DNA from: Bacteroidota bacterium
Lineage (GTDB): Bacteria; Bacteroidota; Ignavibacteria; Kryptoniales; JAKASW01
Direction: 5' to 3'
Length of the DNA: 64,000 nt
Assembly (NCBI GenBank): GCA_021812985.1
Contig: JAKAMG010000019.1
Coordinates: forward strand, 2,295-66,294
A model generated the notes under the pieces. The model searched no databases. It saw nothing but the letters and a program-made list of their open reading frames with translations, and was not told the origin of the DNA. Below, one piece after another: positions 1-64,000 of this stretch. The translations under genes were made by a program, and so were the position numbers. Each line of letters begins with the position of its first letter. The stretch's first letter is position 1.

Positions 1-14
1 TACACGTAATACAT
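1..14 (-). CDS. GIY-YIG nuclease gene, second copy, only the first codons in the window
   Basis: Because 1-127 repeats 381-507 exactly, the start codon of the GIY-YIG gene (ATG read on the minus strand at 14-12) and its GGGAGG ribosome binding site recur here, and the frame runs off the left edge after Met-Tyr-Tyr-Val. Whether a full gene follows cannot be seen. Confidence 0.5.
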
Positions 15-33
15 GAGACCTCCCCCATATAAT

Positions 34-66
34 GAAAAAGCCGTCGGACCTTATTGGTCCGACGGC
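34..66 (-). terminator. Intrinsic terminator after the altered tRNA copy
   Basis: An 11-bp stem (bases 40-50 with 56-66) with loop TTATT is followed on the minus strand by a run of T. It lies just after the 3' CCA of the tRNA-like copy and only about 20 bases before the start of the next GIY-YIG gene. Confidence 0.8.
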
Positions 67-69
67 TTC

Positions 70-163
<94 letters not shown>

Positions 164-380
164 ATCGAGTCCCTCCAAATACCGTCTGCCTGCACTTGTC
201 TTCAGATACCTCTCTCGTTTCATGGCTTCCTTCCGCGTCCCAAACTCCTCCAGATGCACCACCTCCCAGTTCTTCCCATGCTTCGTCGAGTGGCTCATCC
301 CGCCGTTGTGCTCTGAAAGTCTCCTCTCAAGGTCACCCGTCTGCCCTATGTATCGGTAACCTTCCTCACTCCTGATCACA

Positions 381-525
<145 letters not shown>

Positions 526-728
526 ATCGGCAGTTAATATAACCGCATTACTCTTCTTAAACAAGACTCCCAATGTGCCAAACTGCGAATCCGGAGAAAA
601 AATCTTTCATCAAACCATGCGGATCAAACGCTTTAGACCTGAACTATCATGCCAAGATTGAAAATTCATGAGCAATTCGGTAAATTTACACAGCGACAAA
701 GTGATAATGTGAAAACGGAGTACAAACG

Positions 729-1019
729 ATGCCAACATACGAGTATAAATGCGATGACTGCGGGCACGTATTCGAAGAATTTCAGTCGATAAAAGAAGAT
801 CCTATTTCAAAATGTCCCCAGTGCGGCGGCAAAGTCCAGCGGCTGATCGGACCGGGCGCGGGACTCATATTCAAAGGATCAGGCTTCTACCTGACAGACT
901 ATAAGAAGTCAAGCTCATCCCCCGCGACGACAAGCGGGAACGGCACTGCGCCGAAGCAGGACAAACCTGCGGCGCCCAAGGCCGAGAAGGCCCCTACGAC
1001 CGACAAGAAAGCCAGCTAG
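729..1019 (+). CDS. FmdB-family putative regulatory zinc-ribbon protein
   Basis: This 96-residue protein starts with the FmdB/zinc-ribbon domain: Cys8, Cys11, Cys29 and Cys32 form two CxxC knuckles that should bind one zinc, followed by the typical GPG..FKGSGFYLTDY segment. The remainder (about residues 60-96) is a flexible tail rich in Ser, Pro, Lys and Ala. The family is very widespread and was named for a regulator of an amidase/formamidase operon, but its molecular role is not established. The gene is convergent with fmt and the two stop codons overlap by three bases (CTAG). Confidence 0.88.
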   Translation: MPTYEYKCDDCGHVFEEFQSIKEDPISKCPQCGGKVQRLIGPGAGLIFKGSGFYLTDYKKSSSSPATTSGNGTAPKQDKPAAPKAEKAPTTDKKAS

Positions 1020-1951
1020 TTTCTGGCCGTCGATAATTGTGTGCCAGGCTCGATGCGTGCGCCACGGACGAAGTCACGTGCGTTGAGCCTCTTCTTCCCC
1101 TCCAACTGCAACTCGCGAACTTCCAGCATTTCGTCCGCACAAGCAACACTCAAACGTCCATCATCAATGAACAAAGTCCCGGCTTCGGCCCTGGCGACGA
1201 CTCCAGTCAACCCGGACCTGAACATCTTCACCATTTTCCCGTTCATAAAAGAAAACGCCCCCGGCTCCGGAGAGAATCCGCGTATAAAATTGTGAATTTC
1301 CCGCGCAGACCTCTTCCAGTCAATCAGGCAATCCTCCTTCGAAATCTTTGGTGCCTTGCAGGCGAGCGAGTCGTCCTGCTCTGAAAGAATCACCCTGTTA
1401 TAATTTATCAGATTCAAAGTCTCCACGACCGCTTCGGCGCCGAGTGACGAGAGTCTGGAGGACAACTCACCGGCCGTCTCGTCTTCGCCAATCAGCGTAG
1501 ATTTCCGAAGTATGATATTCCCCGTATCCATGTGCTCGTCGAGGAAAAACGTGGTCACACCAGTCTCTCTTTCGCCATTGACGACGGCCCAGTTAATAGG
1601 CGCCGCGCCGCGATAGCGCGGGAGCAAAGAAGCGTGGAGATTGAATGTGCCGAGCTTCGAGATTGTGAATACTTCCCTGGGGAGTATCCTGAACGCGACG
1701 ACAACTATGACATCAGGGGCGATCTCGCGGAGACGCTGGACAAACGATGGTTCCTTAACCGAAGGAGTCTGAATCAGAGGAAGGCCCAGTTCGCCGGCCG
1801 CAACCTTTACGGCGGGAGGCTGAACCTTGAGCCCCCTGCCCTGAGGCTCATCCTGGTTTGTAACGACCGCCGCCACCTCGAAGCCCGCTTCCACGATAGC
1901 CCGCAGTGACGGAACCGCGAACTCCGGCGTTCCCATGAAGACTATTTTCAT
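1016..1951 (-). CDS. fmt: Methionyl-tRNA formyltransferase
   Basis: Transfers a formyl group from 10-formyltetrahydrofolate to Met-tRNA-fMet, giving the initiator used by bacterial ribosomes. The 311-residue length is standard. The N-terminal formyltransferase fold begins KIVFMGTPEFAVPSL, and the catalytic Asn-x-His region reads FNLHASLLPRYRGAAPIN near residue 100-120. MDTGNI follows, and the C-terminal OB-like tRNA-binding domain includes DWKRSAREIHNFIRG. The ATG at 1951 is preferred over the in-frame GTG just before it. The initiator tRNA gene itself lies about 0.5 kb downstream, an unusual physical closeness. Confidence 0.96.
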   Translation of the reverse strand: MKIVFMGTPEFAVPSLRAIVEAGFEVAAVVTNQDEPQGRGLKVQPPAVKVAAGELGLPLIQTPSVKEPSFVQRLREIAPDVIVVVAFRILPREVFTISKLGTFNLHASLLPRYRGAAPINWAVVNGERETGVTTFFLDEHMDTGNIILRKSTLIGEDETAGELSSRLSSLGAEAVVETLNLINYNRVILSEQDDSLACKAPKISKEDCLIDWKRSAREIHNFIRGFSPEPGAFSFMNGKMVKMFRSGLTGVVARAEAGTLFIDDGRLSVACADEMLEVRELQLEGKKRLNARDFVRGARIEPGTQLSTARN

Positions 1952-2021
1952 CACACGCCCGTTATAGTTACCAACAATAATAGCCGTTTATAACTTCTGA
2001 TGCCACGAGTGGCACAGGACT

Positions 2022-2354
2022 TCAATACCGTGGAATGTTAGGGTCAATATCCCTCGCCCACCTGTCTATCCCACCGGCGAGATTCTTCGCGTGCTCAAAG
2101 CCGACCTGGCGAAGATACTGCACTGCGCGCCCGCTCCGCGCCCCCGAGTGACACATGACAACGATCTCATTCTCCCGGTCAAGCTCTTCAAGCCTGTTCG
2201 GCAATTCCCTAAGCGGGATTAGGTGACCTCCGATATTGCAGAAGTTGTATTCACCAATCTCACGAACATCGAGGATAAACACTTTCTCCCCTTTATCGAG
2301 TCTCTCTTTCAACTCTGCGACTGAAATTTCTGATTCCGAATTGCGTCCGAACAT
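2022..2354 (-). CDS. Single-domain rhodanese-like sulfurtransferase
   Basis: This 110-residue cytoplasmic protein is one rhodanese domain. It contains the LDVREIGEYNFCNIGGHL entry motif and an active-site loop CHSGARSG with the nucleophile Cys68, which would carry a persulfide. The loop length of six residues is typical of sulfurtransferases rather than of Cdc25-type phosphatases. It ends with the usual LAGGIDRW segment. Its partner is not evident; it lies alone between fmt and a glycosyltransferase gene. Confidence 0.88.
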   Translation of the reverse strand: MFGRNSESEISVAELKERLDKGEKVFILDVREIGEYNFCNIGGHLIPLRELPNRLEELDRENEIVVMCHSGARSGRAVQYLRQVGFEHAKNLAGGIDRWARDIDPNIPRY

Positions 2355-2420
2355 CTACCGTCTCCGTTGTTTTCGTGCTTTTCATTTTAAAGTTACACCG
2401 TGAGTCATGAAGCGACTCCC

Positions 2421-3245
2421 TCAATCCAAAGTTTTCAGGCCACGCTTGCACATCGGGCTCTGAGACTTCCGTACTTCCTCGAATCTTCTTAACGAATTTT
2501 CAGACACATTGGTTCGCGGGTGCCAGACATGGTACTGGACCGCAAGATTGCGAAGCGATTTACCCTTAACGCCGATCAATGACAATCGATATTGTATATC
2601 GGAATCTTCACCGTGCCCCGGCCCGTCATACATCTCGTCAAACCCGTTTATGGCCACGATGTCTTCCTTATGCAGCGAGAAATTTGAGCCGAGTATACTC
2701 CTCGACTCGCGCATCGATAACTTCCTGATGATTCTGTTTCTCAGTCTGATGCCGTCCTCGAGTCTGATAGCCGTCCCCCTGAGGCCGTCAACTAATTCGG
2801 AGAGCCCTAACTTCTCGAACCTCCCGTCCTTCACCATCTCAAGGCTCAGCCTTCGTGCCCAGCGCTCGCTCATTTCCACACGCCTCCCAAGCAGTACTTT
2901 CATCTTTTCATGCTCCGCCCAATGGTCCTCGAGAAAGCGCCTGCCGGGAATACAATCGCCGTCGATGAAGACGAGATATTCCGACTTCGACGCTCGGATG
3001 GCGTTGTTCAGCATGGTATTCTTGCGCCAGCCCTTGTCCTCATGCCAAAGATGCGTGATGGGATACCCATGCACATTCCCGGCTTCCGCGATCATCTCCT
3101 TGACCTCCTCCCCTGACCCATCGTCGGCGACAATGACTTCGAATTCACGGAAGGACTGTCTCCCAACAGCGGCGAGGACCAGCCTGAGGACATCAGCCTT
3201 ATTGTAGACGGCTATGACGAGCGATATGAGGGGGGAATCTGGCAT
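2421..3245 (-). CDS. Family 2 glycosyltransferase with galactosyltransferase-type C-terminus
   Basis: This 274-residue GT-A enzyme has the N-terminal nucleotide-sugar fold: VIAVYNKADVL, the DDGSG motif at Asp41-Asp42, and a metal-binding D-G-D at about residues 95-97 (VFIDGDCIPG). The C-terminal part holds GFDEMYDGPGHGEDSDIQ, matching the ED-containing acceptor-side motif of the galactosyltransferase C-terminal family. There is no membrane segment, so it probably acts at the cytoplasmic face on a polysaccharide or lipid-linked glycan. Donor and acceptor cannot be predicted. No other polysaccharide genes flank it. Confidence 0.85.
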   Translation of the reverse strand: MPDSPLISLVIAVYNKADVLRLVLAAVGRQSFREFEVIVADDGSGEEVKEMIAEAGNVHGYPITHLWHEDKGWRKNTMLNNAIRASKSEYLVFIDGDCIPGRRFLEDHWAEHEKMKVLLGRRVEMSERWARRLSLEMVKDGRFEKLGLSELVDGLRGTAIRLEDGIRLRNRIIRKLSMRESRSILGSNFSLHKEDIVAINGFDEMYDGPGHGEDSDIQYRLSLIGVKGKSLRNLAVQYHVWHPRTNVSENSLRRFEEVRKSQSPMCKRGLKTLD

Positions 3246-3298
3246 TTAGACGGCGCGAGTTGAATCTGGACAGGACTCAGGGAAAGCGGATGAGACCT

Positions 3299-3655
3299 TC
3301 AGCAGCACACTGCCTGCATTATTTCTCTAATGCTCGAATTGAATTCGAAGCGCGACAAAACGGTGTCGCAGCCCGCGGTGAGGGCCTGCACCCGAAGCGG
3401 CGTGTTCACGTGCGACAGGTACCCAATTAATTTGATAGACGAAGTCCCTTTGTCCCTCTTCAGCCTCTCGACGAGGTTAAGCGAGTCCATGAAGTCATTC
3501 TCAAGATCAACGAGGATGAGCTCGCAATCTTTCAAATAGTGGTCGACCTCTCCTTCGCTCCCCGCGAAGGCGACAGACAGGCCAAAATATTCCGCCGTGT
3601 TCCTGATCTTTGTCATAAAGACGAGGTCCTTGACGATCGCGGTTATCTTTGCCAT
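3299..3655 (-). CDS. Stand-alone degenerate receiver-like protein
   Basis: This 118-residue protein follows the alternating beta-alpha pattern of a CheY-like receiver. A candidate phosphorylation Asp lies in ELILVDLEND near residue 50. However, the acidic pair at the end of the first strand is reduced to one residue (AIVKD), and the conserved Lys near the C-terminus appears replaced by Arg (VLSRF). That suggests a receiver that no longer undergoes ordinary phosphotransfer. It is translationally coupled to the upstream HD-domain gene (one-base overlap), so the two products probably act together. Confidence 0.6.
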   Translation of the reverse strand: MAKITAIVKDLVFMTKIRNTAEYFGLSVAFAGSEGEVDHYLKDCELILVDLENDFMDSLNLVERLKRDKGTSSIKLIGYLSHVNTPLRVQALTAGCDTVLSRFEFNSSIREIMQAVCC

Positions 3656-4230
3656 CAGGTCAGTCCCAGGCTTGAGGCATTTTCCCTTAGAGCGCCGATC
3701 ACAAACGAAATGTGCTCGTCTTCGGGAATGCCAAGTTCCAAAATTCCATTTCTTATGTCGTCGCGATTAACGCTCCTCGCGAACGCCTTGTCTTTGAGCT
3801 TCTTCCTGACTGAGGACACCTCCAGGCCTTCGAGCTTAGTCGGCCTGACGAGGGCAATGGCCACTATGAAACCCGTGAGTTCATCGCACGCGAAGAGACA
3901 TTTCGCCATCTTTGACTCACGCGCGACATTTGTGTATGGGGCATGCCCCATGATCGCCTGCCGCACCGATTCAGGATAGCCTTTCTCAGTAAGTATCTTG
4001 TTCCCCACATACGGGTGCTGATCGGCATTGGGATACATTTCGTAGTCGAAGTCGTGTAAAAGGCCGGCAAGCCCGTAAAGCTCCTCGCTTTCGCCGAATT
4101 TTCTCGCGCAGGCACGCATGGCGGACTCGACCGCCAGGGCATGTTTTCTCAAACTGTCGGTCTTGGTATACTCGTAAAGAAGAGAGAGGGCCTCTTCTCT
4201 AGTAGGTACTTCAGAATGTCCCTGATTCAC
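3655..4230 (-). CDS. HD-domain metal-dependent phosphohydrolase
   Basis: This 191-residue protein has an HD domain: His30 (RKHALAVE), His59-Asp60 (GLLHDFDYEMYP), a further His in the MGHAPYTN region and a later Asp (ACDELTGFI). This arrangement fits small HDIG-type hydrolases annotated as hydrolases of nucleotides or unknown phosphoesters. The substrate is unknown. The downstream gene, a degenerate receiver, overlaps it by one base, so the pair forms a two-gene unit. Confidence 0.8.
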   Translation of the reverse strand: MNQGHSEVPTREEALSLLYEYTKTDSLRKHALAVESAMRACARKFGESEELYGLAGLLHDFDYEMYPNADQHPYVGNKILTEKGYPESVRQAIMGHAPYTNVARESKMAKCLFACDELTGFIVAIALVRPTKLEGLEVSSVRKKLKDKAFARSVNRDDIRNGILELGIPEDEHISFVIGALRENASSLGLT

Positions 4231-4368
4231 GCCAAAAATATATTCCTCGCTCCCTTGAAATGCAATCTTCGCCCAGTCCCAACCCGATCGAGCTGCGAAA
4301 GCGCAACACGCACAGAATTGGCCAAAAATAGTCGGCCGGAAACGTTAAATTGAAAAAAAAGGATCGTG

Positions 4369-5145
4369 ATGATAGAGAAGGTAATGGAGATCGCCAAACA
4401 GGCCGGAAAATTTCTGAAGGACAATGAGGGGAAGATATCAGAAATAAAGGAGAAGGGGTCGTTCACTAATCTCGTGACTAACATCGACAAGGGCTCAGAA
4501 GCGATCATCACGAGTTACATCAAGAAGAACTTCCCGGATCACGCTATCCTCGCTGAGGAGAGCGGGGCGACATCGAACAGCTCGGAATACAAATGGATAA
4601 TAGATCCTCTTGATGGCACGACGAATTTCACGCACGCCTTCCCCGTCTACTGCGTCTCAATCGCCGTCGAGCACAAGGGGGAGGTAGTCGCAGGAGCAGT
4701 TTATGATCCAAATTTTGACGAGCTCTTCTCCGCCGAGAAGGGACAAGGCGCCTACCTGAACGGAAAGAGGCTCAAGGTCACCTCAACTGTCGGTCTGGAG
4801 AAATCCATGCTCGCCACCGGCTTCCCTTACGACGTAAGGGAAAATCCTTTCAACTGCATACAACATTTCGAGGAGTTTCTTGTCAAGGCCCAGGCGGTGC
4901 GCCGGCTCGGCTCCGCGGCGTTGGACATCTGCTATGTCGCCTCAGGAAGGCTGGACGGGTTCTGGGAGGTCAATCTCCATCCCTGGGACACCGCCGCCGC
5001 AGTGCTGATTACGACTGAAGCGGGAGGAAAGGTGACCGGCTTCAATGGCGGCAGATACTCTGTTTATCAGAAGGACATAGTGCTTTCAAACGGCATCATC
5101 CACGACGAGATGCTCGGAGTGATAGGCAGGAACATCAAGGGCTAA
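4369..5145 (+). CDS. Inositol monophosphatase family protein
   Basis: This magnesium-dependent phosphatase of about 258 residues carries all family motifs: EESG near residues 63-66, the metal-binding IDPLDGTTNF near 78-87, and the C-terminal WDTAAAVLITTEAGG. Members hydrolyse inositol-1-phosphate or related sugar phosphates, and in bacteria are often of broad or unknown specificity (SuhB-like). The ATG at 4369 follows an A-rich GGATC stretch; a GTG one codon earlier is also possible. It is one of only two plus-strand genes between 1016 and 45027. Its end overlaps the convergent hypothetical gene by four bases. Confidence 0.9.
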   Translation: MIEKVMEIAKQAGKFLKDNEGKISEIKEKGSFTNLVTNIDKGSEAIITSYIKKNFPDHAILAEESGATSNSSEYKWIIDPLDGTTNFTHAFPVYCVSIAVEHKGEVVAGAVYDPNFDELFSAEKGQGAYLNGKRLKVTSTVGLEKSMLATGFPYDVRENPFNCIQHFEEFLVKAQAVRRLGSAALDICYVASGRLDGFWEVNLHPWDTAAAVLITTEAGGKVTGFNGGRYSVYQKDIVLSNGIIHDEMLGVIGRNIKG

Positions 5146-5546
5146 CCGGGATAGAAACTCCCGTCGAGCTCATAACCGAGTTTCTCGGAAAGTCTGGCAA
5201 AGACTCTCTCCGTGCTGTTGAACGGGACCTGTATCGACCAGTCCCCTTTGCGGTTTTTGGCGACGCTTCCAAAGAGCTGACGATCCTTCTTTTCGGTGAA
5301 ACGCTCCCTGAATATCCACCCGAAATACGCTATTGTGCCTCGCACAAGAAAAGCGGGGACGCGCTCGTCAAAACCCAACACGATTCCGCCGACAGTCGTC
5401 TCGGTGTATCCTGCCTGAGAGAGCCTCTCTTTGAAAATGCCGCTCAAATCTTTTCCGTCGAGGATGAGGTCGTGGACGAACCGCTCGACGTTCCGCCCTT
5501 CGATTATCGCGTCGATAGCTTCGATTACCTGGACCTCATCTTCCAT
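5142..5546 (-). CDS. Hypothetical protein, 134 residues
   Basis: I do not recognise a family. The predicted protein is soluble and acidic, with a helical N-terminal half (EVQVIEAIDAIIEGRNVERFVHDLI) and a mixed half rich in aromatic residues (AYFGWIFRERF, DWSIQVPFNSTERVF). No Cys, signal peptide or membrane segment is seen. It lies just downstream of the peroxiredoxin gene (12-base gap) in the same direction, so co-transcription is likely, and it overlaps the convergent inositol monophosphatase stop. Codon usage resembles the neighbours, which supports a real gene. Confidence 0.65.
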   Translation of the reverse strand: MEDEVQVIEAIDAIIEGRNVERFVHDLILDGKDLSGIFKERLSQAGYTETTVGGIVLGFDERVPAFLVRGTIAYFGWIFRERFTEKKDRQLFGSVAKNRKGDWSIQVPFNSTERVFARLSEKLGYELDGSFYPG

Positions 5547-5558
5547 CCGGGACTTTCC

Positions 5559-6005
5559 CTAAAGAGTCTTGGCATCCTTAGCGGCGCTTACGTGCACGCC
5601 GGGCGAAAACATGTTCTTCGTAACAGAGAGCACCTTCCCGTCTTTATCAATAACGAAAGTGATTCTGTTGGCGATCCTGAAGAGGCTGTTATATGCGCCG
5701 TATAATCGCGACACCGTCCCGTCACAATCTGAAAGGAGATCGAACGGTAGATTGTGCTCCTTCCTGAATCGTTCGTGACTCTCAATGCTGTCTATGCTTA
5801 TCCCAAACACTCTGAGGTTTGAATCCCTCAGTCCCTGAAACTCATCCCTGAAGCCGCAGGCTTCCCGGGTGCAACCGGTTGTGAAATCCTTGGGATAGAA
5901 ATACAAGACGAGCCGGCCTGATTCAAGACTTTCATAGAGATGAAAAGTCCCCCCCGTCGACGGTAGTGAAAAATCGGGGGCTGGTTCACCTTTTTGTAGT
6001 TTCAT
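5559..6005 (-). CDS. Thioredoxin-dependent peroxiredoxin (Bcp/PrxQ type)
   Basis: This 148-residue AhpC/TSA-family peroxidase reduces hydrogen peroxide and organic peroxides. The opening PAPDFSLPSTGG and the active site YPKDFTTGCTREACGF are typical, with peroxidatic Cys45 and a second Cys50 five residues on, the arrangement of Bcp/PrxQ enzymes that form an intramolecular disulfide. The C-terminal part (RITFVIDKDGKV) completes the thioredoxin fold. No signal peptide is present, so it is cytoplasmic and should draw electrons from thioredoxin. Confidence 0.93.
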   Translation of the reverse strand: MKLQKGEPAPDFSLPSTGGTFHLYESLESGRLVLYFYPKDFTTGCTREACGFRDEFQGLRDSNLRVFGISIDSIESHERFRKEHNLPFDLLSDCDGTVSRLYGAYNSLFRIANRITFVIDKDGKVLSVTKNMFSPGVHVSAAKDAKTL

Positions 6006-6080
6006 GAATATATGAACAATGCGCGGCTTGATTTGATTCCGAGCTAAACGTCCTCACCGGATTTCGCGTTAACTGTTGGT

Positions 6081-7283
6081 TCAGCGGGACTTGAGGCTGT
6101 CGAGGGCGACCTTCGCGAGTCTGCAGGCGCGGTCATCCCCGTTCAGTTTGAGTACAGTTTGATAATCCGCCCTCGCCATTTTCCATTCCCCCATCTTCTC
6201 GTAGACCGTCCCCCTGCCGTAGTAGGCCTGGGTAACGAGGACGCTCGGCTCTCCAATCTCGATTGCCTTGCTGTAATCCGCTATGGCAGCGTCGTAGTGA
6301 CTCTTCATTGCGGCAAACGATTCACCTCTGTAGAATCTGATGTAAGCCATGCTCAGGAAACGATCCGGCTCTCCTATAGTATCATGGTTCACGGCCTGAT
6401 CCGCGCACTCGATGACTTTCCCGTACTCATGAAGCTTGTAGTATGCAAAACATAGTGTACGTGTGTAATCGAGGTTTCCAGGATATTTCCGGTGGAGATC
6501 GCTGGCAAGAGCCGCGATCTCATCGAATTTCTTCTCGTCCGTGTAGACGATCTCCGCAAGGAAAGAAGCTGCTTCAGCTTTCGAATGGTTACCGAGTCGT
6601 GACGCCTTCTTCAAATCAGCTATCCCTCCCGCTTCATCGCCTTTGATTCCGAGCAGAAAAGCGACAGGCTTCAGGTACCACGGGAGGTGGGCAGCATAGT
6701 AATCAAACGCACCTATGCCCGAATAAGCATCGTAAAAAGTGGGATCGACTTCCAATGCCTTCTCAAGCATCTTCTTACTCTTGACAGCGTCAGACATCAG
6801 ACCTATCCAATCACTCTTCGCGGCGTCATACCTTGACCTGTAGACAAGAGCGCTGGCGTAGTTGAAGAGGTCTTTGATGTCTTCAGGATTCGTCTTGACT
6901 CTCTGCTTGGATAGCTCGCATCCCTTTTCAACGAGAGGCTTATAAATCTTCCAAATACTGTCCGGCGACTGGAAGGCCTCCTCCATAAGCATCTTGGAGT
7001 ATATTCCACACTTGTAGATGTATCCCTCTGGTCTATCGGGGTACAGGCGAATCATATCTTCAGCAAGTTTAAGAGCTCCGGAAAAATTGTAGTTATAAGT
7101 CTCCGTTGCCGTCGAGTCAAGAAGGGCTTCCATCCTGTCGCCATGCACTTGATTCGCCGTCCCACTCTGGCAAAGGCCGCTAGACACGCCAGCTATGAGG
7201 AGCGCAATTAATACCGCAAATGTGAATCTCAATGCCGTTCCATCAGATCTCGTTGTATCCGAAATAGACCTTCTTGCCGTCAA
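6081..7283 (-). CDS. Exported tetratricopeptide-repeat protein
   Basis: The frame encodes up to 400 residues. A hydrophobic signal segment (FAVLIALLIAGVSSGLC, with a Cys that could be a lipobox but a weak one) is followed by helical repeats; the clearest TPRs are near the C-terminus (residues about 320-390, with AIADYSKAIEIG and YYGRGTVYEKMG). A central stretch (YDAYSGIGAFDYYAAHLPWYLKPV) is also seen in periplasmic TPR proteins of this phylum. The start is uncertain: the ATG-type start overlaps the upstream arsC-like gene by about 40 bases and a TTG inside the signal region is an alternative. It probably acts as a periplasmic scaffold; no function is known. Confidence 0.75.
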   Translation of the reverse strand: MTARRSISDTTRSDGTALRFTFAVLIALLIAGVSSGLCQSGTANQVHGDRMEALLDSTATETYNYNFSGALKLAEDMIRLYPDRPEGYIYKCGIYSKMLMEEAFQSPDSIWKIYKPLVEKGCELSKQRVKTNPEDIKDLFNYASALVYRSRYDAAKSDWIGLMSDAVKSKKMLEKALEVDPTFYDAYSGIGAFDYYAAHLPWYLKPVAFLLGIKGDEAGGIADLKKASRLGNHSKAEAASFLAEIVYTDEKKFDEIAALASDLHRKYPGNLDYTRTLCFAYYKLHEYGKVIECADQAVNHDTIGEPDRFLSMAYIRFYRGESFAAMKSHYDAAIADYSKAIEIGEPSVLVTQAYYGRGTVYEKMGEWKMARADYQTVLKLNGDDRACRLAKVALDSLKSR

Positions 7284-7569
7284 TAATAATCGGGCGTTTT
7301 ATCAGGTTCGGATCTTCCAGCATCATATCTATGAGTTCGGCCTTTGTCACTTTCTTCTGCGCGAGTCCGAGTTCGCGGTACGGTTTGGAGTGTTTGTTTA
7401 TGAAGGCATCGAGATTCTCCTCGTCGATGTTCTTCTCGAGGAATTCCCTGGGGGGAGGATTCTTAACTATGTCCAGCTCGTCGAAGGATATCTTCACCTT
7501 CGTCAGATAGTCCTTCGCTTTACGGCATGTGCCGCAGGTGGATTTCTGATATACAACCACCTTCCTCAT
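7243..7569 (-). CDS. ArsC/Spx-family thioredoxin-fold protein
   Basis: This 108-residue protein has the family's N-terminal active site with Cys12 and Cys15 (KSTCGTCRKAKDYL) and the C-terminal signature LIKRPIIIDGKKVYFGY. A CxxC pair at this position is typical of the Spx/YffB branch rather than classical arsenate reductase, so a redox or regulatory role is at least as likely as arsenate reduction. It overlaps the upstream nucleoside phosphorylase stop by three bases and the downstream TPR frame by about 40 bases. Confidence 0.85.
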   Translation of the reverse strand: MRKVVVYQKSTCGTCRKAKDYLTKVKISFDELDIVKNPPPREFLEKNIDEENLDAFINKHSKPYRELGLAQKKVTKAELIDMMLEDPNLIKRPIIIDGKKVYFGYNEI

Positions 7570-8873
7570 GCTATCCTTTCCTTGATGAGATTTGCCGCCT
7601 TCGGTTTCGCCCCTGAAAATTTATACGCGCCTGCGACCTCTTCCACTGCGAGTCCAGCCGCATCCTTGTCGTTCGCGTGGACGAGCGCGAGCACGTCCCC
7701 CGTGGAGACCTTCTCGCCTATCTTGCTGACCACCGTCACGCCGACAACCGGGTCGACGACGTCGCTAACCTTCCTGCGTCCTCCACCCAACTTCACCACA
7801 GCCATGCCTACGCCAAACGAGTCTATTGCGTGTACGTAGCCTGACTGACGGGCCTGTACCTCAAAGGTAAAACGTGCGGGCGGATATTTTTCGGGGTTCT
7901 CAATAAAACTGGAATCGCCGCCCTGAGCTTTAACCATCTCTATGAACTTCTCGTACGCCGCACCGTTCGAGAGCGCTTGCGTGACGCGTTCCATCGACTT
8001 CTTCATACTGTCGCCACTGCACAGAGAAACCATTTCTGCGGTAAGGGTCTTCGAGAGCTCGATAACGTCATGCGCGTCGGACTCTCCACGGAGAACACGA
8101 ATTGACTCCACGACCTCGCGCCAGTTCCCTGCTTCATGCCCCAGAGGCTGGTTCATGTCCGTCAGATACGCGACGACCTGTTTCCCGTAGAGCTTCCCAA
8201 CTTTGACCATCTTCTTCGCGAGTGCCTTCGCCTCCGAGACAGTCTTCATGAAGGCCCCGTTGCCGACCTTTACGTCCAGAACGAGAGCATCTATACCTTC
8301 CGCGAGCTTCTTGCTCATGATGCTTGAGGTTATGAGAGGTATGGATTCAACAGTCGCAGTCACATCCCGAAGAGCATAGAGCTTTCGGTCAGCAGGGACG
8401 ATCTCGTCGGATTGCGCGCTCATCACGATCCCAGTCGAGGCAAGTGTGCGCTTGTACTCCTCAATAGACAGGCGAGTCCTGAAGCCCGGAATTGACTCGA
8501 GCTTGTCGATTGTTCCGCCCGTGTGCCCAAGTCCCCGTCCCGAGACCATCGGCACCTTTACCCCGCATGCGGCGGCGAGGGGGGCGAGTATTAGGGAAAT
8601 CTTGTCTCCGACACCCCCTGTCGAATGCTTGTCCGCCTTGCAGCCCGGAATCGCGCTTAGATCGATGACGATACCGGTCCCCATCATCGACTGCGTGAAA
8701 TTCAATATCTCTTCGTCGCTCATCCCGGAGAAATAGACCGCCATCAGGAATGAAGACATCTGGTAGTCGGGAACATCTCCGGATGTATATGAGCTAATCA
8801 GGAGTCCGATCTCTTCCCTGGAGAGGGTTCCGCCATCGCGCTTCTTGCGTATGATTTCGTACGGAGTCAGCAT
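7566..8873 (-). CDS. Pyrimidine-nucleoside phosphorylase
   Basis: This 435-residue enzyme cleaves thymidine and probably uridine with phosphate to base and (deoxy)ribose-1-phosphate in nucleoside salvage. The signature KHSTGGVGD near residues 80-90 and SGRGLGHTGGTIDKLESIPG near 110-130 bind phosphate and substrate. The N-terminal helical domain (YEIIRKKRDGGTLS) and the C-terminal domain end (residues about 340-435) are complete. Length and sequence are closer to the Bacillus Pdp type than to E. coli DeoA. It forms a coupled run with the Nudix gene upstream (one-base overlap) and the ArsC/Spx gene downstream. Confidence 0.94.
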   Translation of the reverse strand: MLTPYEIIRKKRDGGTLSREEIGLLISSYTSGDVPDYQMSSFLMAVYFSGMSDEEILNFTQSMMGTGIVIDLSAIPGCKADKHSTGGVGDKISLILAPLAAACGVKVPMVSGRGLGHTGGTIDKLESIPGFRTRLSIEEYKRTLASTGIVMSAQSDEIVPADRKLYALRDVTATVESIPLITSSIMSKKLAEGIDALVLDVKVGNGAFMKTVSEAKALAKKMVKVGKLYGKQVVAYLTDMNQPLGHEAGNWREVVESIRVLRGESDAHDVIELSKTLTAEMVSLCSGDSMKKSMERVTQALSNGAAYEKFIEMVKAQGGDSSFIENPEKYPPARFTFEVQARQSGYVHAIDSFGVGMAVVKLGGGRRKVSDVVDPVVGVTVVSKIGEKVSTGDVLALVHANDKDAAGLAVEEVAGAYKFSGAKPKAANLIKERIA

Positions 8874-9406
8874 CAGCCCTGATGAAACTTCTCGAGGAAG
8901 AAAAGGCCCACGATGGTTTTTGCGTCGACGATCTCGTTTCTTCTTACCATATCGAATGCCTCCTCGACAGGGATGTATTTCAGCGAAAGGCCGAGCTCCC
9001 CCTCTTCGAGTTCCTGTTTGCCGTCCCTGAGCTCACGGGCTATAAAGATGTGAAGCTTCTCAGTGCAAAAACCGGGACTCGTGTAGATCGCGATAAGCTT
9101 CTCGATTCGCCCGGCATCGTATCCCGTCTCCTCCTTCAGCTCCCGTCTCGCGCACTCCTCGGGAGGCTCATTCGGCTCGAGTTTCCCCGCGGGAAGCTCG
9201 TAAAGATTCTGCCCCAGGGGATACCTATACTGATTGACGAAAACTATCCTCCCGTCTTCCAGAAGAGGGAGAACCACTGCCCCGCCAGGATGTTCGGCGA
9301 CCTCCCGAACGGACCTGTTTCCCGACTCGTACTCGACTTCGTCCACTATTGTGTTGAACACCCGCCCTTTGAATACGACCTTATGATCTATGACCTTGAG
9401 TGGCAT
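8873..9406 (-). CDS. Nudix hydrolase, ADP-ribose pyrophosphatase type
   Basis: This 177-residue enzyme carries a full Nudix box (residues about 74-96: GKLEPNEPPEECARREL plus KEETGY), which binds the catalytic magnesium. The leading beta-strands containing VREVAEHPGGAVVLPLL and FVNQYRYPLGQNLYELPAG match ADP-ribose pyrophosphatases, which cleave ADP-ribose to AMP and ribose-5-phosphate. Overlap with the nucleoside phosphorylase gene fits a ribose-phosphate salvage unit: both products feed ribose phosphates into central metabolism. Confidence 0.9.
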   Translation of the reverse strand: MPLKVIDHKVVFKGRVFNTIVDEVEYESGNRSVREVAEHPGGAVVLPLLEDGRIVFVNQYRYPLGQNLYELPAGKLEPNEPPEECARRELKEETGYDAGRIEKLIAIYTSPGFCTEKLHIFIARELRDGKQELEEGELGLSLKYIPVEEAFDMVRRNEIVDAKTIVGLFFLEKFHQG

Positions 9407-9461
9407 ATCCCCTTCTCTTGGATGCTATCGTTCCACTTTAGCCGCCGCGATGCCAACCGCC

Positions 9462-10052
9462 TCACGCCTTCTGCTGGTCTGAAACTTTCCGGCTTCCCGG
9501 CTTGACAATTGGGATGTTCTCCCTGCAGAGGGGACAGTCATCGGGCTGGTAGACCGGGACTTCCATCCTGAGCAGCGGAAAGAACTCTGCGCCGAAATTA
9601 ATGGGCTCTTTGCTCCGATCAACTATGGATGCGACGCCTACTACCGTGCCGCCCCTCTCCTTGACAAGATTAACGACCTCGAGGACGCTTCCGCCCGTGG
9701 TCACGACGTCCTCACAGACGAGGACGCGCTCGCCGGGCTTTACCTCAAAACCCCTGCGAAGAGACATTTCGTTCGACTCTCGTTCGGCGAACACGCCACG
9801 ACATCTGAGCTGCCTCGCCACTTCCTGTCCGACCATTATTCCGCCGATCGCCGGCGCGACCACAAGTTCAACTCTCCAGTCGTGAAAGTGCCTGAATATC
9901 TCACCGCAGAGGATCTCGTTGTACTGCGGATACTGAAGAACGCGCGCGCACTGGAAATATTCCGGACTGTGAAGACCGCTCGTCAGCCGGAAATGGCCCT
10001 GTTGAAGGGCCCCAGTGGAGCGGAAGAGTTCCAATATTTTTTCCTTTTCCAT
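9462..10052 (-). CDS. pyrE: Orotate phosphoribosyltransferase
   Basis: This 196-residue enzyme joins orotate to PRPP to give orotidine-5'-phosphate in pyrimidine synthesis. The PRPP-binding motif VLVCEDVVTTGGSVLEV lies near residues 110-127, and the N-terminal LRSTGALQQGHFRLTSGLHS matches the family's orotate-side loop. The C-terminal extension with CPLCRENIPIVKPGS is seen in the longer thermophile/Chlorobi-type proteins. It is followed downstream by the Nudix and phosphorylase genes. The pyrB gene is 26 kb away, so pyrimidine genes are dispersed here. Confidence 0.94.
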   Translation of the reverse strand: MEKEKILELFRSTGALQQGHFRLTSGLHSPEYFQCARVLQYPQYNEILCGEIFRHFHDWRVELVVAPAIGGIMVGQEVARQLRCRGVFAERESNEMSLRRGFEVKPGERVLVCEDVVTTGGSVLEVVNLVKERGGTVVGVASIVDRSKEPINFGAEFFPLLRMEVPVYQPDDCPLCRENIPIVKPGSRKVSDQQKA

Positions 10053-10114
10053 CGCTACCTGATTGCTCGTCTAAATTCTTAATGCGGTCATCCGTGCCAG
10101 ACCTGTCATCGTGT

Positions 10115-10396
10115 TCAGGCCTTGATAAACTTCTCTATCTTCTCCGCGAGATCGAAGTCCTTGGCTGTCAGCCCTTCTTCGCTGTGAGTCGTCAGAACAA
10201 TTTTGACACGGTTATATTCTATCGTTATGTCCGGATGGTGCTGTACCCTCTCGGCTTCGAGTGCTATCTTAACTACAAATCCCATCGACTCTGAAAAATC
10301 TTTCAGCTTGAATTCTTTCTTTATCGTATCATCTGCATGTTGCCAGCCTGAAAGCTTCGCCAGCCGTTCATCTATCTCGTGTTTCTTCAGTTTCAT
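10115..10396 (-). CDS. 4a-hydroxytetrahydrobiopterin dehydratase (pterin-4a-carbinolamine dehydratase)
   Basis: The product is 93 residues and starts MKLKKHEIDERLAKLSGW. A strong AAGGAGGG site upstream of the ATG at 10396 decides the start; the longer open frame reaching 10525 lies over the gmhA-like gene and is not used. The conserved core ALEAERVQHHPDITIEYNRV contains the paired histidines that catalyse dehydration of the pterin carbinolamine, and TTHSEEGLTAKDF completes the motif. In bacteria without aromatic amino acid hydroxylases the role may lie in molybdopterin or folate metabolism; no hydroxylase gene is in this window. Confidence 0.92.
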   Translation of the reverse strand: MKLKKHEIDERLAKLSGWQHADDTIKKEFKLKDFSESMGFVVKIALEAERVQHHPDITIEYNRVKIVLTTHSEEGLTAKDFDLAEKIEKFIKA

Positions 10397-10415
10397 CGTT
10401 CCCTCCTTGCGGCGT

Positions 10416-11000
10416 TTATCCGAAGAGTTCCATCTCGACAAGCTCGGATACAATATGGCCGATTGTGATGTGCCCTTCCTGAATACGCTGAGTGTTGTCG
10501 GAAGGGACAATGATGGGGAGGTCACAGCGTGATTTCAGCTTTCCGCCGTCCTTCCCCAGAAAACCGATTACTGTCATCCCGTTCTCGTGCGCCTTGTCCA
10601 CGGCTCTTATGATATTCTCGGAGTTGCCGCTGGTAGAAATCCCCACGAGGACATCGCCCTTTCTTCCGAGCGCCTCCACGAGTCTGGCGAATGTGTTCTC
10701 GTATCCTATGTCATTTCCCCCCGCCGTGAGAGCGGAGCTGTCCGTAGTAAGCGCGATCGCGGGGAGCCCCTTCCGCTTGATCTCGTGATTAAGGCGGATC
10801 GTGAATTCGGTCGCAATGTGCTGTGAATCAGCGGCGCTCCCGCCGTTTCCGCAGAAGAGCACCTTGTTGTCGTTCCTGAGCGCGTCCCTCACAATCGTCA
10901 CCGCGCGCGATATGTCCTCGAAACATGAATTCAAAATAGCCTTCTTCGTTGCCGCACTTTCTTCCAGAGACTCTCTTATAAACGTCGCACGATCTACCAC
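10416..11000 (-). CDS. gmhA: Sedoheptulose-7-phosphate isomerase family (SIS domain)
   Basis: This 194-residue SIS-domain protein converts sedoheptulose-7-phosphate to D-glycero-D-manno-heptose-7-phosphate, the first step to the heptoses of lipopolysaccharide. The motifs LFCGNGGSAADSQHIATEF (near residue 50-65), LTTDSSALTAGGNDIGYE, GISTSGNSENI and the C-terminal IQEGHITIGHIVSELVE all match GmhA. A GTG start at 11000 is the only good choice. The remaining heptose genes are not in the window. DiaA-like SIS regulators are the alternative, but the full substrate motifs favour the isomerase. Confidence 0.9.
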   Translation of the reverse strand: MVDRATFIRESLEESAATKKAILNSCFEDISRAVTIVRDALRNDNKVLFCGNGGSAADSQHIATEFTIRLNHEIKRKGLPAIALTTDSSALTAGGNDIGYENTFARLVEALGRKGDVLVGISTSGNSENIIRAVDKAHENGMTVIGFLGKDGGKLKSRCDLPIIVPSDNTQRIQEGHITIGHIVSELVEMELFG

Positions 11001-11028
11001 TATATATTTGCTCCTTTCGGTATGCTTC

Positions 11029-11811
11029 TTATTTCGTACCAGGCGCTTCGACCGCAGCCGTCATCGCCTGTTTAAAATGAACGGCTTTCGCGAATTCTTT
11101 AAGCCTGTTCGAATTGCCGTCGTTTTCAAAAAAATTGCCCGTAACTATGAAAGACGCTCCCGCACTCGCGAGGCTGTGTGCCGTGTCCGTATCCTTGATA
11201 CCGCCGCCGACAATAACGGGGACGTTTGATGAGCTCGATACGAGACGTACCATCTCAGGCGGTACGCTGAACAGCGCCCCGCTCCCCGCCTCGAGGTATA
11301 TCAGTTTGAATCCGAACATTCCGGCGGCCATGGCGTATGCCGCGGCTATCTCCCCTTTCTCCCGCGGGATCGGAGTGCTGTCGGACATGAAGTGGGCGGA
11401 GGTAAGCTTTCCGGACTCCACGAGGATGTACGCCGTGGAAATGGTCTCGAGCTTGTGCTGGCGTATGAGGGGGGCGGCATGTACGTGGTTCCCCACAATA
11501 AGGTCGGTATTCCTGGAGGCAAGGACGGAGAGAAAGAGAATAGCGTCAGCCTGCCCAGATATCTGGAAAAGGCTCCCCGGAAATATGACGACCGGGACTT
11601 TGGCGTGCTTCCTAATCTCCGCCAGGGATTTCTCGAAGATGTCGCGCGTCATCAGGCTGCTCCCGACGAGGAATGCATCGACACCGGAATCCTGCGCGTG
11701 TCTCACGATATCGCCGAGATTCGCTGAGTCCAGTTTATCCGGATCCAAAAGGAGGAGGAACCCGGCTCCTTTCCTGTCACGGACATCAAGAAGGTAGTCG
11801 AAAGTTTTCAT
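11029..11811 (-). CDS. Geranylgeranylglyceryl-phosphate synthase (GGGPS), group II type
   Basis: This 260-residue TIM-barrel protein couples a polyprenyl diphosphate to sn-glycerol-1-phosphate, the first committed step of archaeal-type ether lipids. The family motifs are visible: LLLLDPDKLD near residue 20-28, DAFLVGSSLMT, VVIFPGS, TAYILVESG, IYLEAGSGA, and the phosphate-binding loop VIVGGGIKDTDTA near 195-210. Homologues are present in Bacteroidetes and other FCB bacteria, where some have proven GGGPS activity; the PcrB branch of Firmicutes uses heptaprenyl diphosphate instead. Its AGGAGG site overlaps the alaS stop, so it is coupled to alaS. Confidence 0.9.
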   Translation of the reverse strand: MKTFDYLLDVRDRKGAGFLLLLDPDKLDSANLGDIVRHAQDSGVDAFLVGSSLMTRDIFEKSLAEIRKHAKVPVVIFPGSLFQISGQADAILFLSVLASRNTDLIVGNHVHAAPLIRQHKLETISTAYILVESGKLTSAHFMSDSTPIPREKGEIAAAYAMAAGMFGFKLIYLEAGSGALFSVPPEMVRLVSSSSNVPVIVGGGIKDTDTAHSLASAGASFIVTGNFFENDGNSNRLKEFAKAVHFKQAMTAAVEAPGTK

Positions 11812-11818
11812 TGGCCTC

Positions 11819-14434
11819 CTATTTGAGTAGCTGCTTCACAACCTCAGGCACGCTCTCAAGGGCCTCATTGAGTTTTGACTGGTCCTTGCCCCCGGCGGTC
11901 GCGAAGTTAGGTCTCCCTCCTCCGCCGCCCCCAACCTTGCGTGCGACTTCATTGACTATCTTCCCGGCGTGCAGGCGCTTCTCGGAAACGGCGTCAGGAG
12001 AAACGCTCGCCACAAACATGGCTTTGTCTTTTATCCTGCTTCCGAGAACGATCACTCCGCTGCCGAGTTTATCCTTCAGGTAATCCGCGACCTGCTTGAG
12101 TTCTTCGTCGGATTCAACCTCTATCTGTCCGCAGATGACTCTCACCCCTTCTACTGAGCCATTTCCGACCTGATTCTGAAGCAGGGAGTCAGCCGTGTTC
12201 ATGGCAGTCCTCAGGCGATAGCCGCTCAGTTCCTTCTCAAGCATCTTCACTCGCTCGAGCAGCTCGTCCTTTTCCCTTTCCTGCTCCGCGGCTCTCGCGT
12301 TAAGGGAGTCGATTACTTTCTGGACACCGCCACCGGTCACCGCCTCGACTCTCCTCACGCCGCTCGCGATACTCGACTCGGCGACGATCTTGAATACGCC
12401 AATCTCGCTCGTGTTTCTGACGTGTGTGCCACCGCAGAATTCCATCGAGAAATCACCAAACTGTACCACGTTCACCCTGTCGCCGTACTTGTCTCCGAAA
12501 AAGGCCAGGGCTCCCATCTTACGCGCATCGTCGTACGGAATGTTTCTGTGATGCGTGAGCTCAATGCGCTCCAGTATTTTCTGATTCACGATCTGCTCAA
12601 TCTCAGCAATTTCCTCGGCGGAGACCTTCTTGTGATGGGCGAAGTCGAAGCGAAGATGGTCCGGATCGACGAGAGATCCGGCCTGATGGACATGCGTCCC
12701 GAGAGTCTTGCGAAGGGCTGCGTGGAAGAGGTGTGTCGCTGAATGGTTCCTCATTATCTCAAGCCTTCGGGGCGCATCCACGCTGGCAGTGACCGAATTG
12801 CCAACCTTGATTACAGTTTCGTCAGCACCGTCGACAACATGAATGACCTTGTCTTCCACCTTAACCAGATCCGCAACCTTGAAGGCGCTCTCTCCGGCGA
12901 TAATGACCCCTGTATCATCCACCTGTCCGCCGGACTCGGCGTAGAATGGGGTTCTGTCCAGGAGAATTAGATGTTCGCTTTCTACACGTTTCAGTCCCAC
13001 TACTCTTGCGTCGTTCTGGGTCCCCTCATATCCTGTGAATTCGCTTCGGGCTCCCTTCACCAGCTCGTCTACGTTCTCATCGCTGCTGAGGTTAATGTTG
13101 AAGGTCTTCCTTGTCGCCTCGCGCGATCTCTCCTGCTGCTCCCCCATCAGTTTTTCAAAGCCAGGTGTATCGATCGAAAGGCCACGCTCCTGAGCTATCA
13201 GATTGGTCAGGTCGACAGGGAATCCATAGGTGTCGTACAGTTTGAACACTTCCTCGCCCGGAATTTCCTTCTTGCCCGATTTAGTGACACGCGAGGCGAT
13301 ATCCTCAAATATCTCGAGTCCCCGATCCAGGGTCTGGTTGAAGCTCTCCTCCTCGGACTTGATGACCTCCGCTATTCTGTCCTTCGCGCTCGCGATCTCG
13401 GGGTAGGCGTTTCCCATGCTTTTCACAAGGACATCGACAAGCCTGAAGATGAATGGCTCCCTTAGATTCAGGTTTCTGGCATAACGGGATGCCCTGCGAA
13501 GAATGCGCCTCAGTACGTAGCCGCGTCCCTCATTTGACGGCGTGGCGTTGTCCGCTATCGCGAAGGTTAGTGCGCGTACGTGGTCAGCTATCACACGCAT
13601 CGCTATTGAAGCCTTGTCGTCCAACGTGCCGGGTTTATACTTGAAGCCGGAAAGCTCTTCGATCCGGAAAATGACGGGCGAGAAGACGTCTGTGTCGTAG
13701 TTTGACTTCTTTCCCTGGAGAACTGAAACCACTCTCTCGAATCCCATTCCTGTGTCTACGTGCTTAGCGGGGAGGGTTTCGAGCTCTCCGGAAGTATTTC
13801 GGTTGTACTGGATGAAAACAAGGTTCCAGAGCTCGATAAATCTGGCGCATCCATCGACGTTCACGCCATGTTTGTGGTCTTTCGAGCAGAGTCCCCCTCC
13901 GAGATCGATGTGAATTTCAGAGCATGGACCGCAGGGGCCTGTCTCGCCCATTTCCCAGAAGTTCTGTTTCGCTCCGAACCTCAATATCCTGGATGGGTCT
14001 ATGTCCGTCACCTTCTTCCAGAGTTCGGCCGCTTCGTCGTCGGATTCATACACCGTCGCGTACAGCTTTTCCTTTGGGAGCTTCCACTCGGAGGTTAGCA
14101 GTTCCCACGCCCACTCGATCGCTTCCTTCTTATAGTAGTCGCCAAACGACCAGTTGCCGAGCATCTCGAAAAACGTATGGTGGTACGTGTCGTGTCCCAC
14201 CTCCTCGAGGTCGTTATGCTTGCCGCTGACTCTGATGCACTTCTGATAGTCGACGGCTCTCGTGTAATCTCTCTTACCCTTGCCGAGAAAGACATCCTTG
14301 AACTGGTTCATTCCGGCATTGGTGAAAAGAAGCGTCGGATCGTCGTAAGGGACGACCGGTGCGCTTGGGACGGCCCTGTGGCCGTGCTTCTCGAAAAATT
14401 TTACAAAGCTTTCGCGTACTTCGTTTGAATTCAT
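11819..14434 (-). CDS. alaS: Alanyl-tRNA synthetase
   Basis: Charges tRNA-Ala with alanine. At about 871 residues it has the full domain set: the class II catalytic core with HDTYHHTFFEMLGNWSFGD (residues about 75-95), the tRNA-recognition helices, the editing domain with the zinc-binding HSATHLFHAAL and CGGTHV motifs that clear Ser and Gly mischarging, and the C-terminal DHHA1-type domain with a glycine-rich GGGGGGRPNFATAGG segment. The ATG at 14434 is chosen; TTG one codon earlier abuts the clpS stop. It is preceded directly by clpS and followed by the GGGPS gene. Confidence 0.97.
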   Translation of the reverse strand: MNSNEVRESFVKFFEKHGHRAVPSAPVVPYDDPTLLFTNAGMNQFKDVFLGKGKRDYTRAVDYQKCIRVSGKHNDLEEVGHDTYHHTFFEMLGNWSFGDYYKKEAIEWAWELLTSEWKLPKEKLYATVYESDDEAAELWKKVTDIDPSRILRFGAKQNFWEMGETGPCGPCSEIHIDLGGGLCSKDHKHGVNVDGCARFIELWNLVFIQYNRNTSGELETLPAKHVDTGMGFERVVSVLQGKKSNYDTDVFSPVIFRIEELSGFKYKPGTLDDKASIAMRVIADHVRALTFAIADNATPSNEGRGYVLRRILRRASRYARNLNLREPFIFRLVDVLVKSMGNAYPEIASAKDRIAEVIKSEEESFNQTLDRGLEIFEDIASRVTKSGKKEIPGEEVFKLYDTYGFPVDLTNLIAQERGLSIDTPGFEKLMGEQQERSREATRKTFNINLSSDENVDELVKGARSEFTGYEGTQNDARVVGLKRVESEHLILLDRTPFYAESGGQVDDTGVIIAGESAFKVADLVKVEDKVIHVVDGADETVIKVGNSVTASVDAPRRLEIMRNHSATHLFHAALRKTLGTHVHQAGSLVDPDHLRFDFAHHKKVSAEEIAEIEQIVNQKILERIELTHHRNIPYDDARKMGALAFFGDKYGDRVNVVQFGDFSMEFCGGTHVRNTSEIGVFKIVAESSIASGVRRVEAVTGGGVQKVIDSLNARAAEQEREKDELLERVKMLEKELSGYRLRTAMNTADSLLQNQVGNGSVEGVRVICGQIEVESDEELKQVADYLKDKLGSGVIVLGSRIKDKAMFVASVSPDAVSEKRLHAGKIVNEVARKVGGGGGGRPNFATAGGKDQSKLNEALESVPEVVKQLLK

Positions 14435-14437
14435 CAA

Positions 14438-14743
14438 TCAGATTTCTATTTGAGTGATTAGACCTATTTCTTCCAACACACTGTTGATTCGGAGACAGTC
14501 CTTCAGCGTGCCTTCAAATACCAGAGCTCTGCCTTTCGTATGAGCTTCAAGCGCTATCGCGCTCGCCTTGTCCGTGCCGCAGCCCAGAGCTTTTATCAAC
14601 TGGCCGATCACCTCGTCAAATGTGTGCCAGTCATCGTTAAAGAGTATCACTCTCGCCGGTGTCTGGGTATCGGTCGTTGTGTCTTCAATTTCAAGAGGTT
14701 GATTCTCGGCCGTCTGGCCGAAAACACCCGTTAGCGTGATCAT
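14438..14743 (-). CDS. clpS: ATP-dependent Clp protease adaptor ClpS
   Basis: This 101-residue adaptor delivers N-degron substrates to ClpAP (or a ClpC homologue). An N-terminal flexible arm (about 30 residues) precedes the core: ARVILFNDDWHTFDEVI contains the conserved N-D-D peptide-binding residues, and AIALEAHTKGRALVFEG and the C-terminal LKDCLRINSVLEEIGL match the family. The stop codon is adjacent to the alaS start, so the two genes are co-transcribed. The matching Clp ATPase is not in the window. Confidence 0.94.
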   Translation of the reverse strand: MITLTGVFGQTAENQPLEIEDTTTDTQTPARVILFNDDWHTFDEVIGQLIKALGCGTDKASAIALEAHTKGRALVFEGTLKDCLRINSVLEEIGLITQIEI

Positions 14744-14865
14744 TGTAAACCTCTGTAAAATATAAACCTAAACGGGGGTCTGATTCAAGATTGATAACCC
14801 TTGATTTGAAGCGGGCGCACGCCCGAGTGAAGCTCGCGGAGACGGTTCAGGATACTTCAAATGCA

Positions 14866-14890
14866 AAGGGCCCGGCATGATCCGGGCCCC
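14866..14890 (-). terminator. Probable intrinsic terminator of the pectinesterase gene
   Basis: Bases 14868-14875 pair with 14882-14889 (GGGCCCGG stem, loop CATGAT) and a short T run follows on the minus strand, about 30 bases after the pectinesterase stop. Confidence 0.65.
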
Positions 14891-14915
14891 TTGAGTCTCG
14901 ACGCTTCGACTGATA

Positions 14916-17900
14916 TTACTTCATCAGCATCAGCTTCTTAACTGAGCTGAAGCTCTTCCCGTCTGCCGAGAGACCGACCATTCTGTAGAAGTAGACTCCG
15001 CTGGCAAACCTGCTTCCATTGAACGTAACACGGTACTCGCCCGCGGATTGCATTCCGTCCACGAGCGTTGCGATTTTTCTTCCGAGCACGTCATAGACAT
15101 CGATCGTGACCCTGCTGGAATATGGAACGTCGTAGACCAAAGTGGTACTCGGGTTGAACGGATTCGGGTAGTTCTGAAGAAGGGCGAACTTTTTGGGCGT
15201 GATAGGCTCACCCTTAACTCCCGTCACGCTGAGTTCGCTAAACTGTTTCGTGACTCCGTAAATGGAAACGCTCTGAAGTTCGTAGGCGTATGTGTTCCCC
15301 TTTTGAACCGTCGAATCGGTAAATGAATAGGAGCTGACCGAATTGGTGGTTCCGGCGCCCTCCCCCGCGAGCGACGCGTTGTTCGCGTAGCTGGCGATCA
15401 GAACGTAGTTGGCGTCAGACGGCCCCTTCCTGAGCACGTCGAAACCGAGATTGTTTACCTCTTCCGACGTCTGCCAGTTCAGCGTCACGATTCCGGAATT
15501 CACGCTGGACGTGAAGGAGGTGACGTTGACGGTATAGTTCGAATCGGGGAATGGAGCGTTGTCCAGCGGAGTCGCGTCCGGGGGCATCCAGTTTGCGACC
15601 ATGAGGGGTGAACTCGCCGAATTTTTCGAGAAGATATTCTTAAGCGTATAAGTTGCCGCCACGGAATCTGAAAGCAGAGAAGACCATTTCACCCTGTTGT
15701 TCGTCCCTGCTCCAGGACCATAGCACTGGTTCTCCGCGTACAAAGCGGGGGTGACGTTCCACGCAAGCCATCCCGTGGAATCCAGGTTCGCCGGCTCATA
15801 ACACTTGATAAAGACCGTCCTAGGGCTCGACTGCCATGGCCTTCCGAGATAGAAGGTCGTGACAGGATTTCCGTCATAACCGATTGAATCGGCAATTATC
15901 TTGCAGTTCCTGAACACATATCCGAAAGAGGAAGTTGGATCCGTGTTGGCCGCGGTGAGGGTGCCGCTGTTCCTCGTTTCGTGTATTACGCAGCTGTCGA
16001 AGACAACTATGTTGCGACCGAAGATGAAATCCACTGACCCCTCTATGCTGTCGTTCTTCATCCAAATCCTGCCGACGCCGGAGCCGCCTCGTGTATAATA
16101 AGTGTCCTGGTAACCTATCAGCCTGCAGTTGATGTACTCCTGCCTGTCACCGTTCACTTCGAGGGCGACGGCCTGCGTCCCGTTGACGCCCGGCTGAGGG
16201 GAATAGGTGTTCTGAAAAGTGATGTTCTTTGCGATGAAATCGTTCGCGTTGATCTCAACGGTAAAGGAGCCGCTTGTGCCGGGATTGCCCGAGCCATACT
16301 TGTCGCCGTAGTCATCGTTCCAAATAATTGTGCTGTCGGCACTCTGACCCACCAGGATTACGTTCGACTGGCCAGCCTGCAGCGTGTCCTTTTCGTGGTA
16401 TGAACCATTTTTGACAAAGATGGTCCACTTGCCCGTGTAATTATACGGAACTGCATTGAAAGCGGCCTGCACGGTCTTGTAGTCGCCGCTCCCGTCCTGT
16501 GCCACGATCACGGTCGTGTCCGGCTGGGCAACCTGCGTCGTGAAAGTGACATCGGCGCCGTAACCGGTCCCGGCGCTGTTGGTTGCGTAAGCGCGGACGT
16601 GATAAAGCGTCCCCGGCTTGAGGCCTGTAATGCCGCTCGTGAAGGTGGCGATACCACTGCCGTCAACCGTCTTCGGGTCACTTAATGTCGGGTTGGCCGT
16701 GGTATCCCAGCACACGCCGTACGCGGTCACGGAATCGCCCCCCCAGTCTGTCACGACGCCGCCGCCCGTCGCTGTTACTGCCAGTACGCTGGTCGGCGTT
16801 GCAGTAGTGACTGTCGGCGGTATTATAGCCGCAAGCATGGTAACTGAATCCTCAGCACCATAACCCGTGCCACCAATGTTCGTGGCGTAAGCGCGGAAAT
16901 AGTATTCGGCGCCATTTGAAAGCCCGGTGACAGAGCTCGTGAACGTGCCGATGCCGGTTCCGTCCGAAGTGTGGCTGTCCGAAATAGTCGGGCTGCCGGT
17001 AGTGTTCCAGCATACACCCCGCGCGGTTACCGTCCCCCCTCCGTCAGCTGTCACATTCCCGCCGGTTGTAAAGAAAGTTGTCGAGACGTATGATGGCGCG
17101 GTCGTTGTTACGGTGGGCGGAAGAATCGCAAGCCCGGTTGTGGCTCCTGAGACCTGGACACTATCCACATCTATCAGTTTGTATGAGCCTTCTGTCGCGA
17201 GATCGTACGGGAAGAATCTAACATATAACGTATCCCCCGTCGCGATCGTGTCGTCTATCGTGTACATGTAGGTCGTCTTTGCCTGAGGGACGGTTGTATC
17301 TGCTACAAAAGTCTTTGTTGCAAATGTCGGGTCATTGGAATAATAGAGAGCCATCCTGAGATTCTTGGAGTACTCATAGTTCTGCGAGAACGTGATGCTC
17401 CTTGCGTAGAATGTTCCGCCTGTCATCGGAGCCACTGTGAACTGCGCGTACCTTGTGAAGTTCGGGCTGGATTCAGCGGTCCACGCACCTGTGGTCGTGG
17501 TCCAGCGGGCGCCGTTGGAGCTGAAGGCATAATTTCTGAGCCCACCCAAATAGGTTACCGTCCCGCCATTTATGAGCCCGTTGACCTGCGCGTTGCCATC
17601 GCTCATGAGCGGCCATATTGCGCCTGCGCTGACTGGAACGGGAATCGCCGTGGCGTATATCCTCACGTTTTGAGGCGCAACGTATTTTCCGGAGACGGAG
17701 CTCGAGCTGTCGACCCAGGGGTATATTCTGAAATAGAAGTTCTGCCCTTGATCGACCGTGGCATTCACGGCAGCGCTGATCGTATCTAGTTTGCTGCTGT
17801 TCAGGTAGACTCCCCCCGTCCCCGAGGTGGTATAGTTGATCTGTGTCTTGGTCGTGAATGTCGAGTCAGTCGAGTAATAGAGATTGGCCATCATCTGTTT

Positions 17901-18251
17901 GGTGGATACTGCTCCCAGACTAAGGACTATCGAATCGACTCTTAGCGTGTAATTTGTTTGGGGAGAGGCCTCGTACTGAATATAGACACTGTCCAGCTGA
18001 GTGAGCTGGTTGACGGGCCATGACAACATCTTTATTCGCTGCGTGTAGAAGCTGGCGCCGGGAGCCGAATAGCTGCCGTAGACCAGATTGGTCGTAATGA
18101 ATTCAGGCACACCGCTGATCGCGCCTGAAACCTGAACGCTGGCATCTGTCATGCAAGGCCAGGTCGCGACTGATTGGGTGTTCTGAGCATAAGCCAAACT
18201 GCCAAACAGCATGATGGCAAAAATTATCATCCCTCGTGAAATGGATCTCAT
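14916..18251 (-). CDS. Secreted multidomain pectinesterase with T9SS sorting tail
   Basis: The product is about 1,111 residues and starts at the ATG at 18251, behind GGAGG; upstream codons lack a site. A signal peptide ends near SLAYAQ. Two beta-rich modules of unknown type (to about residue 380) follow, then two tandem Fn3-like modules sharing the pattern GxGxATFTSxxTGLxxGxxYxxRAYATN, then a full pectinesterase domain (about 590-900) with GYQDTYYT, SVDFIFGR and LGRPW, the catalytic Asp and Arg regions. A further Fn3-like segment and the T9SS C-terminal domain (LLQNYPNPFNPS, YDVLGRK, SGVYFYR) end the protein. It demethylates pectin outside the cell, probably on the surface. No pectate lyase lies nearby. 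Confidence 0.92.
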   Translation of the reverse strand: MRSISRGMIIFAIMLFGSLAYAQNTQSVATWPCMTDASVQVSGAISGVPEFITTNLVYGSYSAPGASFYTQRIKMLSWPVNQLTQLDSVYIQYEASPQTNYTLRVDSIVLSLGAVSTKQMMANLYYSTDSTFTTKTQINYTTSGTGGVYLNSSKLDTISAAVNATVDQGQNFYFRIYPWVDSSSSVSGKYVAPQNVRIYATAIPVPVSAGAIWPLMSDGNAQVNGLINGGTVTYLGGLRNYAFSSNGARWTTTTGAWTAESSPNFTRYAQFTVAPMTGGTFYARSITFSQNYEYSKNLRMALYYSNDPTFATKTFVADTTVPQAKTTYMYTIDDTIATGDTLYVRFFPYDLATEGSYKLIDVDSVQVSGATTGLAILPPTVTTTAPSYVSTTFFTTGGNVTADGGGTVTARGVCWNTTGSPTISDSHTSDGTGIGTFTSSVTGLSNGAEYYFRAYATNIGGTGYGAEDSVTMLAAIIPPTVTTATPTSVLAVTATGGGVVTDWGGDSVTAYGVCWDTTANPTLSDPKTVDGSGIATFTSGITGLKPGTLYHVRAYATNSAGTGYGADVTFTTQVAQPDTTVIVAQDGSGDYKTVQAAFNAVPYNYTGKWTIFVKNGSYHEKDTLQAGQSNVILVGQSADSTIIWNDDYGDKYGSGNPGTSGSFTVEINANDFIAKNITFQNTYSPQPGVNGTQAVALEVNGDRQEYINCRLIGYQDTYYTRGGSGVGRIWMKNDSIEGSVDFIFGRNIVVFDSCVIHETRNSGTLTAANTDPTSSFGYVFRNCKIIADSIGYDGNPVTTFYLGRPWQSSPRTVFIKCYEPANLDSTGWLAWNVTPALYAENQCYGPGAGTNNRVKWSSLLSDSVAATYTLKNIFSKNSASSPLMVANWMPPDATPLDNAPFPDSNYTVNVTSFTSSVNSGIVTLNWQTSEEVNNLGFDVLRKGPSDANYVLIASYANNASLAGEGAGTTNSVSSYSFTDSTVQKGNTYAYELQSVSIYGVTKQFSELSVTGVKGEPITPKKFALLQNYPNPFNPSTTLVYDVPYSSRVTIDVYDVLGRKIATLVDGMQSAGEYRVTFNGSRFASGVYFYRMVGLSADGKSFSSVKKLMLMK

Positions 18252-18519
18252 TGGCACATCCTCCAAGAGTTTAGAAATGCGTGTATGAACCCGGTATCGC
18301 TCGGCAACCAACGGCAGTCGTCTCAATCCGTGTCGGTCGGCAGCCGATTGCGCCGGATAGCTGGCGGGGAGTCACAAATTGCGCGCGCGGCACCCCGTAC
18401 TGTGATCATCCTTACTCTATGCGGAGGAAAGTTGGGGACCGACGGGCGGAAATGAAATTGATATGTGGCGAAGTGGATTATTGAACGACAGAACGGAGAA
18501 ACTGCGGGTCGGGACGGAG

Positions 18520-19335
18520 CTAAATAGAGTTACCGATTACTTTCTGGAAGCTCTCTCTGAAAGACCTGCTCATCCTGAGCTTGTCTCCACTCTTGAGTTG
18601 AACTTCGTAATCACCGTGTTCATTGGAACGCATACTCTTTATCATATCCACATTTACAACGGTGGAGCGGTGAATCCTCACAAACTTGTTGGGGTCGAGA
18701 CTCTTTTCAAGCGACGTGATCTTTTCCCTTATCAAATGCTTCTGAGTATCGGTGTGGATGTAAACGTAATCCCCCGCTGCCTCGATCCAATTGATCTCGG
18801 AAGCAGGTACCATTGTTATGTTCCCGTGAGACTTTACTGCGAAGTGTTCAAGGTATCGGTGATTGCCCGCCGCTCCGGTTGAAATGGTTTCCTGCCCGTT
18901 GAGCCCGATATGACTGAGATAATCATCGACAACCTTCTTCAGGTTGAACGCGTATGCCTCGAGGTTTCTCTTCCCCACCTGCGCCAGTGCCGCATTCACT
19001 GCCTCGCGAAATCTTTCTTCTCCCACCGGCTTAAGTAGGTAATCGAGAGCATGGTACTCAAATGCCTTAAGCGCATATTTATCATAAGCCGTTACAAATA
19101 TAACTACCGGCATAGGCTCCGAACCAAGCCGCCGCAGAACCTCAAAGCCGTTCATCTCGGGCATCTGAATATCGAGGAACAGCAGGTCCGGTCTGTATTC
19201 TTTAATTAAGGAAACAGCTTCTGCCCCCGACGAGCATTCGCCTACTACTTCCACGTCCGGGTAGTCGCCAAGCCTGATGCGTATCCCGTCCCTGGCCTGT
19301 GGCTCGTCGTCGACTATTACCACCCGGATCTTCAA
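18520..19335 (-). CDS. LytTR-type response regulator
   Basis: This 271-residue regulator joins a CheY-like receiver to a LytTR DNA-binding domain. The receiver has the acidic pair Asp9-Asp10, the phosphorylation Asp55 (LLFLDIQMPEMNG), a Thr in VTAYD and the Lys in LLKPV. The LytTR domain occupies about residues 165-270 (WIEAAGDYVYIHT, FVRIHRSTVVNVDMI, MSRSFRESF). Such regulators bind direct repeats upstream of target promoters. The two histidine-kinase-like genes immediately upstream in the same operon are the expected partners. Confidence 0.95.
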   Translation of the reverse strand: MKIRVVIVDDEPQARDGIRIRLGDYPDVEVVGECSSGAEAVSLIKEYRPDLLFLDIQMPEMNGFEVLRRLGSEPMPVVIFVTAYDKYALKAFEYHALDYLLKPVGEERFREAVNAALAQVGKRNLEAYAFNLKKVVDDYLSHIGLNGQETISTGAAGNHRYLEHFAVKSHGNITMVPASEINWIEAAGDYVYIHTDTQKHLIREKITSLEKSLDPNKFVRIHRSTVVNVDMIKSMRSNEHGDYEVQLKSGDKLRMSRSFRESFQKVIGNSI

Positions 19336-19355
19336 ATCATCTCACTCAGAATTAA

Positions 19356-20513
19356 TTAACTCGAATACTTCCCAGTCGCGTAAGGGACACCGATCTTCAC
19401 CGATATCCTCCCGTTTTCCCCGCTGGTGATGGTGAACTCATGATCGTTTCCGTACAGCTGACGGAGCCTATCTCCAATAATCTTTGACGGGCTTGACAAT
19501 TCCATATCATCGGGTAAGCCTTTGCTTCCACGATCTGAGTTTCCAACGAGAACCATATCGACGCGCGTTCCATTCTTTGAAGCCGTGATTTCAATCTCGT
19601 ACCGTTCCGGTGAATTTTCAAGATTCCTACGGAGCATTTCTTCGGCCAAAGGTTGGAGTATGAAGTTCGGGACCAACGCGCTTTCCACACCTGGTTCAAT
19701 AACAAGATTGGCTCCAAGCCTCCCCTGGAATCTCGCCTTTTCAATTTCGAGGTAGCGGCGCGCGAAAGCAGTCTCCTCGGCCAGCGTTCTCTCCTGCCGA
19801 TCCGCATCGTAAACTGTTGTCCTCAGAAACTCGCTCAGAAGGTTAATTGTTGCGCTCGCCTCCTTAGACTTTCCTCCTTCCGCCAACATCCTCGCGGAAT
19901 CGATGGAGTCGAGGAGAAACTGCGGGTGGATCCTGGCCCGAAGTTCGTGAAGCTGGGAGTTCACTAGTCCGGCCTCGAGGCGGGAATATTCAATCTCGTG
20001 CTCGCGGCTTGTCTTCATCGATTCAATCACGTGGTAGCTGAGCACGAAGAGGACGTAAACCACGAAGTCACCCCACACCGATGGGTTTTTTGTCAAGACA
20101 CCCGTCAGAGTCCGCGGCTCCCCCGCTCCAACCAGCGCTTTTTCGAGGAGCGCTGAAGAAAGCTGATGGACTGATGTCAACGCCAGCATCACAAGGACAT
20201 GCGCGACAATCAAATGTAAAATGCGTCTGTTGGTCGCATACGAACCGACGGATAGCCTACGTACAGCCAAGGCCATCAGAATGTAAAACAGGCTGTAGTA
20301 GAGATTCGCCGCTAACGTTTTCAGGAAGACGATCGTCGAATCGCCTCCCCATTGGAATATGAAGAATGCCTGTAGAGAGTTGATGACCGCGATAAAAGTC
20401 AGAACAATTAATGTCGGCAGGAGGAGCCCCGAATCCAACTGTGACATGGTACTCCGGGCGCCCTTTGCCCCGTCACTTACCGGATATTTTTCAGAAAGGG
20501 TATACAATTTCAC
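19356..20513 (-). CDS. Degenerate LytS/YehU-type sensor kinase (probable pseudokinase)
   Basis: This 385-residue membrane protein has about four to five N-terminal hydrophobic segments, a linker helix and a His_kinase domain keeping the phospho-acceptor His (ARIHPQFLLDSIDSA), followed by an HATPase-like domain. The ATP-binding motifs are damaged: the N-box Asn is replaced by Glu (QPLAEEMLRRN, against QPLVENAVRHA in the neighbouring kinase), and the G1 box DDGPG is replaced by GNSDRG. It probably cannot bind ATP normally. It sits eight bases downstream of an intact kinase and 20 bases upstream of the LytTR regulator, so it likely works as a heterodimer partner or as a sensor input. Confidence 0.82.
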   Translation of the reverse strand: MKLYTLSEKYPVSDGAKGARSTMSQLDSGLLLPTLIVLTFIAVINSLQAFFIFQWGGDSTIVFLKTLAANLYYSLFYILMALAVRRLSVGSYATNRRILHLIVAHVLVMLALTSVHQLSSALLEKALVGAGEPRTLTGVLTKNPSVWGDFVVYVLFVLSYHVIESMKTSREHEIEYSRLEAGLVNSQLHELRARIHPQFLLDSIDSARMLAEGGKSKEASATINLLSEFLRTTVYDADRQERTLAEETAFARRYLEIEKARFQGRLGANLVIEPGVESALVPNFILQPLAEEMLRRNLENSPERYEIEITASKNGTRVDMVLVGNSDRGSKGLPDDMELSSPSKIIGDRLRQLYGNDHEFTITSGENGRISVKIGVPYATGKYSS

Positions 20514-20520
20514 TGTGCCA

Positions 20521-21723
20521 TCATAAAGTCTTTGTCAATTCCGTTCCGACAAAAGGTATATCAATTCTGACAGCCAATCCGCGCCCTTCCCGGCTATCAA
20601 GCACGAAGCTGTGGTCGTCGTGAAAGATGCGAGACAACCTTTCCTTTGTTATCCGAAGGCCCACGCCTTCTTTGTTCCGCTTTTCAATCGAAGGTCTCAG
20701 TCCCGGACCGTCGTCCGCGACAGTAATCTGAAGTCTCTCTCCTATTCTTCGGGCGATGATGGAGAGCGTACCTCCCCCTTTCTGCGGCGCAATAGCGTGC
20801 CTGACCGCATTCTCGACAAGCGGCTGGAGGAGGAAGTTTGGAACAGAGCCATCAACCGCCTCCGGGTCAACAATCTGAACCACCTTGAGCCTGTCCGCAA
20901 ATCGTATTTTCTCTATTTCCAGATACTGGTTGATGAACTCCAGCTCCTCTCCAAGCGTGATGACATGCCGCGCAGTACCATAAATCGTGGTCTTAAGGAA
21001 ACCGCCGAGGAGAAGCAGCATCCGCGCCGCTTCTGAATTCTCCCGCTTTAATATCAGTGTCGATACCGCGTTCAGTGTGTTGAAGAGAAAATGGGGGTGG
21101 AGCTGGCTTTCAAGGGCGTTCAGTTGTGACCTCGCGAGCTCTCCCTGAAGCCTGGTGAGCCTCAGCTCTTCTTCCCTGTTTCTCCGCTGGTACTCGAACA
21201 AATTCACCGTGATAAGAATTACGAAGTAAATTATCACATCCAATCCGAGCCATGGGTTCCTTAGTATCCGTTTGTACAGAAGCGTTGGCAAATCGAGGTA
21301 GCCGAGAAAGACGTTGATCGCAAGAGAGGCCGCCACTTGATGGAGGAGCACAAGGCCGAGCGGAAACACGAAATAGATCTCGGCCCAATACAGCGCGTCA
21401 TGCCTATCGTGCTTAAAACCCGTTCCGAGCCAGCGTATTATGGGGAACACCATGAACCAGTACCAAAAGTAGAACAGGTTGAACGGAATATGCCAGAGGA
21501 GACTGTAGCGCGTATCGGTGTGCAGATTAATGATGTAATACTGTTGGAAAGCGACCGCGAGCGCCACGACGGTGATCGCTCCGATGAGAAACCATGACGA
21601 CGAATTCCTGAAATATAATTTCTTCATGGTGCTAAACGGACCGGACTTCGCCCGCGTCGGGATAACTCCGTCCACACTGTCACTTTGTCTCCTGTGGAAG
21701 CTTCGCACGGGCTCAGCCCTCAC
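20521..21723 (-). CDS. LytS/YehU-type sensor histidine kinase (intact motifs)
   Basis: The frame encodes up to 400 residues with several membrane helices and a cytoplasmic kinase region. The acceptor site LHPHFLFNTLN, the N-box QPLVENAVRHAI and the G1 box VADDGPGL are all intact, as is GVGLRITKERL. A GTG at 21723, overlapping the transporter stop as GTGA and preceded by GAGGAGG at seven bases, is the best start. An ATG at 21627 without a ribosome site is the alternative. It should phosphorylate the LytTR regulator two genes downstream. Coupling to the MFS transporter gene suggests it senses the transported compound or the transport flux. Confidence 0.9.
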   Translation of the reverse strand: MRAEPVRSFHRRQSDSVDGVIPTRAKSGPFSTMKKLYFRNSSSWFLIGAITVVALAVAFQQYYIINLHTDTRYSLLWHIPFNLFYFWYWFMVFPIIRWLGTGFKHDRHDALYWAEIYFVFPLGLVLLHQVAASLAINVFLGYLDLPTLLYKRILRNPWLGLDVIIYFVILITVNLFEYQRRNREEELRLTRLQGELARSQLNALESQLHPHFLFNTLNAVSTLILKRENSEAARMLLLLGGFLKTTIYGTARHVITLGEELEFINQYLEIEKIRFADRLKVVQIVDPEAVDGSVPNFLLQPLVENAVRHAIAPQKGGGTLSIIARRIGERLQITVADDGPGLRPSIEKRNKEGVGLRITKERLSRIFHDDHSFVLDSREGRGLAVRIDIPFVGTELTKTL

Positions 21724-23006
21724 AAATCACCCTCCTCGATTACTCTCAGCTTATGCCCCTTGGTTTCGGGAAACGTCCATATCCATATTCCAGTCAGGAT
21801 GGCGAAGACCGCCGCGAGCGAGATTCCGCCAGAGAGCCCGTACTTTTCGGCCACGACCGCTATGATCACAGGAGTAAAGAACTGCACCCCCCTCGCCAGA
21901 TTAAAAGCGGAACCCATCGCGGTATTTCTTATCCCCGTCGGATAAAGCTCGGTGAAGAGAGGGCCGTAGCCGCTGAACATACCGGTCCCGAAGCCGACAA
22001 GAAACATGAACGACAGTATGACTGCCGGATAAACGGCCACTGAGTCCCAAAAGAGAGTTGTCATGAGAAGCGCGAATGCCATCACGAACGAATATATCGA
22101 ATATGCGGGACGGCGTCCGAGCCAGTCTGCGACGAAACCGAATGTAAGATAACCGAGAAGTCCGCCCGCCTGTGTGATGAGCATCCACACAGCCGATTTG
22201 GCCATCGGGAAGTGACGCTGCTGATGAAGATAACCCGGGAGCCACGAATAGGTGAACCAGTAAGCCGACATGTCAAACATGGCGAGTACCAGTGACTGCA
22301 AAAAGAGCCTTCTGTATTTGGAACTGAAAAGAAGGAGGAACTTGTTCGCAGGTACTCCGTGGGAATGAGATTGCGCGGACCCGCTCTCAGACACAAGCCT
22401 GCGCCTCGCCAGCCAGACGTCTGACTCCGGTAAGCGGCGTCTGATTACAATTACGAGGAGGGCCGGAAGAATCGACAGGAAGAAACAGGTCCGCCAGCCG
22501 ACTAGCGGTTCAACGAATCCACCAACGATGGAAGCGAGGACGATGCCGATTGGCGCGCCTGTCTGCATGAAAGCGGCGTACCTCGCCCTGACCCTCGGGG
22601 GAAAGGTTTCGCCAACATAAGTCTGACCCGTCGCCCATTCGCCGCCAACACCTATTCCCGTAATCACGCAGAAGAGAATGAGGAAAGCCAGACTGGGCGC
22701 AAAACCGCTAAGAAAAGTCCCGATGCTGTATGTCAAAATTGTCCACTGCAGCACTCTCCTTCGGCCGAAGCGGTCGGACAACACCCCCATGAACACTCCG
22801 CCGATTGCGGTAGCAGCAAGCGACGCCCCGATAACGTATGACCGCGCTAGATTTGACAAATGAAATTCTGCGCCGATCGGATTGAGTAGAAACGTGAAGA
22901 GTATCAGGCTGTAGAAGTCAAAGACCCAGCCCGCCCAACTCATGAAGAGGATTTCAAAGTGGATCCTGCCCGGTCTTTCCTGCTCGTTTAAGAGCGTGTG
23001 ATCCAT
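21720..23006 (-). CDS. MFS transporter, metabolite:H+ symporter type
   Basis: About 428 residues with 12 predicted membrane helices. The loop between helices 2 and 3 carries GVLSDRFGRRRV, the second half has GFVADWLGRRPAY, and RRLPESDVWLARR follows helix 6. This pattern resembles the sialate/aromatic-acid/lactate symporter branches. The substrate cannot be fixed; the pectinesterase gene at the far end of the cluster makes a sugar acid a fair guess. The ATG at 23006, behind AGGGGG, is preferred to the one at 23021. It leads a unit with two kinase-like genes and a LytTR regulator. Confidence 0.85.
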   Translation of the reverse strand: MDHTLLNEQERPGRIHFEILFMSWAGWVFDFYSLILFTFLLNPIGAEFHLSNLARSYVIGASLAATAIGGVFMGVLSDRFGRRRVLQWTILTYSIGTFLSGFAPSLAFLILFCVITGIGVGGEWATGQTYVGETFPPRVRARYAAFMQTGAPIGIVLASIVGGFVEPLVGWRTCFFLSILPALLVIVIRRRLPESDVWLARRRLVSESGSAQSHSHGVPANKFLLLFSSKYRRLFLQSLVLAMFDMSAYWFTYSWLPGYLHQQRHFPMAKSAVWMLITQAGGLLGYLTFGFVADWLGRRPAYSIYSFVMAFALLMTTLFWDSVAVYPAVILSFMFLVGFGTGMFSGYGPLFTELYPTGIRNTAMGSAFNLARGVQFFTPVIIAVVAEKYGLSGGISLAAVFAILTGIWIWTFPETKGHKLRVIEEGDL

Positions 23007-23104
23007 ATGGCCCCCTGTCATCTGAAGAGAATCAAAATGAACGGCAGAACTGTCGCCTCGTCTTTCCGCTCAAGACTCGTCGGACCTGCGGCATGGCCGG
23101 AAAT

Positions 23105-23638
23105 CTAAGGCCTGGTCTTAATAAAATTCTTCCAAATTATATATATGCCGGCTACAACCACAGCAACCGGAACGACGACTCGGAGAGCGCCAAAGGCCCA
23201 CTCGTTTATACTGAAGCCGTCTTTCCGCGCGATCAAAAGAGCGATCCCGACGAAGACGAACAGGCCCGAAAGTGTCAACAATGAATATTCACTTGGATGA
23301 GAAAAGTAAAGCATCAGGAACGCAAGCCCTGGAATCACCAGCACGGAGGGCCAGACCTGGTGCCAGGAACCGGGGGCTACTCCGTACGAGACCAGGAGCG
23401 CCAGGAGCGCGGAGAGAAAGAGAACCACTCCCCAAAAAAGTCTCCCCTGATTTGAAGAAGCAAAAGAAGCGATGGCCTCGAAACCTCCGAAGAAAAGCAC
23501 CGCGAACGCGCCGATCTTCGTGAAATCAAGACTCAGCACGCCTGTTCTCCCTATCAGAAGGAGAACTCCGAATAGGAGAAAGAGTAGCCCGAGAAGGAAC
23601 GTCCCAAATCGGGTTCGCTTGTGATCGAGTTCGCTCAT
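23105..23638 (-). CDS. Integral membrane protein, DUF5668/LiaF-like type
   Basis: The product is about 177 residues and almost entirely hydrophobic, with some six membrane helices and no soluble domain. The opening RFGTFLLGLLFLLFGVLLLIGRTGVL resembles the small membrane domains found beside PspC and LiaF proteins. The ATG at 23638 overlaps the PspC stop by four bases and follows GGAGGG, so translation is coupled. Together with the double-PspC protein it probably belongs to an envelope-stress system; no direct function is known. Confidence 0.75.
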   Translation of the reverse strand: MSELDHKRTRFGTFLLGLLFLLFGVLLLIGRTGVLSLDFTKIGAFAVLFFGGFEAIASFASSNQGRLFWGVVLFLSALLALLVSYGVAPGSWHQVWPSVLVIPGLAFLMLYFSHPSEYSLLTLSGLFVFVGIALLIARKDGFSINEWAFGALRVVVPVAVVVAGIYIIWKNFIKTRP

Positions 23639-24324
23639 TTCCCTCCCTCCTTCGGAATGATTAGCACACATGCCAGATAGAGGATCAGCACAAACCCGAA
23701 CGACGCAAACGCGAGAAGCACGCAGGCGAGCCTTACTATTGTCGGGTCTATCTTCAGATACTCGGCAATTCCTCCGCAGACACCGGCGATCTTCTTCTCG
23801 GTTGTCGAACGCGCGAGCCTGTTCCTCTCCCGCGCTTCGACGGCCCCGTCGCCATCTGTTCCCGCTATTCCATCACCCTTCCTTCCCTTTCCAAGCAGAA
23901 GCGCTCCGCCTATCAGTATGAATATTATCGGGAGCGCGAGCCGCCCGAGCTGGCCGAACGTCAGCGCGAACGGGAGAATGTCGTAGTAGTCGAAGAGAAG
24001 CGTAACGCCCGCTATGACAACGATAATCCCAAGTACGAGAGTTACTGTGGAGCCTCCCGCAGAGACGGACTCATGCGAGAGAGGTTCGCCGGGAGTGTCC
24101 GCGACGGCAGGTTTAGAAGGGATGACGAGCATAGCGACCAGGTAAACAACTATTCCGGCGCCAACGCTGAAGATTGAAAATGCCACAAGGAGGAGCCTTA
24201 TGACGGTAGAGTCTACACCTATGTATTCGGAAATTCCACCGCAGACCCCGTCAATGATTCTGTCATCAGCCGACTTGTGGAGCCTCCGCTTCGTGGTCTT
24301 CGTTCCCTGGTCATGTTCGTCCAT
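23635..24324 (-). CDS. Membrane protein with two PspC domains
   Basis: This 229-residue protein has two copies of the PspC domain, at about residues 12-70 and 168-229. Each has the signature [R/K].I.GVCGGI.EY......[V/I]RL followed by a membrane segment. Between them are two more hydrophobic segments and a short charged linker. PspC proteins act in the phage-shock or cell-envelope stress response, often as inner-membrane sensors. PspA or a dedicated regulator is not present nearby. The downstream membrane protein is translationally coupled. Confidence 0.88.
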   Translation of the reverse strand: MDEHDQGTKTTKRRLHKSADDRIIDGVCGGISEYIGVDSTVIRLLLVAFSIFSVGAGIVVYLVAMLVIPSKPAVADTPGEPLSHESVSAGGSTVTLVLGIIVVIAGVTLLFDYYDILPFALTFGQLGRLALPIIFILIGGALLLGKGRKGDGIAGTDGDGAVEARERNRLARSTTEKKIAGVCGGIAEYLKIDPTIVRLACVLLAFASFGFVLILYLACVLIIPKEGGK

Positions 24325-24345
24325 GATGTGACCCTCCGGAGTCTC

Positions 24346-24921
24346 CTAACGGGGTGCGTTTGTTTTTATGATTTCGTTTTCGGTGACTACGTAGTCGACC
24401 TTGACGTCGCTATCGGAGGGCTCGATCGAGTCCACCACCTGGAAATTGTAAGCGAGCGCGACAATCGGCTTCTTCTGTGATTTAAGAAGGTTGTCGTAGT
24501 ACCCTAACCCCCATCCTATTCTGTTCCCGGCCTTGTCGACGGCTATGACTGGCACGATAAACAAGTCGACCTCTTCTAGCGGGACTGCTGAAAAAACCTT
24601 AGGCTCCTTCGTATTGAAAGGCCCCTCCGTCAGGTCGCCTATATTCATCAGCTCCGATGTCTCAAGCTTCCGCTCGGCCTTGTCTGTTATGACTGGCACA
24701 GCTATGCGCTTCCCCCGGGCAAACGATCTGGCAATTAGCATGATCGTGTCTACTTCGTTCGGTTTGGACGATATGTAAGTATGTACCAGACCGGCGTTCC
24801 TGTATTCGGGGAGGTTCTCGAGGTGACGCAGGACGTTCTTGCTTCTCTGGACGGCCTCGTCCTCATCAAGCTGCTCGCGCATCTTGAGAACCGCTTTTCT
24901 TATTTTCTCTTTTTCTGTCAA
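24346..24921 (-). CDS. 5-formyltetrahydrofolate cyclo-ligase
   Basis: This 191-residue enzyme converts 5-formyltetrahydrofolate to 5,10-methenyltetrahydrofolate with ATP, recycling a storage folate. The C-terminal motif NRIGWGLGYYDNLL (near residue 130-145) is the phosphate/folate-binding signature, and the N-terminal KAVLKMREQLDEDEA and the YISSKPNEVDT segment are typical. It is separated by short gaps from a PspC gene downstream and a dehydrogenase gene upstream. It supports the folate pool used by Fmt, but the genes are not linked. Confidence 0.92.
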   Translation of the reverse strand: MTEKEKIRKAVLKMREQLDEDEAVQRSKNVLRHLENLPEYRNAGLVHTYISSKPNEVDTIMLIARSFARGKRIAVPVITDKAERKLETSELMNIGDLTEGPFNTKEPKVFSAVPLEEVDLFIVPVIAVDKAGNRIGWGLGYYDNLLKSQKKPIVALAYNFQVVDSIEPSDSDVKVDYVVTENEIIKTNAPR

Positions 24922-25010
24922 ATCAGCTTTCTCCTAATGAAGGCTTTCTTGCCGCAGGGGCAATTACATCCGTTTACGACCGGAGGTTTGCGGGCCTGGA
25001 AGCCTCAGTA

Positions 25011-25877
25011 TTATTCTTTCCCCAGGAACTCGTAGATCGCCGAAAAATCCTTTTCCCCGTATCCATTTTCGCCCGCTGCAGAGAACAGATTTCGGACTAT
25101 TTCGTGCACAGGCATCCTGGCTCCAGCCGCGGCGGCGGTCCTGGAAATATAATTGAGATCCTTGACGAGAAGTCTCAGAGGAAATTGCGGCGCATAATCG
25201 CCCGTGATCATCTTGGGGCTCTTGATATCGTACATCGGAGACTTCACGACACTCGAATTGAGAACGTTTGAAAAGACCGAATAGTCGATGCCGAGTTTGT
25301 CCGCAAGCATGAGTCCCTCTGCCAGGAGAGCAGTCATACCGCCGACGAAGTGGTTCAGTACCAGCTTCAAAGCAACCGCTGATCCATTGTCCCCCACGTG
25401 AAAGATGAACTTCCCAACTGCCTGCAGTACTTCCCTCACTTCATCGAGCACTCTCGGATCGCCGCCGACCATGATTGTCAGCTCCCCTTTCTCGGCGACA
25501 TTCGTGCTTCCGGACACGGGCGCGTCGAGCATTTCAGCTCCCGTCGCTTTCACGAGAGCCGCAAAACTCTTCGAGGCCTCCGGCGTGATCGTACTCATGT
25601 CGATGAATATCTTCCCCATTCCGAGCGCTGCCAGAATACCTTCTTTGCCCTTGAGGAGTGAATCCACTGCTTCGATGTTTGAGACCATGGTAATGATAAC
25701 GTCGGCAGATCTAGCCGCCTCGAGCGGGCTGCCGGCAACACGTGCACCTGCTCCGGCGAGCTCCGTCGTCTTTGAAACGGTGCGGTTATATACGGTAAGA
25801 GGGAATCCCTTCCCGAGGATATTGATCCCCATCGGCTTCCCCATAAGACCGGTGCCGATAAGCGCGACACTCTTCAC
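25011..25877 (-). CDS. NAD(P)-dependent beta-hydroxyacid dehydrogenase (HIBADH family)
   Basis: This 288-residue oxidoreductase has an N-terminal Rossmann domain (VALIGTGLMGKPMGINIL) and the family's substrate loop DAPVSGSTNVAEKGELTIMVGG, with the catalytic Lys in KLVLNHFVGG. Relatives include 3-hydroxyisobutyrate dehydrogenase, tartronate semialdehyde reductase and the GLYR1-type succinic/glyoxylate semialdehyde reductases; the last group is a close match by eye. Which hydroxyacid is used is not decidable. It is followed by no obvious pathway partner. Confidence 0.87.
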   Translation of the reverse strand: MKSVALIGTGLMGKPMGINILGKGFPLTVYNRTVSKTTELAGAGARVAGSPLEAARSADVIITMVSNIEAVDSLLKGKEGILAALGMGKIFIDMSTITPEASKSFAALVKATGAEMLDAPVSGSTNVAEKGELTIMVGGDPRVLDEVREVLQAVGKFIFHVGDNGSAVALKLVLNHFVGGMTALLAEGLMLADKLGIDYSVFSNVLNSSVVKSPMYDIKSPKMITGDYAPQFPLRLLVKDLNYISRTAAAAGARMPVHEIVRNLFSAAGENGYGEKDFSAIYEFLGKE

Positions 25878-26041
25878 GATTGATTATTCTTTTCTTTGTG
25901 ATTTCTTAGTTGCTTCACATCGGCTGTGCGGGCATGGTCGCCAAATGAAACCCTTGTCGAACCGATGAAAATATTACAAAAGAGTTAACAAAAAGCAAAC
26001 CTGATAGATTCCCACACCTTCTTGCGCGCTCTGACGGCGTA

Positions 26042-28063
26042 CTACAGCTCGAACCTGATCTCCCCATTCGGACCCACCGTCCTCAATACGACATGATGAT
26101 TCTCGTCCGCTTCGACCATCCCCCAGTAAAGAGCGAACTGCTGCATCTGGTACTCGGCAGGATAGCGTTCAGATGAACCGAGAAAGACTTCCTCTATCCC
26201 CAACTGCATAGTCGTGTGAGCAATGGCGTATGCCGCGTTGTTCGTCGGCACCACGATGGGAAGGATCGTCTTCCCTTCCTTCTCGGCAAGCTTAACAACT
26301 TCGCTGAAAACTTCCTCTTCCGGAAGGTCTATCGTCTGCCTGACAGCGGTGCTCTGCCCGGGAATCAATTTCGCTGTCATCACAACAATATCGACCTCGT
26401 CGGGATCGTTCTCCTCAAGACAGCGCTGGAGATGGTGAAGCCTGTTCGGCGCTCGTACGGCGACCATCTTTCTGCTCGGATGCCTGCATCCAATCGCCTC
26501 CGCTGTGAGGTTGTCCTGCGCGAAAACGTTAAATTTCTCGAGGTCGCTTCCCTTTGCAGCGTGGCGCTTCATGTTAGCGCGTTCAGACAGAGTGAAAACC
26601 GTGAAGAGTATTATTGTGAATGTGATTCCCCCCTCGGTCGCAATCGGCTTCGTGAAAAGATTAGTGACCCCGAGTCCAAACAGGATTATGAAGACAAAAA
26701 TCAGCCCTATCGGCAACTCATACTTTCCAATTGTAATGTTTGGCGGGACCTTCCATTCTCGCGGCGACTTGTCCTTGTGCCTGAGGACGAGTATGGAAAA
26801 GGTCGTCATTACGAATGTCCAGACGACGCCAAACGCATATGCCTCGCCAAGCAGGAAGACATCACCCCTGCTCGCTATGATTATCAGGAGCTGTATAAGA
26901 GCGAGTAAATTGATGATCCTTGACGATGTCCCGTACCGATGGTGGGGTTTTCTGAACCACTCGTGGAGTACCCCATCCTCTGCCACGCGGTTCAATACGC
27001 TATTGGCACCGATTAAAGAAGTGTTTACCGCCCCGGCAAGTATAAGGAAGCCGACTACTACGACAAACATCTGAAGCCCGAGGAGCACAACGTGCGGGCC
27101 GGTAAAATTCATTACGAGACCGCTAAGCGCGTTGTCGTTGTATTTTCCGAGGAGGTCTTGCGCGGGTATCAGCATTCCGCCGAAAAGCGAGTTAAGGCCT
27201 GTGAAGATGAAGCTGAACACGAACATTATAAGCGCGGCCCGCTTGAGGTTCCGCAGCTTCGGAGATTCTATCTCCCTGTAGACCTGAGCCAGCGTCTCCT
27301 CTCCGCTCACGGCAAGTATCGAATGTCCCATGCCTACGACCACTCCTACCGCCCCGATTGTCCTCAGCCAGTTCACGTTTCTGAGCCAGCCCAGCGCCTC
27401 GGGTGAGAGTTGAACAGTGAAGGGAGGGAGATGCACTCCACGGGTGATCACAGAGTAAATCGACCAGCCGAACATTATGACCGCGAGGACGGATGATATT
27501 TGGAATATCCTCAGCGCCTTCTCGCTCGACTCTTCAATTCCGATGATATTATTGCGCCAGAAGTAGAGCTCTATGAGGACTGCGGCACCAACCGCCACCC
27601 AGTTCCCGGGGACCTGATAAGTCGATCCGGCAGAATGGAGGATGGAGTTGATGAGCCCCTCGAGGTACTGACCGGCGGAGACGGCGCTGATAGGAGCGGT
27701 GATAAGATAGTCAAATACGAGTGCCGAGACGGCCACTTTAGCGAAGTTGCTTCCAAGCGTTTTCTTTACGACCCTGTAGCTCCCCCCACGCACGAACATG
27801 CTTGAGGACTCGATGTAGACAGCCCTAATCCCGTACGCGAAGAGCATGACGAAGAGAATGAACCATGGCGCCGACGGGCCGACGGCTTCTTCTGCGATGC
27901 CGAGCGCATAGAACGCACTCGAGCCGATATCCGAGACCACAACCGCGGCGGCTCGCCAGTATGAGATGAAGGACAACATCACGGTGGTTATCACAACCAC
28001 CTTCACCTTCTTCAAGTCTATTCCCTGATTGTCCTTTGGTACGTCGATGTATTCCTGCTTCAT
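26042..28063 (-). CDS. APC-superfamily permease with a cytosolic C-terminal domain
   Basis: This 673-residue protein is longer than a usual APC permease (450-500). About twelve membrane helices fill residues 20-490, with an unusual first helix (VVVITTVMLSFISYWRAAAVVVSDIGSSAFYALG). The last 180 residues are soluble and start around HPSRKMVAVRAPNRLHHL. They contain alternating strands such as DEVDIVVMTAKLIPG and KTILPIVVPTNNAAYAIAH that recall a universal-stress-like nucleotide-binding fold. Transporters of this build are common in bacteria with unknown amino-acid or cation substrates. The tail may sense a nucleotide or gate transport. Confidence 0.82.
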   Translation of the reverse strand: MKQEYIDVPKDNQGIDLKKVKVVVITTVMLSFISYWRAAAVVVSDIGSSAFYALGIAEEAVGPSAPWFILFVMLFAYGIRAVYIESSSMFVRGGSYRVVKKTLGSNFAKVAVSALVFDYLITAPISAVSAGQYLEGLINSILHSAGSTYQVPGNWVAVGAAVLIELYFWRNNIIGIEESSEKALRIFQISSVLAVIMFGWSIYSVITRGVHLPPFTVQLSPEALGWLRNVNWLRTIGAVGVVVGMGHSILAVSGEETLAQVYREIESPKLRNLKRAALIMFVFSFIFTGLNSLFGGMLIPAQDLLGKYNDNALSGLVMNFTGPHVVLLGLQMFVVVVGFLILAGAVNTSLIGANSVLNRVAEDGVLHEWFRKPHHRYGTSSRIINLLALIQLLIIIASRGDVFLLGEAYAFGVVWTFVMTTFSILVLRHKDKSPREWKVPPNITIGKYELPIGLIFVFIILFGLGVTNLFTKPIATEGGITFTIILFTVFTLSERANMKRHAAKGSDLEKFNVFAQDNLTAEAIGCRHPSRKMVAVRAPNRLHHLQRCLEENDPDEVDIVVMTAKLIPGQSTAVRQTIDLPEEEVFSEVVKLAEKEGKTILPIVVPTNNAAYAIAHTTMQLGIEEVFLGSSERYPAEYQMQQFALYWGMVEADENHHVVLRTVGPNGEIRFEL

Positions 28064-28147
28064 AAACCTTCAGTTTTCAAGTGCGTAAGCTACAAGTCGC
28101 GGTTAGAAAAATCAAATCAAACACAAAATTCTTGCCGCATTCGCCGA

Positions 28148-29278
28148 TTATTTGAGCAAAACCGCCTTCATGAGATGCCTCTCGTGGACTCCGGAGCCGT
28201 GGAGTTCAAGGGCCACAAAATAGACACCGGAAGGAAAGTCCCTCAGGTTGAACGATACTACGTTGGAACCGCTCTTGAACATTCTTCTCTCGCTCCGGAC
28301 TAATTTCCCTGCGGCGGAGTAAATAGATATCATGCTTCCCCTTCCTCCGGCGTCGGGCGGCAAGTTCACTTCGAAGCTTGCGCTCGGGTTGAAAGGATTC
28401 GGGTACACTTCCGAGATCGCGAACGAATGAGGGAGCTCTGCCGGAAGTCCCGTTGTCAGAGAGGGTGAACCCGCATCCAGCCAGGCCGAGTAAACGAGAG
28501 AGGCAAGCGATTCGGATGCGCCTGAAAGCTGCTCAGTCATCAGAGTATCTAATGCGGACCAGAGCGCCGAGTAATATGCCGCCCCGTGACTCGCATCTAT
28601 GCCGGACGCGTAATCGTCCCCGGAAAGAATGGTCTCAGTTCGTCCGTTGGAGCTTTCCACGAAGCAGAACGCAGCTTCGACCGGCGTTCCTCCAATTCTG
28701 TCGACAGTCGTGGAGAAAAACGATACGCTCCCCTTGTACCTGTCAAGAAGCCCACTTTCAAACCTTGAATGAATTCCGGAATTGCCGGTCAACTGGCCAT
28801 CATAGTTTTGCGTGCAATGCAGAGGTTGGAACGCATCCCCCACGTAATGTCCGAGGTCAGCTATTATCCTGTCCGCGTTCCTTAAGTCATGTCGGGACCA
28901 GTATGCAACCAGCGAGTCATACGTCGAGGCGATCGCCCAGGGGAGTAGGCCGTTCTTAGTCACGACCGTGCTTCCGTAAGACAGTTTGAGCGAATCGAGG
29001 TTGTGCGGAAGCGTACCAGCGGCGAATTCCGGATAGGCGTCGATGTCGATGAAATGTTTGGGCGATTCCGCCGGGTCGGCGCTTTTCCGACTGTCTGCGT
29101 CGGAAGCGTGCTGGATATAATAAGAGCTCCTCAACGAAAGCTCCTGCATGGATTGCGGAAGGTACATCACGAAATTGCCGTTTATGATCTGATGCCCCGT
29201 CTTCCCCCATCCGAAGGCGAGGTTCGAGAGGAAAAGGAGTGCGACTGCGATGTTTTTTACTGTTCTCAGTCTTCTCAA
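28148..29278 (-). CDS. Secreted S1/P1-type nuclease with T9SS tail
   Basis: The product is 376 residues. A signal peptide ends before FGWGKTGH, whose Trp and His form the N-terminal zinc site of S1/P1 nucleases. Further metal ligands appear in SPKHFIDIDAYP, LGHYVGDAFQPLHC and GIHSRFESGLLD. The fold is the trinuclear-zinc phospholipase C/P1 nuclease type, so it should cleave single-stranded nucleic acids and possibly 3'-nucleotides outside the cell. The final 85 residues (EVYPNPFNPSASFEV ... FPSGVYFVAL) are a T9SS sorting domain. It lies one base downstream of the M1 peptidase stop-start junction, forming a secreted-enzyme pair. Confidence 0.88.
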   Translation of the reverse strand: MRRLRTVKNIAVALLFLSNLAFGWGKTGHQIINGNFVMYLPQSMQELSLRSSYYIQHASDADSRKSADPAESPKHFIDIDAYPEFAAGTLPHNLDSLKLSYGSTVVTKNGLLPWAIASTYDSLVAYWSRHDLRNADRIIADLGHYVGDAFQPLHCTQNYDGQLTGNSGIHSRFESGLLDRYKGSVSFFSTTVDRIGGTPVEAAFCFVESSNGRTETILSGDDYASGIDASHGAAYYSALWSALDTLMTEQLSGASESLASLVYSAWLDAGSPSLTTGLPAELPHSFAISEVYPNPFNPSASFEVNLPPDAGGRGSMISIYSAAGKLVRSERRMFKSGSNVVSFNLRDFPSGVYFVALELHGSGVHERHLMKAVLLK

Positions 29279-29279
29279 T

Positions 29280-31292
29280 TCACTTCTCCAGTACGAGCTT
29301 TGTTGTCATGCGGGCCTTCGGAGTCGTGAGACGGCAGATATATACTCCGCTCGAGAGCTGCCCCGCGTTAATCGCGACTTCGTGCCTGCCGGAACTCTGG
29401 TATCCGTGCACAAGAGTCTCGACCTTGCGACCGAGCACATCGTATAGCTCCAGCGTGACGACGCTCGGCGAAGCGAGGTTGTACACGACTCTCGTCGATC
29501 CGTTAAACGGATTCGGAAAGTTCTGAAGTAGAGAGTACGTACTCGGAGACTGCTCGGCGGTTCCCACCCGCGTCACGGTCTGCCCCGGATATCGAGCCAG
29601 TATCTTGTTGTTTGGGTCAAGCCTCGCAGAATCCACTCTGACTCCCGAATACAGCTTGAACGTCTGGCTTCTGAGCGAATCATATACAGTGTACGTTGCG
29701 GAGGTCCCGCCTGAATAGAGCTCTACCTCCATCGGCATTCGGTAAATCAAGGTATCCGCTTGAATCTGGCCGATCGTGACAAAGGCCGTGTCTCCTGTCT
29801 GCGAAACCGACTTTGTGTAAACCGGGTATCCCTTTCCGAAAATCCACTCATTGAAAAACCAACTCATGTCCGTCTGCGTAACAGTGTCCACGACGTTCTC
29901 GAAGTCTGCGGTCACGGCGTTGCCATACCTGTAGTCGGCGCCATATTTCGCGAATATTCTGAAGAAGGTCGAATCACCGACGATGCTCCTCAGCATATGG
30001 AGAACCCACGCGCCCTTGTAATACTCCGCGAGTCCGAAAATGTATCCGGTCGGAGGCGCGTATATGGCGTATCTCATCTGAAGGCTGTCTTCCAGGAAAA
30101 ATTGCGAGGCGTAGTACAGCATCTCGTTTTCAAAGGCGCCTTGGTTTAGATGCTGGAGCTGCATCGCCTCCGAGTAGGTCGCGAAACTCTCGTTGAGCCA
30201 GATATCCTTCCACGTGCCGAGCGTGACCATGTCTCCCCACCACTGGTGGGCGAGCTCGTGGGCGACGTCGCGCCTGTCAAACTGGTACACCCTGTTCATC
30301 GTCGTCATCGTCTGATGTTCCATGCCACCGTACCTGAAGGGCTGAATTCCCGTCATACCGTATTTGTCGAAGGGATACTCTCCGTACAGCGAACTGAAAA
30401 ACTTCAGCATGGAAGTGACGGAATCGATGTTGCAATTGACGTTCTGCACCGCCGCGGCAGAATCTTCCGGGTAAACATAGTATTCTACCGGGATAGTCCT
30501 GTCACCAAGGTTCATGCTCTCCCTGACCACGGCGAACTTAGCGGCTGTCGCGCACATGAGGTAAGTGGATATCGGATACCCTTCGCTCCAGTGGAATGTG
30601 GTACTCCCGTCGCCGTTGTCCAACGTGCTGTCCTGCGTTCCGTTCGACGCAACGACAAACCCGGTCGGGACTCTGACGGAAATCCGGGACAAGGCCTTGT
30701 CCGAAGGGTCGTCATAACACGGCATCCAGCATCTGGCGTCGCTTGGCTCGCTCATTGTGTACGCGACTGTGTGCGGAACGGTCTGTGAAGGAGGGCTGTT
30801 TGGCTGGGTGCCGGCGTAGTAGACATAGAAACCGCGCTGGAGCGAATCAGGATTCGGAGCGACGCCCGGGTCATTGACGTGATAATAAATGTCTACCTTC
30901 CCCGTCTGACCGGCAGATAACGGAGTACTGAGATATACAGTCAACTTGCCGTCTGAAGCGGAGGTCTTTAGTGGGATGCCGTTTGCGGCGGCACTGTCCA
31001 CTGTCAGATACGTCGGATCAGCGTCTAGCCGGATCGAATCGAGTGGCGTCGTGAGCGATGGGGCGAAGGCAATCTCCATCCTGCCGGCGAATCCCGAAGA
31101 GCGCTTCAGAAGAACGTCGTACCAATCCATGTAAAGATCATAGCTAATGACATTGTACGAATGGAGTATTGCCGACTGAGCCGCAGACATGTGTGCGGGA
31201 AAAGAAAGGACGTTTGCCTGTTGCCTCGATGCCGGACTGCCGGCAAACAACTGCCCAAACGCGATAAACAGAAGGGATAGAGAACGCTTCAC
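29280..31292 (-). CDS. Secreted M1-family zinc aminopeptidase with T9SS tail
   Basis: The product is 670 residues with a signal peptide (MKRSLSLLFIAFGQLFAG). The gluzincin motif is complete: HELAHQWWGDMVTLGTW and, 19 residues later, the third zinc ligand Glu (WLNESFATYSEA). The substrate-binding GGMEH motif precedes it (RYGGMEHQTM), so it is an aminopeptidase of the M1 family. The enzyme should trim peptides outside the cell. A T9SS domain closes the protein (LLQNFPNPFNGST, YDVLGRK, LSSGVYICRL). It starts within the EamA gene (four-base ATGA-type overlap) and is followed at once by the nuclease gene. Confidence 0.93.
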   Translation of the reverse strand: MKRSLSLLFIAFGQLFAGSPASRQQANVLSFPAHMSAAQSAILHSYNVISYDLYMDWYDVLLKRSSGFAGRMEIAFAPSLTTPLDSIRLDADPTYLTVDSAAANGIPLKTSASDGKLTVYLSTPLSAGQTGKVDIYYHVNDPGVAPNPDSLQRGFYVYYAGTQPNSPPSQTVPHTVAYTMSEPSDARCWMPCYDDPSDKALSRISVRVPTGFVVASNGTQDSTLDNGDGSTTFHWSEGYPISTYLMCATAAKFAVVRESMNLGDRTIPVEYYVYPEDSAAAVQNVNCNIDSVTSMLKFFSSLYGEYPFDKYGMTGIQPFRYGGMEHQTMTTMNRVYQFDRRDVAHELAHQWWGDMVTLGTWKDIWLNESFATYSEAMQLQHLNQGAFENEMLYYASQFFLEDSLQMRYAIYAPPTGYIFGLAEYYKGAWVLHMLRSIVGDSTFFRIFAKYGADYRYGNAVTADFENVVDTVTQTDMSWFFNEWIFGKGYPVYTKSVSQTGDTAFVTIGQIQADTLIYRMPMEVELYSGGTSATYTVYDSLRSQTFKLYSGVRVDSARLDPNNKILARYPGQTVTRVGTAEQSPSTYSLLQNFPNPFNGSTRVVYNLASPSVVTLELYDVLGRKVETLVHGYQSSGRHEVAINAGQLSSGVYICRLTTPKARMTTKLVLEK

Positions 31293-32230
31293 TTCTCAAG
31301 CACCTCCTCCTTAGAGGTGAGCAGGCTGCCGGAAGAGCCGCGCTCGCCGTAAAGGTTCATCAACAAGACTCCCCCCAATATCATGGCGGAGCCGATAAGG
31401 GTACCCGACGGAAACCTCTCCCCAAGAACCAGTGCGCCTGAGCCAATCGCCAGAAGCGGCGTGATGAAGGAAGTCATCGAGAGAAGGACTACGCTGATGT
31501 GTTTGAGGAGATAGAAGTATATCACGAAAGCGATTACTGAGCCGAAGACGGCGAGATAAACTATGGCGATAACATTTGAGAGGTTAAACGCGAGCGAATG
31601 CCAGTCTTCGATAAAGAAACTTGTGGCGAGAAGCGTTACGGCGCCGAGGGCCATCGGAATAAGGTTGATGAAGACGGGGTCTATGTGCTGCCCATACTTC
31701 TTTACCCCCACCGCGACAGCGGCGTTCAGAAAAGCGCTCGCAACAACCGCGAGTATGCCGAGCGAGGCAGTCGTTGACCCCAGATTGAGATCGTCGCCGA
31801 AAATGACAATCAGCCCGGCGAACCCCAACAGAATGCCTGCCACCTTCCAGAATCTTAGCTCATCGGTCTTCAGGAATATCTTGGAGAGTATGGCGGCAAA
31901 GAAAGGCATGACGGCGAATGTGACAGCGGTGAGACCGGAAGTAATCCGCCCCTCAGCCCAGTAAACCAGCCCATACGGTACGCTGAACGACCCGAGTCCG
32001 ACAAGCAGAAGGAAAATAGTCTCGTTGAGATCGAATTTATATCTGAAGCCTCTGAATTTCAGGACCCCCATGATGATGAGCGTAGCCAATAGAAATCTCA
32101 GACCGGCGCTGAAGAACGGTGGGAGGGTAAATATTGAGAATTTAATCGCGAGCCAGGTGGTTCCCCAGATGACGCAGATCAGGATATAACCAAAAAGAAG
32201 CTTTAGGCCGTTGGGCCTTACAGCGGACAT
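31289..32230 (-). CDS. EamA/DMT-family transporter
   Basis: This 313-residue membrane protein has ten predicted helices in two EamA repeats: the first begins CVIWGTTWLAIKFSIFTLPPFF, and the second includes GSVIAFVIYFYLLKHISV with the typical ITPLLAIGSGALVLGE near the C-terminus. EamA carriers export or import amino acids, nucleotides and other small metabolites; the substrate here is unknown. It overlaps the M1 peptidase start by four bases and follows the PAP2 gene by five bases, so it sits in a tight unit. Confidence 0.87.
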   Translation of the reverse strand: MSAVRPNGLKLLFGYILICVIWGTTWLAIKFSIFTLPPFFSAGLRFLLATLIIMGVLKFRGFRYKFDLNETIFLLLVGLGSFSVPYGLVYWAEGRITSGLTAVTFAVMPFFAAILSKIFLKTDELRFWKVAGILLGFAGLIVIFGDDLNLGSTTASLGILAVVASAFLNAAVAVGVKKYGQHIDPVFINLIPMALGAVTLLATSFFIEDWHSLAFNLSNVIAIVYLAVFGSVIAFVIYFYLLKHISVVLLSMTSFITPLLAIGSGALVLGERFPSGTLIGSAMILGGVLLMNLYGERGSSGSLLTSKEEVLEK

Positions 32231-32234
32231 TTTG

Positions 32235-32954
32235 TCAGAATTCGACTTTCAAGTCTATTAAATTCGGCACTGCCGTCAGCTGGATCCCTATATCGTCGCC
32301 GAGTATCTGTTCCCTAAGCTTTGTAAGTTGGGGGGCAACTAAATGTATCGCGAGGGATGAAGCTGTACCGAGAAGTGCGCCCGCGAGAACATCGCTTGGA
32401 TAGTGGAGTCCAAGATAAATGCGTCCATATCCAACGAAGGCCGCCCACGCATAAGCCGGAACGTACACGTACGGTTTGGGATATCTCAATGTGAGGGCGG
32501 TAGCGATGGCAAACGCAGCCGTCGTGTGCCCCGAGGGCATGGAATACTTGTCAGCGCTGTCCATATGCATGGTGTGAACCCCCTCCAGGGCGACATAAGG
32601 CCTGTCACGTTTAACCACATAATTCTTGATGGGATAATAGAGTACGTAGGCGAGAGCTTCAGAGACTCCCACAAGCATACCCGTGTCAAACGTGTAGGCG
32701 CTCCTGGATGCCAGCCCAGCTCCGGCAAACGCGACAGGCGTTCCGAAGGCGATAGGGAGAACCAGGTTATCGCTGGCGCCGACGAACCCATCCTTGAAGG
32801 AGGAACGCGAATCGTTTATGCTTCTGAAAAGGCTTACGTCCCACTTTGGTGCTTGTGCCATCAACGCGCTGGGCGCGAAAAGAATCAACAAAAAAAAGGC
32901 GGCAGACCGGAGCCGACCGGATTGCCGCCAATTAGAACTCAATTCAAAATTCAT
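32235..32954 (-). CDS. PAP2-family membrane phosphatase
   Basis: The product is 239 residues with an N-terminal signal or membrane segment (FFLLILFAPSALMAQAP). The PAP2 catalytic motifs are visible: YVVKRDRPY, the central PSGHTTAAFA, and GRIYLGLHYPSDVLAG, which supplies the His and Asp. These enzymes dephosphorylate lipid phosphates such as phosphatidate or undecaprenyl pyrophosphate at the outer face of the inner membrane. The ATGA overlap with the lytic transglycosylase stop suggests a joint envelope role, for example in recycling the peptidoglycan carrier lipid. Confidence 0.88.
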   Translation of the reverse strand: MNFELSSNWRQSGRLRSAAFFLLILFAPSALMAQAPKWDVSLFRSINDSRSSFKDGFVGASDNLVLPIAFGTPVAFAGAGLASRSAYTFDTGMLVGVSEALAYVLYYPIKNYVVKRDRPYVALEGVHTMHMDSADKYSMPSGHTTAAFAIATALTLRYPKPYVYVPAYAWAAFVGYGRIYLGLHYPSDVLAGALLGTASSLAIHLVAPQLTKLREQILGDDIGIQLTAVPNLIDLKVEF

Positions 32955-33676
32955 TGTCTATGGAGAGCATTTCGATAAATATTGTAATAGTGCATCACAT
33001 TATCAACATAAGTAAGCGTCTGGCCGTATTCGCCGAAATAGCCAGATGTCGGTCTGCCAGTCTTCCAAATGTGCCTCTGTAAGGGGGCATATCTGTGAGA
33101 CAGGAGCGGAAGCGCCGATTTTACCGATACCCATGCATTGGGATTGTCACCTAGGAAGGCGGCAATAGCCTGGGCATCCTGGACCCTTGAGAGGCCACAG
33201 TTATAAGCGGCGACAGCCAACGCCAACCGGTTTCCCCCATCGGATTCAGGAAAGGCCCTGAGCATATCCCTGAGATGTATTACCCCGAGGCGCATGTTCG
33301 TGCCCGGGTCTGAATTGAATTCCATGTCATGAATGGAAGCGAGAGCATCGCCTGTGGAAGGCATAATTTGCATGAATCCCTCGGCTCCCTTGTCTGAGAC
33401 GGCTCCAGGATCGAACGCCGACTCCTGCCTCAAAACGGCTAAAGCTAGTCTCCAGTCGATTCCGTATGTGTTGCTGACATTCCTCAGCTGTTTGCCGTAC
33501 TCAGTCAGAAATATATATGTTTGGCGGTCCAACTGCGGGATTGAATTCTCGGGGATTACGGTGCTGTCATAGGAGTACCTGGCAGCATCTGATTCTCCCG
33601 TCAAAAGTACAGCCAAACCCACAAAGAATACGGCGACCAACCGTATGACCAGACCGCGATCAAGAGGTCGTTTCAT
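32951..33676 (-). CDS. Lytic transglycosylase (SLT domain)
   Basis: The product is 241 residues with an N-terminal membrane anchor or signal peptide (LVAVFFVGLAVLLTG). The SLT domain covers about residues 65-225: the catalytic Glu lies in LAVLRQESAFDPGAVS, followed by GAEGFMQIMPSTG and the AYNCGLSRVQDA segment, as in family 1 transglycosylases. It cleaves the MurNAc-GlcNAc bond of peptidoglycan with formation of 1,6-anhydroMurNAc. GGAGG stands seven bases before the ATG. It heads a unit with PAP2, EamA, M1 peptidase and S1/P1 nuclease. Confidence 0.9.
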   Translation of the reverse strand: MKRPLDRGLVIRLVAVFFVGLAVLLTGESDAARYSYDSTVIPENSIPQLDRQTYIFLTEYGKQLRNVSNTYGIDWRLALAVLRQESAFDPGAVSDKGAEGFMQIMPSTGDALASIHDMEFNSDPGTNMRLGVIHLRDMLRAFPESDGGNRLALAVAAYNCGLSRVQDAQAIAAFLGDNPNAWVSVKSALPLLSHRYAPLQRHIWKTGRPTSGYFGEYGQTLTYVDNVMHYYNIYRNALHRQ

Positions 33677-34049
33677 TATTCCTCCAAGATTAGTGCATAT
33701 TGCTCAACGCCGCCCGCTCAAGGGTCTCCTGATACGGACAGCATCCCAAGCGGACGGCTTATCTGGATATGTCCACCGTCCCTTGGGCGACCCCATCCTC
33801 CTGCTCCCTCTCTGATTGGGGACGGGATCTGCATGTACATTTTATACCAAAACCTGGAATTCGCCAAACATTTCTTTGGTCATACTTGTCGAACGTCACA
33901 CCTCTACCGCAAAACGACCTGGATTCGAGGGTTGTGTGATAAGAAATGTTTCCGATTGGAGGTATGGCGGACAATTACATCTTGTCAAAGGCTCTCGGAG
34001 CTCCAAAAGGGGGAGAGCCTGACCTGGTGGGCGGGATTAAATTGCGGGG
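33677..34049. other. Gene-free stretch with a strong hairpin upstream of the lytic transglycosylase
   Basis: No convincing gene is seen; short plus-strand frames here have no ribosome site or family resemblance. The notable element is a hairpin at 33745-33787: CCCAAG pairs with CTTGGG and GGACGG with CCGTCC, with one bulged C and an 18-base loop. There is no T run on either side, so it is not a simple terminator. It lies about 70 bases upstream of the transglycosylase start, in the position of a structured 5' leader. Confidence 0.5.
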
Positions 34050-34247
34050 TTACTTATACTTGGTTTCAGCGTACTTCTCGAATATCTCGCGAAGCCGCCT
34101 TAGTGATATGGAATCGAGGTCTTCATCATCCTTGTCTCTCTTGACATACATCTCGTAGTCATACCTGTCCTTCGAAACCATTTTGGAGGTTTTATATCTC
34201 AACGCCTCGATCATTTTCCTTTGGTCCAAGACAGTACTCATGGTCAT
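34050..34247 (-). CDS. Small hypothetical protein, 65 residues
   Basis: The product is highly charged and helical (KDRYDYEMYVKRDKDDEDLDS, then SLRRLREIFEKYAETKYK), with no Cys and no membrane segment. I recognise no family. Its ATG overlaps the upstream nucleotidyltransferase stop by four bases, which makes translation coupling and a real gene likely. It is the last gene of a panD-nucleotidyltransferase-ORF unit. Confidence 0.6.
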   Translation of the reverse strand: MTMSTVLDQRKMIEALRYKTSKMVSKDRYDYEMYVKRDKDDEDLDSISLRRLREIFEKYAETKYK

Positions 34248-35011
34248 CTCCGAAAAACATGACTATTGTTCTTGAGTGCCATTTCGGCCTCTTTCAGCTG
34301 TTCGACGGTGTTGATCCCTCTGATTTCGTCCGGATGCTCAGCCAGAACCGCACTTACCCTCATTCCGTGACGTACGAAGTAGCCGAACACGTCCGTCAGG
34401 TAGTACTCATGCTGGGAGTTCTCCGGGGTAATGTGGTGAAGCGCATCAAAGAGCTCTTTCCGCCTGAATACGTAGATACCAGAATTGATCTCCCTGACCT
34501 TCCTTTCCGCCTCCGTCGCGTCCTTATGCTCGACGATCCTGTCCACTGCGCCATCCGGAAACCGGATAATTCGGCCGTAGCCGGTTGGGTCTTCCAGCTC
34601 AGCCGTCAGAACCGTCATTGCCGCACCCGTATCATGGTGCGACTTTACGAGGTTTTTCATCGTTTTCGCGGTGAGCAGAGGTACATCCCCGGAAAGGACC
34701 AGGATATCACCATCAAAATCCTTCAACAATTCCTCTGTCTGCATTACAGCATGCCCGGTACCGAGCTGATCGGCCTGGACAGCGAACGTAACCGACGATC
34801 CGTATTCCTCAGACAGGTGGTTTATCACCATCTCCCGCCTGAATCCGACTATTACGATGACTTGTGAGCTGCCAAGCTCGGTGGCAAGATCGATGACATG
34901 ATCGACAAGCGGCTTTCCATCCACAAGATGCATAACCTTGGGCAACTCGTCATTGAGCATTCTCTTCCCCTTGCCCGCGGCCATTATGACTGACTTCAGT
35001 CCTCTAGACAT
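34244..35011 (-). CDS. GlmU-N-like sugar nucleotidyltransferase
   Basis: This 255-residue protein matches the pyrophosphorylase half of GlmU. The activation loop IMAAGKGKRMLNDELPKVMH binds the nucleotide triphosphate, and QADQLGTGHAV, VLSGDVPLL, GYGRIIR and EINSGIYVF follow in the expected order. It would make UDP-GlcNAc or a related UDP-sugar from UTP and the sugar-1-phosphate. The left-handed beta-helix acetyltransferase half of GlmU is absent, so GlcN-1-P acetylation must come from another protein or the substrate is already acetylated. It lies between panD and a small hypothetical gene. Confidence 0.88.
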   Translation of the reverse strand: MSRGLKSVIMAAGKGKRMLNDELPKVMHLVDGKPLVDHVIDLATELGSSQVIVIVGFRREMVINHLSEEYGSSVTFAVQADQLGTGHAVMQTEELLKDFDGDILVLSGDVPLLTAKTMKNLVKSHHDTGAAMTVLTAELEDPTGYGRIIRFPDGAVDRIVEHKDATEAERKVREINSGIYVFRRKELFDALHHITPENSQHEYYLTDVFGYFVRHGMRVSAVLAEHPDEIRGINTVEQLKEAEMALKNNSHVFRR

Positions 35012-35023
35012 GCTACCCCCTTT

Positions 35024-35416
35024 TCAGGATTTAGATGAATTGGCGCTTTCCAAATGTCCTTTGATGATCTGCCTGATCCGGTTTTTCTGGTCGACGAGGA
35101 CGACTGTGGGCTCATAAGTCCTGGCTTCTTTCTCCTCGAATTCCGCGTAGGAAATAACTATCACCTCGTCACCCACAGTACCGAGGCGGGCGGCGGGGCC
35201 GTTAAGGCAAATTATACCGGAATTAGCCTCCCCAGGTATAATGTAAGTTTCGAAGCGTTCGCCGTTGTTTACGTTTACAACCTGCACCTTCTCGTATGGA
35301 AGTATGCCGGAAGCCTTGAGAAGTTCAGAATCCACCGTGAGGCTCCCTTCATAGTAGAGCTCGGCTTCAGTAACGCGGGCCCTGTGAATCTTCGCTTTGC
35401 AAAGTGTTAAGATCAA
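35024..35416 (-). CDS. panD: Aspartate 1-decarboxylase (pyruvoyl enzyme)
   Basis: The product is 130 residues. Autocleavage at the Gly-Ser bond in YEGSLTVD (near residue 24-25) gives the small chain and the pyruvoyl-bearing large chain, which decarboxylates aspartate to beta-alanine for pantothenate and CoA. KAKIHRARVT at the N-terminus and NGPAARLGTVGDEVIVISY later are family motifs. A TTG start (35416) with GGAGCG upstream aligns with the usual MxRTM..KSKIHRA opening. The C-terminal tail (VVLVDQKNRIRQII and beyond) is normal. Confidence 0.94.
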   Translation of the reverse strand: MILTLCKAKIHRARVTEAELYYEGSLTVDSELLKASGILPYEKVQVVNVNNGERFETYIIPGEANSGIICLNGPAARLGTVGDEVIVISYAEFEEKEARTYEPTVVLVDQKNRIRQIIKGHLESANSSKS

Positions 35417-35551
35417 TCGCGCTCCAATAGTATTGTCAGATTTAGATTACCAACGGCGTAAGTTATCACCGGCCGGAACAGTTTTCAAGGAAGGGATAGG
35501 TTTCGAAATCCATCTTCCGCTCTGAGGAGGTCATTTCGCGGACGCGAAAGT

Positions 35552-35582
35552 AACCCGGCAGGATAATAGCCTGTCCGGGTTA
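35552..35582 (-). terminator. Probable terminator of the argF-arcC-pyrB operon
   Basis: A long imperfect hairpin begins within the pyrB stop codon (TAA at 35580-35582): AACCCGG pairs with CCGGGTT and an inner CAGG with CCTG, with a 7-base loop. Only a short T-rich stretch follows on the minus strand, so termination may be weak or the hairpin may protect the 3' end. Confidence 0.5.
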
Positions 35583-36488
35583 ACCTTCGAGGACCGACGC
35601 TAGGAGCGCCATCCTGACAAGAATACCGTTCCTCGTCTGCCTGAAATAGGCCGATCGCGGATCAGCATCAACTTCGGGCGAAATCTCGGATGCCCTGGGT
35701 AGGGGGTGCATTACGATAGCCTTGCTCGGGAGGAGCTTCATTAGAGACTCATCCATGAAAAAGTGCTTCGGCTCAACCCCCTCCCTCTCTGAGGGACCTA
35801 GCCTCGTCATATAAACGACATCCACTTCATTAATTATCTTCCGGAGGTCCTCCTCTTCCGTGTACCAAACATTATGATGGTGCAGGTAATCAATGATATC
35901 TTGTCTCATCCGGAGCTGCTTCGGAGCGATGAAGTATAGTTTAACCCTCTCGAACTTACTGAGGAGATAGGAAAGTGATCTGACAGTTCGACCATCCGCG
36001 AGATTACCGACCATGGCTATCTTCACTCCATCGATCGTCTTGATTTCCCTGTGAATCGTGTAGAGGTCGAGGAGAGCCTGCGTCGGATGCTGCCCCCCCT
36101 TCCCATCCCCCGCGTTAATGACCGGTACCGATGCAACGGCAGCCGCCCTCGCCGCCCCGCCCACCTCATCCGATCTTATGACAATTACATCCGAGTAATT
36201 GCTGACCACCCTGACGGTGTCTTCCAGGGTTTCTCCCAGCATTACAGAGGAAAACTGGTGGGCGCTTTCAGTGGCAAGGATGCTGCCGCCAAGCCTCAGC
36301 ATGGCAGACTCAAACGAAAAGCGAGTACGAGTGGAATGCTCATAGAAGAGAAGCGCCATGATCCGCCCCCTGTAATCGGAGGTCCCGCCGCGCGCAAGGA
36401 CGCGTTCCATGTTGTCCGCAAGCGCGAAGAGCTCCATAAGCGCGGGAACCGTGAACTGCTGAGATTCAATGACATGCCTGATCTTCAT
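35580..36488 (-). CDS. pyrB: Aspartate carbamoyltransferase, catalytic subunit
   Basis: The product is 302 residues and makes N-carbamoyl-aspartate from carbamoyl phosphate and aspartate. The carbamoyl-phosphate loop STRTRFSFESAMLRLGG is intact near residue 52-68, HPTQALLDLYTI binds the carbamoyl group, and VYMTRLGPSERE and VMHPLPRASEISPEVD complete the aspartate domain. No pyrI regulatory gene is adjacent. It follows the carbamate kinase stop by two bases, so it is coupled to it. Confidence 0.96.
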   Translation of the reverse strand: MKIRHVIESQQFTVPALMELFALADNMERVLARGGTSDYRGRIMALLFYEHSTRTRFSFESAMLRLGGSILATESAHQFSSVMLGETLEDTVRVVSNYSDVIVIRSDEVGGAARAAAVASVPVINAGDGKGGQHPTQALLDLYTIHREIKTIDGVKIAMVGNLADGRTVRSLSYLLSKFERVKLYFIAPKQLRMRQDIIDYLHHHNVWYTEEEDLRKIINEVDVVYMTRLGPSEREGVEPKHFFMDESLMKLLPSKAIVMHPLPRASEISPEVDADPRSAYFRQTRNGILVRMALLASVLEG

Positions 36489-36490
36489 GT

Positions 36491-37435
36491 TCAGCCTCCC
36501 CTTCTTATGTGTGTACCATAATCCCCATTCAACGCCTCGACGAGGTGGCGGGGACTGGTAATGATTACTTCCTCTCCGCCGCGCCCGATGAATTCAACAG
36601 CCGCTTCTATCTTGGGCCGCATGCTCCCTGGAGCGAACTCACCGGCGGAAAGAAATCCGAGGACTTCTTCGAAAGGAGGATACTTGAGCTGAACCTGGTC
36701 GGGCTTCCCGTAATTCACGCAGACGAAGTCGACGTCAGTCGAGATCAGCATCCTCCCGAGCCCCAGTTCGGACGCGAGGAGGGCAGAGCTCAAGTCCTTG
36801 TCGACCACGGCCTCCACGCCGACTAGAAACCCATCTTCGGCCGCCACGGGTATTCCGCCACCACCGGCCGCTATCACAATTATGCCGCTCTCGAGGCATC
36901 TCCTGATAGAGTCTATCTCCAGTATCTCAGTCGGTTTTGGTGACGGAACTACCCTCCTATACCCTCGCGATGCATCCTCGGCTACATGCCATCCGAACTG
37001 ATCTCTCTTTCTCTCCGCGTCCTCCCTGTGATAGAAAGGCCCGACAGGTTTGGACGGGTGAGCAAAGTCGGGATCGTCCCTCCTCACCCTGACCTGGGTG
37101 ACAACCGCAGTCACGGGAGTGTCTATTCCTCTCCCGCGTAGCTCGGACATCAAAGCGTTCTGAAGTATGTAGCCTATCTCCCCCTGTGTTGCGGCAACGC
37201 AAACATCGAGCGGATGAGAGTACGTAAGTGCCGATCCCGACTCAGAGCGGAGGAGTTGGGAACCTACCTGGGGCCCATTCCCATGGGTTATGACGAGCCG
37301 GTAGCCGAGCGCCGCGATGTCGGCGATATGGCGTGCTGTGACGCGCGCGTTCCCGATCTGCTCGTCGATCGTCCCTCGCTGACCTGCCCGGATAAGCGAA
37401 TTCCCGCCAACAGCCACCAGAACTGCGTCGTTCAC
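36491..37435 (-). CDS. arcC: Carbamate kinase
   Basis: The product is 314 residues and interconverts carbamate + ATP with carbamoyl phosphate + ADP. The amino-acid kinase fold is complete: AVGGNSL at the start, THGNGPQVGSQLL near residue 50, VVPSPKPTEI, the nucleotide loop AAGGGGIPV near 190, and VDKDLSSALLASELG. In fermenting bacteria it makes ATP from citrulline; in some thermophiles it makes carbamoyl phosphate. No arginine deiminase (arcA) is nearby. Being flanked by both transcarbamoylase genes, it may supply their substrate. Confidence 0.95.
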   Translation of the reverse strand: MNDAVLVAVGGNSLIRAGQRGTIDEQIGNARVTARHIADIAALGYRLVITHGNGPQVGSQLLRSESGSALTYSHPLDVCVAATQGEIGYILQNALMSELRGRGIDTPVTAVVTQVRVRRDDPDFAHPSKPVGPFYHREDAERKRDQFGWHVAEDASRGYRRVVPSPKPTEILEIDSIRRCLESGIIVIAAGGGGIPVAAEDGFLVGVEAVVDKDLSSALLASELGLGRMLISTDVDFVCVNYGKPDQVQLKYPPFEEVLGFLSAGEFAPGSMRPKIEAAVEFIGRGGEEVIITSPRHLVEALNGDYGTHIRRGG

Positions 37436-37439
37436 ATAA

Positions 37440-38357
37440 TCACTTCCTTATTAAGGTGTAGATAACCGCCTTTTGAGAGTGTAACCGGTTTTCAGATTCA
37501 TCCCAGACAACCGACTGTTTCGAATCTATGACGTCGTCAGTGACTTCCTCCCCGCGGTGGGCAGGAAGGCAATGCAGAAACACTGCTGATTTCCTGGCGA
37601 GCTTCATGAGCCGCTTGTTCACCTGGTATCCGTTGAAGGCCTTAAGCCGCTCCTCTTTCTCATCCTCCTGCCCCATGCTGACCCACACGTCCGTATAAAC
37701 GGCGTCCGCGTCGCGCACGGCCTCGGCCGGATCGTGGTACACTTCGATGCTCGCCCCACTCTTCTTCGCATCGCCCTTCGCAATCTTAACTACTTCCTGC
37801 GAGGGCTCGTACCCGACCGGACACCCTATTGCAAAATTCATCCCGACCTTTGCGGCCATGAGCATCAAGGAGTTGCAAACGTTATTTCCGTCCCCAACGA
37901 ACGTCAGCTTCTTTCCTTTCAGCTTTCCGAGATGCTCCTGCATGGTGAGGAAGTCACCTATGGCCTGACAAGGATGCTCAAAGTCCGTCAGCGCGTTCAC
38001 GACCGGTATCTTCATGTACCTCCCCATGTCGACGCAGGCCTGATGGGAATATGTCCTGACGACGACGGCATCCATCCATCTTTCGAGGTTCTTCGACACA
38101 TCGTGTACGCTTTCTCTCTTTCCGAGATTGATGTCGGACTGAGTCAGGTAAACCGAATGACCCCCAAGCTGGTATATCCCTACGTCGAAAGTCACGTGTG
38201 TGCGGAGGGACTGTTTCTCAAATATCAGGGCAACCGACTTTCCACGAAGCGAGTTCTTGTATTTAACCGGGCGCTTCTTCATGTCTGCCGCGACATCCAC
38301 AAGTTTCTGGAGCTCTCTCGGTGACCAATCAGCTATGCTTAAAAAATCTCTCTTCAT
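37440..38357 (-). CDS. argF: Ornithine carbamoyltransferase
   Basis: The product is 305 residues and makes citrulline from ornithine and carbamoyl phosphate. HPCQAIGDFLTM and the ornithine-side HCLPAHRGEEVTDDVID are typical. The carbamoyl-phosphate loop reads QSLRTHVTF instead of the common xSTRTRxSF: the second position is Leu, as in some clades, but the last Arg is His. That could lower affinity for the phosphate or signal a shifted specificity. It is separated from carbamate kinase by four bases and from the GTPase gene upstream by 128 bases. Confidence 0.92.
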   Translation of the reverse strand: MKRDFLSIADWSPRELQKLVDVAADMKKRPVKYKNSLRGKSVALIFEKQSLRTHVTFDVGIYQLGGHSVYLTQSDINLGKRESVHDVSKNLERWMDAVVVRTYSHQACVDMGRYMKIPVVNALTDFEHPCQAIGDFLTMQEHLGKLKGKKLTFVGDGNNVCNSLMLMAAKVGMNFAIGCPVGYEPSQEVVKIAKGDAKKSGASIEVYHDPAEAVRDADAVYTDVWVSMGQEDEKEERLKAFNGYQVNKRLMKLARKSAVFLHCLPAHRGEEVTDDVIDSKQSVVWDESENRLHSQKAVIYTLIRK

Positions 38358-38485
38358 TCATTTATCTCCTTAGGAACAGAAGTCACGAAATACCGGCTCT
38401 AAACATCCGGCGGCCAAACGGCCTGTTTCCGCCAAAACCGGCCACTTCCCCGGTTCTTCATCGGTTGAGTTGTCTCAGGCGGAGG

Positions 38486-39817
38486 TCATGACAATTTATG
38501 CTCCGCCAGAAATCCTTCCAATATTTCTTTGAGACCGGGTTTCGTAATCTCTGCCAGATCGTAACGCACCCTGACAGAGGGCTTCCTGATCTTCACGACC
38601 CTGCGCAGGTCAATCGGGGTTCCAATTACAACTGTGTCACATTCGACTCTGTCGATTGTCGCTTCGAGGTCCCTGACCTGCTTGTTGCCGTACCCCATCG
38701 CAGGGAGCAGCGTCCCGGTCTTCGGATATTTCCTGAAGGTCTCAGAGATGGAATCGACGGCCCATCTCCGCGGGTCTACCAGCTCGCTGGCTCCGAATTT
38801 CCGCGCCGCTATGACGCCCGCGCCATATGACATCCCTCCGTGCGTGAGAGTCGGACCGTCCTCAACAACAAGCACTCTCTTGCCTCGGATGAGAGATTCA
38901 TCTTCGACGGTGACAGGGGAGGCACCTTCGATTATCCTAGCGTTTGGATTCACCGCCAGTACATTGCGCCTGACGGCATCGACGTTTTCCCGAATGGCGG
39001 ACTCGACTTTGTTAATCAACACGACATCAGCAAGTATTATGTTCGTCATCCCAGCGTAGTAGGATACCTCGTCGCCCGGTCTATGCGGGTCGGCCACGGT
39101 TATCGTAAGGTCGGGACGATAGAAGGAGGTGTCGTTGTTGCCGCCGTCCCAGACTATGACATCGGCTTCCTCCTCAGCCTCACGAAGAATGGCGCCATAG
39201 TCGACTCCGGCATATATGATAGTACCGTTCGTGATGTGAGGTTCGTACTCCTCCATCTCTTCTATGGTGCAGTCATGCTTTTTCAGATCTTCTATGCTCG
39301 CGTACCGCTGCACCTTCTGCCGCACGAGGTCGCCATACGGCATCGGGTGCCTGACCGCCACTACCCGCAAACCTTTCTCTCTGAGGATGCTGCAGACCTT
39401 CCGCGAAGTTTGGCTCTTCCCGGAGCCTGTGCGCACCGCCACGACGGCAATCACCGGAACCCTACTCTCGAGCATTGTCTCCCTGACGCCAAGGAGCCTG
39501 AACGATGATCCGAGCGCGTTGACCTGCGAGGCGGCCGTCATGACATAATTGAATGACACGTCAGAGTAGGCAAAGACCGCCTCATCGACGCCGTTGCTTC
39601 TTATCAGTTGAGGAAGCTGATACTCAGGGAATATCGGTATCCCGCCGGGGTAAAGTCTCCCTGCCAGTTCGGCGGGATATTTCCTTCCGTCGATATTAGG
39701 TATCTGCGTGGCGGTGAATGCCACCACCTCGAATTGCTCGTTGTCCCTGAAGACGGTGTTGAAATTGTGAAAGTCTCTTCCCGCAGCCCCTAAGATTACT
39801 ACCTTCGTCCGCTTCAT
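38486..39817 (-). CDS. Cyclic 2,3-diphosphoglycerate synthetase-like P-loop protein
   Basis: This 443-residue protein opens with a nucleotide-binding segment VVILGAAGRDFHNFNTVFRD, followed by FAYSDV, a P-loop VRTGSGKSQTSRKV near residue 130, the GVDYGAIL region, a Walker-B-like DVIVWDGGNNDTSFYRPD, and INKVESA, giving the look of a G3E/SIMIBI-type ATPase or GTPase. The architecture and motifs match the family named after the methanogen enzyme that makes cyclic 2,3-diphosphoglycerate, but bacterial members have not been tied firmly to that product. It is upstream of the carbamoyl-phosphate operon, so a link with carbamoyl metabolism is suspected by context only. Confidence 0.8.
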   Translation of the reverse strand: MKRTKVVILGAAGRDFHNFNTVFRDNEQFEVVAFTATQIPNIDGRKYPAELAGRLYPGGIPIFPEYQLPQLIRSNGVDEAVFAYSDVSFNYVMTAASQVNALGSSFRLLGVRETMLESRVPVIAVVAVRTGSGKSQTSRKVCSILREKGLRVVAVRHPMPYGDLVRQKVQRYASIEDLKKHDCTIEEMEEYEPHITNGTIIYAGVDYGAILREAEEEADVIVWDGGNNDTSFYRPDLTITVADPHRPGDEVSYYAGMTNIILADVVLINKVESAIRENVDAVRRNVLAVNPNARIIEGASPVTVEDESLIRGKRVLVVEDGPTLTHGGMSYGAGVIAARKFGASELVDPRRWAVDSISETFRKYPKTGTLLPAMGYGNKQVRDLEATIDRVECDTVVIGTPIDLRRVVKIRKPSVRVRYDLAEITKPGLKEILEGFLAEHKLS

Positions 39818-40150
39818 TGCATTTCCCTTTCAATATTTTGATGAGAGCCCTGCTCATTCCCGGCAGGTAGGTCGATACCTGGCCGGCTGATCGATTGAAA
39901 AGTTTTGGGTAGCGCTCTGAAGACAGCTATCGCGGTCGCGAGTAGCTAATAGTCATGTAGGATCACACAAACTCTTTGCCCGTGCATACCTGCAAAATCA
40001 TAGCTTGAACTTTCGAGAATATCAAGTCTCCAACAGGATGGTGAGGACGGGACCCTAATAGCACTTGGATACTCGCCAAAGGAAGTTGTTATCGCGCCCC
40101 TCATCCTATCATGGCGACAGATTTTGCGGGCCAAATCGCCCGTCACTCGC
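39818..40150. other. Gene-free stretch with an upstream hairpin
   Basis: No gene is seen. On the minus strand, some 40 bases before the GTPase start, bases 39860-39886 form a hairpin (CCGG-CAGGTA pairing with TACCTG-CCGG, one bulged G, six-base loop), a possible 5' leader structure. The remainder shows no recognised element. Confidence 0.45.
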
Positions 40151-40846
40151 TCACCAGACAAACGGAATCATTCTATATCTGACTCTATTCATGTAGTCAG
40201 AATATCCGGGGAGTCCTTCTCTTAAGACGCTCTCCTCGTTCCTAATCCTGATGACAAGGAGCATCGGAATTGACAATACAGGAATGATGGCGAAATAGGA
40301 TCCCAGCACCAGCATGGCGGACACGTAGAGGAGGGTCGCAGATCCGTACATCGGATGACGTACCACCGAGTACATGCCCTTGTCTATCAGCTTCTGTCCC
40401 TCCTGGATCTCCACTACCCTGGAGGCATACCTGTTTTGAACCATCACGACGAAGAAGGAGAAGTAACCGGTGAGCATGGCAAAAGTTGAAAGTATGACCA
40501 CCCAAAGTGGCACACTTGACCAGCCATACCTGTAATCAAAACCGGGGATTGAGAAGCTGATCAGAAACGTGACAAGCGAAAGGAGGAGATACAACCTTTG
40601 AGGTTTCTCTTTTTCCCTTGTCTTCATGCGCTTTTCGAGGAGATCCGGTGCCTTCAAAAGAAGATAAACCAGCACAGCAAGCATCGGGATGAAAAGCGCG
40701 CCAAGAAACAGCCAGGCATTCCAGAACCTTAGACTGCCGGCCGTTGAAAAAAGAAGCCCCCCGACCAATGCTAAGCTCGCGACGTAAAAAAGAAATGCGC
40801 GGGCCGCAAGCTTCAGTCCGGACGAAGAAGACATGTTAGGACCCAT
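40151..40846 (-). CDS. Isoprenylcysteine carboxyl methyltransferase-family membrane protein
   Basis: The product is 231 residues with five or six membrane helices. The conserved C-terminal region GMYSVVRHPMYGSATLLY and IRIRNEESVLREGLPGYSDYMNRVRYRMIPFVW matches the ICMT/PEMT-like fold, which binds S-adenosylmethionine at the membrane face. Bacterial members modify lipids or small hydrophobic molecules rather than proteins; the substrate is unknown. The start ATG at 40846 follows GGAGGG. It has no obvious operon partner. Confidence 0.83.
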   Translation of the reverse strand: MGPNMSSSSGLKLAARAFLFYVASLALVGGLLFSTAGSLRFWNAWLFLGALFIPMLAVLVYLLLKAPDLLEKRMKTREKEKPQRLYLLLSLVTFLISFSIPGFDYRYGWSSVPLWVVILSTFAMLTGYFSFFVVMVQNRYASRVVEIQEGQKLIDKGMYSVVRHPMYGSATLLYVSAMLVLGSYFAIIPVLSIPMLLVIRIRNEESVLREGLPGYSDYMNRVRYRMIPFVW

Positions 40847-41083
40847 AATCCCTCCTGACTTACGACAAACAACATCGTCCTTTTCTCACCCACACCAACG
40901 ACTGCCTCAACGTGATAATAACGCTCCGCTCCGAAGATGCCAAATGCTCCACCTCGTGCATGCAGAGAACATTACTGGCGAACTGGGCAAAAGATCGCCC
41001 GCTTCTTTGCCTTTTCCTGAGCGCCCGCATATATTCACAGGTTCAGATCAACGAAGCAAAGAGAAGGGAGTAAGACAAATCAA

Positions 41084-41575
41084 ATGGTCGGGAAAGACAA
41101 ATCAGCAGTAATCAGATTCGCCAAAGAGACAGAATGCGGAACCATACTCGAATTCATCAAGTCACTTGCGGAGTACGAGAAGCTTTTGGACGATGTACAG
41201 GCGACCGAGGAGATGCTGCGGGAATACATATTCAATAGGCATATCGCCGAGGTCATCTTCGCCGAAGTTGACGGTCAGCCTGTCGGTTTTGCCCTCTTCT
41301 TTCACAACTTCTCGACATTCGTCGGAAGGCCCGGGATATATCTTGAGGATCTTTTCGTGAAGCCAGAATATCGCGGAAGAGGAATTGGAAAGCAGCTCCT
41401 CGTTTATCTTGCCGGCCTCGCGAAGGAGCGCGGATGCGGAAGATTTGAGTGGGCCGTTCTTAATTGGAACAAGAGCGCAATCGCTTTTTACGAGTCGCTG
41501 GGCGCCGTGCCGATGAACGAGTGGACAGTCTACAGGCTTGCGGGGAATGCGCTCGATAAGTTGGCGAATACGTGA
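41084..41575 (+). CDS. GNAT N-acetyltransferase, diamine/SSAT type
   Basis: The product is 163 residues. The acetyl-CoA binding motif A reads VKPEYRGRGIGKQLLVYLA near residues 90-108, and WAVLNWNKSAIAFYESLGA is motif B. The early half (IRFAKETECGTILEFIKSLAEYEKL) and FVGRPGIYLEDLFV are the pattern of spermidine/spermine or diamine acetyltransferases. It therefore probably acetylates a polyamine or another amine in the cytoplasm. It is an isolated plus-strand gene in the middle of minus-strand DNA. Confidence 0.88.
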   Translation: MVGKDKSAVIRFAKETECGTILEFIKSLAEYEKLLDDVQATEEMLREYIFNRHIAEVIFAEVDGQPVGFALFFHNFSTFVGRPGIYLEDLFVKPEYRGRGIGKQLLVYLAGLAKERGCGRFEWAVLNWNKSAIAFYESLGAVPMNEWTVYRLAGNALDKLANT

Positions 41576-41730
41576 CCATACCATTCTTGGGATAATTCCG
41601 CGCTCATACTGTCAGGAGAACACCTGCAAACTGCACCGCAGAGAGGGACTCACCACCCGCCGCACTTCCCCCTGTCGGAGGAAGTGCGGGGACGGCGTGC
41701 TGATTATGAATAAAGAAGATTCACCGAAGG

Positions 41731-44487
41731 CTATTTGACAAGCATGAGTTTCTTGGTGGCAATGAATGGCCTGGAGTAACTTCCCTGTGCCACGAGCCTG
41801 TAAAAGTACACCCCGCTTGCAAACTTTGACCCATTGAACGTAACCCTGTGCTCTCCGGCATTCTGTTGGCCGTCGACGAGAGTTGCCACTTCCCTGCCGA
41901 GCACATCGTAGACATTAAGGGAAACACGACTTGCTCCGGACAAGCGATAGCCGATGACCGTCGTCGGGTTGAACGGATTCGGATAGTTCTGTTCGAGCGA
42001 GAAATTCGTCGGAACATTCTTAGCCTCGTTCACGCCAGTAAGAGTTACGTTCGCGCTGTACACGCCGCCGCCGAAAGTCCCAACGACGACGGTTCCGTCG
42101 ATGCTTCGTGAGTCGATGGTCTCGACGTCGAGCATTCCTATGTTGTCGGCCCCTGCCTGGACCCAGACAGTTGAACTGCCGTTGAGCGATGACGTAGCGT
42201 AAAGGCCCGTACTTGTGCCGGCGAAGTAGATCCTGGTACCATTGGAATTAAGTATGTTCACCCATCTAACGGAGGGTCCATTCCCCGAACCGTCCGGGTT
42301 CTGTTCGAGATTGCCCGATACAGGTGTCCAGGTCGTACCCCCATCGCTGGTGTAGTAGATGCTAATGACACCGTAATTTGAAAAGTCCACCATGACGTCA
42401 TTTCCATTCTGTGGGTCGATGGCGATACTGCTCACGTATCCCTGGGGGAAATTCGGTGAGGTGACGTTTGTAGAAGCCGGATTGCCCGTGTCTGAGCCGA
42501 TGACCTTGAAGACGTGGCCATCGGACGTTCCGTAGTAAAGGATGTGAGCGGGAAGTCGGGAAACCGCAAGCGCGCTGATCTGACTGGTGGTATCTATGTT
42601 CGTGAGGTCGGTCCAGTCGACGGTTGTCGCGGAGTCCGTATACGCCGGGATGTCAAGGAGGTTAGAGTTTCTCCAGATTTGCGACCCGGCGGCGACGTAC
42701 ATCATAGTCGTATTGTCGGGATCGAGCACGTAAGGTGTTGTGAACATGAATCCTGTGGCACCAAGCGGCGATATTTTCGCCCACGCTCCATCAGACATTC
42801 TCGTTTCAAGTATGTTCCCGTTCTGCGTGGAATAATAAATATAGTTTGCGCTGTCCGGCACGGCCGAAATGCCTCCGTCACCGCCGCCGGGAAGAACTAC
42901 CCAGCTTGAATTTGACGCGGAGGTCGTGTCCAGCATGTTCCCGTTGTCCTGCATCCCTCCGACTATCAGGGGAGAATTGAGTGTCGCATGGTCCAAAGCT
43001 ACGGAGTAAAACTGCGTCGTCACGAAGCCGTTGTTCAGGCTGTTCCAGTTTACCTGTTGAGAATCAATTCCCGTCGTATAGCTCAGGCCACCGTCGTTCG
43101 CAGAATATACAACATTCGGATTCGAAGGGAGGAAAAACAGGTCGTGCTCGTCCGGGTGTTGATTGGGATAGGAAGAAATGTCATTCGCCGGCGAATATCC
43201 ACCTATCCAGTCGGTGGTATCTAGCTGAGTCGCGAAGCCGTCGGTAGTCCTGAAGAGATTAGTGCCCCCGATGATAACAAAGTTGGAGTCGATCGGGCTG
43301 ACCTTTATCAGCATGTCGTATCCGCTCTGGGAGGAATATCCTCCGACGCTGCCTGACCAGGTCGGCAGCTTTGATGTTAGATCAGTCCACTGTCCCGAAG
43401 CCGCACTGTATTTGTACAGGCTTTGGTAGTCATCGGTTCCGTTGTTCGGATCTCCGGGTGTCCCGCTGTTGGGTGTGTTGACAAGCACGTAAAGGAGTCC
43501 CGGATTTGTCGGCGCGCTTGCCATCACGATGCGGCCGTAAGCTGAAGGAAGGAAAGTTGGGGTAATGTTTGTCCAGTTGATGCCGTCGGTGGAATGCCAT
43601 ATCCCCTGCGAGCTGCCGCTGTTCATGCCGGCATATACGTCACCTGCCTTCGTCACGGCGACGCTCGTGTAAATTGAAGTGTAAGTCGTGTCCCGCAGTA
43701 CCGCCGTCCAGCTCGAACCGCCATCAGAGGATCTGAAGATTCCGCCGAAGGTGGCGGCGTAGATGACGTCCTGATTCGTGTTTGATGAATCTAGGGAGAT
43801 GTTCCATACAATCTGGAACTGATTCACGAAGGTTGGCGAAAAACTCGGCAGCGTGGAAACAAGCCTCGCCCAAGTAAGGCCGTCATCAGTCGATTTGTAA
43901 ATCCCTCCACCGAGATCAGTAGTGAATCCGGCCCCGTTGCCGGGTAATTGAAGGTTGGAAGCGTACTCACCCGTACCATAATACCAGGTGTTGGTTTTGC
44001 CTGGTCTGGTGTCCTGCGCTATGCACGTCACCGTTTGAATGGTGTCCTGCGGCGTAGTCACCTTCGTCCAGCTCTGGCCGTTATCCGTAGACCGCCACAT
44101 GCCTCCGGTGGCACCGCCTGCAAGGATGACGTTCGGGTTGTTCACATCGACGGCGATGGCTCTGGATCTCCCTCCCTGATTGAATGGCCCCCTTAGCGTC
44201 CAGTTTGTCACCGAGAAGACCTGGCTCCCCTTTCGGAGTCCCCCCAATTTGTCGGTCGGGAGCGTGCGTGCGTATGCGCGTTCGAGTACCGAGATGTTTG
44301 CCGGTATGCTGTTCGTGTAGGGATTTCTCAATCTCATAAATTCCCATTTGGCCCGCGCAGAGAGGTCCTCCCTAGTATCCACGGTACGGCCAGCACCTTC
44401 ACGGCTTTTCGCGAATGCGCTTCCCTCGGCCGGTATTTGACAAGCGACAAATAAAATCATTATCGCCAATCTGTAGAATCTCTTCAT
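41731..44487 (-). CDS. Large secreted BNR/sortilin-type beta-propeller protein with T9SS tail
   Basis: The product is 918 residues with a signal peptide (LAIMILFVACQIPAEGSAFA). It has repeated BNR/Asp-box motifs (STDNGQSWTKV, STDDGLTWARL, SSDGGSSWTAV, TSDGGTTWTPV) spaced over the whole length, which form blades of a beta-propeller as in sortilin/VPS10 domains and exo-sialidase-like glycosidases. The T9SS domain closes it (LEQNYPNPFNPTTVIGY, YDVLGREV, ASGVYFYRLV). Its role is probably adhesion or carbohydrate binding at the cell surface. No catalytic motif is evident. The last 90 residues closely resemble the pectinesterase tail. Confidence 0.9.
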   Translation of the reverse strand: MKRFYRLAIMILFVACQIPAEGSAFAKSREGAGRTVDTREDLSARAKWEFMRLRNPYTNSIPANISVLERAYARTLPTDKLGGLRKGSQVFSVTNWTLRGPFNQGGRSRAIAVDVNNPNVILAGGATGGMWRSTDNGQSWTKVTTPQDTIQTVTCIAQDTRPGKTNTWYYGTGEYASNLQLPGNGAGFTTDLGGGIYKSTDDGLTWARLVSTLPSFSPTFVNQFQIVWNISLDSSNTNQDVIYAATFGGIFRSSDGGSSWTAVLRDTTYTSIYTSVAVTKAGDVYAGMNSGSSQGIWHSTDGINWTNITPTFLPSAYGRIVMASAPTNPGLLYVLVNTPNSGTPGDPNNGTDDYQSLYKYSAASGQWTDLTSKLPTWSGSVGGYSSQSGYDMLIKVSPIDSNFVIIGGTNLFRTTDGFATQLDTTDWIGGYSPANDISSYPNQHPDEHDLFFLPSNPNVVYSANDGGLSYTTGIDSQQVNWNSLNNGFVTTQFYSVALDHATLNSPLIVGGMQDNGNMLDTTSASNSSWVVLPGGGDGGISAVPDSANYIYYSTQNGNILETRMSDGAWAKISPLGATGFMFTTPYVLDPDNTTMMYVAAGSQIWRNSNLLDIPAYTDSATTVDWTDLTNIDTTSQISALAVSRLPAHILYYGTSDGHVFKVIGSDTGNPASTNVTSPNFPQGYVSSIAIDPQNGNDVMVDFSNYGVISIYYTSDGGTTWTPVSGNLEQNPDGSGNGPSVRWVNILNSNGTRIYFAGTSTGLYATSSLNGSSTVWVQAGADNIGMLDVETIDSRSIDGTVVVGTFGGGVYSANVTLTGVNEAKNVPTNFSLEQNYPNPFNPTTVIGYRLSGASRVSLNVYDVLGREVATLVDGQQNAGEHRVTFNGSKFASGVYFYRLVAQGSYSRPFIATKKLMLVK

Positions 44488-44529
44488 CCTCTCTTCCTTT
44501 CAGTCATTTGGTATTTTGCGTTAATAATC

Positions 44530-45027
44530 TCAGTCAACCTTGCTGTAGCCGTAGATAAGGTAAACGTTCCGTTTGGGCCTGCCTGATAGAGGCGACGGCA
44601 TGAGCTGGATGTCGGCGACAAAAACTGATCCGACAGACAAGCCCGGGAGTTCGTGGTCCAGATTGGGAAAACTTTCACGATTTGTAGGCCCGAGTGTAAA
44701 AGCAAATCTTGCCTCGAGTGTGTCGCCTGGACTGATGGTTGCGGTTCCGGATCCGTGAGCAACCACGCGCTTGACCTCTATCCAGGCCATGCATGGGGTC
44801 TTCGAGCAAGGGTCGTTTGGAGAATTTCCCTGTAAGGTTGAGTCCACCCTGACGACCGCAGCCACGATTCTTGCGTGGCCGGGGGCCGTATCCTTGCCGG
44901 CATCGGGACCACCGTAGGAATCAGGTCTGCTGGACGAACAACTCCCAAGCGCAAGACTGACAATCGCGAGGACTATGTAGGACGTTCTGGAATTAACTAT
45001 CGGTAGACGGTTGTTCAATTCTCTCAC
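44530..45027 (-). CDS. Small predicted lipoprotein
   Basis: The product is 165 residues with an N-terminal lipobox (VSLALGSC) that predicts lipid attachment at Cys30 or so. The mature protein is short, beta-rich and contains a D-P-C-S-K-T-P-C segment that could form a disulfide. No known family is apparent. It is only 42 bases upstream of the BNR-repeat gene in the same direction, so the two are probably co-transcribed, the lipoprotein perhaps helping to anchor or assist the secreted protein. Confidence 0.6.
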   Translation of the reverse strand: MRELNNRLPIVNSRTSYIVLAIVSLALGSCSSSRPDSYGGPDAGKDTAPGHARIVAAVVRVDSTLQGNSPNDPCSKTPCMAWIEVKRVVAHGSGTATISPGDTLEARFAFTLGPTNRESFPNLDHELPGLSVGSVFVADIQLMPSPLSGRPKRNVYLIYGYSKVD

Positions 45028-45248
45028 CTCCGTTTGGTTTAGTTAAATGAGCCAAAGCACTTCTCGACCTGATAAGAGACTCAACATGGTGCACCGGCCT
45101 CCGGTTCCCGAACCAAAGCCAGGCGCGGCATCGGACTTCAACGGCTTTTGGAAGCTTGCAGGCTTGCCAGCTGGGGGATAAATTGTCTGGACGTCGACAT
45201 TCCATCTCTATGCCTGACATGCAGGCGCAGCCACAACCGAGGAGAGCT

Positions 45249-47867
45249 ATGGGAAATTTTGGAATCTTTAAACTTCTGATCCCGATATTGATTGTCTGCA
45301 GCACAGTCATGGCGCGCCCGACTGAGCTGGAATTGAAAAAGGGATGGCTCATACAATCCGGAGATCGGGTAACCGCTAGCGGTCAGATCATCTCTCGGGA
45401 AGCATTCACTGCAAAAGGATGGTACAGCGCGTCTGTTCCATCAACTGTCCTAGGCAGCCTCGTCGCGGACGGCGTTTTCAAGCATGTTTTCAGGGGAAAG
45501 AACCTCGACTCGGTTCCAGATTCGATCTTCGTAAATCCATGGTGGTACAGAACCTCCTTCAGGCTCCCAAGCAAATCAACATCCGGCAACCATGCAATTT
45601 TGAAATTCCTCGGCGTGAACTACTCCGCGGACATCTGGCTGAACGGCCACTTGATTGCCGGACGAGATTCGGTGCTTGGCGGATTCAGGCAGTTCGAATT
45701 TGATATCACAAGGTTCGCTGTCTTCGGCGGTATTAATGTGCTGGCGGTCAAAGTCTACAGGCCAGGCCCGGGAGCCGTCACATTGGGATTCGTCGACTGG
45801 AATCCGAGGCCCCCCGACCACGATATGGGCCTCTGGCGGCCGGTTGTTGTCCGACTCTGCGGGGATGTTGCCATATCCAGACCGTTCGTTGCCACTAAAG
45901 TGGATACCGCCACGCTGAAGAGAGCTTGGCTGACAGTTTCCGCGGAACTCGCAAACTTGACCGACCATACTGTCGAGGGCCTCCTAACTGGAAATATCGG
46001 CAGCATCGTTGTTTCTCAAAGCTTCCGCCTCTCGCCCGGAGAAAGAATCTCCGCAGCATTTTCACCCGACTCATTCAGGCAGCTAGTCGTCAGGAATCCG
46101 AGACTTTGGTGGACACACGACTTTGGCAAGCCTAACCTCTATGACCTGAGGCTAGAGTTCAAGGCAAACGGAAAGGTGACGGACACAAAGTCTGTCAAGT
46201 TCGGAATAAGACAAGTCAACCAGTACACGACCCCGCAGGGATTCAAAGGATATAAACTGAACGGCCGCAGAATACTCATACGCGGCGGGGGATGGACCGA
46301 CGATATCTTTCTCACTCAGGACGAAGACAAACTAAAAGCGCAGATAGACTACGCAGTTAACATGAATCTCAACGCCCTGAGGCTCGAAGGATTCTGGGGA
46401 GAGGGGGACGAGATCTACAGTCTGTGCGACGCGAAGGGCCTCCTTGTCATGGTTGGGTGGAGTGCCCAGTGGGAGTGGGATGGTGTCTTCGGAGCAAAGA
46501 CCGACGAGTTCGGCGGAATAATGACTCAGGCTCAGATGAGACTCGCCGCCGCGTCGTTCCGTGACGAAGTTACGTGGCTGAGAAATCATCCGAGCATATT
46601 CGTTTGGCTTTATGGGAGCGATAAGACTCCGCGGCCCGAACTTGAAAATATGTACCAGGGCATACTCGCTCGGTATGACACGACGAGGCCCTACCTCGCT
46701 TCCGCGGCTGAACACGTGAGCAAAATAACCGGCCCTACCGGTGTCAAGATGCGGGGGCCTTACGACTACGTCCCTCCGGATTACTGGTATTCCGACACGT
46801 CGTATGGAGGTGCCTTCGGATTTAACACCGAGACCGGTCCGGGACCGCAGGTCCCCGTTGTAGAATCGCTTCGCAGGATGCTCTCCCCGGATTCACTCTG
46901 GCCTATAAACGGAGAGTGGCTGTTCCACTGTTCGAGAGGAGAATTTGGGAACCTTAAGAGATACAACGACGCCATCGATGGACGCCTCGGCCCGCCTGCT
47001 GATCTAAACGATTACGAGAGAAAGGCCCAGTACACGAACTATGAGGCGATGCGAGCGATGTATGAGGCCTTCGGCGCCCGCAAGTTCACATCCACCGGCG
47101 TCATACAGTGGATGTATAACACCGCCTGGCCTAAAATGTGGTGGCAACTCTATGATTACTATCTCAACCCCACGGGCGCGTTTTATGGCGCACAGGAAGC
47201 TTGTCGGCCAATCCATGCCCTCTATGATTACGCCTCGCACAGCGTCTTCGTGGTGAATTCAACGCTAAGTTCAGAGCGAAGACTGAAGCTGGAAGTCAGA
47301 GTGTTCAATTCCAATCTTTCCGAAAGATTAAGGAAGACCGTACAACTGGCTTCACCCGCGAATGAATCGATTAAAGCCATAGATGTTCCGACCCCAGATT
47401 CCGCGTCGAGCACTTACTTTCTTAGCCTCCGACTCGAACGAGGAGGCAAACTCGTGGATGAAAACTTCTATGCCCTCTCGAGGAAGAGCGACATGCTCGA
47501 CTGGAAGAAATCGACATGGTACGTGACACCCGATACTTCGTACGCTGATCTCACCGGACTGGATAATCTCCCGGAAGTGGCGCTCTCCGCGACCAGCAAG
47601 TTCATTCGAAGGAAGGACCACTATTCGATAGCTGTCACACTGCGAAATCCATCGGACAAGCTTGCGTTCATGGTTCGCCTGACCGTAAGAAAGTCGACCA
47701 CAGGAAGCAGCGTTCTGCCGGTATTCTGGGAAAGCAATTACATAACACTATTGCCGGGTGAAACCCGTACCATCATGGGCAAATTCAACACCCGTAGCCT
47801 CGGAGGAGAAAAGCCCGTCGTGGCCGTCTCGGGATGGAATGTGAAAGACAAGGTTATCGGAAGATAG
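45249..47867 (+). CDS. Secreted GH2 exo-beta-D-glucosaminidase-like enzyme
   Basis: The product is about 872 residues from the ATG at 45249 (GAGGAG upstream; the longer frame lacks a site). A signal peptide (LLIPILIVCSTVMA) is followed by the GH2 sugar-binding, immunoglobulin-like and TIM-barrel domains. The acid/base position is Asp (WLYGSDKTP, about residue 458) rather than the usual Asn-Glu, and the nucleophile is Glu in FNTETGPG near residue 527. That Asp plus the ...NTET... pattern is the mark of exo-beta-D-glucosaminidases (CsxA type), which release GlcN from chitosan oligomers. Family mannosidases are the alternative. An APC permease gene follows. Confidence 0.87.
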   Translation: MGNFGIFKLLIPILIVCSTVMARPTELELKKGWLIQSGDRVTASGQIISREAFTAKGWYSASVPSTVLGSLVADGVFKHVFRGKNLDSVPDSIFVNPWWYRTSFRLPSKSTSGNHAILKFLGVNYSADIWLNGHLIAGRDSVLGGFRQFEFDITRFAVFGGINVLAVKVYRPGPGAVTLGFVDWNPRPPDHDMGLWRPVVVRLCGDVAISRPFVATKVDTATLKRAWLTVSAELANLTDHTVEGLLTGNIGSIVVSQSFRLSPGERISAAFSPDSFRQLVVRNPRLWWTHDFGKPNLYDLRLEFKANGKVTDTKSVKFGIRQVNQYTTPQGFKGYKLNGRRILIRGGGWTDDIFLTQDEDKLKAQIDYAVNMNLNALRLEGFWGEGDEIYSLCDAKGLLVMVGWSAQWEWDGVFGAKTDEFGGIMTQAQMRLAAASFRDEVTWLRNHPSIFVWLYGSDKTPRPELENMYQGILARYDTTRPYLASAAEHVSKITGPTGVKMRGPYDYVPPDYWYSDTSYGGAFGFNTETGPGPQVPVVESLRRMLSPDSLWPINGEWLFHCSRGEFGNLKRYNDAIDGRLGPPADLNDYERKAQYTNYEAMRAMYEAFGARKFTSTGVIQWMYNTAWPKMWWQLYDYYLNPTGAFYGAQEACRPIHALYDYASHSVFVVNSTLSSERRLKLEVRVFNSNLSERLRKTVQLASPANESIKAIDVPTPDSASSTYFLSLRLERGGKLVDENFYALSRKSDMLDWKKSTWYVTPDTSYADLTGLDNLPEVALSATSKFIRRKDHYSIAVTLRNPSDKLAFMVRLTVRKSTTGSSVLPVFWESNYITLLPGETRTIMGKFNTRSLGGEKPVVAVSGWNVKDKVIGR

Positions 47868-47914
47868 GATCTGAAGGACCACAAACCTCTTTACCTGACG
47901 GGCGGATCAAATTG

Positions 47915-49264
47915 ATGCAGGACATCGAAAAGAAATCAGGACATCTCGACAGGAGCCTTGGGCTCATACACGCGACGGCCAGCAACATGGCTACGATGGT
48001 AGGCATAGGTCCATTCATCACAATACCTCTGATCATCAGCGCGATGGGTGGACCGCAGGCAATGCTTGGCTGGATCGTTGGGGCCGTGATCGCAATCTCA
48101 GACGGTCAGGTCTGGGCCGAACTCAGCACTTCCCTCCCCGGTGAGGGGGGATCCTACGTCTATCTGAGAGAGGCATACAGGAAATATTTCGGCAAGCTTG
48201 CCGCGTTCCTCTTCATCTGGACTTTCCTCTTAAGCGGTCCGCTTGAAATTGCCTCAGGATTCGTCGGAATGGTACAGTACGCCTCGTACATCTGGCCGTT
48301 CCTCACCGAAACGAACATACGGATTCTCGCCTTCGGCGTCGGCCTGCTGACAATCCTTCTTCACTACAACAGGGTGAAGTTCGTTGGAGCCGTAACGGTG
48401 TTTCTTTGGATTGTCATGCTCGTCACGGTCTCACTCACCATCATAGTCGGAATGACTCACTTCCATGCCAGCGACGCCTTCGTCTTCCCGCATGGCTGGT
48501 TCGGTTTCTCGTGGGGATTCGTATCCGGACTTGGCTCGGCTACAATGATCGCGATGTATGATCTGATGGGGTACTACAATATCTGCTACCTGGAGGAAGA
48601 GGTAAAAAGGCCTGAGTACGTTTTCCCGCGGGCAATACTCTATTCCGTCATCGGCGTCACCCTCATTTACGCAGTCATGAATATATCCATTCTCGGGACG
48701 ATGCCGTGGCAGGAGATCGCGAGGTCGACTCATGTTGCGTCAGACATGTTCGGTCAGATACTCGGCAGACATGCCGCTGTTATACTCACGATTCTGGTAA
48801 TCATAACGGCGTACGGCTCGACTTATTCACTGATGATGAGTTACTCAAGGCTCCCATTCGCGGCGGCTCGGGACGGCTTCTTCTTCAAATGGCTTGGCGA
48901 AGTACACCCGGAGAAACACTTCCCTCACTTCTCACTCCTGACCGTCGGAATCATAACATGCATTGCCAGCCTTTTTAATCTCGACTTCATCATCGCCGCC
49001 TCTCTCTCGAGCAGAATTCTGATCCAATTCATCGGACAGATCGTCGGGTTGACGCTCCTGCGAAGGGATGATCCGAACATGAAACGGCCGTTCAAGATGT
49101 GGCTCTACCCAATTCCGTCGATTATCGCGTTCATCGGATTCGCCTTCATATTCCTTAGCTCTGGAGTTGAGGCAATCGGCGTTGGAATAGGCTGGATGAT
49201 CATCGGGATCTTCCTATATCACAGGTGGTCCACATCAAACAGGCGCATTATGGAAAAAGCTTAA
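47915..49264 (+). CDS. Amino-acid permease (APC superfamily)
   Basis: About 449 residues with twelve predicted helices. The opening HATASNMATMVGIGPFITIPLIISAMGGPQ is the consensus first-helix motif of APC transporters with the conserved G-I-G, and SLPGEGGSYVYLREAY follows helix 3. Helix 10 onward includes AASLSSRILIQFIGQIVG. The substrate is unknown. The ATG at 47915 avoids the 34-base overlap that the longer frame would make with the GH2 gene. It may import a product of the glucosaminidase or be unrelated. Confidence 0.85.
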   Translation: MQDIEKKSGHLDRSLGLIHATASNMATMVGIGPFITIPLIISAMGGPQAMLGWIVGAVIAISDGQVWAELSTSLPGEGGSYVYLREAYRKYFGKLAAFLFIWTFLLSGPLEIASGFVGMVQYASYIWPFLTETNIRILAFGVGLLTILLHYNRVKFVGAVTVFLWIVMLVTVSLTIIVGMTHFHASDAFVFPHGWFGFSWGFVSGLGSATMIAMYDLMGYYNICYLEEEVKRPEYVFPRAILYSVIGVTLIYAVMNISILGTMPWQEIARSTHVASDMFGQILGRHAAVILTILVIITAYGSTYSLMMSYSRLPFAAARDGFFFKWLGEVHPEKHFPHFSLLTVGIITCIASLFNLDFIIAASLSSRILIQFIGQIVGLTLLRRDDPNMKRPFKMWLYPIPSIIAFIGFAFIFLSSGVEAIGVGIGWMIIGIFLYHRWSTSNRRIMEKA

Positions 49265-49362
49265 GAGAAATCTTTCTGCTGTACTCACCATCTGTGCGAG
49301 GATTCCTTTTGCAATTCCGATTCTTCTGCTAAATTGAGCCAACCAAAACACGTCGAGACAAT

Positions 49363-50295
49363 TTGCCTGAAGCACTAAACAAGTCCGGTTCATCGTCGAA
49401 GAAAAGCGGGGCCGGCAGCAGCGATATTCCCCACAAAGTCTTCACACTGTTCCTGATCATGATTGGGCTTGTTACAGCCGTAACGATATGGGCTCGAAAC
49501 TACACATACTACCTCACCCCCTTGCAGGACAGACCAACGCTTGCTCGCTACGATTCCCTCCGCCCGTCGGGGATTGAGAGTCACGGCTACGGAATAATCG
49601 GAACGGCGATGATTTTCGTAGGCGTCGCGATATATTCCGGGCGCAAGAGGCTAAGGAGACTCTCCAATTTCGGAAAGATACGGGACTTCCTCGACATTCA
49701 TATATTCCTCTGTCTTTTGGGACCGATACTCGTACTGTACCATACCACCTTTATGTTCGGCGGGATCGCGGGGGCGGGATTCTGGTGCATGACGGCGGTC
49801 GTGCTCAGCGGATTCGTCGGTCGGTATTTCTACAAGTTCATCCCAAAGAACATTCACGGCGGTGAGTTGACGGCCAAGGACCTTGAAGGCGAACGGTCCG
49901 AATTGCTCGAAAGGCTGAGAACAAACTTCAAGCTCGACGAGAAGACGCTGGGGATTATCGATCGCATGGGTCAAATCGAGTTCGACGCGGCGAAAGCTGG
50001 AATTCTTCAGCTCATCTGGGTCCTCGCAAGGATTGACCTGATGCACAGGAGGAATAGCAGAAGACTGAAATCAATCCTGCGCACTCAGGCTGTACCGGAG
50101 TCATATATAAATGAGGCCGCAAGGTTAGCCAACCGCAGAATTGCCCTTGGTCAGCGAATTCTTGTCCTCGAAAAACTCCGCCAGATATTTCATTACTGGC
50201 ACGTAATTCACCTCCCCTTCTCACTTGTCGTCCTCGTGATCCTTATCGTGCATGTGGGCGTGGCCTTCGCCTTTGGCTATACTTGGATTTTTTAG
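49363..50295 (+). CDS. Membrane protein with b-type haem-like histidines, first gene of the cytochrome cluster
   Basis: The product is 310 residues (TTG start at 49363; ribosome site weak). It has about six membrane helices and a long cytoplasmic helical segment (residues about 160-240). Histidines that could bind b-haem lie within or near membrane helices: FLDIHIFLCLL, ILVLYHTTFMFGG near residue 120-130, and FHYWHVIHLPFSLVVLVILIVHVGVAFAFGYTW in the C-terminal part. This spacing suits a quinol-oxidising cytochrome-b-like subunit that would pass electrons to the multihaem cytochromes encoded just downstream. I recognise no named family, so the function is inference from motifs and context. Confidence 0.7.
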   Translation: MPEALNKSGSSSKKSGAGSSDIPHKVFTLFLIMIGLVTAVTIWARNYTYYLTPLQDRPTLARYDSLRPSGIESHGYGIIGTAMIFVGVAIYSGRKRLRRLSNFGKIRDFLDIHIFLCLLGPILVLYHTTFMFGGIAGAGFWCMTAVVLSGFVGRYFYKFIPKNIHGGELTAKDLEGERSELLERLRTNFKLDEKTLGIIDRMGQIEFDAAKAGILQLIWVLARIDLMHRRNSRRLKSILRTQAVPESYINEAARLANRRIALGQRILVLEKLRQIFHYWHVIHLPFSLVVLVILIVHVGVAFAFGYTWIF

Positions 50296-50397
50296 CGTCT
50301 GTTCATTATAATGTGCAATCGCATATGAGCACCAACCTTACCAGCACAGAGTCTCCATCATCGCAGAGGTCACTGAGGGGCTGATTTTATAAAGTGT

Positions 50398-50432
50398 TGA
50401 CAGCCCGGACCGGGTTTATGACCTGACTGTCA
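50398..50432. promoter_or_regulatory. Nested inverted repeats upstream of the 20-haem cytochrome gene
   Basis: TGACAG (50398-50403) is mirrored by CTGTCA (50427-50432), and between them CCCGG-A-CCGGG (50404-50414) forms a second dyad. A TTGACA matches a -35 hexamer, but no fitting -10 is seen at 17 bases. It may be an operator or an mRNA hairpin in the 143-base gap between the b-haem gene and the first cytochrome. Confidence 0.35.
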
Positions 50433-50516
50433 TTTCTCTTGCGGTTTTTACAGTTCTGGAATTTCAGGAGATTTCTTGTCGATTCTTTTTGTGTGTTTTA
50501 TGAGAAGAACCGTCTG

Positions 50517-52178
50517 ATGCGGCCTTCCAATATCAGGTTTCGCTTTGCCAACCTGGCTCTGGCCATGATTGCATTTTTTTTTGCGATTGGCACTGCCTCT
50601 GCCCAGTTATCGCCCGGCCCGCTGTCTCACTGGCACTCCAACCTCGAAGGCATTACTAACTGCACCACATGCCACTCGATCGGCAAGCTTATCTCAAACG
50701 TCAAATGCCTTTCCTGCCACAAGGAGATTCAGACCCGCGTCGACAAAGGGATCGGCTACCATGCGACCATCAAATCAAAGGAATGCGCGGGATGCCATCA
50801 GGAGCACCTCGGCAAAAACTACGAGATAGTCAGGTTTGATACGTCTTCATTCGATCATTCGAGCATGGGCTTCTCGCTCACCGGTAAGCACAAGGAAATC
50901 GGGTGCAGAAGCTGTCACAACCCGTCGAAAATTTCCGATCAGGATGTCAAAAAGCTTCCCGCCGACCAGCTTAACGTGACGTATCTCGGTCTTTCACCAA
51001 GTTGTTCCTCGTGCCATGAAGACGTTCACAAAGGACAGTTCAGCCAGTCCTGCTCATCGTGCCATGATACGTTCAAATGGAAACCTGCCGCCAATTTCAA
51101 CCATGACAGCACCCGCTACCCCCTCACGGGGAGCCACAAGACTGTAGGGTGCTACGACTGCCATAACCAGAAGATGAGCGACGGGAAGACGGTGAAATAC
51201 ACCGGCCTCGAGTTTTCGAGCTGCGGCTCATGCCACACTGATCCCCATAAAGGCGCTTTTAAACAGGCGTGCGCCTCCTGTCACAACACGGACTCGTTCT
51301 TCTCGGTTGCATCCGGAGAATTCGATCATTCCAAAACCGAGTTCCCGCTGCTGGGCAAGCATGCGGGACTGAAGTGCGCAAAGTGCCACGCGGATAGCCC
51401 AACGAAGCGGAACATCAGCGGAGGTTTAGGGTTCCGAATCGCAAAGTTCAAAGTCTGTTCCGACTGCCATTCCGACGCGCACGGTGGACAGTTTGACAGG
51501 ATTGCGGGAGGAGACAGGTGCGAGAAATGCCATAACGTTTATGGGTTCACGCCTGCGACGTTCACGATTGCGGATCACCAGAAGTCTTCCTTCATGCTGG
51601 ACGGAGCACATCTTGCCGTGGCTTGCACCAACTGCCACTTGGCGGATAAAATAGCTGCGAAGTCGACACGGCAATTCATCTGGTCAGGCAAGATCACCTG
51701 CCTGACATGCCACGCGAATGTTCACGGGGAACAGTTCTCGCGGATCATGACAAATGGGTGCGTGACCTGCCATACCACGGATTCATGGCAGAAGCTCGTC
51801 TTTTCTCATGACAAAACGAAATTTCCTCTGAAGGGAAAACATGCAACTATCGCCTGCTCTGATTGTCACAAGAGACCGAAAGGCACAACTCTCCCGGTAC
51901 GGTACGCGGGCCTTGACACGCACTGTTATTCATGCCACGATGACGCTCACGCCGGACAATTCGAAGTTGATGGAACGACGCATTGCAGTTCCTGCCATAC
52001 CGCCGACACATGGAAGAAGACACTGTTCGACCACGATACGCAGTCGGATTTTCCGCTGACCGGTAAGCACATCGGTGTCCCTTGTGAAAAGTGCCATCCA
52101 ACCGTGGAAATGAATGGCAAAGAGGTCGTCAAGTACATAAATATTGGAACGAGATGCATCGATTGCCATTCAAACTAA
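50517..52178 (+). CDS. Multihaem cytochrome c with 20 CXXCH motifs
   Basis: About 553 residues from the ATG at 50517, whose signal peptide ends ATASAQ-like (IGTASAQ). I count 20 CXXCH sites, so up to 20 covalently bound haems, spread over the whole mature chain. Six times the module F-x-H-[DS]..[FY]-x-L-x-G-x-H....C-x-x-C-H recurs; between modules are CSSCH/CHTDxHxGQF-type pairs. Distal histidines that could serve as sixth ligands are frequent. The protein should be periplasmic or surface-exposed and act as an electron wire. It lies between the b-haem membrane gene and a second cytochrome gene whose start overlaps its end by 25 bases. Confidence 0.92.
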   Translation: MRPSNIRFRFANLALAMIAFFFAIGTASAQLSPGPLSHWHSNLEGITNCTTCHSIGKLISNVKCLSCHKEIQTRVDKGIGYHATIKSKECAGCHQEHLGKNYEIVRFDTSSFDHSSMGFSLTGKHKEIGCRSCHNPSKISDQDVKKLPADQLNVTYLGLSPSCSSCHEDVHKGQFSQSCSSCHDTFKWKPAANFNHDSTRYPLTGSHKTVGCYDCHNQKMSDGKTVKYTGLEFSSCGSCHTDPHKGAFKQACASCHNTDSFFSVASGEFDHSKTEFPLLGKHAGLKCAKCHADSPTKRNISGGLGFRIAKFKVCSDCHSDAHGGQFDRIAGGDRCEKCHNVYGFTPATFTIADHQKSSFMLDGAHLAVACTNCHLADKIAAKSTRQFIWSGKITCLTCHANVHGEQFSRIMTNGCVTCHTTDSWQKLVFSHDKTKFPLKGKHATIACSDCHKRPKGTTLPVRYAGLDTHCYSCHDDAHAGQFEVDGTTHCSSCHTADTWKKTLFDHDTQSDFPLTGKHIGVPCEKCHPTVEMNGKEVVKYINIGTRCIDCHSN

Positions 52179-53023
52179 AACGGTTTCTCAAAGGACTCAT
52201 CGGAGTAGGCCTAAGGGGGACCAGTTTGATTCTCCTGATCAGTTGGATCAACAATGCGGCGTTCGCGCAGGCTTCCCCGCACGGGCCGATCACATTCAAA
52301 TGCACGGCCTGTCATACGACAGAAAGCTGGAAAGAACTCGCCTCGCCGATGGAATTCGATCATTCGGACACCGGTTTCAGGCTGACAGGGCAGCACAAGA
52401 ATGTAGCGTGCGAGGCCTGCCATGCAGGCTTCAAATTCACTAATACGCCACAGGACTGCTACTCCTGCCATAGAAGAGACTACGATGCGGCGGTCACGAT
52501 CAATCACAGGCTCGCTGGGTTCGGTACCGACTGTTCCCAATGCCATCGCTCGAACGCGTCCTCATGGATCTCGAGCTTCGACCACGACAGGACTCAATTC
52601 CCTACTCGCGGGGCGCACGAGGCCGTACCGTGCATCAGCTGTCACGTAGGCGGTCGATATCGTGGGACGCCGAGCGAATGCGTCGCCTGCCATGAAAATG
52701 TCTATGTAACGGCCCAGAACCCCAATCATATAGCTGCGGGGTTCAACACTGAGTGCGCCGTGTGCCATAGAGCACTGACCTGGCAGCCGGCGGCCTTCTA
52801 CCCGCACCCCTACTTCCCCATTCACGCCGGCGACAGACACAGCCCGGGCGTTTGGAATGCGTGCACTGATTGCCACGCAAGCCAGCCTAACTACTCAACT
52901 TTTGCCTGCACTAATTGTCACGAACACACGGCGGCGCGAACAAATCCCAGGCATGCCGACGTCGGAGGCTACGTGTATGAAAGTAGCGCGTGCTATCGAT
53001 GCCACCCCACAGGTGGAGGATAA
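52154..53023 (+). CDS. Decahaem cytochrome c
   Basis: The product is about 289 residues from the ATG at 52154 (signal peptide SLILLISWINNAAFAQA). It contains ten CXXCH sites. Two copies of the F-D-H-[DS]..F...G.H....C..CH module seen in the 20-haem protein are present (residues about 60-85 and 135-160), plus two shortened forms (NHRLAGFGTDCSQCH, NHIAAGFNTECAVCH). Its size and haem number equal those of the MtrA/PioA decahaems that run through outer-membrane porins, though overall similarity could not be tested. The gene overlaps the previous cytochrome and its stop is adjacent to the barrel start, so these three are translationally coupled. Confidence 0.9.
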   Translation: MHRLPFKLKRFLKGLIGVGLRGTSLILLISWINNAAFAQASPHGPITFKCTACHTTESWKELASPMEFDHSDTGFRLTGQHKNVACEACHAGFKFTNTPQDCYSCHRRDYDAAVTINHRLAGFGTDCSQCHRSNASSWISSFDHDRTQFPTRGAHEAVPCISCHVGGRYRGTPSECVACHENVYVTAQNPNHIAAGFNTECAVCHRALTWQPAAFYPHPYFPIHAGDRHSPGVWNACTDCHASQPNYSTFACTNCHEHTAARTNPRHADVGGYVYESSACYRCHPTGGG

Positions 53024-54625
53024 TTGGGCAGGACGGGAGCTATAATCCTCGCTTTCTTCTCGTTGGCCATTCATGCGAAGGCACAACAGAAGCAGGAGGC
53101 GACGGCAAAGATTTCTTACATCGCCGGGCCAACCGTTTATTTGACAGCCGGTGGAATCGACGGCGTGGCACCGGGTGATTCGGCCCGTGTCTATCGGGAA
53201 GGCGCTTTAGTTGGATCGCTAATCGTCACCGCGATCGCGGACAGTTCAAGTGCCGCTCGCGCACTCAACGGCTTGCAGGGATTCAGGATCGGCGATACTG
53301 TCCAGATTGTCCTCTCGAATCGTCTTCCTGCACCGCTTAGCACTCAAGTCGTAAGCAAAGGAGGATCTAGCAGCACGAGCGAGCGGTCAGTGAGCGGGGA
53401 ATCTTTCCCCCGGGCGAACGTACTCTCCGGCCGTGTAGGGCTTCAATACGACATGATTGCGGCCGAGGATTCGAAACTTAACCTCAGTCAGCCAGGCGCG
53501 CTCGTCCAAATCGGTATAAGCAATCTCTTCGGAGCCGGGATGTCTTTCAGACTCTATGGAATGAGCTTCCTTGACGGTAACGGCGTTTACGCGCAATACG
53601 GAAACAGGACCGGACTTAGCAACAACCTTTACAGCGCGACGCTCACGGGCGAGACTGCCGGCTCCGCATTGGGATACAGTATCGGGAGACAGAACTCTCA
53701 ATTCGTAAGCGGGATGGGGACCTTCGATGGCGGGCAAGTCTATTTCCGGATAAACAGGTTTACGATCGGTGCGCTCGGCGGGGCCTCGGCGACCATCCCG
53801 TCTTCAACCCTTGGCTACTCCGGGACAAAGACAGCAGCGTTTATCAACTATCATTCCGGTGCCGACGTATTTCACCAGTTTGACGGAACCGCTGCCTACG
53901 GCCTTCAGATGGTCGGGGGCAAGCTTGACAGAAATTATCTCTACCTTCAGAACTCCCTGTCCCTCGGCTCGAACCTGAACTTCTACGAGAGCACGGAGAT
54001 AGACTTGAGCAGAGAATCAAACGGAACCAGAGTCGGCGGACTGAACTTTTCGAACACTTTCTTTTCAATGAACTATTACCCGACGAGCTGGCTCTTTGCG
54101 AATCTCGGATATGACGCATACCGTACCGTCTACCTTTTTCAGACTATGAAGGCTATACCGGACAGCCTGATCGATCCAAATGTCTCGCAGGGATTACGGG
54201 CAAGCATCTCCGCGCACGTTACCGCTTCACTCACCCTCACCGCCAACGGAAGCTACAGGACGCGTAGAGATTACGCCAGGAGCGAGCACACGCTCGGCGG
54301 CTCCGTGAGAACGAGCAACCTACTCGATCTCGGCATCGGTGCAAGCGTCAGGTATCTCACAATGACGGGCGTCTACTCGATTGCGAACGACGTCAACGTT
54401 GAAATCGACCGTACATTCTTCGACGCGCTCGACGTCACCCTCAGCTACGACTCGTACAGCGTCTCCGTCTCCACGGTTGAGCAGACATACAAGACACAGA
54501 CCATTTCAGCTTTTATCGATTACGACTTTAGCCAAAAATGGTACTCGACGATCGGCCTCGATGACGGAATAGATCCATCGATGAACAGCTTCAGGGTTTT
54601 CGCCGAAATAGGTTTTAGATTCTGA
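53024..54625 (+). CDS. Outer-membrane beta-barrel protein of the cytochrome cluster
   Basis: The product is 533 residues with a TTG start that directly follows the previous stop and has GGTGGAGG upstream. A signal peptide (IILAFFSLAIHAKAQ) precedes a small beta-domain (about residues 25-95, ATAKISYIAGPTVYLTAGG...) and about 380 residues of alternating polar/aromatic strands ending in ...FAEIGFRF, the terminal Phe of BAM-assembled barrels. Barrel size corresponds to roughly 18-22 strands. Placed between the decahaem cytochrome and an oxidoreductase gene, it probably forms the sheath through which a cytochrome passes electrons, as MtrB does, although it is shorter than MtrB (about 700 residues). 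Confidence 0.8.
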   Translation: MGRTGAIILAFFSLAIHAKAQQKQEATAKISYIAGPTVYLTAGGIDGVAPGDSARVYREGALVGSLIVTAIADSSSAARALNGLQGFRIGDTVQIVLSNRLPAPLSTQVVSKGGSSSTSERSVSGESFPRANVLSGRVGLQYDMIAAEDSKLNLSQPGALVQIGISNLFGAGMSFRLYGMSFLDGNGVYAQYGNRTGLSNNLYSATLTGETAGSALGYSIGRQNSQFVSGMGTFDGGQVYFRINRFTIGALGGASATIPSSTLGYSGTKTAAFINYHSGADVFHQFDGTAAYGLQMVGGKLDRNYLYLQNSLSLGSNLNFYESTEIDLSRESNGTRVGGLNFSNTFFSMNYYPTSWLFANLGYDAYRTVYLFQTMKAIPDSLIDPNVSQGLRASISAHVTASLTLTANGSYRTRRDYARSEHTLGGSVRTSNLLDLGIGASVRYLTMTGVYSIANDVNVEIDRTFFDALDVTLSYDSYSVSVSTVEQTYKTQTISAFIDYDFSQKWYSTIGLDDGIDPSMNSFRVFAEIGFRF

Positions 54626-54636
54626 CGGACAATTTC

Positions 54637-55956
54637 ATGAACCAGTCTTTGATAACAGTTGTAGTTACCGCACTCCTCATATTCCTGGCGGCTTTTCCTT
54701 ACTTCCGCCGTCTGAAGAAGAAAGAGGAAAAGGCGAAGAAGAAATTCCAGGAAATGAAGATCAGCGGATTGCACGAAGCTGTTACGGTTCACCCGCACAT
54801 CGACGTAACCACATGCATAGGGTGCGGAGGATGCGTCAGAGCCTGTCCAGAAGGGGACGTTCTCGCCGTTATCGAGGGTAAGGCGACGCTGATACACGGC
54901 GCGAAATGTGTCGGACACGGGCTTTGCGCCGAAGCGTGCCCCGTAGGAGCGATAGAACTCCTTATGGCCAAACCAGGGCGGAGCGCAGACCTTCCCGCCC
55001 TCGATGAGCACTATGAAACAAACGTCAAGGGAGTTTTCATAATTGGAGAACTTGGCGGGATAGGGCTCATCAAGAATGCGGTTTCGCAGGGCAAGGCAGC
55101 AATTTCCTACATTGCAGAACAGCCGAAGGCCGGAGTCGCGGATTTCGATGTGGCCATTGTCGGTGCCGGACCAGCCGGACTGGCGGCAGGACTAAGCGCG
55201 AAGGCGAGCGGACTCAGTCACGTCATACTCGAGCAAAGCGACATCGGCGGCTCAATACTTCACTACCCGCGCGCCAAGGTCGTGATGACGTCCCCCGTCG
55301 AGCTACCGTTATGGGGAAAGTTGAAGCTCACAGACGTGAAGAAGGAAGTTCTCCTCGAAGCGTGGCAGAATATCATCGCTAAGGCTAAGCTCGACATAAG
55401 GACAAACGAAAAGGTGCTGGATGTGCAGAAGACAGACGACGTATTTACTCTGACAACTTCCGCCTCTACGCTAACGGCGCGTTTCGTCCTCCTCGCACTT
55501 GGTCGGCGGGGAACGCCGAAGAAACTCGGCGTCCCGGGAGAGGACTTATCTAAAGTGATGTATCGCCTCATCGACACTTCGAATTATCAGCACGCTAATG
55601 TACTTGTGGTAGGAGGAGGCGACTCGGCAGTCGAAGCCGCGGTAGGACTCTCGCTTCAAAAGAGCAACAATGTAACCCTTTCGTACAGGCGCGGTGAGTT
55701 CACGCGACTCAAGGAGCGCAACCTCGGTAATATCAAAAACATAATGTCAGGCAGGAAGGTGCGCGTCGTCTTCAATTCAGAGGTGAAAGAGATACGCGAA
55801 ATGAGTGTAGTCGTCTCATCACCTGATGGTGACGTCGAACTTCCGAACGATTATGTCTTCATATTTGCCGGAGGTGAGCTACCCTTCGAACTCTTGAAAA
55901 GGATTGGGATCCGCACTCAAATGCAGGAGATTGCAGATGGACCTGTTTCCGCCTGA
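54637..55956 (+). CDS. Membrane-anchored ferredoxin-type NAD(P)/FAD oxidoreductase
   Basis: The product is 439 residues. A single N-terminal helix (SLITVVVTALLIFLAAFPYF) anchors it, followed by a Lys-rich linker. A ferredoxin domain follows: site one is a full CIGCGGCVRACP (about residue 60-71); site two reads CVGHGLCAEACP, with His where the second Cys should be, so it may hold a His-ligated 4Fe-4S or a 3Fe-4S cluster. Then a pyridine-nucleotide-disulfide-type FAD/NAD fold with GAGPAGLAAG (about 175) and GGGDSAVEAA (about 326). No redox CxxC is seen. It is the last gene of the cytochrome cluster and could move electrons between NAD(P)H and the membrane. Confidence 0.87.
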   Translation: MNQSLITVVVTALLIFLAAFPYFRRLKKKEEKAKKKFQEMKISGLHEAVTVHPHIDVTTCIGCGGCVRACPEGDVLAVIEGKATLIHGAKCVGHGLCAEACPVGAIELLMAKPGRSADLPALDEHYETNVKGVFIIGELGGIGLIKNAVSQGKAAISYIAEQPKAGVADFDVAIVGAGPAGLAAGLSAKASGLSHVILEQSDIGGSILHYPRAKVVMTSPVELPLWGKLKLTDVKKEVLLEAWQNIIAKAKLDIRTNEKVLDVQKTDDVFTLTTSASTLTARFVLLALGRRGTPKKLGVPGEDLSKVMYRLIDTSNYQHANVLVVGGGDSAVEAAVGLSLQKSNNVTLSYRRGEFTRLKERNLGNIKNIMSGRKVRVVFNSEVKEIREMSVVVSSPDGDVELPNDYVFIFAGGELPFELLKRIGIRTQMQEIADGPVSA

Positions 55957-56356
55957 ATTTGAATCTCCCCTTTGCGAGGTCCGCGCTTCCTCGCGCCCAG
56001 TGGCGTTAAGGCCTCCGCATACGACGCGGAATGATTTTACCCGTTTTAGAAATCCTTGAGCGTTTCCCGATTCTTCAGATTTCTCGGTAACTCTTGAAAT
56101 GAACCTCCGATTAAGATAAATTTTATGCGTCGACAGCCAGATTTAACGGGGACAATGAGTCGGCCAAACCGACGAGTCGACTGTTCTGGTTTCGCAGATA
56201 GAGAGTCAACCACTCTTTTGATTTTGAATCGCCCAGAGCTGAAACAAAAGACCGGATTAAGGGCAAAGCACTGACACGGGTCTTCAGCGACTGGAGCACA
56301 AACACCAACTATTCCGCCAAGCACGGAAGGAAGACTCGAGTCTTCACAGGAGTTTA
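55957..56356. other. 400-base gap, probable rho leader
   Basis: No gene is supported. A minus-strand frame (56046-56324) has no ribosome site and no family resemblance. A long leader before rho is usual, because rho is often autoregulated by attenuation. A candidate promoter is listed separately. Confidence 0.6.
56094..56122 (+). promoter_or_regulatory. Candidate promoter for rho
   Basis: TTGAAA (56094-56099) and TAAATT (56117-56122) are separated by 17 bases, in the orientation of rho. The match to the -10 consensus is four of six. It would leave an untranslated leader of about 230 bases. Confidence 0.3.
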
Positions 56357-57505
56357 ATGACTATTTCTTTTTCCGGGATACTCGAAATTGATCGAGCCCG
56401 CCCCAAGGGACAGAGGCACCCGAATGGAAGGCATCATGATACATTCAGCCGCGAGCGCGGTTTCATAAGGAAGCAGTCGCTCACGCTCGGACCAAACAAC
56501 GGAGACATCTACGTCCCGGAGTCGCTAATCCAGAAATACAACCTTCGGCAGGGCTCGTTCATCACAGGGAGCGCGGAGAATGGAAACGGGAAAGGGCCCC
56601 AGGCGAGGGTGATCGAAAGTGTAAACGGTATCGATCCGGAAAAATGGAAGTCAACCACAGAGTTCTCGTCACGCGACGCGGTATCTCCTAATGAGATCAT
56701 AAGACTTGAGGGACCAAAATCTGACCCCGCGATGAGGGTCGTCGACCTCTTCTGCCCGCTTGGGAAGGGACAGCGCGCCCTTATCGTCTCTCCCCCGAAA
56801 GCCGGCAAGACCGTACTCCTCCAGCAAATCGCACAGGCAATTAACGCGAACTCTCCCGACGTAGACTTGATCGTACTCCTGATAGACGAACGCCCCGAAG
56901 AGGTCACCGACATTAAGCGATCCATAAACGGAGAAGTCTTCGCCAGCTCCAACGACAACGACCTGGCAAGCCACGTGCGTCTCGCCCAGCTAGTACCCGA
57001 GTACGCGAAGAGAAAGGTAGAGGCTGGGAGAGACGTCGTCCTCCTCCTCGACTCACTCACGCGTCTGGGCCGGGCGTTCAACGTCCATCAGAAGAGCAGT
57101 GGAAGGACGATGACCGGCGGAGTGGACATACGCGCGCTCGAGATCCCCAAGAAGATTTTTGGAGCCGCGAGAAAACTTGAAGGGGGCGGTTCATTGACGA
57201 TCATCGCCACCATACTCGTCGACACCAATTCCCGCATGGACGAGCTAATATTCCAGGAGTTCAAAGGTACAGGCAACATGGAGCTCGTACTGGATCGTGA
57301 CCTCGCCAACGAAAGGATATTCCCTGCAATAAATCTGAACGCGTCTGGTACAAGGCGAGAAGAGCTCCTCTACGGCGAAAATGTAAAGCAGCACCAGGAG
57401 CTCCGCCGTTCTATTGCGCGAATGTCACCTCGCGAGGGGATGCAAAACGTCCTCAAACTTGTCCATCGCTACCACACCAACGAGAAACTCCTCGCAAACT
57501 TCTGA
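56357..57505 (+). CDS. rho: Transcription termination factor Rho, without the N-terminal helical domain
   Basis: The product is 382 residues, about 40 shorter than E. coli Rho. It begins almost at the RNA-binding cold-shock-like domain (SGILEIDRARPKGQRHPNGR, then NNGDIYVPESLIQKYNLRQGSF) and has a basic insert there. The ATPase is complete: P-loop VSPPKAGKTVLLQQ at about residues 145-158, LLIDERPEEVTDI, LLDSLTRLGRAFN and the C-terminal VDTNSRMDELIFQEFKGTGN. The helical Rho_N part is missing; no upstream in-frame start restores it. It should work as a hexamer that translocates RNA and ends transcription. Confidence 0.95.
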   Translation: MTISFSGILEIDRARPKGQRHPNGRHHDTFSRERGFIRKQSLTLGPNNGDIYVPESLIQKYNLRQGSFITGSAENGNGKGPQARVIESVNGIDPEKWKSTTEFSSRDAVSPNEIIRLEGPKSDPAMRVVDLFCPLGKGQRALIVSPPKAGKTVLLQQIAQAINANSPDVDLIVLLIDERPEEVTDIKRSINGEVFASSNDNDLASHVRLAQLVPEYAKRKVEAGRDVVLLLDSLTRLGRAFNVHQKSSGRTMTGGVDIRALEIPKKIFGAARKLEGGGSLTIIATILVDTNSRMDELIFQEFKGTGNMELVLDRDLANERIFPAINLNASGTRREELLYGENVKQHQELRRSIARMSPREGMQNVLKLVHRYHTNEKLLANF

Positions 57506-57973
57506 TTCTACGGCATCGACGGCAGGATAATCCCGTTCGATGATGCATAATCTTCAGAAAGCCAACGCCGCGAGCCTTAGTGAGACTTGAGTACCACAAT
57601 GCTTTAGCGACGGGCATTCATGCGGCTACCCATAGTTACAAGAAATGTATTCCATGGATAGGGGAGAATTTCCCCCACCTTGCTGCCGTACAGATTCCGA
57701 AAGAGGAAACTGTAATAGACCATTACGATATTGTTACTAATCATCTGCTGAATTGTCCCAAAACGCGTCAGGACTTCAGAAAAACACGTATCATTTGCGG
57801 CACGATGATTGCTCAGTATTCAGCGGACGCTCTCCACCGTACGCGCCGGCCGGCACACGGCGGTTTGTGTTAAGGAAGACACAAACTGATTTTAAATTGA
57901 GCTCCGGTTTCATAAGTTGTCCTCAGGAGGACGCAAAACGGTTTAGAGAAAAGAACGAAAGCTTGGAGGGAAT
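57506..57973. other. Gene-free 468-base leader upstream of the first DUF4402 gene
   Basis: No coding region is supported. Elements seen: an inverted repeat TTTGTGT (57864-57870)/ACACAAA (57879-57885) with an 8-base spacer, possibly an operator or hairpin, and a hairpin GTCCT-CAGG-AGGAC (57919-57932) followed by GCAAAACGG. The latter's GGACGCAAA resembles one half of the c-di-GMP-I aptamer core, but the other half is not recognisable. Confidence 0.5.
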
Positions 57974-58477
57974 ATGAAAAGATTTTTAGGAGTCGCGGCG
58001 ATCGTGGCTACGATGGTTGCGAGTCCGGCCTTTGCGGGGAATACAACGACTGCAACGGCGTCGGTGAATCTCACCATCAACTCGGCTGTAACAGTTAACA
58101 CGGTCAGGGCAGCCATTAATCTCGGGTCGATATACCAGGGAACGACATCGGCGGCAGTCGACCCCGCCACGGGCGGTGCAAACGCAGCGGCGTTCAGCCT
58201 TGCGGGCCCTAACTCTTTGCCAGTGACCTTTAGCTGGCCTTCGTCAATAAATATTACGAACGGCACAACTACGGCTACTTTCGCGGCTGGCGTAGCTGGA
58301 AACACCGCCAATACACAGACCGGTGCAACCAGCCTGACGAGTGGCGGCCCTGCAGTGACTACCGCCGCTTCCGGTTCCCCGGTTTACTACTTTTGGGCGG
58401 GCGGTACCGCTACAATCCCCAGCAACGCAACTGCGGGCGCTTACTCAGGCAGCGTCACGATTACAATCACGTACTAA
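57974..58477 (+). CDS. DUF4402-type secreted surface protein
   Basis: The product is 167 residues with a signal peptide (FLGVAAIVATMVASPAFAG) and a mature chain of Thr-, Ala- and Gly-rich beta-structure ending in VTITITY. The ATG at 57974 follows a clear GGAGGG. The order (ATASVNLTI near the N-terminus, ending FWAGGTATIPSNATAGAYSGSVTITITY) fits the DUF4402 family, which is found in pilus-like and surface proteins of Bacteroidetes and Proteobacteria. It is probably exported and may polymerise or decorate a fibre. The next gene is a diverged paralogue. Confidence 0.8.
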   Translation: MKRFLGVAAIVATMVASPAFAGNTTTATASVNLTINSAVTVNTVRAAINLGSIYQGTTSAAVDPATGGANAAAFSLAGPNSLPVTFSWPSSINITNGTTTATFAAGVAGNTANTQTGATSLTSGGPAVTTAASGSPVYYFWAGGTATIPSNATAGAYSGSVTITITY

Positions 58478-58489
58478 GCAATAAGCCTT

Positions 58490-58531
58490 TGATGAGGCAG
58501 GCGGCTCACGTGACACCTGCCTCATTTTTTT
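58490..58531 (+). terminator. Intrinsic terminator between the two DUF4402 genes
   Basis: TGAGGCAGG pairs with CCTGCCTCA (nine pairs) around a 14-base loop, followed by TTTTTTT. It lies right after the first DUF4402 gene, and the second gene starts at 58537, only about five bases beyond the T run. Confidence 0.85.
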
Positions 58532-58536
58532 GTTTT

Positions 58537-59028
58537 ATGACTTTCAGAGTCCTTATCGTCGGGATTCTCCTCCTTATTCTCTCATCGGCGTGTAACGCCC
58601 AACAGCACATCGTGACAGCTACGGCAACAGTCGACATGACTATGAAACCCAACATGGGACTCGCGGCAGCACGGAACATGTCCATGGGAACCGTCACGCA
58701 GGGGCTGACGTCAATTGATGTCAATCCGATAACCGGGGGGAACGCGGCGGCATATTTTGCGTTCTCAGCACCGCCGAATACACCTGTGACGGTCAGCTAC
58801 GCCTTCACTTCCCTGTCAAACGGCCCTAGCACCATAGATTTCAACGGCCTCCTTGCTGGAAGCGAGGCCGATAACCAGACGAAGTCTTCCATCATTCTTA
58901 ACGGGTCTACGATTGTGACCAATTCCGACGGAGGATTTCATTTCTGGGCTGGAGGTTCGGCGAAGCTCTCCCGGTCACAACAGCTTGGAATCTATACCGG
59001 AACGTTTGTTCTGACCATAACCTACTAG
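58537..59028 (+). CDS. Second DUF4402-type secreted protein (paralogue)
   Basis: The product is 163 residues from the ATG at 58537 with a signal peptide (VLIVGILLLILSSACNAQ) and the same ending as its neighbour (FHFWAGGSAKLSRSQQLGIYTGTFVLTITY). It shares the order ATATVDMTMKPNMGLAAARNMSMGTVTQG with the ATASVNLTI...NLGSIYQG of the first protein, so the two arose by duplication. There is no ribosome site and no room for a promoter, because a terminator T run ends about five bases upstream; expression must come from readthrough or a start further downstream. Its role may be that of a minor subunit. Confidence 0.75.
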   Translation: MTFRVLIVGILLLILSSACNAQQHIVTATATVDMTMKPNMGLAAARNMSMGTVTQGLTSIDVNPITGGNAAAYFAFSAPPNTPVTVSYAFTSLSNGPSTIDFNGLLAGSEADNQTKSSIILNGSTIVTNSDGGFHFWAGGSAKLSRSQQLGIYTGTFVLTITY

Positions 59029-59144
59029 GCAACACAGGGAAAGGCCTCTCGAATCGGGCATTTCCGTCGATTTCGCATCAAAACCGCTACTCTGCAATCT
59101 CCCCGTTTCATTGAAACTCTGCCCCTTTTTGGGTATTATGTCAA

Positions 59145-59717
59145 ATGTTAGGACTTGCCGCCGCTCTCCTTTCGTATCTTCTCGGTTCATTTCCGACGGC
59201 ATACGTTTTTGGGAAGCACTTTCGCGGTATCGACATTTCTAAGAACGGAAGCGGAAACATAGGTGCGATGAACGCTTATGATGTAACCGGCTCTAAGGCC
59301 ATAGGTATCACCGTAGGGAGTATTGACGTGGCAAAGGGTTTCGCCGCGACGGTCATCCCACACATTTATCTTGGATCGATGGCAGGTTTGGTTTCCGCGC
59401 TTTTCGTCGTCACGGGACATAATTATTCGAGCTTCATGAAGTTTAAGGGAGGCCGGGGTCTCGCCTCGGCAGCTGGAGCGCTACTGGTCCTGCAGCCTCT
59501 TTGCCTCCCGGTTTATCTCGGCGTCTACTACTTCCTTAGAACCGCCGGGTTCAAGCTTTATCTCTCCAGTGTGGCAGGGATAATTTCGGCATCGGTCCCG
59601 CTCTTTTGGGGGACCCATGGGTCCGCTGCTTCGATATTTCTCTCTGCCGCGCTCATGATAGTGGTACTTTCAAAGCACATCGCACCTTTGAAAAATGAGA
59701 TGGTAAATGTTAATTGA
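59145..59717 (+). CDS. plsY: Acyl-phosphate:glycerol-3-phosphate acyltransferase
   Basis: The product is 190 residues with five to six membrane helices. It transfers an acyl group from acyl-phosphate to glycerol-3-phosphate, the first step of phospholipid synthesis. The three PlsY motifs are visible: GSFPTAYVFGK, the SKNGSGNIGAMN (GSGNIGATN in the family; here Met), and GHNYSSFMKFKGGRGLASA. A PlsX partner is not in the window. Its end overlaps the HtrA frame by eleven bases. Confidence 0.94.
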   Translation: MLGLAAALLSYLLGSFPTAYVFGKHFRGIDISKNGSGNIGAMNAYDVTGSKAIGITVGSIDVAKGFAATVIPHIYLGSMAGLVSALFVVTGHNYSSFMKFKGGRGLASAAGALLVLQPLCLPVYLGVYYFLRTAGFKLYLSSVAGIISASVPLFWGTHGSAASIFLSAALMIVVLSKHIAPLKNEMVNVN

Positions 59718-60906
59718 ATTTGTTTCGCGGAAATTGCCGCGTTTGTGTTCGATACCTTTTTGTAGCATGCGGAGGAGGACGCTGTCTTCACTTGCGGCGC
59801 TGATGATTTTGACAATCTCTGTATCAGTCCATGCCAGGGAGTTGCCATCCGGCGGCCAGGACCTGACGAGCAGCAGGCAGACGGCCATAACGAGGGCCGT
59901 GAAGGAGATAAGTCCCGCCGTAGTGGGAATCAACGTCACCGCGGTGCAGGAACAGCAAAGCCCGTTCGGGATGAGCGATCCGATGCTGAGGCAGTTCTTC
60001 GGCGATGATCCGTTCTTCAGACAGTTCTTTGGATCCCAGAAAATTGAAGTTCAGAGTCTCGGATCGGGTTTCATTATTTCAAGAGATGGATACATCGTTA
60101 CGAATGAACACGTCGTCAGGAATGCAACCAAGATCATTGTCACAATGACTGACGGCAGCAAGCGAAGCGCAAAGATAATAGGTCACGATGACCGCTCAGA
60201 CATCGCCCTTCTGAAAGTTGATGGGAACAGTCTCCCCTACTCCAGGCTTGGGGACAGCGACAGCATTCTGGTAGGAGAGTGGGTGGTAGCTTTCGGAAAT
60301 CCGTTCGGACTTTTCGACATTAATGACAAGCCAACCGTCACTGTCGGGGTCGTCAGCTCGCTCGGCATGAATCTCTCAAAGATCGGATCAAGAAACTACA
60401 GCGACATGATAGAGACCGACGCGGCGATCAATCCTGGGAATTCGGGCGGGCCGCTTGCCGACGCGAACGGAGACGTCATCGGCATGAACACGATGATTTA
60501 CACCGGCGGCGTCAGCAATGCGTACATCGGGTATGGGTTTGCCATTCCTGTAAACAAGATTAAGAGGACTGTAGAACAACTCAAGAAGTTCGGCAAAGTT
60601 GTCCGGGAAGCCTGGACAGGGCTCGATCTTCAGGCGGTAGATGAACAGATTGCCAAATACTTCGGGCTGAGTGAGCCGACTGGCGCGCTGGTAAACAACG
60701 TGGCGCCGAATAGTCCCGCAAGCAAGAGCGGACTCGCATCCGGAGACCTTATACTGAAATTCCAGGATCGGCCCGTCAGAAACGAAGTAACGCTTCAATC
60801 GCAACTCGACGATCTTCAACCGGGGGACAAAGTGAAGTTCGAGATTCTTCGGGGGGATCGCCTTAAGACGCTAATTCTCACTGTAGGAAGGAAAGTCAAC
60901 AAGTGA
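59707..60906 (+). CDS. HtrA/DegP-type serine protease with one PDZ domain
   Basis: The product is about 399 residues (or 379 from the ATG at 59767; ribosome sites are weak at both). A signal-like hydrophobic stretch (SLAALMILTISVSVHA) leads to the trypsin-like domain. The catalytic triad is intact: His135 (VTNEHVV), Asp in SDIALLKVD near residue 165, and Ser in NPGNSGGPL near residue 243. A single PDZ domain follows (about 310-395), as in DegS/HhoA-type rather than DegP (two PDZ). It should degrade or help refold misfolded envelope proteins. It is followed by purB with a GTGA overlap. Confidence 0.9.
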   Translation: MLIEFVSRKLPRLCSIPFCSMRRRTLSSLAALMILTISVSVHARELPSGGQDLTSSRQTAITRAVKEISPAVVGINVTAVQEQQSPFGMSDPMLRQFFGDDPFFRQFFGSQKIEVQSLGSGFIISRDGYIVTNEHVVRNATKIIVTMTDGSKRSAKIIGHDDRSDIALLKVDGNSLPYSRLGDSDSILVGEWVVAFGNPFGLFDINDKPTVTVGVVSSLGMNLSKIGSRNYSDMIETDAAINPGNSGGPLADANGDVIGMNTMIYTGGVSNAYIGYGFAIPVNKIKRTVEQLKKFGKVVREAWTGLDLQAVDEQIAKYFGLSEPTGALVNNVAPNSPASKSGLASGDLILKFQDRPVRNEVTLQSQLDDLQPGDKVKFEILRGDRLKTLILTVGRKVNK

Positions 60907-62198
60907 TAAAGAGATATTCCCCAAAAGAAATAAGTGCTGTCTGGAGCGAGGAAAATAAATTCCGGATTTGGCTCGAGGTTGAAATAGCCGCGATGGAGGC
61001 ACAGTCGAAGCTCGGGAGGGTTCCGGCGGAAGCTGTGGCCGAGGTGAAGGCGAAGGCGAAGTTCGATGTGGAAAGGATTGAAGAGATCGAACGGACCGTT
61101 AAACATGACGTGATCGCCTTTCTTACGAACGTCAGCGAGAACGTCGGCCCGGCCGCGCGCTTCGTTCATCTCGGAATGACATCGTCGGATGTCCTCGATA
61201 CCGCCTCCGCTATACAATTGAAGCAGGCGGGTGAGCTACTCCTGCGCCACATGGTCGACCTCCAGGCGATGATTGGCGAACTCGCAGGCAAATACAGGAA
61301 CGATCCCGTGATAGGCCGGACGCACGGCATACACGCCGAGCCCGTGACATTCGGGCTTAAGATGGCCGTCTGGTATGACGAGCTCGGTCGAAGCGTCGGG
61401 AGATTGAAGCTTGCGAATGACGAGATATCGGTCGCAAAAATATCCGGCGCCGTGGGCACATACTCCCACATTTCACCTGAAGTTGAGAAATATGTCGCGG
61501 GCAAGTTTGGGCTGCGTCCGTCCATCGCTTCCACACAGGTGATTCAGCGCGACAGACACGCACAGTTCATGACGACCCTCGCCGTTGCGGCAGGAACTCT
61601 CGAGAAAATGTCGCTCGAGGTAAGACACCTCCAGAGGACAGAAGTCCTCGAGGCCGAAGAACCGTTCACAAAAGGTCAGAAGGGCTCGTCAGCAATGCCG
61701 CACAAACGGAACCCTGTGAACGCTGAGAGAATTTGCGGGATGGCGCGCCTGGTGCGATCGTATGCCATGTCCGCCCTGGAAAACCAGGCCCTCTGGCACG
61801 AGAGAGACATCTCCCATTCGTCCGTCGAGCGAGTGATATTCCCGGACGCGACAATCGGGCTCGACTTCATGATCCTCGAGTCTCAGAAGATTTTCAGAAA
61901 CTTTGTCGTCTATCCCGAAAAGATGATGAAGAACCTCCAGATAACTCACGGCTTGTTTTTTTCGGAGGACGTCCTTTTGAAGCTCATCGAGAAGGGACTG
62001 ACGAGGGAGCAAGCCTACGCGATCGTCCAGCGCAACGCCATGCACTGCTGGGAGACCGGCGAGGATTTCCTTGCCGCGCTGGCGAACGATAAGGAAGTGA
62101 CCGAAAGAGTCTCAAGAGATGAACTCGCCTCCGTTTTCGACCTCGGTTCGCTTCTCAAGAACGTCAGTTACATCTATGAGAGTCTTGGGTTGAAGTGA
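60903..62198 (+). CDS. purB: Adenylosuccinate lyase
   Basis: The product is 431 residues. It catalyses two fumarate-releasing steps of purine synthesis, from SAICAR to AICAR and from adenylosuccinate to AMP. The fumarase/ASL signature GSSAMPHKRNPVN is complete near residues 260-272 and supplies the flexible catalytic loop; HLGMTSSDVLDTA and GRTHGIHAEPVTFG are the other conserved stretches. A GTG start at 60903 overlaps the protease stop by four bases. The next gene is coupled by the same overlap. Confidence 0.96.
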   Translation: MIKRYSPKEISAVWSEENKFRIWLEVEIAAMEAQSKLGRVPAEAVAEVKAKAKFDVERIEEIERTVKHDVIAFLTNVSENVGPAARFVHLGMTSSDVLDTASAIQLKQAGELLLRHMVDLQAMIGELAGKYRNDPVIGRTHGIHAEPVTFGLKMAVWYDELGRSVGRLKLANDEISVAKISGAVGTYSHISPEVEKYVAGKFGLRPSIASTQVIQRDRHAQFMTTLAVAAGTLEKMSLEVRHLQRTEVLEAEEPFTKGQKGSSAMPHKRNPVNAERICGMARLVRSYAMSALENQALWHERDISHSSVERVIFPDATIGLDFMILESQKIFRNFVVYPEKMMKNLQITHGLFFSEDVLLKLIEKGLTREQAYAIVQRNAMHCWETGEDFLAALANDKEVTERVSRDELASVFDLGSLLKNVSYIYESLGLK

Positions 62199-62515
62199 TG
62201 AAGTCGTCGTCGCCGCTGCAAAACAAACCGTTCCTTGTGTGGCTCGGAGGATTCTACGGGCTCCTCGTCGGTTTGACCGTTGCAATGGCGGCGCAGATAA
62301 CTTTCCTGAAGTTTTCATTGGGCCCCATCAAATCGATCACGCTTGTGGTCCTCTCGGGGAGCGCATCGGTCGCGGGTTCTCACCTTGTGAGCAGACATCT
62401 GTTCAGAGATGACGAGCTCCTACTGAGCAGACCGCTCCACTACGTCTTGTTCTTTTCTTTACTTCCGATTTTAATTCTGATACTGTCAATCATACTTTTT
62501 TTCAGTCCTAACTAG
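62195..62515 (+). CDS. Small hypothetical membrane protein
   Basis: The product is about 105 residues with three hydrophobic segments (FLVWLGGFYGLLVGLTVAMA, ITLVVLSGSASVAGSHLV, YVLFFSLLPILILILSIILFF). No family is recognised. It overlaps the purB stop by four bases, so it is probably translated with it; that linkage alone suggests it is a true gene rather than chance. Confidence 0.6.
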   Translation: MMKSSSPLQNKPFLVWLGGFYGLLVGLTVAMAAQITFLKFSLGPIKSITLVVLSGSASVAGSHLVSRHLFRDDELLLSRPLHYVLFFSLLPILILILSIILFFSPN

Positions 62516-62688
62516 TACTCAGAGCGCAGATGGTAGGAAAACAACGATTGCTGCGGAAACAAAAGATAGTCGGAGAACCGGCTGCGGGTGCGGTCCCGTA
62601 CCCTGCCGAGTTTGAGGCTGGAGAGAACACTTCCGTGTAGATCGATGGCGACCACAGGTCTGCGTTCCACGAAACAAGGAGACCCACA

Positions 62689-64000
62689 ATGCCAAAAGCA
62701 TTCAAGAACTTCATCGGCGGAAAAGAGAAAGATGCCGCGTCAGGCAGGATTTTCGAGAACCGGAATCCGGCCGACTGGAACGAGATAATAGGAACCTTTC
62801 CAAAGAGTGACAAGAGGGACGTCGACGAGGCAGTCGACGCCGCGAAGCGGGCTTATCGCGAATGGAGCCTCTACCCCGCCCCAAGGCGAGGGGATATCGT
62901 CAAGAAAGCCGGCGATATCATGGTCGCACGGAAGGAAGAACTGGCGCGTGAGATGACGCGCGAAATGGGCAAGGTCCTGATCGAAACAAGGGGTGACGTT
63001 CAGGAGGGGATAGACACCGCGTATTATTCCGCAAGCGAGGGGAGAAGAATGTTCGGAGTGACCGCGCCGAGCGAACTGATGAACAAGTTCGCGATGTCTA
63101 TGCGGGTCCCTGTCGGTGTTGCTGGAGTAATTAGCCCGTGGAACTTTCCCATGGCGATCCCGACGTGGAAGATGTTCCCAGCGCTTGTCTCCGGTGATAC
63201 GATCGTCTTCAAACCCGCGTCGGACACTCCAAAGACCGCAGCTACGCTGGTTGAGATCCTAGTCGAGGCCGGCGTGCCGGAGGGAGTCGTCAACATCGTG
63301 CACGGCGGCGGAAACGAAGTCGGTATGGCCATCGTGGAACACGAAGACGTCGAGCTGGTCAGCTTCACCGGGTCTACCGCCGTAGGGAAGAAGATATCCG
63401 AGATCGCCTCGCGATCACTGAAAAGAGTCTCCCTGGAGCTTGGCGGAAAGAACGCCGAGATAGTGATGGACGACGCCAATCTGGACTTGGCTCTCGACGG
63501 AATACTCTGGGGAGCATTCGGAACTACTGGCCAGCGTTGCACTGCGACGAGTCGCCTGATCCTACATGAGAAAATCTATGACAAGTTCCTGGACATGCTC
63601 GCCGAGAGGGCCTCGAGGCTCAGACTAGGAAATGGGCTCGACGAAAGCGTCGAGGTTGGTCCGTGCGTTAATGAGTCGCAGCGTGAAAAAGTACACTCCT
63701 ACGTCGAAATCGGAAAGAAAGAAGGAGCCAGGCTCGTTATCGGTGGCGAGCCGGCAAAAGGGGGAGATCTTGAAAAGGGATGGTTTTACAAACCGACCAT
63801 CTTCGCGGACGTCACTCCTCAAATGACGATTGCGCGCGAGGAAATCTTCGGCCCAGTCCTCTCCGTCATGAAAGCTAAATCGCTCGACCATGCCGTCGAA
63901 CTCCTCAACGGGACGATTTACGGACTCAGCTCGTCCGTCTACACCAGAAACGTCAACGACGCTTTCCGAGCCATAAGAGACATAAAGGCCGGCATCACTT
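62689..64000 (+). CDS. NAD(P)-dependent aldehyde dehydrogenase, cut by the window end
   Basis: The frame starts at the ATG at 62689 behind AAGGAG and continues past the last base (437 complete codons seen). The ALDH motifs are present: NPADWNEIIGTFP, the cofactor loop PWNFPMAIPTWKMFPAL, FTGSTAVGKK, the catalytic LELGGKN Glu and the nucleophile Cys in GTTGQRCTATSRL. The last feature and overall pattern are close to the ALDH7/semialdehyde dehydrogenase group, so a carboxylic semialdehyde substrate is plausible. The C-terminal end is missing. The gene lies 173 bases after the small membrane protein and has its own leader. Confidence 0.93.
   Translation, partial: MPKAFKNFIGGKEKDAASGRIFENRNPADWNEIIGTFPKSDKRDVDEAVDAAKRAYREWSLYPAPRRGDIVKKAGDIMVARKEELAREMTREMGKVLIETRGDVQEGIDTAYYSASEGRRMFGVTAPSELMNKFAMSMRVPVGVAGVISPWNFPMAIPTWKMFPALVSGDTIVFKPASDTPKTAATLVEILVEAGVPEGVVNIVHGGGNEVGMAIVEHEDVELVSFTGSTAVGKKISEIASRSLKRVSLELGGKNAEIVMDDANLDLALDGILWGAFGTTGQRCTATSRLILHEKIYDKFLDMLAERASRLRLGNGLDESVEVGPCVNESQREKVHSYVEIGKKEGARLVIGGEPAKGGDLEKGWFYKPTIFADVTPQMTIAREEIFGPVLSVMKAKSLDHAVELLNGTIYGLSSSVYTRNVNDAFRAIRDIKAGIT

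Follow-up and report, generated by a model that had tools for sequence, protein, structure and literature searches.

A conserved five-gene cluster of Bacteroidota predicted to encode a PCC3-like electron conduit, probably with a dedicated NAD(P)H entry module

Positions 49363-55956 of a 64,000-nucleotide stretch of DNA from a bacterium of the class Ignavibacteria (the window, meaning the whole stretch that was analysed) carry five genes, which raise the question of whether they specify a path for electrons across both membranes and, if so, which donor feeds it. An initial sequence-only reading proposed a porin-cytochrome complex linked to NAD(P)H by a ferredoxin oxidoreductase and to the quinone pool by a b-haem protein. 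The analysis makes it probable, and far from certain, that the cluster encodes a trans-envelope conduit resembling the predicted PCC3 complexes with an NAD(P)H entry module of its own; from the data below we infer its assembly, the identity of the cytochrome within the barrel, the NAD(P)H partner, the outward direction and the external substrate.

An ORF check confirmed the proposed order and strand: cytb/IMP (49363..50295), MHC20 (50439..52178), MHC10 (52091..53023), the gene of an outer-membrane beta-barrel (53024..54625) and FdNAD (54637..55956) are all encoded on the + strand. The coupled or abutting starts claimed for the cluster were found for the four downstream genes, which overlap (the start of MHC10 with the end of MHC20), abut or are separated by an 11-nt gap, but not for the first gene, which lies approximately 140 nt upstream of the listed TTG start of MHC20 or 220 nt upstream of ATG 50517. 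The latter, which begins a signal peptide for Sec export, is the likelier start of MHC20, and the listed start of MHC10 at 52091 is probably too early, since ATG 52154 yields an ordinary signal peptide. A scan for strong promoters and terminators detected none between the cluster genes, though it yielded no more sites than did shuffled sequences.

The MHC20 and MHC10 ORFs contain exactly 20 and exactly 10 CXXCH motifs, as originally counted, where approximately 0.2 and 0.1, respectively, would be expected by chance from their own Cys and His content. Since exactly 20 further histidines of MHC20 outside these motifs recur in 90 % or more of 37 sequences, the counts are as expected if every haem were bis-His coordinated and the protein had no catalytic site. 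MHC10 has, besides its ten motifs, 11 other histidines that are kept in all 8 decahaem homologues aligned. A role of the cytochromes as nitrite reductases or other enzymes was rejected, with a candidate second histidine available for all haems and no catalytic family scoring above its cut-off; instead of soluble nitrite-reductase-like proteins, the possibility raised against the first reading, they look like all-bis-His wires. The AlphaFold2 model of MHC20 (pLDDT 76) had a low pTM of 0.40 and gave no fold match in Foldseek.

The two cytochromes differ in the constancy of their length. The first carries 20 haems at 39 of 44 loci, with 23 found in Emticicia and at two others, whereas the second has from 10 to 66, so that the first is the fixed-length part of the system and the second the free-ended, variable part. 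The MHC10 family has conserved caps, an N-terminal SPHG..CxxCH and a C-terminal GYxYxSxACYxCHP, with a varying number of repeats between them. The pairing of a wire fixed at 20 haems with one that varies from 10 to 66 amounts to a testable claim on envelope spacing. Neither a lipobox nor any known signal for surface sorting was noticed in MHC10, and its exposure at the cell surface is for this reason an assumption. Other multihaem genes occur in the same genome. An orphan pair of an 18-haem cytochrome and a second barrel lies at a contig end (locus L094, positions 326-3402 of contig C11); it is nearest to the 'reductase second' clade (see below) of the same genus, and no 20-haem, b-haem or reductase genes of its own are present upstream. 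At positions 3977-7975 of locus L127 (contig C2) adjacent genes encode 6- and 8-haem proteins with similar N-termini.

The barrel ORF contains no cysteine and ends with Phe. In the AlphaFold2 model (pLDDT 80) residues 133-532 form 22 strands, preceded by a small beta domain at residues 25-96; the structure runs used alignments without the plasmid-derived Emticicia row. Foldseek matched it to large barrels of the outer membrane, among them ushers, AlgE, Occ porins and a siderophore receptor; the matches listed included neither a specific relative nor MtrB, and no NCBIfam model matched. The terminal-Phe barrel first proposed is thus predicted to be a wide one, and the concern that it might be too narrow or not a barrel did not materialise.

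The product of cytb/IMP (310 aa, five TM helices) is predicted to be a transmembrane di-haem b protein on the strength of four invariant paired histidines, H113/H127 on TM3 and H283/H297 on TM5. Among 34 aligned homologues these residues, W279 and an SGxxG motif (149-153) are invariant, while the corresponding tryptophan at the TM3 site is present in most and replaced by F in the window protein. The HX13H spacing, which occurs twice, would place one haem near each membrane face, and by the positive-inside rule H113/H283 would be the pair close to the cytoplasm and H127/H297 the one close to the periplasm. The TM4-TM5 loop of approximately 115 residues is predicted to be cytoplasmic. No Pfam or NCBIfam model matched above threshold, a profile search of the PDB returned chance matches only, and Ferric_reduct is absent from the Pfam families listed for the 34 homologues. 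The protein shares with the NADPH oxidase/ferric reductase fold two HX13H histidine pairs, which here would stack two b-haems and be fed by a cytoplasmic NAD(P)H-FAD protein; it differs in showing no sequence match to that family, and the flavoprotein here is a separate chain of the YpdA/TrxR type with Fe-S clusters.

This separate chain, FdNAD, has a single N-terminal TM anchor (residues 5-23) followed by Lys and Arg, from which a cytoplasmic location of the remaining domains is predicted. Its ferredoxin domain carries seven Fe-S cysteines in two motifs, C60/63/66/70 and C91-x2-H94-x2-C97-x3-C101, and its C-terminal part is a Pyr_redox, YpdA/thioredoxin-reductase-type FAD/NAD(P)H domain devoid of the CXXC redox dithiol, so the ferredoxin oxidoreductase first assigned here was borne out. 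The second motif (C-x2-H-x2-C-x3-CP, residues 90-102, window 54904-54942) has in place of one Cys a His that is invariant in 36 sequences, and the cluster bound there may be 3Fe-4S or a His-ligated 4Fe-4S. FdNAD is the single full-length match to its own family profile in the genome. The nearest solved structures are Bdr and TrxR; a stand-alone YpdA/Bdr bacillithiol disulfide reductase was nevertheless rejected, the match to the YpdA equivalog reaching 186 bits against a cut-off of 340, the domain being fused to a TM helix and a ferredoxin, and the gene being part of a cluster.

The cluster is conserved well beyond the window. Matches to cytb/IMP were obtained in 54 of the 197 genomes of the class (E <= 0.001), approximately 46 of them full-length (E below 1e-40), and relatives occur in further families of the phylum. 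The complete five-gene set, its order conserved, was found in dozens of genomes spanning classes of the Bacteroidota, and also in Zixibacteria, where one contig carries it with a 20/22-haem pair; a KSB1 contig has the set with broken frames. Chance adjacency of the genes was rejected, their order being conserved across phyla, and the five-gene set is real and old. The possibility that the cluster would not be conserved in other FCB genomes, which would have told against the first reading, was not realised. There are two main gene orders, with the reductase last, as in the window, or second, and in one small clade the reductase is divergent; mapped on the tree of the first and fifth proteins the orders require 2 changes, the minimum, compared with 17.7 in shuffles. 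One genus carries the window-type cluster in some genomes (the window and L057) and the distant 'reductase second' type in others (L072, L076, L079 and L090), which suggests either transfer or an old duplication followed by loss. In the cultured isolate Emticicia oligotrophica DSM 17448 the whole set, with 23 and 40 haems, is located on plasmid pEMTOL02, immediately following a ResB/CcsA cytochrome c assembly gene; FdNAD is EMTOL_RS21095 there. On the opposite strand near these conduit genes (locus L095, 5656-7514) there is a group encoding YceI, a DUF5777 barrel and a Rieske protein.

Judged by component kinds, haem numbers and inner-membrane signature as given in published descriptions, the set most resembles the PCC3 complexes predicted in 2017 in Proteobacteria (He et al. 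2017, PMC5566968) and taken up in PMC10734462 (Hoover et al. 2023), PMC8788666 and PMC12442390, the function of which has not been demonstrated. PCC3 comprises a porin, a periplasmic cytochrome of 21-27 haems, an extracellular cytochrome of 10-35 haems or more and an inner-membrane protein (PMC5566968). That protein, like cytb/IMP, has approximately 300 aa, five TM helices, SGxxG on TM4 and WX3HX13H on TM3 and TM5. The long periplasmic cytochrome is likewise shared, its 20 haems here being slightly under the published range. The second cytochrome is of variable haem number here too, its position at the cell surface being putative. The 22 predicted strands contrast with a published maximum of 42 for PCC3 barrels, a difference rather than an exclusion. 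The phylum also differs, and the PCC3 clusters were described as four genes lacking a reductase, with quinone exchange proposed (PMC5566968), whereas FdNAD is a conserved fifth gene here. PCC4 likewise combines a porin and multihaem cytochromes with a 5-TM membrane protein bearing the same motif, and its cluster too encodes further redox proteins, but its periplasmic cytochromes number three (4, 5 and 10 haems) and an extracellular cytochrome is lacking (PMC5566968).

The better-characterised conduits are more distant. MtrCAB, PioAB and MtoAB have the same functional layout of a decahaem wire with a barrel, but the wire has 20 haems here and 10 there, and no CymA/MtoC-type quinol oxidase is encoded in the cluster. 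MHC20 matched the DmsE/MtrA family model (TIGR03508) with E 9e-17 and 61 bits, under the cut-off of 192; the MtrB/PioB model (TIGR03509) had no match in the genome, the same search being empty in every control genome as well. Geobacter OmbB-OmaB-OmcB (Pcc) combines an 8-haem periplasmic with a 12-haem outer cytochrome as against 20 and 10. The composition is thus unlike the Mtr, Pio and Omb/Oma/Omc sets, as first noted and as the haem counts and the TIGR03508 score bear out, but the first comparison overlooked PCC3 and PCC4, in which both the layout of four parts and the signature of the membrane protein recur (PMC5566968). No main text describing the five-gene set in Bacteroidota was found in the open-access literature, which is weak evidence of novelty. 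Extracellular electron transfer by related bacteria is discussed in passages of the papers on Melioribacter roseus (PMC5492636), bioanode Ignavibacteria (PMC7399161), Chocolate Pots (PMC6137239) and MHCscan (PMC11475568), and those passages contain no account of such a set. The route appears to be largely undescribed and a variant of the PCC3 kind.

The component predictions and the conserved order support the porin-cytochrome complex spanning both membranes, with a b-haem protein in the inner one, that had been suspected. In the proposed chain electrons would pass from NAD(P)H to FAD and the two Fe-S clusters of FdNAD at the cytoplasmic face, from FdNAD to the inner (H113/H283) and then to the outer b-haem (H127/H297) of the five-helix cytb/IMP, and from there to the fixed-length 20-haem periplasmic wire. 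MHC20 would deliver them through the 22-strand barrel to the variable-length cytochrome at the surface, with 10 haems in this case, which may pass them on to a metal oxide, humics, an electrode, a partner cell or another acceptor outside the cell.

The choice of NAD(P)H as the inside partner draws on distant homologues of cytb/IMP (profile E 1e-16 to 1e-22) encoded on plasmids of Alteromonas, Methylophaga, Variovorax, Bradyrhizobium, Qipengyuania and Spirosoma. In all six loci examined the gene for the homologue (approximately 250 aa) lies between a 2Fe-2S/FAD-annotated gene and one for a 7-haem cytochrome, and all four reductases scanned have FAD_binding_6, NAD_binding_1 and Fer2 domains. The 7-haem cytochromes of similar plasmid loci with DUF1622 are relatives of the N-terminal half of MHC20 (29 % over 275 aa). 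These modules have neither a barrel nor a second cytochrome, and the fold of their reductase is unrelated to that of FdNAD, so that two NAD(P)H flavo-Fe-S reductase folds fill the same slot beside homologous membrane proteins. Mainly for this reason, which is drawn from sequence comparison, we favour NAD(P)H over the quinone route proposed for PCC3. Counting against NAD(P)H entry, other Bacteroidota encode shorter relatives of cytb/IMP (186-192 aa) together with 10- or 14-haem cytochromes, and no reductase gene adjoins these. Two further loci deserve mention. On an Alteromonas macleodii plasmid (L100) the short module of reductase, membrane protein and 7-haem cytochrome directly adjoins NiFe-hydrogenase genes. 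In locus L123 (5116-12696) a distant cytb/IMP relative is flanked by a cNMP-binding/4Fe-4S protein and a 10-haem protein; an FHA-Pyr_redox protein is encoded close by, possibly making another reductase combination.

The alternative that survives best, although unlikely, is a quinone-linked PCC3 of Bacteroidota, in which cytb/IMP would exchange electrons with menaquinol for anaerobic respiration to extracellular acceptors, FdNAD being separate or auxiliary. The four component kinds and the signature (WX3HX13H twice, SGxxG) are indeed those of PCC3 and PCC4, for which quinone exchange was proposed (PMC5566968). However, almost all well-sampled loci keep FdNAD inside the cluster, at fixed positions specific to each clade, membrane proteins homologous to cytb/IMP have NAD(P)H reductases as partners elsewhere, and no recognised quinone-site family was found in the conserved regions. 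Accordingly, of the two links first proposed, the one to NAD(P)H through a cytoplasmic-face oxidoreductase gained from the presence of FdNAD in a cluster whose order recurs in other FCB genomes, while the b-haem protein stood as such, by its four invariant paired histidines, but lost the quinone pool as its best-supported partner, given the NAD(P)H flavo-Fe-S reductases that accompany its homologues.

Outward flow is favoured on the basis of the NAD(P)H potential and the membrane potential. Inward transfer to NAD(P)+ is energetically unfavourable on both counts, opposing the redox potential of most extracellular donors as well as the membrane potential, and this makes it decidedly unlikely that the chain takes up electrons from Fe(II), minerals or a partner cell to reduce NAD(P)+ or ferredoxin. 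PCC3 has been proposed in Fe(II) oxidisers (PMC5566968), and one PCC3 inner-membrane gene of Sideroxydans CL21 is up-regulated under iron oxidation, but both PCC3 clusters of Sideroxydans ES-1 are down-regulated on Fe(II). Very improbable is a periplasmic or cell-surface reductase detoxifying metals, oxyanions or copper without supporting growth, for although related short plasmid modules adjoin copper/heavy-metal genes and weak, below-cut-off matches to Geobacter ExtN/ExtO selenite-operon models were obtained, a barrel and two large bis-His wires far exceed the needs of a periplasmic reductase and no metal-resistance genes adjoin the window cluster.

To our knowledge the quinone pool is the electron source of the well-studied outer-membrane conduits of Gram-negative bacteria. 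If a conduit had an NAD(P)H entry of its own, it would release reducing power directly, and its energetics and role would have to be modelled as redox balance instead of proton-motive respiration. More tentatively, and with somewhat less than even confidence, the clusters may represent a widespread quinone-independent form of extracellular electron transfer in FCB bacteria, spread in part by plasmids, with oxidation of NAD(P)H on the cytoplasmic side feeding a dedicated NOX-like di-haem protein, the fixed 20-haem wire and the variable surface wire; on that reading the inner-membrane proteins of PCC3 and PCC4 may be NAD(P)H-linked too. The variant adds a soluble-side enzyme open to expression and assay to a kind of complex that has stood without demonstrated function since 2017, and the plasmid location of the whole set in the sequenced isolate E. 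oligotrophica DSM 17448 makes curing or deletion feasible. Downstream of the cluster, at window positions 57974-59028, two small secreted proteins are encoded in tandem, the first of which matches DUF4402.
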